DNA of 21,520 nt from a virus: IMG/VR virus record IMGVR_UViG_3300031364_000015, positions 1-21,520 of that record; one strand, written 5' to 3'. Every line of letters starts with the position of its first letter. Position 1 is the stretch's first letter. The position numbers and the translations under genes were made by a program. A model generated the notes under the pieces. That model did not search any database, had not been told where the DNA came from, and worked only from the letters and a program-made list of their open reading frames with translations. Of the stretch, positions 1 to 21,520 are shown piece by piece.

Positions 1-234
1 AACAATATAATAAAGCAAAAATTGTTCATAATCAACCCATAACTTAAATTGTACCTTGTTTTTTAAATTATAAGCCTTCTTTTTAGCTGTATCAGATAGT
101 TTAAGATCATCAACACACCCTAACATAGAAGCTAATCCGTGTATGTTTTCGTATATACATGAAAAAATTCTATGCCTGTCAAGATTTTCAGCCGATTTAA
201 CTATATTAAAATCTGTAATAAATAAATTACTCAT
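1..234 (-). CDS. Partial protein, possibly pyrimidine-dimer DNA glycosylase-like
   Basis: The first 78 codons of a gene that runs off the left edge. It starts at an ATG at 234 that overlaps the stop of the upstream gene (ATGA), with a GAGG ribosome binding site. The visible part has the pattern SAENLDRHRIF, then a short helix, then LWVDYEQFLLYY. This resembles the N-terminal layout of a bacterial and phage family annotated as pyrimidine dimer DNA glycosylases (SA..LDxxRL...E ... W..Y...L..Y). The resemblance is recalled from memory and the catalytic part is not all visible. If right, the protein would take part in repair of UV damage. It could equally be an unrelated small phage protein. Confidence 0.45.
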   Translation of the reverse strand, partial: MSNLFITDFNIVKSAENLDRHRIFSCIYENIHGLASMLGCVDDLKLSDTAKKKAYNLKNKVQFKLWVDYEQFLLYYIV

Positions 235-482
235 ACAACTTTCCTCAAGTTTATGAAATTACAATCAGTTAATCTATATTCTTTGTTATAACTATCAGTC
301 AATATAACATTAGCACCAACAAAATCCTGCTTTGCTTTTTTTATTGTTAAAAATTTTCCTTTTGGTATTATATTGCCAGAATTATTACACTTTGTTTCGT
401 TCATTACTTCAAATACGTCTTCATTTTGAATATAGAATATAATTTTACCTTTATACAAATCTAGTGGAACATTTAGTTTCAT
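231..482 (-). CDS. Hypothetical protein, 83 aa
   Basis: I do not recognise this protein. It is small, mixed acidic and basic, with a predicted mainly beta pattern (KGKIIFYI, ANVILTD, KEYRLTD) and no clear motif, signal peptide or membrane segment. An AAGGGG ribosome binding site precedes the ATG. Both ends overlap their neighbours by ATGA, so translation of the three genes between 1 and 904 is probably coupled in one operon served by the promoter at 921-952. Confidence 0.7.
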   Translation of the reverse strand: MKLNVPLDLYKGKIIFYIQNEDVFEVMNETKCNNSGNIIPKGKFLTIKKAKQDFVGANVILTDSYNKEYRLTDCNFINLRKVV

Positions 483-904
483 ATTTTACCCCTTTTTGGT
501 TTGAAAATTAAATCTTTTCTTGGGATATCATTACCTAACATAATATCATTGATAAATCGTATTATTTTTTCTTTACTGCAATTATTTTCTAAATAATCTG
601 ATACATTTTCTAAAAAATCCTCTCCTGTTTCTTCGTCAATATAACGTTCTAAATTATTTGTAATTTTTTCTTTAACAAAATTATCTATATCTTCCTCAGA
701 AAAAAGATAATGAAACAAATCTTCAAAACCAATAGAATAATAATCTATTTCTTTTGATATATAATCTAAAAATTCAGATTCTCTAAAAAATATTTCTATA
801 TTGTCACAACTGATATTGTTTATAATTATTTTTTTTAAAGTGCGGTTTGGATATTTAACAACTTCCAGGTTGTTTTTTTTTACATTATCAATTTCTATAT
901 TCAT
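479..904 (-). CDS. Hypothetical acidic protein, 141 aa
   Basis: This is the first gene after the promoter at 921-952. A strong GGAGG site lies just before the ATG. The protein is acidic and mostly helical, with many Glu, Asp and aromatic residues in its middle (about residues 40-110), and a short basic tail. No catalytic motif, zinc site or membrane segment is visible. The small, acidic make-up is common among early phage proteins that bind host proteins, but nothing in the sequence proves such a role. Confidence 0.75.
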   Translation of the reverse strand: MNIEIDNVKKNNLEVVKYPNRTLKKIIINNISCDNIEIFFRESEFLDYISKEIDYYSIGFEDLFHYLFSEEDIDNFVKEKITNNLERYIDEETGEDFLENVSDYLENNCSKEKIIRFINDIMLGNDIPRKDLIFKPKRGKI

Positions 905-920
905 ACAAACCTCCGTTTTT

Positions 921-952
921 TAAATATACGACATTTTTAAATAAAATTAAAC
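921..952 (-). promoter_or_regulatory. Phage-type promoter P1 (GTTTAA-N18-TATATT)
   Basis: On the minus strand the site reads GTTTAA, an 18-base spacer ending in AATGTCG, then TATATT. It is one of eight matching sites in this window. The -35 box overlaps the TAA stop of the gene to its right (947-949). Transcription should start near 914, placing the GGAGG of the next gene almost at the RNA 5' end. Confidence 0.75.
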
Positions 953-1225
953 ATAATTTGATTCAACCTCTAAAGTAGTTAACCCGAATTTATTTGTTTT
1001 TTCTTTTAAAATTAGAATTATTTCATCTTTATAAACGAACCTATGATTTGATTCTTTTCCCTGAAGAAAGGTAACAAAATGTTTAACATGTTTTTTTAAC
1101 ATTTCTTTTGATATTTTGTTTTTTTTGGAAAACGATTCAATGCTTTTTATTATTATTTTATTCTTTTTATTAATAATATAATCAACATTCTTTTTAATAA
1201 TTATTTCTTGAATTGATTTAATCAT
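947..1225 (-). CDS. Hypothetical basic protein, 92 aa
   Basis: I do not recognise this protein. It is Lys- and Ile-rich, strongly basic and probably helical, with no cysteine cluster or membrane segment. A GGAG site sits 6 bases before the ATG, and the ATG directly follows the stop codon of the upstream nuclease-like gene (TAAATG), so the two are translated together. Its stop codon lies inside the -35 box of promoter P1. The basic charge would suit nucleic-acid binding, but that is only a guess. Confidence 0.7.
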   Translation of the reverse strand: MIKSIQEIIIKKNVDYIINKKNKIIIKSIESFSKKNKISKEMLKKHVKHFVTFLQGKESNHRFVYKDEIILILKEKTNKFGLTTLEVESNYV

Positions 1226-1720
1226 TTATAGCTCCAGTATTTTAGTTTGTAAATCATTAATTACTTTTGATGATAATCTTTTTACTATATACTCTTTATA
1301 TTTTTCATTATACTTATTATTTAAATTTTTTGCTCTTTTTACTATTTCCAAACTTTCCTTTATTCTCCAGGATGTTTTACTTTTTTCAAAAAAAGATACA
1401 TTAAAAATAATCAATCCGTATTTATTATTTACTTTTTGTATAAATTCAGTTGCGCAATCTTTTAAATAATCTGGAACGCAAATATAAAATTTATTTATTT
1501 TTCTTTTAAGTTTATGTTTCAGCTTTTCTAATTCTTTTACCATTAAATCATGTTTTGATATTTTTATCTCTATTTCATTAATAGATTTCCCGGTATCAAC
1601 CAAAACGTCAGCTCTTCCGTAATCAATAAAAACCTCTTCAGCGGAAATATAACCTCTATTAAATCTATAATAAGACATTACCGCACATTTTAATAAATCA
1701 CTTGTTATTTTCATTTTCAT
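1226..1720 (-). CDS. PD-(D/E)XK nuclease-like protein
   Basis: The N-terminal half carries a pattern typical of restriction-endonuclease-like folds. An acidic residue in GRADVLVD (about residues 34-41) is followed by EIEIKIS (about 49-55), giving the Asp...Glu-x-Lys catalytic set. Next comes a Lys-rich helix, and then NKFYICVPDYL and KYGLIIF, the beta strands often seen in this fold. The likely role is a DNA nuclease or a repair/MmcB-like protein. Substrate and specificity cannot be told. The start is ATG at 1720, or at 1714 six bases on; neither has a good ribosome binding site, so coupling to the 60-aa gene just upstream is likely. The C-terminal third is basic and helical. Confidence 0.6.
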   Translation of the reverse strand: MKMKITSDLLKCAVMSYYRFNRGYISAEEVFIDYGRADVLVDTGKSINEIEIKISKHDLMVKELEKLKHKLKRKINKFYICVPDYLKDCATEFIQKVNNKYGLIIFNVSFFEKSKTSWRIKESLEIVKRAKNLNNKYNEKYKEYIVKRLSSKVINDLQTKILEL

Positions 1721-1731
1721 TTTTTATACTT

Positions 1732-1914
1732 TTATAATTCTTTTCTTAATAATTTACACAAATACATTATATTTTCACAAACTTTTATTAAATCATAAGC
1801 CATACTTGTTTTTTGCTCTTTTGTTAAATTTTCTGGAAAATAATTTAAAACGTTTTGGATTTCTTTTAAATCTTTTTGACAATTTTTTATAATATTTTTT
1901 TCAACTGTATGCAT
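1732..1914 (-). CDS. Hypothetical protein, 60 aa
   Basis: A small, probably all-helical protein with three cysteines (in KNCQKD, KVCENI and YLCKLL) that do not form a CxxC zinc pattern. A good AAAGGAG site stands before the ATG. It lies between a 40-aa gene and the nuclease-like gene, all in the same direction with short gaps. I cannot assign a function. Confidence 0.6.
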   Translation of the reverse strand: MHTVEKNIIKNCQKDLKEIQNVLNYFPENLTKEQKTSMAYDLIKVCENIMYLCKLLRKEL

Positions 1915-1938
1915 TTATTTTACTCCTTTATTATAATA

Positions 1939-2061
1939 TCAAACAAAGTTCGTTCTAAACCTTTGTTTTAAAATACCTTTCTTTTCTTTTTCTGATCCGT
2001 TTTTAAAACGTTTGATATCTTTTCTGTATAATCCAATAGATGTTTTAATTTTACTTAACAT
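1939..2061 (-). CDS. Small basic protein, 40 aa
   Basis: A short open frame beginning MLSKIKTSIGLY and ending RTNFV. It has an AAGGA ribosome binding site 7 bases before the ATG, and its start overlaps the last codons of the lipase gene by 11 bases, as is usual for genes here. The product is strongly basic (many Lys and Arg) with no other visible motif. Without homologues it could be a chance frame, but the ribosome binding site and tight spacing favour a real gene. Confidence 0.5.
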   Translation of the reverse strand: MLSKIKTSIGLYRKDIKRFKNGSEKEKKGILKQRFRTNFV

Positions 2062-2911
2062 TATTTATTCCTTGACTAATTATTAAATTTTCTATTACCT
2101 GGGACATTTGATGTCTCTGAATAGGTGTTTTCTTTTTGTTATAACATTTTATTTTAACAAACCTTCCTATAGCGTTCGGCAAGATAAAATAAGCCAGTGG
2201 TCCAAAAATAGGAGCCAAAATTGTTAAAAATAATTTACCAAATCTTTGTGACATTGTTACCGCCTCACCCTGGACAAAATAATTAGTAATTAATTTTTTA
2301 CCTTTTTTATAATTTAATTTTTTATTTAAAAAATTATTTACTGTATTTCTATGAAGCCCGGCTGAGTTAAACGTAATCGTTCCTTTTGTTTTTGTTAAAA
2401 TTGTAGCCGCTGCTGCCAACCCTCCGCCAAGTGAGTGCCCGGTCATTTCAAAATCAATATTTCTTTTTTCCATTTCTGTTACCAAACTTAAAGCACTTAA
2501 ATATTGACTAGACGTTAATCCAAATATCTGGGGAATATTTCCTTTATTCCAATCCTTAACAGCTTCTTCGTTTATTTTTCCGTTTAGCCTTTTCTTTCCC
2601 TCAGTCCCTCTAAAAACAATAATGTATTTTTTTGTTCTATTGTTGAAATACAAAGCAGAATAAAATCCATTATTTTTATTGATAAAATAATCTTTATTTA
2701 AATTCCATTTTTCCTTAATATAATTATATGGTAATTTTAATATATAAGAGCCCATACCACCAAACGTGACATTGTTAAAAATATATAATTCTGAATGATG
2801 AATTATATACTTCTTTTCTCCTATTGACTTTAAATACTCATCAATAGAATTTTCGTATACATCGCTGCAAATAAATGCTTTTTCTAATACATCCAGCTTA
2901 TCTTGTTTCAT
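2051..2911 (-). CDS. Class 3 lipase-like alpha/beta hydrolase
   Basis: The protein has the signature of the lipase class 3 family. IVFRGTEG (residues 98-105) gives the strand and oxyanion region, and MTGHSLGGG (156-164) holds the nucleophile Ser160 in the GxSxG elbow. TFNSAGL (180-186) follows, and a His at 267 (RHQMSQ) is well placed for the triad. The position that usually has the acidic residue (GDxV) reads GEAV at 215-218, so Glu216 may fill that role. Residues 226-248 form a hydrophobic stretch that could be a lid or membrane-binding helix. There is no signal peptide, so the enzyme would need lysis or the virion to leave the cell. The expected reaction is hydrolysis of an acyl ester, perhaps in lipid. 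An AAGGA site precedes the start. Confidence 0.8.
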   Translation of the reverse strand: MKQDKLDVLEKAFICSDVYENSIDEYLKSIGEKKYIIHHSELYIFNNVTFGGMGSYILKLPYNYIKEKWNLNKDYFINKNNGFYSALYFNNRTKKYIIVFRGTEGKKRLNGKINEEAVKDWNKGNIPQIFGLTSSQYLSALSLVTEMEKRNIDFEMTGHSLGGGLAAAATILTKTKGTITFNSAGLHRNTVNNFLNKKLNYKKGKKLITNYFVQGEAVTMSQRFGKLFLTILAPIFGPLAYFILPNAIGRFVKIKCYNKKKTPIQRHQMSQVIENLIISQGINNVK

Positions 2912-2929
2912 TTTTGTTCCTTTTAATAA

Positions 2930-3163
2930 TTAACAAGTTTTTTTAAACATTTTTATTGGAAAACAATTTAAAGTATCATCTATACCAAAATAAATTCCCT
3001 TATCTCTTCCTTTTTTTGCATTAATTATTTCTTTAACAACACAAGATTTTCCGTGATAATATTTTGTGCTTTCTTTTAATTCTAAATTAAACCCAACATA
3101 CATAATTGGATGATCCGGGGAATATAAAATTCCTTTATCTCCAACTTTAATTTTTGAACTCAT
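2930..3163 (-). CDS. Hypothetical small beta-rich protein, 77 aa
   Basis: The sequence alternates short strands and turns (KVGDKGILY, PIMYVGFNLEL, SCVVKEII, KGIYFGIDD), like a small KOW- or SH3-type beta barrel. This is a shape guess and not a recognised family. A strong GGAAGGA site precedes the ATG, which overlaps the stop of the upstream gene by ATGA. It is followed closely by the lipase gene. No cysteine pair or membrane segment gives a functional clue. Confidence 0.65.
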   Translation of the reverse strand: MSSKIKVGDKGILYSPDHPIMYVGFNLELKESTKYYHGKSCVVKEIINAKKGRDKGIYFGIDDTLNCFPIKMFKKTC

Positions 3164-3579
3164 AATCTTCCTTCCAATATTTCACAAGCCGAAAGTATTG
3201 CTTTTTGTTTAGTGAGTAATTTTTCTGAATATCCGGAGTACTTTCTTTTAACAACTCTATTTTTAATATGCTTTATAACATATTTATATCCAAAAGAATT
3301 CCATTCTGGGATATATTCTGATTCAACATCTATTATAATTCCGTTCTCTTCAAAAAAGTCAACCAACAATCCATAAAGCATGGAGAATGGTAATATTTCA
3401 TAATGCGAGTCGTCATTATAATTATAATATTTACTAAAATCAGTTTGTAAATATATTTGATCATAACAAACATCAAAATAAAATTCACCAAAACTGTTAT
3501 TTTCTAAATATTCTTTTATTTTTGAAAATACTTTTAAATATTTATTATGTATTTCTGCTGCTAATTCTATTACTGTCAT
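3160..3579 (-). CDS. Hypothetical protein, 139 aa
   Basis: I chose the ATG at 3579 (protein beginning MTVIELAAEI), which has an AAAGGAG site 6 bases upstream. The frame is open further to 3609, but that part lies over the -10 box of promoter P2 and would not be transcribed from it. The protein is acidic and rich in Tyr and Phe in its middle (residues 25-85), with a basic C-terminal tail (about 105-125, including RVVKRKYSGYSEK). No known motif is visible. It is the first gene of the unit read from P2, followed by the 77-aa gene and the lipase. Confidence 0.7.
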   Translation of the reverse strand: MTVIELAAEIHNKYLKVFSKIKEYLENNSFGEFYFDVCYDQIYLQTDFSKYYNYNDDSHYEILPFSMLYGLLVDFFEENGIIIDVESEYIPEWNSFGYKYVIKHIKNRVVKRKYSGYSEKLLTKQKAILSACEILEGRL

Positions 3580-3597
3580 TTTTAACTCCTTTAAATA

Positions 3598-3627
3598 AAT
3601 ATACGACATTATTACTTATTAATAAAC
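3598..3627 (-). promoter_or_regulatory. Phage-type promoter P2 (GTTTAT-N18-TATATT)
   Basis: On the minus strand it reads GTTTAT, an 18-base spacer ending AATGTCG, then TATATT. The first base of the -35 box is the last base of the TAG stop of the homing-endonuclease-like gene (3627-3629). RNA should start near 3591, so the AAAGGAG of the next gene would be at its very 5' end. Confidence 0.75.
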
Positions 3628-4487
3628 TAAAAATATTTCCATTCATATCCAGCATGAATTTTTCTTTTTCCATTGCATGCTAAATTTATACCAGACTGTC
3701 TAAACTTTTCAACACTCCTAGCAGCTTTTGAAGCTGAGTCCCATATTTTAACTATTTTCCCATCTTTCATTTGAATTACTGGTTTTTGAAATTTTTTTTG
3801 TGATATTTTACCAAGATGTATTTTTTTGGGAATATCTTTTTGAAAAACAATTTCCATGTTATCAAGATAATATCCCTTGTTAAAATTTTTTCTTAAAATA
3901 CATATTTTATATCTTTTATCATTAATATTAACCAGAAATGTTTTGTAAAACATTTTATAATTATTTTCTTCTAACCATTTTTTAAATTCTTCTAGGGAAA
4001 ATGACAGCCGGACATCAAATTGTTTTTCTTGTTTTTTATTTATTCCATAGTATTTGTTTTTAATTAAATTATTATATTTATAATACTTTTTTTTATATTC
4101 TTTCCTGATACATATTTTACAAATAGGTCTTTTTATTTTATTTCTAGCGTTGTAAAACCTGTTTATAAATTTTATCTTTCCACATTCGCTACATCTTTTT
4201 TTAAGAATTGGTTTATATTTTATTTTATTTTTCCCTGATAAAACTCTTAATGAGTTTATAGATACCTGTATTTTTTTTAATTTTTTTTTTAATTTTTTTT
4301 TGTTATAATTTCTTTCTAAATAATCAAAAATGTATTTTTTCCCTGATATGCTTATCTCAATCTTTTGAAAAGTCAAACGGAAATTAAAATTACATTCACT
4401 GCATTGATATAATTTTTCCATTGGTTTTTCAAATACAAATTTCTTTGTTTGTTTATTACATATAGGACACTTCATTTTATTACTCAT
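3627..4487 (-). CDS. Homing-endonuclease-like protein with zinc fingers and NUMOD1
   Basis: Domains in order: a CxxC...CxxC zinc finger (C7, C10, C29, C32); a very basic linker (about 60-98); a second zinc finger (C99, C102, C123, C126); a region about 160-215 ending NKGYYLDNMEIV, which resembles the GYxxDN end of HNH-type domains; and a C-terminal NUMOD1-like DNA-binding module (about 236-286, with a variable strand, IWDSASKAARS helix, INLACNG and GYEWKYF). NUMOD1 is typical of intron- and phage-encoded homing endonucleases. I cannot see the His residues of an active HNH centre, so the cutting domain may be divergent or dead. The start overlaps the end of a frameshifted small gene, and there is no strong ribosome binding site. 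This is probably a mobile gene lodged between phage genes. Confidence 0.65.
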   Translation of the reverse strand: MSNKMKCPICNKQTKKFVFEKPMEKLYQCSECNFNFRLTFQKIEISISGKKYIFDYLERNYNKKKLKKKLKKIQVSINSLRVLSGKNKIKYKPILKKRCSECGKIKFINRFYNARNKIKRPICKICIRKEYKKKYYKYNNLIKNKYYGINKKQEKQFDVRLSFSLEEFKKWLEENNYKMFYKTFLVNINDKRYKICILRKNFNKGYYLDNMEIVFQKDIPKKIHLGKISQKKFQKPVIQMKDGKIVKIWDSASKAARSVEKFRQSGINLACNGKRKIHAGYEWKYF

Positions 4488-4615
4488 ACCATCTAGGAAA
4501 ATTTATATTTTCTGTTTTTAATATTTCTTTTGCCATTCTATGAGGATCTCCAGTATAATCATCCCCCTATAACCTCTATTTCATTGATACGTTTTTTTAT
4601 TTCTTCTAAATTCAT
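4480..4615 (-). pseudogene. Small gene interrupted at a G5 run
   Basis: An ATG at 4615 overlaps the stop of the 59-aa gene (ATGA). Reading from it gives MNLEEIKKRINEIEVIGG and then a TGA right after a run of five G (C run at 4563-4567 on the plus strand). Removing one G keeps the frame open for about 26 more codons (GDDYTGDPHRMAKEILKTEN and on to WYE) to a stop at 4480-4482. The continuation has the same codon style as neighbouring genes. It may be a true frameshift mutation, a programmed +1 shift or a sequencing error. Read as one protein it would be about 44 aa, of unknown function. Confidence 0.45.
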
Positions 4616-4791
4616 CCAACAACCTCCCTTAATATTTCTTCTCTGGTTTTACCTGTATGTTTTTCCAACATCTTTAATTCTTCTTCATAATATCGTTCAA
4701 AAGGCATTCTATGAGATGCTGGATAATAATGATAATTCCTATAACAATCTTTTAATAATATAATTGTCATGTTCATAGATTTTTTACTCAT
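4612..4791 (-). CDS. Hypothetical protein, 59 aa
   Basis: A short gene whose ATG overlaps the stop of the 75-aa gene and whose stop overlaps the start of the next frame, both by ATGA. The protein begins MSKKSMNMTIILLKDCYRNY and has an acidic, helical second half (ERYYEEELKMLEKHTG, then REEILREVVG). The segment ASHRMPFERYYEEE is loosely like DPHRMAKEILK in the following broken gene, so the two may be related small proteins. No function can be assigned. Confidence 0.6.
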   Translation of the reverse strand: MSKKSMNMTIILLKDCYRNYHYYPASHRMPFERYYEEELKMLEKHTGKTREEILREVVG

Positions 4792-5015
4792 ATTATTTTT
4801 TCTCCTTTTAATATTTCAACATCGTTATATATTACTACTATTTTTTTATTATACAAAAACTTGGTCAAATCATTTATTAAAGAATAAAATTCATAAAGAT
4901 TATCACTAACATCATCTTTATCAACTTTAATAAATATGGTTTCATTATTGTTTATAGTTATTATTTTAATATCTTCTATTTTTATTTCCTCATTGTTGTC
5001 ATTTGTTATTTTCAT
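4788..5015 (-). CDS. Hypothetical acidic protein, 75 aa
   Basis: An Ile-, Asn- and Asp-rich protein with several predicted beta strands (IKIITINN, ETIFIKVD, KIVVIYND) and one helix (NLYEFYSLINDLTKFL). An AAGGAG site precedes the ATG. It lies just downstream of a rho-independent terminator at 5044-5070 and I see no separate promoter in the 30-base gap, so expression may depend on terminator read-through. The function is unknown. Confidence 0.65.
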   Translation of the reverse strand: MKITNDNNEEIKIEDIKIITINNNETIFIKVDKDDVSDNLYEFYSLINDLTKFLYNKKIVVIYNDVEILKGEKII

Positions 5016-5043
5016 ATTATTCTACTCCTTTTTAGTTTAAAAT

Positions 5044-5070
5044 AAAAAAACACGGCAATTAAGCCGTGTT
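5044..5070 (-). terminator. Rho-independent terminator
   Basis: Reading the minus strand, a perfect 8-bp stem (AACACGGC / GCCGTGTT) with a 6-base loop is followed by a run of seven T (complement of 5044-5050). The other strand has no T run after the stem, so it works only leftward. It should end transcripts from promoter P3 (5406-5434) after the genes at 5182-5355 and 5069-5170. The stop codon of the small membrane protein lies at its edge. Confidence 0.85.
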
Positions 5071-5170
5071 AGTTTGCCGTAACAATTGCAGTTGCTATAA
5101 CAATTCCCAGAAAACAAACAAAAAGAACCATTAACCACAACAACAAAGCTAACTTTTTATTATTATTCAA
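5069..5170 (-). CDS. Small membrane protein, 33 aa, TTG start
   Basis: A short frame starts at TTG (5170) with a GGCGG site 7 bases ahead. It encodes a charged N-terminus (NNNKK) and then one long hydrophobic helix made of LALLLWLMVLF, VCFLG and IVIATAIV, ending TAN. This is a typical single-pass membrane peptide. Its TAA stop is at the base of the terminator hairpin, as often seen for the last gene of a transcript. It could be a small holin-like or membrane-active phage peptide, but nothing proves that. The non-ATG start lowers certainty. Confidence 0.55.
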   Translation of the reverse strand: MNNNKKLALLLWLMVLFVCFLGIVIATAIVTAN

Positions 5171-5181
5171 AATTTTCCGCC

Positions 5182-5355
5182 TTAACTTATATTTAACTTT
5201 TCTTTTAAGGTTTTAATTTCAGATTTGATTCTTTTTTCATCATGATCTGTTAACTGGACCACGCCAATTTTTGTAGACTTTTTGTTTGATACTAACTGGC
5301 TTTCAAGCCTGTTTAATGCGTTTGTTCTTCTTCTCTGTAATTTAATATTATTCAT
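5182..5355 (-). CDS. Small basic helical protein, 57 aa
   Basis: The first gene after promoter P3, with a GGAG site. It begins MNNIKLQRRRTNALNRLESQ and continues with a short linker (KKSTKIGVVQLTDHD) and a final Lys- and Glu-rich helix (EKRIKSEIKTLKEKLNI). Two helices joined by a short strand region suggest a helical hairpin or coiled coil. The Arg-rich start could bind nucleic acid. It is not a recognised family. Confidence 0.65.
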   Translation of the reverse strand: MNNIKLQRRRTNALNRLESQLVSNKKSTKIGVVQLTDHDEKRIKSEIKTLKEKLNIS

Positions 5356-5378
5356 AATTACTCCAAAGTTTTATTTAT

Positions 5379-5396
5379 TATTCTTTTACAAGAATA
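5379..5396 (-). promoter_or_regulatory. Leader hairpin after promoter P3
   Basis: TATTCTT and AAGAATA form a perfect 7-bp inverted repeat around a TTAC (minus strand GTAA) loop. It lies about 3 bases after the expected RNA start of P3, so this leader of about 44 bases would open with a small stem-loop. It may protect the RNA 5' end or be an operator; the stem is AT-rich and could be chance. Confidence 0.35.
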
Positions 5397-5405
5397 CCTT
5401 ATATA

Positions 5406-5434
5406 AATATACGACTTTATTTACTAAAATAAAC
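5406..5434 (-). promoter_or_regulatory. Phage-type promoter P3 (GTTTAT-N17-TATATT)
   Basis: On the minus strand it reads GTTTAT, a 17-base spacer ending AAAGTCG, then TATATT. It lies 2 bases after the end of the degraded Cys-rich gene and directs transcription of the genes at 5182-5355 and 5069-5170 up to the terminator at 5044-5070. Confidence 0.8.
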
Positions 5435-5436
5435 AT

Positions 5437-5730
5437 TTATTTATAAATTATTAAATTTTTCCATTTCTTATCTGTAATATTTTCCACTTTACAACTCAGC
5501 CCTTTTCCCTATTTTGTTTAACCATTCTCCATAAGTAACCGGGACTCTACAATTTTCCCAGTATTCTTTGTTTAAAACAAAACTACATTCAAGTTCTCGA
5601 TTTTGTTCGTTATCAGACACAAAATATTCACAATCGCTACAAGTAAACTACCTATTTTTATTCCTGCTTTTTCGCTGTTTGGGCAAAAAGTTTCACACCA
5701 TGCTCCATATGTTTTATATTTTAATTTCAT
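5437..5730 (-). pseudogene. Cys-rich CPN protein, frameshifted copy
   Basis: An ATG at 5730 with a good AAAAGGAG site starts MKLKYKTYGAWCETFCPNSE and runs to IGSLL. After that a one-base shift is needed (around 5641-5645) to continue into CSDCEYFVSDNEQ, then ELECSFVLN and VTYGEWLNKIGK. This matches the intact relative at 6895-7074 (CGCCNYFVSDD, IVECSF) residue for residue at the key sites. A second shift at an AAAA run near 5503-5508 would extend it with CKVENITDKKWKNLII to a stop at 5437-5439, just before promoter P3. The unshifted frame instead gives a 52-aa product. The family is unknown; the paired cysteines suggest a small zinc-binding fold. Confidence 0.6.
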
Positions 5731-5769
5731 TATCTATAACACTCCTTTTAATTTTTTAAATTCATAATA

Positions 5770-6666
5770 TTACCATTTTTCAAAATTAAGATTATTTTTT
5801 GGATCATGAGGATCATAAACGGGTTTATTAATGGGACGTGTTTTTAAATTTCCATTTATAGCAAGGTCAACTCTTTTGATAGCTATATTGATATATTCTT
5901 CCATTATTTCAGCACCCATTCCTTTCCTGCTATTTAAAACTGCCGCTATAATTGAGGTTCCTACTCCTAAATATGGATCAAAAATCCAGTCTTCTTCATT
6001 TGTTAATGCTAATACAAATCTTTCTACTAGTTCAACAGGAAATTGGCAGGGATGAATTGTTTTTTCTACATGATTATTTTTCACATTTGGAATCTCCCAT
6101 ACATCACTAGGATTTTTCCCTAATGGATTACAAGATAATTTTCCTGCATTTGGACCTTTAAAATATTTTTTATTGGGATATTTTTGTGGAACTCTTACTG
6201 CATCTAAGTTAAATGTGTATTCATCATTTTTTGTAAACCACATGATTGTTTCATATCGACCTGAAAATCTTTTTGAACAATGTAGACCATGTCCAAAATG
6301 CCATATTACTCTATTACGTAATTTCAGTTCGTTTTTTTTAAATATTGGATATAATAAAATATCTAATGGAATAATTTCTGATTTATTGACATAATTCCCT
6401 GTTTGCCAGCAAATACTCCCATTATCATCAAGAATTCTCACACACTCATCAATAATTTTTTCTTGTTCATTATAATAATTATCTAAATTTACTTTTTTTT
6501 CATATTCTTTACCAATATTATAAGGCGGCGATGTTATTATTAATTTCACTGCTTTGCCCGGTATTTGTTTGACAAAATCTAAACAGGAGCCATTATATAT
6601 AATAGCATTTTTATTTGTTGGGTATTTCGTATCAATAAAATCATTTCCATTATTTTTAGATGTCAT
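5770..6666 (-). CDS. DNA adenine/cytosine-N4 methyltransferase, beta-class order
   Basis: This is an S-adenosylmethionine-dependent DNA methyltransferase of about 298 aa. The catalytic motif TSPPYNIGKEYE lies near the N-terminus (SPPY at 46-49), and the cofactor-binding FDPYLGVGTS (229-238) and HPCQFPVEL (205-213) are near the C-terminus, the motif order of beta-class amino-methyltransferases. SPPY fits either N4-cytosine or N6-adenine methylation. I chose the ATG at 6666, preceded by GGTGGAG. The frame is open to 6735, but the extra 23 codons lie inside the tRNA gene next door. No restriction partner is adjacent, so it probably acts alone, shielding phage DNA from host restriction. It is transcribed from promoter P4, behind two tRNAs. 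Confidence 0.9.
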   Translation of the reverse strand: MTSKNNGNDFIDTKYPTNKNAIIYNGSCLDFVKQIPGKAVKLIITSPPYNIGKEYEKKVNLDNYYNEQEKIIDECVRILDDNGSICWQTGNYVNKSEIIPLDILLYPIFKKNELKLRNRVIWHFGHGLHCSKRFSGRYETIMWFTKNDEYTFNLDAVRVPQKYPNKKYFKGPNAGKLSCNPLGKNPSDVWEIPNVKNNHVEKTIHPCQFPVELVERFVLALTNEEDWIFDPYLGVGTSIIAAVLNSRKGMGAEIMEEYINIAIKRVDLAINGNLKTRPINKPVYDPHDPKNNLNFEKW

Positions 6667-6703
6667 AATAATTTTACTCCACCGATTTACATAAAAATTA
6701 TAA

Positions 6704-6797
6704 AAAACAGTTGCTATGGTGAGAATCGAACTCACGATCAGGATTTAATTGCTTACCTAAAAGCGTTTACCAACATCCGCCACATAGCAACTGTTTT
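6704..6797 (-). repeat. 15-bp inverted repeat enclosing a tRNA
   Basis: The ends of the tRNA at 6711-6789 extend outward into a perfect 15-bp inverted repeat (6704-6718 against 6783-6797, AAAACAGTTGCTATG). On the minus-strand transcript the 3' arm is followed by more T bases (complement of 6702-6707). The extended stem could act as a processing signal or weak terminator between the tRNAs and the methyltransferase gene. Confidence 0.65.
6711..6789 (-). tRNA. Leu-type tRNA with damaged or unusual anticodon arm
   Basis: A 79-base gene with a 7-bp acceptor stem (TGCTATG / CATAGCA), a D arm with a 3-bp GCG/CGC stem and a GG in the loop, and a perfect T arm (GTGAG, TTCGATT, CTCAC). The D arm (GGCGG...GGTAAACGC) is of leucine type. 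Between D and T arms, two readings are possible. One is a 5-bp stem TTTAG/TTAAA (with a G-U pair) around an 8-base loop GTAAGCAA. The other is a leucine UAG loop TTTAGGT followed by AAGCA, in which the 5' half of the stem has been lost (about 5 bases). CCA is not encoded. The amino acid is uncertain. Confidence 0.6.
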
Positions 6798-6804
6798 AAA
6801 AAAT

Positions 6805-6887
6805 TGGTGCAGGATAGACTCGAACTATCGATGTATCTTACGTCACGGTTTTACAGACCGATACCCTCGCCGCTAGGTGACTGCACC
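6805..6887 (-). tRNA. tRNA-Tyr (GUA)
   Basis: An 83-base class II tRNA. The acceptor stem is GGTGCAG / CTGCACC, the D arm ACCT / GGGT, the anticodon stem CGGT / ACCG with loop CTGTAAA giving anticodon GUA, the long variable arm has a GTA/TAC stem as in bacterial tRNA-Tyr, and the T arm is GATAG, TTCGAGT, CTATC. The discriminator base is A and CCA is not encoded. The 5' end lies about 3 bases from the start point expected for promoter P4, so almost no leader needs removal. Confidence 0.93.
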
Positions 6888-6894
6888 ATTATTA

Positions 6895-7074
6895 CTAATA
6901 TACGACTTTTTTATTTATTTTAAAACTACATTCAACTATTTTCTTTTCTGCATCATCAGATACAAAATAATTACAACAACCACAAGCAATGCTACCGGCT
7001 TTTACTCCATCATTACCGTTTGGACACTCTGTAAAAAGTTGTTTCTTGTTGTTTATTTTATATTTTATTTTCAT
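6895..7074 (-). CDS. Cys-rich CPN family protein, intact copy, 59 aa
   Basis: A small protein beginning MKIKYKINNKKQLF, then TECPNGNDGVKAGS, then CGCCNYFVSDD and IVECSF. The cysteines (CPN, CxxC, EC) suggest one zinc site. The ATG has a TAGGAG site and follows promoter P5. The C-terminus (KINKKVVY) and the TAG stop are encoded by the DNA that also forms the -35 and -10 boxes of promoter P4. Two degraded relatives lie at 5437-5730 and 9221-9402. It is the only intact copy in the window. The function is unknown. Confidence 0.7.
   Translation of the reverse strand: MKIKYKINNKKQLFTECPNGNDGVKAGSIACGCCNYFVSDDAEKKIVECSFKINKKVVY
6897..6926 (-). promoter_or_regulatory. Phage-type promoter P4 (GTTTTA-N18-TATATT), tRNA promoter
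   Basis: On the minus strand it reads GTTTTA, an 18-base spacer ending AAAGTCG, then TATATT. It lies wholly inside the coding end of the Cys-rich gene and directs tRNA-Tyr, whose first base is about 10 bases after the -10 box, then the second tRNA and the methyltransferase. Confidence 0.75.
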
Positions 7075-7098
7075 TATTTCGCTCCTAAATGTTTATTA

Positions 7099-7128
7099 AT
7101 TATACGACGTTTTTCTTGTTTTATAAAC
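7099..7128 (-). promoter_or_regulatory. Phage-type promoter P5 (GTTTAT-N18-TATAAT)
   Basis: On the minus strand it reads GTTTAT, an 18-base spacer ending AACGTCG, then TATAAT, a perfect sigma-70 -10 box. It lies between the stop of the 84-aa gene (7135) and the Cys-rich gene, whose ATG at 7074 is about 18 bases from the expected RNA start. Confidence 0.8.
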
Positions 7129-7134
7129 AAATTT

Positions 7135-7389
7135 CTATAATGTGTATCTTTTCATTCTTGCCCATTCTAATAATTCAAATAAATAACAAATGTCTGGAAA
7201 ATGTGTTCTTTTGGTCCACCCAGTTTCTATTTTTATTAAATTACCAAAACAGTCACAATGGTGAATTGGCTTAATGTCCTGATTGTTTTCTAAAACATCC
7301 GCCCACTCTAAATTCTCGCGTATTTCATTTATTTTATGAAATTCTTTTCTTCTTCTTAATTGTCTGTAGGTTAATATACTATTACTCAT
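7135..7389 (-). CDS. Hypothetical protein, 84 aa
   Basis: The N-terminal third is a basic helix (TYRQLRRRKEFHKINEIREN), followed by an HHCDCFGNLIKIE segment and an aromatic C-terminal helix (YLFELLEWARMKRY). The HHCDC cluster could bind a metal, but it is a single cluster with no partner pair. An AGGA site stands about 10 bases before the ATG, and the gene follows the zinc-binding 65-aa gene with a 2-base gap. I do not recognise the family. Confidence 0.65.
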   Translation of the reverse strand: MSNSILTYRQLRRRKEFHKINEIRENLEWADVLENNQDIKPIHHCDCFGNLIKIETGWTKRTHFPDICYLFELLEWARMKRYTL

Positions 7390-7391
7390 TT

Positions 7392-7589
7392 CTAATTTCC
7401 TGTTCCTTTTACATCTTTGTTATTAAAAAACCTTTTTAAAAGTTTCAAACATCCTTCACATAAATCAACATCAGGATCAGATTTTACAGATATTTTATCA
7501 AATTTTTTGTAATTAAAAATACCTATAATATACCTTCTATCATTCATGGTTTTTCCACACCTATCACATTTAAAATAAGATACTTTCAT
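7392..7589 (-). CDS. Small four-cysteine zinc-ribbon-like protein, 65 aa
   Basis: Two CxxC knuckles, FKCDRCGKTM near the N-terminus and DLCEGCLKLL near residue 45, are separated by a hydrophobic strand pair (RYIIGIFNYKKF). This layout is that of a zinc ribbon. A strong AAGGAGG ribosome binding site precedes the ATG. Small zinc ribbons in phages often bind nucleic acid or RNA polymerase, but there is no direct evidence here. It heads a pair with the 84-aa gene. Confidence 0.7.
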   Translation of the reverse strand: MKVSYFKCDRCGKTMNDRRYIIGIFNYKKFDKISVKSDPDVDLCEGCLKLLKRFFNNKDVKGTGN

Positions 7590-7636
7590 ATTATAACCTC
7601 CTTAATAATTGTTTTTTCAGACGTATTTTGTTTGTT

Positions 7637-7882
7637 TTATAAATTATTATGACAAATATATGTAGGAATAAATTTGTCAACAATATCTTTTGATTCTTTT
7701 AACATTATATATAAATTAGAATATTTTCTTAATGCTCTTATTAATTCAAACTTTAATCTTCCTATTGATTTTTGATCATCCCTTTCAACCTTGAATGTAA
7801 TATAATTCATAATTATTTTTTTAACTTTAAACGTTTTAAATAAAAACCAAATAATTTTTATTTTAATATTCCTTAAATTCAC
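7637..7882 (-). CDS. Hypothetical protein, 81 aa, GTG start
   Basis: The frame begins at GTG (7882) with an AAAGGA site about 8 bases ahead. A later in-frame ATG (giving MNYITFKVERDD) has no such site, so GTG is preferred. The N-terminus is basic with a short hydrophobic part (IKIIWFLFKTF), perhaps amphipathic and not a full membrane segment. The rest is a mixed strand and helix region without known motifs. It is the first gene read from promoter P6. Confidence 0.6.
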   Translation of the reverse strand: MNLRNIKIKIIWFLFKTFKVKKIIMNYITFKVERDDQKSIGRLKFELIRALRKYSNLYIMLKESKDIVDKFIPTYICHNNL

Positions 7883-7911
7883 AACACTATCCTTTCAAAT
7901 TTTGTTTATTA

Positions 7912-7940
7912 ATTATACGACATTTTCTAAATAAATAAAC
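7912..7940 (-). promoter_or_regulatory. Phage-type promoter P6 (GTTTAT-N17-TATAAT)
   Basis: On the minus strand it reads GTTTAT, a 17-base spacer ending AATGTCG, then TATAAT followed by TAAT. This is the best match to the shared motif. It lies 1 base after the stop of the 247-aa gene (7942-7944), and RNA would start about 23 bases before the GTG of the 81-aa gene. Confidence 0.85.
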
Positions 7941-7941
7941 A

Positions 7942-8685
7942 CTAATTTATTTCTTTGAATCCTTCTTTTCCCACAAGTCTTGCAACCTTATCCATTTCTA
8001 ATGAAATATCTTTAAGTAAATCCATATCTTTTACCAGCTTTACTAAGATGAGGTAAAATTGATTAAACAAAAACATAACCTGTTCTTTTGTAAATGATAC
8101 ATTTTTTGCGTGTTTAATTTCCCAATGTTCTTTTTTCAACCTTGCTATTTCTCCAATTAAAAACATAAGGGTCCCGGGAGCCTTTGCCACTTTTTCATCA
8201 TCATTCATTTTTAAATAATTTCTAAGTAAAGCTATTCCAAGCTTCAGCTCTTCAGTTGTATCTTGAAATTGTTCCGGTTCTAAATTTTCTATTTCTTTTA
8301 ATTCTTTCTGTAATGTTTGTATTCCGGCCCCTGAATATATACCCAGGCTTTCTTTTATTTTTCTTATTTCTTTTTTGGCAATTTTTTCTCCACCTGTATG
8401 GGTTTTACACGCAATTTGCCCAGACATCGCAAACCTACCACACTGAAGGACTTTTCCGTTTTTTTTAATTTTTGCTTGACACCTTATAACTGCAACTCCA
8501 TTATTTTTAATTAATAGTTTTTTCCAACCATCTATTGATTGATTAGCAACCAACACTGAATTTTTTCTTTGCTTTTTTACTAGTTTATCAAAAAGCATTT
8601 CCTTAGAGACTATACTTTGTAACTCTTTTTTTTCTTCCCTAGCTGCCTCCAGGGCTCTCTTTTTTCCTTCTTTGTCAAGCTTCAT
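7942..8685 (-). CDS. Zinc-binding HGG-type protein, possible DNA-packaging or DNA-binding role
   Basis: A 247-aa protein: a charged helical start (about 1-30), then a cysteine cluster (about residues 69-99) with the pattern RCQAK, LQCGRFAMSG, ACKTHTGG, then a long mainly helical region of charged and hydrophobic repeats. The C..C..C..H-GG cluster resembles the HGGxSTG-type zinc motif found in some phage proteins, including some small terminase-like DNA-binding proteins. The large terminase is over 10 kb away, so a small-terminase role is only a possibility. The ATG overlaps the stop of the 80-aa gene by ATGA. Confidence 0.55.
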   Translation of the reverse strand: MKLDKEGKKRALEAAREEKKELQSIVSKEMLFDKLVKKQRKNSVLVANQSIDGWKKLLIKNNGVAVIRCQAKIKKNGKVLQCGRFAMSGQIACKTHTGGEKIAKKEIRKIKESLGIYSGAGIQTLQKELKEIENLEPEQFQDTTEELKLGIALLRNYLKMNDDEKVAKAPGTLMFLIGEIARLKKEHWEIKHAKNVSFTKEQVMFLFNQFYLILVKLVKDMDLLKDISLEMDKVARLVGKEGFKEIN

Positions 8686-8924
8686 TTTAATTTTCCTTGA
8701 TTTATATTAAAAAAACAACCGTTTGTTGCATCAGATAAATCTTTATTTATAATATTAGGAATGTCTTTTTCATTTATTTCATAAGTTATATTCCCCATTT
8801 CATCTACAGATAATATCTTAGCTTTCGTTTTATATGTCTTGTAATAAAAATCTATAAGTTTGTTTATTTTCTGTTTATAATAATTTCTTAACAAACGACT
8901 CGGTTCAAAATATGTTACTTTCAT
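8682..8924 (-). CDS. Hypothetical protein, 80 aa
   Basis: A basic, Tyr-rich N-terminal helix (SRLLRNYYKQKINKLIDFYY) precedes a strand region (AKILSVDEMGNITYEIN) and a polar tail. Its start overlaps the 88-aa gene by 20 bases and its stop overlaps the next gene by ATGA, showing a coupled three-gene group. No recognised motif is present. Confidence 0.65.
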   Translation of the reverse strand: MKVTYFEPSRLLRNYYKQKINKLIDFYYKTYKTKAKILSVDEMGNITYEINEKDIPNIINKDLSDATNGCFFNINQGKLK

Positions 8925-9171
8925 TATTAAAAAATTCTACAATTATTTTTTCACCTGGAGGAAGAAGTTTGACAACTCCATCTACGGTTACGGTATTAGT
9001 CCAAAAATAACCATTCGTTAAATTAAAATAATAACCATCTTTTGTTTTAAAAACATAATGACCATTAAAACCATAATTATTATTTAATATTTTTCCAACT
9101 GAATTTTTCGGCATATCAGCCATGTTAATAATCCCTTGTTGATCTTCTGGATTATTTGTAATTCTAAGCAT
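8905..9171 (-). CDS. Hypothetical protein, 88 aa
   Basis: A beta-rich small protein with Gly and aromatic residues (NNYGFNGHYVF, DGYYFNLTNGYFW, then VTVDGVVKLLPPGEKI). The short repeated strand pattern suggests a small barrel. The ATG has an AAAAGGAG site. It is the first gene of the 9171-7942 group. A promoter-like copy of the 19-base repeat lies 28 bases upstream. I do not recognise the family. Confidence 0.65.
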   Translation of the reverse strand: MLRITNNPEDQQGIINMADMPKNSVGKILNNNYGFNGHYVFKTKDGYYFNLTNGYFWTNTVTVDGVVKLLPPGEKIIVEFFNNESNIF

Positions 9172-9198
9172 TATTTACTCCTTTTATTGTTTTAATAT

Positions 9199-9217
9199 AT
9201 TATAAGTAATTTTATAT
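9199..9217 (-). repeat. 19-bp direct repeat, copy 1, promoter-like
   Basis: The 19 bases at 9199-9217 are identical to 9421-9439. On the minus strand both contain ATTACTTATAAT, with a good TATAAT box, and both stand just upstream of a small gene (88-aa gene and degraded Cys-rich gene). There is no GTTTA -35 box or TCG before TATAAT, so this is not the P1-P8 motif and may be a second promoter class. Confidence 0.5.
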
Positions 9218-9220
9218 TTT

Positions 9221-9402
9221 TTAAGATTTATTTTTTACCTCTCTTTTTTTATAAAAACATTCAACTATATGTTTTTTTCATCATCATGTAAAAAATAATA
9301 ACACTGACGACAATATCTATTACCTACTTTGAATAATGCATCTTCTTTATTTGGGCAAGGTGTTATACACCATCCTTTGTATACTACATAATTTATTGTA
9401 AT
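9221..9402 (-). pseudogene. Cys-rich CPN protein, degraded copy
   Basis: Downstream of an AAAAGGGG site a frame reads ITINYVVYKGWC, CPNKEDALFKVG, CRQCYYFLHDDE and then a TAG. It aligns with the intact family member (KIKYKI, CPN, CxxC.YF, DD). The position of the start codon is ATT and not ATG. Adding one base to a run of seven A (T run at 9272-9278 on the plus strand) would restore IVECFYKKRE, matching IVECSF of the intact copy, with a stop at 9221-9223. The copy has thus lost both its start codon and its frame, or the sequence has errors here. Confidence 0.5.
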
Positions 9403-9420
9403 TATAAACCCCTTTTAATT

Positions 9421-9439
9421 ATTATAAGTAATTTTATAT
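9421..9439 (-). repeat. 19-bp direct repeat, copy 2, promoter-like
   Basis: Identical to 9199-9217. It lies between the 56-aa gene (9450-9620) and the degraded Cys-rich copy, with TATAAT on the minus strand about 15-20 bases before the ribosome binding site. A related but not identical stretch occurs at about 9640-9650 before the 56-aa gene. Confidence 0.5.
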
Positions 9440-9449
9440 AAAATTTAAT

Positions 9450-9620
9450 TTATTTTCGATAAAGCCCAACTAAACCAAAACTTTTTAATTCTTTAACTGA
9501 ATATTTAAAACTTGCTTTTGGAGCTGATATTTTAATTTTTTCTAGCCAATCTTTTCCATAAAATTCATTTGTTTGTGAAGAAAATAAATCCTTTTCTGGT
9601 ATATTTGTTATAAATTTCAT
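9450..9620 (-). CDS. Hypothetical protein, 56 aa
   Basis: A short gene with a strong AAAAGGAG site before ATG 9620. The product begins MKFITNIPEKDLF and ends VKELKSFGLVGLYRK; it has a few hydrophobic turns and no motif I know. It stands alone between the two promoter-like stretches near 9430 and 9645. Confidence 0.6.
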   Translation of the reverse strand: MKFITNIPEKDLFSSQTNEFYGKDWLEKIKISAPKASFKYSVKELKSFGLVGLYRK

Positions 9621-9772
9621 TTATATCTCCTTTTAACTATTTTATATAAGTTTTTACACCGACAAATTTAATTAAAATCTTAAAAACTTGATCAATTGTC
9701 CATACCTTAATTTTCTATACCTAAATGCTTTAATTCTTAATTTTCTTTCCAAAGATTTTTAATATTTTTCTC
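9621..9772 (-). other. Intergenic stretch, no clear gene
   Basis: About 150 bases. It holds the ribosome binding site of the 56-aa gene and a TATATAAAATA stretch near 9640-9650 on the minus strand that could be a promoter. A 26-codon frame with a TTG start but no ribosome binding site is probably chance. I see no terminator or RNA gene. Confidence 0.5.
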
Positions 9773-10015
9773 TCAATCTACAAACTCCCATTTTTCTTTT
9801 ATTCCATTAATTATAGCAATTTGTATTTCCATTTCATGATAACTATGCCTATATTTAATTAATTTTTCAAGTTCTTCAATAGCTTCTGATAAATTATATT
9901 TTATTTGGTTTAACTGTTCGTTTTCTTTTTCAAGGTTTTCTATTTTTCTTTTTATCATTGCGTTTTCAAGGACACTTTTTATATTTCTTTTTTTATACTC
10001 TTCATCTGATATCAT
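9773..10015 (-). CDS. Coiled-coil protein, 80 aa
   Basis: I chose the ATG at 10015 (MISDEEYKK), which overlaps the stop of the upstream gene by ATGA; the frame is open to 10030 but that adds only five codons inside the neighbour. A leucine-rich coiled coil (KIENLEKENEQLNQIKYNL and on) fills the middle. The C-terminus KEKWEFVD closely matches KEKWELAE of the upstream gene, and both have LEKENExL, so the two look like tandem relatives. The function is unknown. Confidence 0.65.
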   Translation of the reverse strand: MISDEEYKKRNIKSVLENAMIKRKIENLEKENEQLNQIKYNLSEAIEELEKLIKYRHSYHEMEIQIAIINGIKEKWEFVD

Positions 10016-10302
10016 TCTGCCAACTCCCATTTTTCTTTATTTTCACAAGTATTATTTTGAAAATATTCACATTCATTATCAAATCCAGCATCATGTATAC
10101 AAATAGAACATTTTTTCAAATTATAAATTTGTTGTTTTAGTTTTTCATTTTCTTTTTCAAGTTTTTCAATTCCCGGCAATATATCTTCGCAAGTTTTTAT
10201 AATTCCATTATAATAAGAAATGGAACTTGATCTAAAAGTAACATTATATCTTATTCCTTCTGACTCTTTTTTAATTATTTTTATTTCTTCACTCAATTTC
10301 AT
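10012..10302 (-). CDS. Coiled-coil protein with Cys-rich tail, 96 aa
   Basis: A coiled coil (GIEKLEKENEKLKQQIYNL, about residues 44-62) is followed by a four-cysteine tail with CSIC, NECEYF and TCENKEKW, which could hold a zinc ion, and an ending KEKWELAE shared with the next gene. A strong AAAGGAG site precedes the ATG. Small coiled-coil proteins ending in a C...WE motif are common in phage accessory regions, usually without known function. Confidence 0.65.
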   Translation of the reverse strand: MKLSEEIKIIKKESEGIRYNVTFRSSSISYYNGIIKTCEDILPGIEKLEKENEKLKQQIYNLKKCSICIHDAGFDNECEYFQNNTCENKEKWELAE

Positions 10303-10315
10303 ATTATTTACTCCT

Positions 10316-10627
10316 TTATTGTTTTTTAAAATATTTAATTATACCGTCTGTTATACTATCCCCACATTTGATATTTAATAACTCACATAATTTATTGTTT
10401 CCCTGAAATAATTGTATTATTGAATCAAAAAATTTTTCGGCTAAGTTATTCTTGTAATTTTCTAAATATGTTTTTTCAAAGTCTAAACCACACCAATCTA
10501 ATTTTTCTAATTTTTCTTTATCTATAAAATATGATCTTGATTGAAGCCCGAATCTATTTTTTGTTTTTTTAATACTTATACATTTTTCTAAATCTTTTAT
10601 CATGCTATTTGAAATATATGTTTTCAT
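10316..10627 (-). CDS. Hypothetical protein, 103 aa
   Basis: A mixed helical protein with four scattered cysteines and an aromatic centre (RSYFIDKEKL, LDWCGLDFEKTYL). No known domain is seen. A GAGG site lies before the ATG. It follows the small membrane-protein gene by about 60 bases that contain no convincing gene. Confidence 0.65.
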   Translation of the reverse strand: MKTYISNSMIKDLEKCISIKKTKNRFGLQSRSYFIDKEKLEKLDWCGLDFEKTYLENYKNNLAEKFFDSIIQLFQGNNKLCELLNIKCGDSITDGIIKYFKKQ

Positions 10628-10689
10628 TTTTTCCTCATTCCTTTTTGTTTCCTTAATAAATTTTTTTAACCATGATACAACTTTTTCTA

Positions 10690-10848
10690 TTATTTTGTGT
10701 CACTTCTATAAATAAACATGAATAGAAGGAATATCACAATAACCTGCTCCCGCATAAACCTAAATCCAATTATTTGTAAAATAACTGAAATTACTACTGC
10801 TAAAAAAATAGTTCCTATTGTCTGTAAAATTTTAAACAATACTTTCAT
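10690..10848 (-). CDS. Small membrane protein, 52 aa
   Basis: Two hydrophobic helices (about residues 9-27 and 36-47) are joined by a short charged loop (GFRFMREQ), ending YRSDTK. The ATG lies 1 base after the sigma-factor stop codon, and its GGAG site is inside the last codons of the sigma gene, so the two are translationally coupled. It has the size of a small holin or anti-sigma-like membrane peptide, but no homology is evident. The coupling to the sigma gene makes a regulatory link worth considering. Confidence 0.65.
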   Translation of the reverse strand: MKVLFKILQTIGTIFLAVVISVILQIIGFRFMREQVIVIFLLFMFIYRSDTK

Positions 10849-10849
10849 T

Positions 10850-11680
10850 TTAACTCCAAAATTCTTTTATTCTTTTTTTGTTTTTTAACATATTTAAAGC
10901 CTTACTTTCGATTTGTCTTATTCTTTCATAAGATAAACCTAAAATTTCTCCTATTTCACAGAAATTTATTTTTTCATTTAATTTATTGTACCTTAGCTGA
11001 ATAATTCTTTTTTCTCTTTTTGGTAATTCGTTTATTGACTCTTTTAAAATATCACCCAACTCTTTTTTTTCTAAAACATCATAAACAATCTCTTTTTCAT
11101 CAGTAATTGTTTCTATAACAGCTCTGCCACAATCTTTTTCTGAATAATCTAAACTTGAAATTTCTCTTTTCCCTTTTGTTATATCTTTTATTTTTATTAT
11201 TAAACCTTCATCTAAATTAGAAAAATCAGACAATTCATTAATACTTGGATATCTACCGAACATATCAAAAAATTCTTTTTCTTTTTTTATAATTGTGTCA
11301 ATTTTTTCAATAACCCAAAGAGGAATTTTAATTATATTTAAATCTTTTTTTATATATCTTAAAATTTTTTGTCTTATCCAATAAAAACAATACGTTGAAA
11401 ATTTTATATTTTTTCTGTAATCAAATTTATCTACAGCTTGAATTAATCCAAGATTTCCCTCTTGAATTAAATCAAAAAAATCTACCCTTTTTGATTTATA
11501 AGCTTTTGCAAAAAAAACAACTAGCTTTAAATTAGATTTTATTATTTTATTTTTTATATATAATATTTTATTTTCATTTTTTTCTTTTTCTAATTTTATG
11601 AAAAGTTTTTTTATTTCATTATTTGTTAATGTTTTGTTTTTATTTATTTCTTTAAAATAAATCGACAATTCTTTTTTCAT
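10850..11680 (-). CDS. Phage RNA polymerase sigma factor, sigma-70 family
   Basis: A 276-aa sigma factor with regions 1.2, 2, 3 and 4 in order. Region 2 includes DFFDLIQEGNLGLIQAVDKF (2.1-2.2) and FSTYCFYWIRQKI (about 94-106; 2.3-2.4), close to the primary-sigma sequence that melts and reads the -10 box. Region 3 follows (about 125-195). Region 4.2 is IGEILGLSYERIRQIESKAL (about 243-262). In that helix the residue equal to Arg584 of E. coli sigma-70 is Tyr251, while the Glu, Arg and Gln that follow are kept. The protein lacks region 1.1, so it is an alternative factor. It would bind host core RNA polymerase and probably reads the promoters P1-P8. The start follows the previous stop by 2 bases. 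Confidence 0.92.
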   Translation of the reverse strand: MKKELSIYFKEINKNKTLTNNEIKKLFIKLEKEKNENKILYIKNKIIKSNLKLVVFFAKAYKSKRVDFFDLIQEGNLGLIQAVDKFDYRKNIKFSTYCFYWIRQKILRYIKKDLNIIKIPLWVIEKIDTIIKKEKEFFDMFGRYPSINELSDFSNLDEGLIIKIKDITKGKREISSLDYSEKDCGRAVIETITDEKEIVYDVLEKKELGDILKESINELPKREKRIIQLRYNKLNEKINFCEIGEILGLSYERIRQIESKALNMLKNKKRIKEFWS

Positions 11681-11682
11681 TT

Positions 11683-12012
11683 TTATCTCTTTAATTGTAA
11701 AATTCTCCTATATTCAACCGGAATTTTGTTTTTAGTAGCATAATTTAATCCATATTTCATTCCAGAGCTCATACCGTAATCAATATAAAAAATATGTTTT
11801 TCAGCAACACCTTTCCAAGCTAGTCCTGCATCAATTCCAATTTGTCTTTCTTTAGGAAAATCATCATTTAAAATACCTTCCTGTGTATACAACAAATGAG
11901 AAGCTATTGGTGATTCTCCCCGCATTAAAGAGTCCCTAACACACATTCTTGCATATTTTATATTTCTCTCTACATCTCCAGCGTATGGTGACTCAAGAAT
12001 TACTCTTATCAT
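11683..12012 (-). CDS. DUF7768 family protein
   Basis: The start is taken at ATG 12012 (MIRVILESPYAGDVERN), with GGAG 9 bases before it; the frame is open further to 12063 but that overlaps the Cys-rich gene. The protein (109 aa) has the features of a common phage family: ILESPYAGDVERNIKYAR, SLMRGESPIASHLLYTQ, ERQIGIDAGLAW and a C-terminal strand-helix. The family (DUF7768) is widespread in phages and prophages. Its fold resembles nucleoside-deoxyribosyltransferase-like proteins, but the reaction is not known to me. It overlaps the gene upstream by 20 bases and is followed at once by the sigma factor. Confidence 0.75.
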   Translation of the reverse strand: MIRVILESPYAGDVERNIKYARMCVRDSLMRGESPIASHLLYTQEGILNDDFPKERQIGIDAGLAWKGVAEKHIFYIDYGMSSGMKYGLNYATKNKIPVEYRRILQLKR

Positions 12013-12193
12013 AATCTTTTCTCCATTTTTTAGTAAAATATAACAAATCATTTGTATATTCAAACAAATTTAAAACAACTCTTCCTTTTGATGCATATCT
12101 TTTACAACATGGGCACGGATTAGATAAACTGTTTTTACATTCTGGGTACAAACAAGGATCGTTATTTTCAAACACTGTTTTTATTTCTTTCAT
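11993..12193 (-). CDS. Small Cys-rich protein, 66 aa
   Basis: Five cysteines in a pattern CLYPEC, then CPCC, within the first 32 residues form a likely zinc site, followed by a hydrophobic and basic C-terminal helix (LFEYTNDLLYFTKKWRKD). An AAGGA site is placed before ATG 12193, only about 10 bases from the RNA start expected from promoter P7. It is the first gene of the sigma-factor operon. The function is unknown. Confidence 0.7.
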   Translation of the reverse strand: MKEIKTVFENNDPCLYPECKNSLSNPCPCCKRYASKGRVVLNLFEYTNDLLYFTKKWRKDYDKSNS

Positions 12194-12209
12194 GATTTGT
12201 CCTTTATTA

Positions 12210-12238
12210 ATTATACGATATTTTATTGATTTTTAAAC
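12210..12238 (-). promoter_or_regulatory. Phage-type promoter P7 (GTTTAA-N17-TATAAT), sigma-factor operon
   Basis: On the minus strand it reads GTTTAA, a 17-base spacer ending AATATCG, then TATAAT and TAAT. The -35 box contains the TAA stop of the DNA ligase gene (12233-12235). It drives the Cys-rich, DUF7768 and sigma genes, so if the phage sigma uses it the factor would boost its own synthesis. Confidence 0.85.
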
Positions 12239-13516
12239 AGTTCTTTTTTCACCATGAACAGCCTTTAATGTAGGAAACCTTAAAGATCTCGTTCCCTTAA
12301 TGTTATCAGTTACTTCAAAATATTTTACAGTTATAATTTTATTTATAATTTTTTCTGGATGAAAAAACCAATCAACCCTTTGCTCCATAGATAACCCCGA
12401 ACCAACTTTTACTTCTTCTCCATTATAATTTATAACTAAATCAGATACCATTTTTTCTTCTGTGTCTTTTCCATTAACAATATGCCTTATGTTTCCAGTT
12501 TTAATATCTAATACTTTAAATTCGCTGTCTTTAAATAATTTATGTTTTAATATATCATTTGATCTTTTACCTTTATATGTTGTATCTTTTCTTAATATGA
12601 GACCTTCCCAATTTCTTTTTCTTGCCTGTTCTTTTAATATATCAAGGTGTTTTTCATCCTTCAGAAAAATTTGTTTAATAACTTTTAAATTATTTGATTT
12701 TAAATCTATTTTATTTAATTTTTCTATTCTTTCTGAAAACGTTTCTTTTGATTTTTTATTGTTAAAATCATCTAAAGACAAGTAATCAAAAATTAAATAT
12801 TTTGGATTTTCTATAGTATAGTTTTTTCTGTTCCACACCCTCATCATTCCAGAAAAATCTTCTTTTCCTTTTTCATCAACTAAGCAGCATTCTCCATCTA
12901 AAACAACGTTTTTTAGATTTAATTTTTCTATTTCTTTTTTTAAAACATCCATCGTGTTAAATTTTTGACCAGTTCTGGAATATAAATCAACATTTCCATC
13001 CGCGTCTATAATTGATATGCACCTCAGACCATCCATTTTTCTCGATACATAATATTTTTCACTTATTTGAAATTTATTGTATTTCTCTAAAGATATAGCT
13101 AAAGCAACTGAAAACTCAGGAATAAACCCGGGAATTACATTATTTATTAATTTTGAATCAATTCTGCATTTTAAATTTTTATCTATAATTTTATAAAACA
13201 ATTCTTTATATTCTTTACTTCTACTATTCAAAAAACATAAACATTTTTTTATAGCTTCGTGTCCGGTTGTTTCCCTATTAGATAGTTTTGTTAATAGTTC
13301 ATCCAAAGAAACATTATATATTTCAAAAACATTGTTTAAATCTTTATTTTTTATTAAATTTTTAGATGATACAAAAAATTTTATAAAAGGATTATATGTC
13401 CAATAAAGAATTTTTTTAAACTCTTCATTATTTTTATTTTCTTTTAATATTTCTTTTTTTCTGTTTGAGCTAGTGGTTTTGTTTAATTCATTTATTATTT
13501 CAATTATATTTTGCAT
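12233..13516 (-). CDS. ATP-dependent DNA ligase
   Basis: The nucleotidyltransferase motifs are clear. Motif I is SRKMDGLRC (KxDGxR), with the adenylated Lys at about 160. Motif III-like LDGECCL is near 206-212, motif IV EGLILRK is at 304-310, and motif V ILKHKLFKD is at 322-330, followed by an OB-fold domain. At 427 aa it is typical of phage ATP-dependent ligases. It seals nicks in phage DNA during replication and repair. The N-terminal 140 residues before motif I form a helical domain. The start overlaps the fused small-gene/HNH frame by 17 bases, with a weak GGG-rich ribosome site. Confidence 0.95.
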   Translation of the reverse strand: MQNIIEIINELNKTTSSNRKKEILKENKNNEEFKKILYWTYNPFIKFFVSSKNLIKNKDLNNVFEIYNVSLDELLTKLSNRETTGHEAIKKCLCFLNSRSKEYKELFYKIIDKNLKCRIDSKLINNVIPGFIPEFSVALAISLEKYNKFQISEKYYVSRKMDGLRCISIIDADGNVDLYSRTGQKFNTMDVLKKEIEKLNLKNVVLDGECCLVDEKGKEDFSGMMRVWNRKNYTIENPKYLIFDYLSLDDFNNKKSKETFSERIEKLNKIDLKSNNLKVIKQIFLKDEKHLDILKEQARKRNWEGLILRKDTTYKGKRSNDILKHKLFKDSEFKVLDIKTGNIRHIVNGKDTEEKMVSDLVINYNGEEVKVGSGLSMEQRVDWFFHPEKIINKIITVKYFEVTDNIKGTRSLRFPTLKAVHGEKRTV

Positions 13517-13694
13517 ATTTTTCCCTATAACTTCTTAATTCCTTCAAAGATAATGGTTTTAAAATTCCATTTCTTATTTCTAAATATAATCTTATTCTCC
13601 AGGGAAGCTTTCCCAATTTTTCTAATGTTCCAACCTTATTAACTTTAGTATAAACGCATCCATCTTTACACCTAAATGTTTCTCCAATTAACAT
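13500..13694 (-). CDS. Small gene fused in frame behind an HNH endonuclease, 64 aa
   Basis: Inside the larger 13500-14087 frame there is an ATG (13694) with a strong AAAAGGAG site 5 bases ahead. From there the protein is MLIGETFRCKDGCVYTKVN, then KLGKLPWRIRLYLEIRNG, and ends SLKELRSYREKYAKYN. It looks unlike the HNH part, has two cysteines and its own ribosome site, so it is probably the original phage gene and the HNH coding part was added in front without a stop codon. The function is unknown. It can be made alone or as the tail of the fusion. Confidence 0.6.
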   Translation of the reverse strand: MLIGETFRCKDGCVYTKVNKVGTLEKLGKLPWRIRLYLEIRNGILKPLSLKELRSYREKYAKYN

Positions 13695-14087
13695 ATTATC
13701 TCCTTTTGTTTTTTTCTGTTTTTCAATATTTCTCCAATGTTTTTGATTTTCTTTTGGAGAAACATATTCCAAATTTCCGTAAAAATTATTGCTTTTTACC
13801 CGATCTATATGGTTTACCTCTTCATCTTTTTCTTTATAAAAAGCAATCATAACTTCTCTATTTAAAGAACAGGCTACCCTCTTACCTAAAACAAAATACC
13901 TTATTCTTAAATAACCGTATCTACATTTTATTGGTTTTAAATATTTTCCTTTTTTGTTTTTAACTCTGCCTAAATTACTTATCTTGTAATCACTATATGG
14001 ATGTCTTACTTTTACCCACAATTCAATTTTATTTGAAAGTTTAAAAAATTTTAAAATATTAATTATTATCTTTTTTGTTTTATCCAT
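13500..14087 (-). CDS. HNH homing endonuclease (NUMOD4-HNH), fused to a downstream gene
   Basis: The protein has a NUMOD4 domain (ELWVKVRHPYSDYKISNLGR, about 22-41) and an HNH domain (about 75-117: LNREVMIAFY, VNHIDRVKSNN, NLEYVSPKENQKH), with the catalytic His at about 93. This is the architecture of free-standing phage homing endonucleases. They cut a defined DNA site lacking the gene, so that repair copies the gene in. The open frame has no stop at the end of this domain and runs on into a 64-aa protein with its own start at 13694. The start overlaps the thymidylate kinase end by 22 bases, with an AGGA site. Confidence 0.85.
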   Translation of the reverse strand: MDKTKKIIINILKFFKLSNKIELWVKVRHPYSDYKISNLGRVKNKKGKYLKPIKCRYGYLRIRYFVLGKRVACSLNREVMIAFYKEKDEEVNHIDRVKSNNFYGNLEYVSPKENQKHWRNIEKQKKTKGDNMLIGETFRCKDGCVYTKVNKVGTLEKLGKLPWRIRLYLEIRNGILKPLSLKELRSYREKYAKYN

Positions 14088-14686
14088 CTTATCCTACCCA
14101 AAAAAACTAATTCTTCTATTAAAATTTCTTCTTCTGTTTTTTTACCATCTATTATTTTTACTTTTGTATTTCTCAAATTTTTTGTATAAGAAATAGATTT
14201 TAAATAATTTTCTCTTATTTTTTCCTGAATGTTCCCTTTTTCAAAAATCTCATCTGTTCCGTTTCTTTTTAATATTCTTTGTTGACACTCGGCAGGATCA
14301 GTATCCAAAAAAATTAAATATTCAGGAAAAGGAAAATCCTCGTTATCATAAAAAACTTCTTCATAACCTACATCTAATGATTGATAAGCTAGAGAGGAGA
14401 ACAAATACCTGTCACATATAACAATATGTTTTTTACATTTCTCAACAATTCCGTTTTTCCCATACAAATGTTCCTGCCTGTCAGCCACAAACAAATACAT
14501 TAATGTTTTTGGATCAACTGTTAAATCTTTTTTTAAAACAGACCTTATCAGCTTTCCTATCTTGTTATCTGTAGGCTCAAAAGTAAAATAAGAATCTTTT
14601 ATATTATCACATAAAAGTTTAGCCTGGGTAGTGGTTCCGGAACCATCCAAACCTTCAATCACGATAAAATTTTTTAAAATACTCAT
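14066..14686 (-). CDS. tmk: Thymidylate kinase
   Basis: A 206-aa dTMP kinase, making dTDP from dTMP and ATP. The P-loop is EGLDGSGTTT (11-20), the nucleoside-binding DRY motif is CDRYLFSSLAYQ (91-102), and a LID-type basic segment (about 130-160) follows. The P-loop has Thr18 where most members have Lys, an unusual but not unique variant as I recall. It has a GGAGGG site and overlaps the upstream gene by ATGA. It supports dTTP supply, in line with the DNA ligase next door. Confidence 0.92.
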   Translation of the reverse strand: MSILKNFIVIEGLDGSGTTTQAKLLCDNIKDSYFTFEPTDNKIGKLIRSVLKKDLTVDPKTLMYLFVADRQEHLYGKNGIVEKCKKHIVICDRYLFSSLAYQSLDVGYEEVFYDNEDFPFPEYLIFLDTDPAECQQRILKRNGTDEIFEKGNIQEKIRENYLKSISYTKNLRNTKVKIIDGKKTEEEILIEELVFLGRIRWIKQKR

Positions 14687-15132
14687 TCTTTTAACCCTCC
14701 CTCAGTAAGACCATCTAAAATATTATCATAATTAATGTTTTTTTTCTTTTTTTCAAAAGAAATGTTTCCATAATCAACCGAACTTCCGTTTAAATTTTGT
14801 TTTGAAAAACTATTACTTTTAAAAGCTTCTTTTTTTTGATTATTTGTTTCCTGATCAACGTGGACCGGATTCATAACAAAAGCAGGACCTGTAGAAATAG
14901 CCTTTTCAACCAAATCAAATAATTTTTGTTCGTAAATTGACATCTGTTTGTTTGCGTTATTTCCTTCAACAGATCCTCTTTGTTTATACATAGATAAAAT
15001 AAAAGATGTTCTTTCTTCAGATGACATAGAGTTTAAAAAATTAAAAAAATTTTTTTCTTCTTTAGATTTTATGTTAAATCTTATGGAAATTGATTTATAA
15101 TTTTTATTTACACTGTACTGTCTTTTTGCCAT
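14683..15132 (-). CDS. Ribbon-helix-helix protein, possible ParR-like partner of the actin
   Basis: The start is taken at ATG 15132 (MAKRQYSVNK), which has a GGAG site 6 bases before it and overlaps the upstream stop (TAATG). An earlier in-frame ATG at 15144 is less likely. The N-terminal 50 residues have a beta strand (KSISIRFNI), a helix (SKEEKNFFNFLNSMS), and a second helix (SEERTSFILSMYKQ), the pattern of a ribbon-helix-helix DNA-binding fold as in plasmid ParR. The C-terminal two thirds are polar and low in structure, as expected for a tail that binds a filament. ParM-type actin is encoded 2.7 kb upstream in the same operon. The pairing is an inference. Confidence 0.55.
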   Translation of the reverse strand: MAKRQYSVNKNYKSISIRFNIKSKEEKNFFNFLNSMSSEERTSFILSMYKQRGSVEGNNANKQMSIYEQKLFDLVEKAISTGPAFVMNPVHVDQETNNQKKEAFKSNSFSKQNLNGSSVDYGNISFEKKKKNINYDNILDGLTEGGLKE

Positions 15133-15824
15133 TATTTTCTCCAAGTTTCGTTTATTAATAAATCAAAATAAGGTAATTGTTCTATATATTGACAAAATTC
15201 TTTCCACCAATACATTTTATGTAATTTTCTACTATGATATATGTTTTTTAAATTTTCATAATTTCCAGTCCAATGACTTTCTAATAAATAACCTCCAGGT
15301 AAATTAGCATCAATATCCTCAAAAAGATTTTTCATTTTTTTATTTATTTCTTCTAACTCATACGCATTTAAAGTTTTGCCTACTCTTGAATCTTTTAATT
15401 TATTATATATATTTATTCTGAAATTTAAATACCCAAGGTGTTTTATACTAATTTTTCTTTCAAAATCATCTTGTGTTACTTCATTTTTTGTAATACAATG
15501 CATTGTAGATTCGCTATTACGAACGGTGGCAATTTTAAAAGTATCCATTTGTGCCCAAAACTTTATAGAACCCTTTATATCCATTGATACTAAAATTTGT
15601 CTCATAAACTTTCGTTCTTGATGAGCAAGCTTCCCTTTTAATAATTTTTTTATTAATTTTTCATCTTCTACGCCAATTATACAATGATTATAAGATTTAT
15701 AATACAATAAACGATAAAATAAATTTTTTTGTATGGAATCACTTTTATTTTTACTTTTCAAGGCGTTACGTATACCTAAAATTGCAGGATACATATTATA
15801 AACGCATATATTTTTAATAATCAT
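15132..15824 (-). CDS. Conserved phage protein, possibly ThyX-like
   Basis: A 230-aa protein. The start is ATG 15824 with AAAGGA 7 bases ahead (a TTG two codons earlier is open but less likely). The central block HQERKFMRQILVSMDIKG, then KFWAQMDTFKIATVRNS and STMH is strongly conserved in phages as I recall, as is the C-terminal LHKMYWWKEFCQYIEQLPY. The pattern is reminiscent of ThyX-type thymidylate synthase folds (Arg and Ser near a nucleotide site), and a place beside thymidylate kinase fits, but I do not see the full RHRxxSxxxxSR motif. Treat the enzyme role as a suggestion only. Confidence 0.6.
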   Translation of the reverse strand: MIIKNICVYNMYPAILGIRNALKSKNKSDSIQKNLFYRLLYYKSYNHCIIGVEDEKLIKKLLKGKLAHQERKFMRQILVSMDIKGSIKFWAQMDTFKIATVRNSESTMHCITKNEVTQDDFERKISIKHLGYLNFRINIYNKLKDSRVGKTLNAYELEEINKKMKNLFEDIDANLPGGYLLESHWTGNYENLKNIYHSRKLHKMYWWKEFCQYIEQLPYFDLLINETWRK

Positions 15825-16158
15825 TAACAATTCCTTTTATTTTATTAAAAATTCTTTTATTTATTTTCCCTGGTAAAACAACAAAACTTAAAATATAACT
15901 ACATAAATTACTTTTTTCTTCTAACGACAATGTATAGCAGTTTAACCAAAAATAAAAAAACCTTTTAACTTCTCTCAGGTACTCTCTATCTAACTTGTTG
16001 TTAAATTTAATTTTCCAACCAAAAAGAAAAAAGCCGATAAACAAATATTTATAATAATCTGCGTCAAATTGGGCGTTTTTTGAACGATTTACCCAATATT
16101 TGATAACATCTTCATTAATTGTTATTTCGTTAAAATTTTCGGGTATTTTGAGTTTCAT
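15814..16158 (-). CDS. Hypothetical protein, 114 aa
   Basis: The start is ATG 16158 (MKLKIPENFNEIT), 5 bases after a GGAG site; the frame is also open to a TTG at 16173. Aromatic-rich middle (YYKYLFIGFFLFGWKIKFNN, then KRFFYFWLNCYTL) makes one or two hydrophobic patches, which may be buried helices and not true membrane spans. The C-terminus is basic (KINKRIFNKIKG). It overlaps the methyltransferase gene by 29 bases and the next gene by 11. The function is unknown. Confidence 0.65.
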   Translation of the reverse strand: MKLKIPENFNEITINEDVIKYWVNRSKNAQFDADYYKYLFIGFFLFGWKIKFNNKLDREYLREVKRFFYFWLNCYTLSLEEKSNLCSYILSFVVLPGKINKRIFNKIKGIVNDY

Positions 16159-17875
16159 CTTTGCTCCAATCAATCAATCTAATATCATTTTTTAACAATT
16201 TTGTGTTCGACTTCCAATATTTTTTAATATCTTCTTTGCTTAAGTTTAATTCTTTTTCACACTCAGTTTGATCTTTTACCCAACCATTAAGTCTCGCCAT
16301 CTCAACATTAAATTTCATAATAAATTCTTTATTAGGTTTGCAATGAATATTTCCGTTTTTATAAGCTTTTATTCTCATAAATTCTTTATTAATGTTCCTA
16401 TTAAAATAATAAAAAATATTTTCTTTTCCTGGTGACCACTCAAAATCAAAACTACTGTTAATATTTTTAAAACCTAAATTATCACCAATTACACAAATAT
16501 CGTTTAAAAATTCATGAGCTCTATTACTAAGCCCATTTGGATAGTCATAACTATTATAACCCAAACTATCAAAACAATTATATCTTTCAAATACTAGTCT
16601 ATAATCAAGGCTAAAATTAGTATAATCCTTAAAACCATACCTCCAAGTATCTGTAACAAAATGAGTATTTGATTTATAGTTTTTGATATTATCCTTACTT
16701 GCCATTTCGAAGTATACGTCTTTTAACTGATCATCTATATAAATATTAGCATTTTTTAACACCCAAATTATCAAAGCATATGCATTACTAACAGTAAAAT
16801 CAATATTAGTATGGGCCGTTAATTTATCTAACATTCTTTTTCTACTTTTTCCAGTCAATTTTTCTGTAATCTTATTTAAATTATCAAACAATTCTTTCCA
16901 GTATAGATTTTTTAATCCTTTAATCTTTTCTTTTAAACCACATTTTAGTTTAGGTAAATCAACACCTAATTCTTTAAACAAATCATAATCTAACTGCTCT
17001 AATGATTTATATGTAGTTAATAGTTTTTCAAAATCATTTCTATAAAGTTCTTCCAATGACTCAATAAGATTTTTACCTTTGACTAATTCTTTTATTTTTT
17101 CTGTTTTTGATTTTTCACTTTGAAAGGTTGTATTATAATTCTTTTCTTTATCACAATCAATTTTAAAATTATTTTCAAACCAAAGATCAAAAGGGTCTAT
17201 TTTCAAATTATCTCTGTCGATTGTAGCGAACTTTATCTTTAGTATATCTACTGTTGCGCGAGCTTTTCTATACTCAGAGTCAACGAAGCTATCATTCCCT
17301 ATCACGTCACAGCGACCTTTAAGATTTTGTAATCTTTCTGCTAAATTTCCATGTAAGTTATTAAAATCTCTGTTCTCACATCTTTTATTTATTATACTCA
17401 TTATTTCTTTATCATTTTTCCATCTCTCTGGAACTACAAAATAAATATAATTACAATTAGCTTCACGAAGTATTTTAATCATCCACTGCTTATATTCTTT
17501 ATATGGAGGATTACAAAAAATAACATCAACACGTTTATCAATTAGTGTTTGCATATGAAAATCAGTACCAATAACCATCACATCAGCAGGAAGATTATTT
17601 ATAAGTATTTCTGATTTCTCAATTGCATATTTGGTTATTTTAGTTTGTGATTTATATTCATCTTTAGGGGGGGGTAATAAACTTTCCATAACTGTAAACA
17701 CGTTACCATTTCCAGCACCAATATCTAAAATTGAAAAATTATTTATTCTACCATGATAGTCTTTTTTATCGTGTGTATAATCATAAAATGCAGATTGTAT
17801 CATATTAGAAGTTGTTGGGTAAAACTCAAAATCTTGATTGTTGATTTTTAGTTTGTTTAACAAATCTTTTTTCAT
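16130..17875 (-). CDS. DUF4942 DNA adenine methyltransferase
   Basis: The N-terminal domain has ILDIGAGNGN (49-58), the cofactor-binding motif I, and DVIFCNPPYKEYKQW (117-131), the NPPY catalytic motif of N6-adenine methyltransferases, in gamma-type order. The C-terminal half matches DUF4942, which is often joined to such methyltransferases: WRYGFKDYTNFSLDYRLVF near 405, and KAYKNGNIHCKPNKEF near 505 followed by a helix ending GWVKD. It probably modifies phage DNA, by itself or with unknown specificity. A run of eight C in the reading frame (PPP at 68-70) is intact. It has an AGGGG site and its ATG overlaps the actin gene stop by ATGA. Confidence 0.88.
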   Translation of the reverse strand: MKKDLLNKLKINNQDFEFYPTTSNMIQSAFYDYTHDKKDYHGRINNFSILDIGAGNGNVFTVMESLLPPPKDEYKSQTKITKYAIEKSEILINNLPADVMVIGTDFHMQTLIDKRVDVIFCNPPYKEYKQWMIKILREANCNYIYFVVPERWKNDKEIMSIINKRCENRDFNNLHGNLAERLQNLKGRCDVIGNDSFVDSEYRKARATVDILKIKFATIDRDNLKIDPFDLWFENNFKIDCDKEKNYNTTFQSEKSKTEKIKELVKGKNLIESLEELYRNDFEKLLTTYKSLEQLDYDLFKELGVDLPKLKCGLKEKIKGLKNLYWKELFDNLNKITEKLTGKSRKRMLDKLTAHTNIDFTVSNAYALIIWVLKNANIYIDDQLKDVYFEMASKDNIKNYKSNTHFVTDTWRYGFKDYTNFSLDYRLVFERYNCFDSLGYNSYDYPNGLSNRAHEFLNDICVIGDNLGFKNINSSFDFEWSPGKENIFYYFNRNINKEFMRIKAYKNGNIHCKPNKEFIMKFNVEMARLNGWVKDQTECEKELNLSKEDIKKYWKSNTKLLKNDIRLIDWSKDETQNTRKF

Positions 17876-18909
17876 TCTGTCCCCTTTTTGTTTTTTAAAA
17901 ATTTTCTTACTACTAATTTTACTAACCCTTCCGCATTACAAAAAACCGGATCTTCTAAAATTTCAGCATTATTGTACATTTGCTTTAAAACATCTTCAAA
18001 TAAAATAGAACCTCCGCCCATAAAAATTATCTTTTCTGGACTATAATCACCAAAATTTTCAATAATAGAGTTCCTTAGTTTATCTTCATATCTTTTCATC
18101 GCAACTATGTAAATATCGGAAATATCGATCGGCTTTCCGTCTTTTGAAAATCCTTTTCCTGACCTGATTATTTTTTCTATTTCATGAGTATCTTTTTTAA
18201 TTTTATATTTTAACTTCAACTCTTCTTTTAAATATTTAAAAAACCTTTCAGCTCCACAATCAAAAGTAAAATTTTCCACAGGAGATAAAACATTAATATA
18301 TTGAGCTATTGCGGTTCCTCTCCCTATATCAATCCCTATTATTTCTTTTTCAGCCCATTCCTGATCAATGTTAAACTGATCATTAATTACTTTTGACATA
18401 AAACCTATCCAACACTGATACCAAACCCCAACTCTTTTTATATTAAAAGTTTTTCTGTCAATTTCTTTACCAACTGTGTTATAAAAAACAACTTCATGTT
18501 TACCTTTAATTTTATTTATTACTTCATCTTCCCTGGATATATTATTTTCTGTAAGATCTATACCAACCATAACATCTTGATTTTCTTTTTTTATCATCTT
18601 TGCAACAGCAACTAAAGTGTAGTTTACTGATTTTTCAAGATAAATTTCATCATTTGATACATATTGTATTTCGGAAGGAGGAGCTATCTTTACACAAATG
18701 TTTCCATACCCTACCGGATCTCCAGAATCAATAGAAGCGATAATATCATCATCTTTTGAAAAATCCAATACCGGGTGATGTTTTAATTTCTCAAAATTAA
18801 CATAAGTATATTTTGAGTCAAAAATCTTTTTTTCTAATTTTTTTGTGTTTTCGTTATAGGAAACAATTTTATTTCCATTTCTTCCTGCATCTACCCCAAC
18901 AATCAACAT
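17872..18909 (-). CDS. ParM-like bacterial actin
   Basis: A 345-aa actin-superfamily ATPase. Phosphate 1 is VGVDAGRNGNK (4-14), phosphate 2 is IGIDIGRGTAI (191-201), and the adenosine motif is IIFMGGGS (294-301). The end PVFCNAEGLVKL (321-332) is the typical ParM/StbA C-terminus (P.fANa.G). Such proteins form filaments that push apart plasmid or phage DNA copies, or place them in the cell. It is the first gene after promoter P8, with a GGAG site. The likely partner is the ribbon-helix-helix protein at 14683-15132. Its presence is consistent with a lysogenic plasmid-like state or with positioning of phage DNA during lytic growth. Confidence 0.88.
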   Translation of the reverse strand: MLIVGVDAGRNGNKIVSYNENTKKLEKKIFDSKYTYVNFEKLKHHPVLDFSKDDDIIASIDSGDPVGYGNICVKIAPPSEIQYVSNDEIYLEKSVNYTLVAVAKMIKKENQDVMVGIDLTENNISREDEVINKIKGKHEVVFYNTVGKEIDRKTFNIKRVGVWYQCWIGFMSKVINDQFNIDQEWAEKEIIGIDIGRGTAIAQYINVLSPVENFTFDCGAERFFKYLKEELKLKYKIKKDTHEIEKIIRSGKGFSKDGKPIDISDIYIVAMKRYEDKLRNSIIENFGDYSPEKIIFMGGGSILFEDVLKQMYNNAEILEDPVFCNAEGLVKLVVRKFLKNKKGTE

Positions 18910-18935
18910 TTTAATTTCTCCTTTTGTTTTTATTT

Positions 18936-18965
18936 AATATACGATTTATTTTGTTTATTTTTAAC
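18936..18965 (-). promoter_or_regulatory. Phage-type promoter P8 (GTTAAA-N18-TATATT)
   Basis: On the minus strand it reads GTTAAA, an 18-base spacer ending ATAAATCG, then TATATT. It lies 5 bases after the stop of the terminase gene and about 20 bases from the expected RNA start to the ATG of the actin gene. It is the most divergent of the eight in its -35 box. The long operon from 18909 to 12233 has no other copy. Confidence 0.65.
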
Positions 18966-18970
18966 AACTT

Positions 18971-21373
18971 TTAATAAGGCTGTTGTACTTTTTTTAATTG
19001 CTTTAAAATATCTTCATTTATTTTGTTTGGATTTGTTATTATTCCAGATCCGGAATTCTCTTTATCAATGTTTACTATTTTCTCAAACCCAATTAATGCT
19101 AGATTTGTTGCATGACCCAAGTGGTCGGGGCCGGTTTTTCCTATCACTTCGTATAGAGCTCCGGTATTTTCATCTTCATACCTTTCAACAACAAGATTTG
19201 CCAAATGTTGAATAAATTCTTCTACAGACGGGTCAAGCTTTGGTATTTTTAACTGCTTTTCTTCAAACCTTTGTAATAAATTTTTAAACGACCCAACCCT
19301 TGAAACGGTTACTGTTTTTTGTCCTTCGTTCCACATTGGTTTGATAAGATTTTTTTTTGCTTTTTGTTTTTTTCTTTCATCTGTATCATAAAAACATCCA
19401 TAAGCTCTGGTTGGAAATTTCCGAACCAAATAAGAATTCCTATCAACCCCTATTCCATTTGCGTCATTAACAACAATCCTCGCTTTAAAAAATTTTATTA
19501 TATCACACGCTCTTTTTACGTGATCTGTTTGTTGAGCAGCGGGATATCCATTTTTTTTCAAACTTTCATCATCTATTTTTTCTACATATATTACTTTTGG
19601 ATTTTTTTGTTCCGGAAGAAAATTATTTGCCACAACCGTTACCCAGGAAACTGTACCCCAATCTATGCCAACACTTACGTTTTTTGCATTTCCAAGTCTT
19701 TGATATGTATTAACAAAACTTGGATCAATACATTGTTCAAATATTTCTCTTGTTATTTGAGATTCTTTATCCAAATAAGCATATCCCATTATTTCATTCC
19801 AAAATTGATGAACAAATCTAAAAGTGTGGTACTTATACAATATTTCTTTTCCTGTTTTCCAGGGTAACATCATATAAGTTATTCTATAAGAAGCTCTATC
19901 GTGAATCAAATGAGGTCTTTCTGGTATCCATCTTGAATTTTTTATATAAACCTGTGTTGTTCTATCTATATAAACTCCACAAAACTTACAACCAAGATAA
20001 ACTTTATTTAATTTTTTCAAATAATTTTCGCTTACTGTACTTATGCCCCCGCCTATTTCAAAAAAATTAATTATATTATCAGGAAATTCTAAAATTTGCT
20101 CTTTTTTGCATTTTGGATTGGGACAAGTAACATGCCAAGTATATCCACAACCTTTTTGAAACATAAGATCAATACCCGAATTCGGGAAAACAGGAGTTGA
20201 TATTCTGGTTTTTTTACCTAATTCACTATGAGAAGTTGACTCAGAAAAGATATCCTCTATTTGAGGATTTTGACTTTCATATTCGTCAAAAGTTAATTTA
20301 TCTGAGCTGGGCCCCCTTCCTTGGTAATCTGTCCATGAAGAATCAATTGTGTAAAAACTCCCATTTTTGAAAGCCTTACTTAATAGGTTGTAAGGCCTCT
20401 TTAGATGAATTGCTAAATTTGGAGATTTTTCTATAGCTACGCTTATTTTCTCTTTTGATATTTTCTGTGCCATTCCAGCAGTTGGGAAAATATGTCTAAC
20501 GTTTGTGTATGGCCTAGATACTGACAAATAAATATTTTCATTTATTTCATTTTCTGTCATTTCTGAATTGTGAACTAAAATTCCATTTACGTAAAAATAA
20601 GGACTATTTATATTTTCTAATGACAAATCATAAGTTTCTTTTTCTCCTATTTTTTTTATACAAACTATTTGATTGTTTTTTAATATTTCTTTTCCAATTA
20701 AGTTTATATGTAATTTTTTATATATTTTAAATTCTTTATAAATTTTCAAAAAATTACCTATTTTTAAATTTTTTGCATATATAACTTTTTTTAAATTATC
20801 TTCCCAAATTCTTTCTAAGGCAGAGCAATCTAAATAAAGTCCATTTTTTAAAATTATTCTATAAATTTCTTTTTTCCCCGACTTCCAAATATCCTTTACT
20901 TTACTTAAAGTATTTTTTCCCCCATCCCAATTTAAAATTTCTCCTCTATATTTTTCTTTATATAAATCTTTTATTGTCTCAAATTTTTTATTTAAAATAA
21001 TAAAAGAATCTTCTGTGATACATTGTCTGCATTTAATTGTAGATTTATCTTTTGCTTTATCGTTTTGATATTGATTTAAATATATTCTTGCGGCCTTAAC
21101 TAATTGACCATCTTTGTTTAATTTTAAATTTTTTTTATCTTCATCCCCAAGCATCATGCTTATTTTTGCATCTTCATATGAAAACTTTCTGCCATAAATT
21201 ACCCGATTTTCTTCAACAAAGGTTTTCATATCTCCGGACCCTTTAGAAAATTCTATGAAATCCTTTATTCTGTTTTTCATTGAAAAGAATATATCTTGAG
21301 ATTCTTTTTTGATTATATCGTCATCAGATTGAATTAAATCTATTATGTTCCCGGTAAATTTATCTAAATCCAT
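18971..21373 (-). CDS. Terminase large subunit with intein
   Basis: An 800-aa precursor of the DNA-packaging motor. After removal of residues 118-269 the mature protein has 648 aa, normal for a large terminase. The ATPase P-loop of the RQxxxST type (KCRQ then SEMTE) is split between Q117 and S270. Walker B is LTFDEYE (360-366), the coupling motif is RISTP (390-394), a zinc-binding CxxxxC...CxxC group (C417, C422, C462, C465) follows, and the RNase H-like nuclease has GIDWG (Asp571), NDANG (Asp637) and DHLGH (Asp750). It cuts and packages concatemeric DNA into the procapsid using ATP. It starts 3 bases after the previous stop with a weak ribosome site, so coupled translation is likely. Confidence 0.95.
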   Translation of the reverse strand: MDLDKFTGNIIDLIQSDDDIIKKESQDIFFSMKNRIKDFIEFSKGSGDMKTFVEENRVIYGRKFSYEDAKISMMLGDEDKKNLKLNKDGQLVKAARIYLNQYQNDKAKDKSTIKCRQCITEDSFIILNKKFETIKDLYKEKYRGEILNWDGGKNTLSKVKDIWKSGKKEIYRIILKNGLYLDCSALERIWEDNLKKVIYAKNLKIGNFLKIYKEFKIYKKLHINLIGKEILKNNQIVCIKKIGEKETYDLSLENINSPYFYVNGILVHNSEMTENEINENIYLSVSRPYTNVRHIFPTAGMAQKISKEKISVAIEKSPNLAIHLKRPYNLLSKAFKNGSFYTIDSSWTDYQGRGPSSDKLTFDEYESQNPQIEDIFSESTSHSELGKKTRISTPVFPNSGIDLMFQKGCGYTWHVTCPNPKCKKEQILEFPDNIINFFEIGGGISTVSENYLKKLNKVYLGCKFCGVYIDRTTQVYIKNSRWIPERPHLIHDRASYRITYMMLPWKTGKEILYKYHTFRFVHQFWNEIMGYAYLDKESQITREIFEQCIDPSFVNTYQRLGNAKNVSVGIDWGTVSWVTVVANNFLPEQKNPKVIYVEKIDDESLKKNGYPAAQQTDHVKRACDIIKFFKARIVVNDANGIGVDRNSYLVRKFPTRAYGCFYDTDERKKQKAKKNLIKPMWNEGQKTVTVSRVGSFKNLLQRFEEKQLKIPKLDPSVEEFIQHLANLVVERYEDENTGALYEVIGKTGPDHLGHATNLALIGFEKIVNIDKENSGSGIITNPNKINEDILKQLKKVQQPY
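20567..21022 (-). mobile_element. Mini-intein in the terminase P-loop
   Basis: Residues 118-269 of the terminase form an intein. It begins with Cys118 (CITEDSFIIL, block A), ends YVNGILVHN (block G) with Asn269, and the next residue is Ser270. At 152 aa it has no room for a homing endonuclease domain. The Hint-fold region LYLDCSALERIWEDN and AKNLKIGNFLKI is where block B lies; the usual TxxH reads S-A-L-E, so Glu187 replaces the His normally needed for splicing. Block F is ETYDLSLENINSPYF. It sits exactly in the ATP-binding loop, a favourite conserved site. Splicing would give an uninterrupted RQS join. Confidence 0.9.
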
Positions 21374-21376
21374 TGA

Positions 21377-21520
21377 TTATATTATTTTTCTTTCCATAAT
21401 TTTATAATTTTTCTTGTTTTTTTCTGAAAGGTCTTTAATTATTTTTCTGGCTTTTAGTTTGTTTAAAACTAAATCAGACTCAGATATTATTTTTTTACCG
21501 TGATGCTCGTAAAATACTTC
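21377..21520 (-). CDS. Partial unknown protein, C-terminal end
   Basis: The last 47 codons of a gene that begins beyond the right edge. The visible part starts EVFYEHHGKKIISESDLVLN, continues through a Lys-rich helix and ends in KIMERKII. The TAA stop lies 3 bases before the terminase ATG, in the same direction. It is lysine-rich and helical, and I cannot identify it. Its position next to the large terminase suggests another packaging or virion gene. Confidence 0.6.
   Translation of the reverse strand, partial: EVFYEHHGKKIISESDLVLNKLKARKIIKDLSEKNKKNYKIMERKII

What the first reader, a model, noticed from the sequence alone, without database searches (positions are those of the whole stretch)
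10850..11680. Phage sigma factor likely matched to the promoter set, with an altered -35-reading residue
The sigma factor keeps the -10-reading region of primary sigmas, fitting the TATAAT/TATATT boxes. In region 4.2 the position equal to E. coli Arg584, which contacts the -35 element, is Tyr251. The window's promoters have GTTTAt and not TTGACA. A change in this residue is a ready explanation for the new -35. The sigma gene is itself under such a promoter (P7), which would give positive feedback.
Basis: partly seen in the sequence, partly recalled or inferred. Interest (0 to 1): 0.75.

Follow-up and report, generated by a model that had tools for sequence, protein, structure and literature searches.

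The report
Phage sigma factor and matching promoters

Summary
The sigma gene (11680-10850, minus strand), Tyr251 at the E. coli Arg584 position, and the promoter set are all real. The window has eight minus-strand promoters, and a 62-kb relative (G001) has 14 including orthologues of all eight: GTTTA, 17-18 nt, TATAWT, with an invariant TCG just before TATAWT that the finding did not mention. The sigma gene is third in an operon under one of them.

The causal claim is only partly supported. GTTTA(C) is also the -35 box of T4 early promoters, read by the host's Arg584 sigma. GTTTA promoters also occur in related phages where no Tyr251-type sigma was found. Arg584 reads base -31, but the box departs from TTGACA mainly at -33, read by Glu585/Arg588, which are kept. 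What Tyr251 does fit is base -31: C in 0 of 14 sites here against 6 of 10 in relatives. A second unique change, Trp122 at the His455 position in region 3.0, which reads -14, fits the TCG.

Best model: a phage-stage sigma using host core polymerase, reading GTTTA/TCGTATAWT and feeding back on itself (about 50%). Main rival: host sigma-A reads these promoters. New member of a known kind; function untested, host unknown.

The parts
10850..11680 (-). Phage sigma-70-family gene (276 aa, regions 1.2 to 4.2, no region 1.1), called sigma1
10928..10930 (-). Codon of Tyr251, the E. coli Arg584 position, first residue of the predicted recognition helix
11315..11317 (-). Codon of Trp122, the E. coli His455 position (region 3.0, extended -10 reading); Glu458 equivalent (Glu125) kept
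12210..12238 (-). P7: GTTTAA-N17-TATAAT with TCG; promoter of the operon that ends with sigma1
11993..12193 (-). First ORF after P7 (66 aa, no Pfam match)
11683..12063 (-). Second gene after P7, DUF7768 protein
18936..18965 (-). Class A promoter, GTTAAA-N18-TATATT with TCG
7912..7940 (-). Class A promoter, GTTTAT-N17-TATAAT with TCG
7099..7128 (-). Class A promoter, GTTTAT-N18-TATAAT with TCG
6897..6926 (-). Class A promoter just upstream of the tRNA-Tyr gene (6888-6804), GTTTTA with TCGTATATT
5406..5434 (-). Class A promoter, GTTTAT-N17-TATATT with TCG
3598..3627 (-). Class A promoter, GTTTAT-N18-TATATT with TCG
923..952 (-). Class A promoter, GTTTAA-N18-TATATT with TCG

Best explanation
The gene makes a sigma-70-family specificity factor that binds the host's core RNA polymerase (inferred from the kept region 2 core-contact residues). 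It directs the polymerase to a phage promoter class GTTTA-N17/18-TATAWT carrying TCG at -15..-13. That class serves the terminase region, tRNA and accessory genes, the operon of this sigma itself (feedback), and in relative G001 a second sigma gene. Host sigma-A probably starts the class weakly, since P7 already has 10 of 12 consensus hexamer bases. GTTTA is a -35 box shared with related phages, not a product of Tyr251. The lineage-specific novelties are the TCG, paired with Trp122 in region 3.0, and the absence of C at -31, paired with Tyr251. Shown: the sigma homology, the residue changes, the promoter set and its restriction to the two sigma1-bearing contigs. Inferred: that this sigma reads these promoters, and the residue-to-base pairing.
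For: Full sigma domain match. 8 window and 14 G001 class A sites, TCG 14/14, GTTWA 13/14. Class A sites lie at orthologous places in both contigs (8 of 8), with TCGTATAWT identical in all 8 pairs. A scan of 2.9 million viral contigs with a strict form of the motif found a repeated class A set only in G001. Relatives without a sigma1-type gene have GTTTA but 'TA', not 'CG', before TATAWT (9/10), and no pooled excess of TCGTATAWT (2 seen, 1.27 expected). Tyr251 and Trp122 were each seen only in this lineage among 96 sampled relatives, and they sit at positions known to read -31 and -14, two places where class A differs from the relatives' promoters.
Against: Co-occurrence rests on one evolutionary event (window and G001 are 94% identical in sigma1). 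Class A promoters also precede the sigma genes, as host-read early promoters would. P7 scores 10/12 against the ordinary sigma-70 consensus. No excess of TTGACA-type promoters, which would mark a separate host-read class, was found in G001. G008 shows 4 TCGTATAWT against 0.97 expected. No transcription data; host unknown.
Confidence: 0.5

Rival explanations
1. Class A promoters are early promoters read by the host's own primary sigma; sigma1 is their product and reads another class, such as the CTGGATTAATTAA...TATAAT sites (class B) near the structural genes of G001.
For: GTTTAC is a host-read -35 box in T4-like phages. Related phages use GTTTA promoters where no sigma1 was found. Class A drives both sigma genes, as an early class would. 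P7 matches the sigma-70 consensus at 10/12. Class B is found at G001 41-46 kb near late genes.
Against: -14 is C in 14/14 sites, opposite to the G preferred in TGn promoters. Class A covers many operons seen between 1 and 44 kb of G001, including the terminase region. A class-B-like site is also in G008, which lacks sigma1, so class B does not track sigma1 either.
Confidence: 0.3
2. The second sigma (seen only in G001, 43.9-44.8 kb) reads class A, and sigma1 has another role.
For: It keeps His455/Glu458 equivalents and is itself behind a class A promoter.
Against: Its recognition helix has lost the Arg586 and Gln589 equivalents (Gly, Met). The window fragment holds class A but ends before that gene, so co-occurrence is not tested.
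Confidence: 0.12
3. Sigma1 binds core mainly to displace host sigma (takeover), with no strong promoter preference; class A uniformity reflects an activator or repressor site overlapping the promoters.
For: Uniform sequence beyond the two hexamers (TCG) could be an operator.
Against: The uniform bases are exactly the -35, extended -10 and -10, and the spacer varies by one base (17/18) as sigma recognition allows. Region 4.2 contacts are intact apart from position 584.
Confidence: 0.08

Closest known systems
phiEco32 / 7-11 phage sigma factors (phi32_gp36, SaPh711_gp47)
   Same: Phage sigma directs host core RNAP to its own promoter set; 7-11 has a bipartite consensus and eight mapped promoters (PMC8948821).
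   Different: 7-11 consensus is GTAAtg-(16)-aCTA; here the -10 stays TATAWT and the sigma is close to primary sigmas. No experiment here.
T4 early promoters read by host sigma-70
   Same: -35 box GTTTAC at -36..-31 and a TATAAT-like -10 (PMC1524935).
   Different: No phage sigma is needed; T4 early promoters carry TGn (PMC2988021), not TCG, and C at -31.
SPO1-type sigma cascade of Bacillus phages (from general knowledge)
   Same: Terminase is distantly SPO1/Herelleviridae-like, about 26% identity; G001 has two phage sigmas, which suggests stages.
   Different: This sigma is a near-complete primary-type sigma; the promoters differ; genome organisation is only partly known.
Primary and group 2 sigma factors (RpoD/SigA)
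   Same: Regions 1.2-4.2, 33% identity over aligned E. coli positions.
   Different: No region 1.1; H455W, R584Y, T440L, W433Y equivalents.

Membership tests
Sigma-70 family | Region 2 and region 4 domains above curated cut-offs | tested here: met
   Pfam 62.9 and 57.7 bits against 24 and 24.1
Sigma-70 family | Core-contact residues of region 2.2 (E. coli D403, Q406, E407) kept | tested here: met
   D70, Q73, E74
Sigma-70 family | Binds core RNA polymerase and directs initiation | not testable with these tools
   Needs purified protein
Group 1 (primary) sigma | Region 1.1 and unaltered DNA-reading residues | tested here: not met
   Protein starts at region 1.2; four DNA-reading positions changed
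Phage sigma family phrog_351 | Profile match | tested here: met
   E 3.5e-49
Phage sigma with its own promoter class | Promoter class restricted to sigma-bearing phages | tested here: inconclusive
   TCG form as a set only in the two sigma1-bearing contigs, but a single lineage
Phage sigma with its own promoter class | Promoters transcribed by the sigma holoenzyme | not testable with these tools
   In vitro transcription needed

The most novel reading that the evidence does not exclude
A primary-type phage sigma has shifted its DNA contacts: Trp at the His455 position reads a TCG extended -10 in place of TGn, while Tyr at the Arg584 position drops the -31 contact, giving a private promoter code that still overlaps host sigma-A enough to be started by it.
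Probability: 0.3. Interest if true: 0.6.

Novelty: new member of a known kind. Interest (0 to 1): 0.45.

Why it matters
It offers a natural pairing of sigma and promoter changes at positions where E. coli genetics already assigns contacts (584 with -31, 455/458 with -14). One small purified protein and eight short promoters would test whether specificity can shift by these two residues while TATAAT is kept.

Tried and rejected
Pattern scan of IMG/VR for the strict promoter: 45 stretches, of which only G001 shows a repeated class A set; the other loci, most with a single match, look like chance. Scan for other Tyr-type sigmas by the codons of YERIRQIE: the 7 further hits are unrelated genes, so residue-to-promoter covariation could not be tested beyond this lineage. 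Terminase scan of GTDB genomes to find the host: no relative. Enriched triplets before TATAWT in other sigma-bearing phage loci (L086-L098): no comparable class found. I first took relatives G007 and G008 as having no sigma; they do carry a weak sigma region 2-like domain in head-region proteins, so the statement is limited to 'no sigma1-type, Tyr-bearing gene found'. The strength of the -31 result (p 0.0016) is reduced by shared ancestry, and two of the ten sites (G004, G008) may be chance. Absence of C/G at -31 within class A alone is not informative, because the surrounding spacer is nearly all A/T.

Full report
What is there. The window is a 21,520-base fragment of a phage (IMG/VR record, 25.6% GC). 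The ORF at 11680-10850 on the minus strand is a 276-residue sigma-70-family protein. It starts at region 1.2 and runs through region 4.2. A predicted model (mean pLDDT 75.6, weak in the 171-203 linker) matches primary sigma chains of initiation complexes in the PDB (E about 1e-14; global TM is low, about 0.4, so the domain placement in the model should not be trusted) and puts Tyr251 at the start of the recognition helix.

Residues. Against E. coli K-12 RpoD, numbering by alignment: region 2.2 core contacts D403/Q406/E407 are kept. Y430, W434, Q437, R441 are kept, W433 is Tyr and T440 is Leu. H455 is Trp122 and E458 is kept. R584 is Tyr251; E585, R588, Q589 are kept. In a set of 96 relatives from viral and bacterial contigs (plus E. 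coli RpoD and the second G001 sigma in the tally), position 584 was R in 79, K 8, V 4, Q 3, I 1, E 1, and Tyr at 584 or Trp at 455 appeared only in this lineage (the set is biased to what the pattern search returns).

Promoters. CGTATAWT occurs eight times in the window, all on the coding strand, against 1.22 expected. The 61.9-kb relative G001, whose sigma is 94% identical, has 14 such sites with a -35 box, including orthologues of all eight. The class A consensus is GTTTA(T/A), 17-18 nt, TATAWT, with TCG at -15..-13 in 14 of 14 and GTTWA in 13 of 14. In G001 the class runs from 1.2 to 43.9 kb and precedes both the sigma1 operon and a second sigma gene. The structural genes lie behind other sequences, and a conserved CTGGATTAATTAAAC...CACTATAAT form occurs at 41-46 kb.

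Does Tyr251 explain GTTTA? Three tests speak against it. First, T4-like early promoters share GTTTAC at -36..-31 and are read by host polymerase with Arg584 (PMC1524935). Second, related phages found by terminase show GTTTA-17/18-TATAWT above chance (10 against 1.33 in G003, G005, G007, G009), and no Tyr-type sigma was found in them; a weak sigma-like protein of G007 lacks the RERIRQ helix. These are fragments, so a missing gene is not proof. Third, published genetics assign Arg584 to -31 and Glu585/Arg588 to -33 (PMC2613000). The box departs from TTGACA chiefly at -33, where the reading residues are unchanged.

What the changed residues could explain. R584C relaxes and R584A alters -31 preference (PMC2613000). 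Class A has only T or A at -31 (0 of 14 C) while relatives have C in 6 of 10 (p 0.0016, not independent). H455 and E458 read -14 (PMC2613000). Class A has C at -14 in 14 of 14, the relatives have TA at -14/-13 in 9 of 10, and His455 is Trp only here. So the two unusual residues face two positions that differ between this lineage and its relatives. This is a correlation from one lineage, not a demonstration.

Mechanism and rivals. The best reading is a phage-stage sigma that redirects host core polymerase to class A promoters, including its own operon. Host sigma-A can plausibly start the class, since P7 matches 10 of 12 consensus bases. The chief rival is that class A is simply the host-read early class, and sigma1 acts on another. 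Sequence alone does not separate these, and confidence is set accordingly.

Known systems. Phage sigmas with private promoters are established, for example phiEco32 and 7-11 (PMC8948821). This is a new member of that kind if the function holds; the TCG extended -10 is its distinctive mark.

Noticed in passing
G007 (L076:5988-6740), G008:37931-40564, G010 (L066:6502-7359), G011 (L077:8646-10679): Related phages carry weak sigma region 2-like domains in proteins of the head gene region, next to the portal gene in G007 and close to it in G008; the G007 protein starts with a 'YPIGHIS..KKISKGKW' stretch shared with a G001 portal-adjacent protein that carries a helicase instead. Possibly a sigma-like cargo of the virion; 'sigma' is not mentioned in the polyvalent-protein survey PMC5512222.
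   Followed up: partly
window 18971-21373 and G001 15503-17878: The terminase large subunit carries an intein (Pfam Intein_splicing 31.3 bits, below cut-off) at the same site in both; the intein sequences differ strongly although the flanking terminase is nearly identical. G009 (L064) has a LAGLIDADG insert in its terminase.
   Followed up: partly
G001 about 41.3, 44.9, 46.0 kb; G008 upstream of 30200 and 90406: A second conserved promoter-like class, CTGG(A)TTAATTAA...TATAAT, shared by phages of this group.
   Followed up: partly
window 6710-6789: tRNA-like gene with an odd four-base anticodon call (aagc), beside a normal tRNA-Tyr behind a class A promoter.
   Followed up: no
window 17872-18909: ParM/actin-like partition gene (phrog_691) present in the window, missing at the matching place of G001.
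   Followed up: no
window 13500-14087: NUMOD4/HNH homing-endonuclease-type gene next to the ligase.
   Followed up: no
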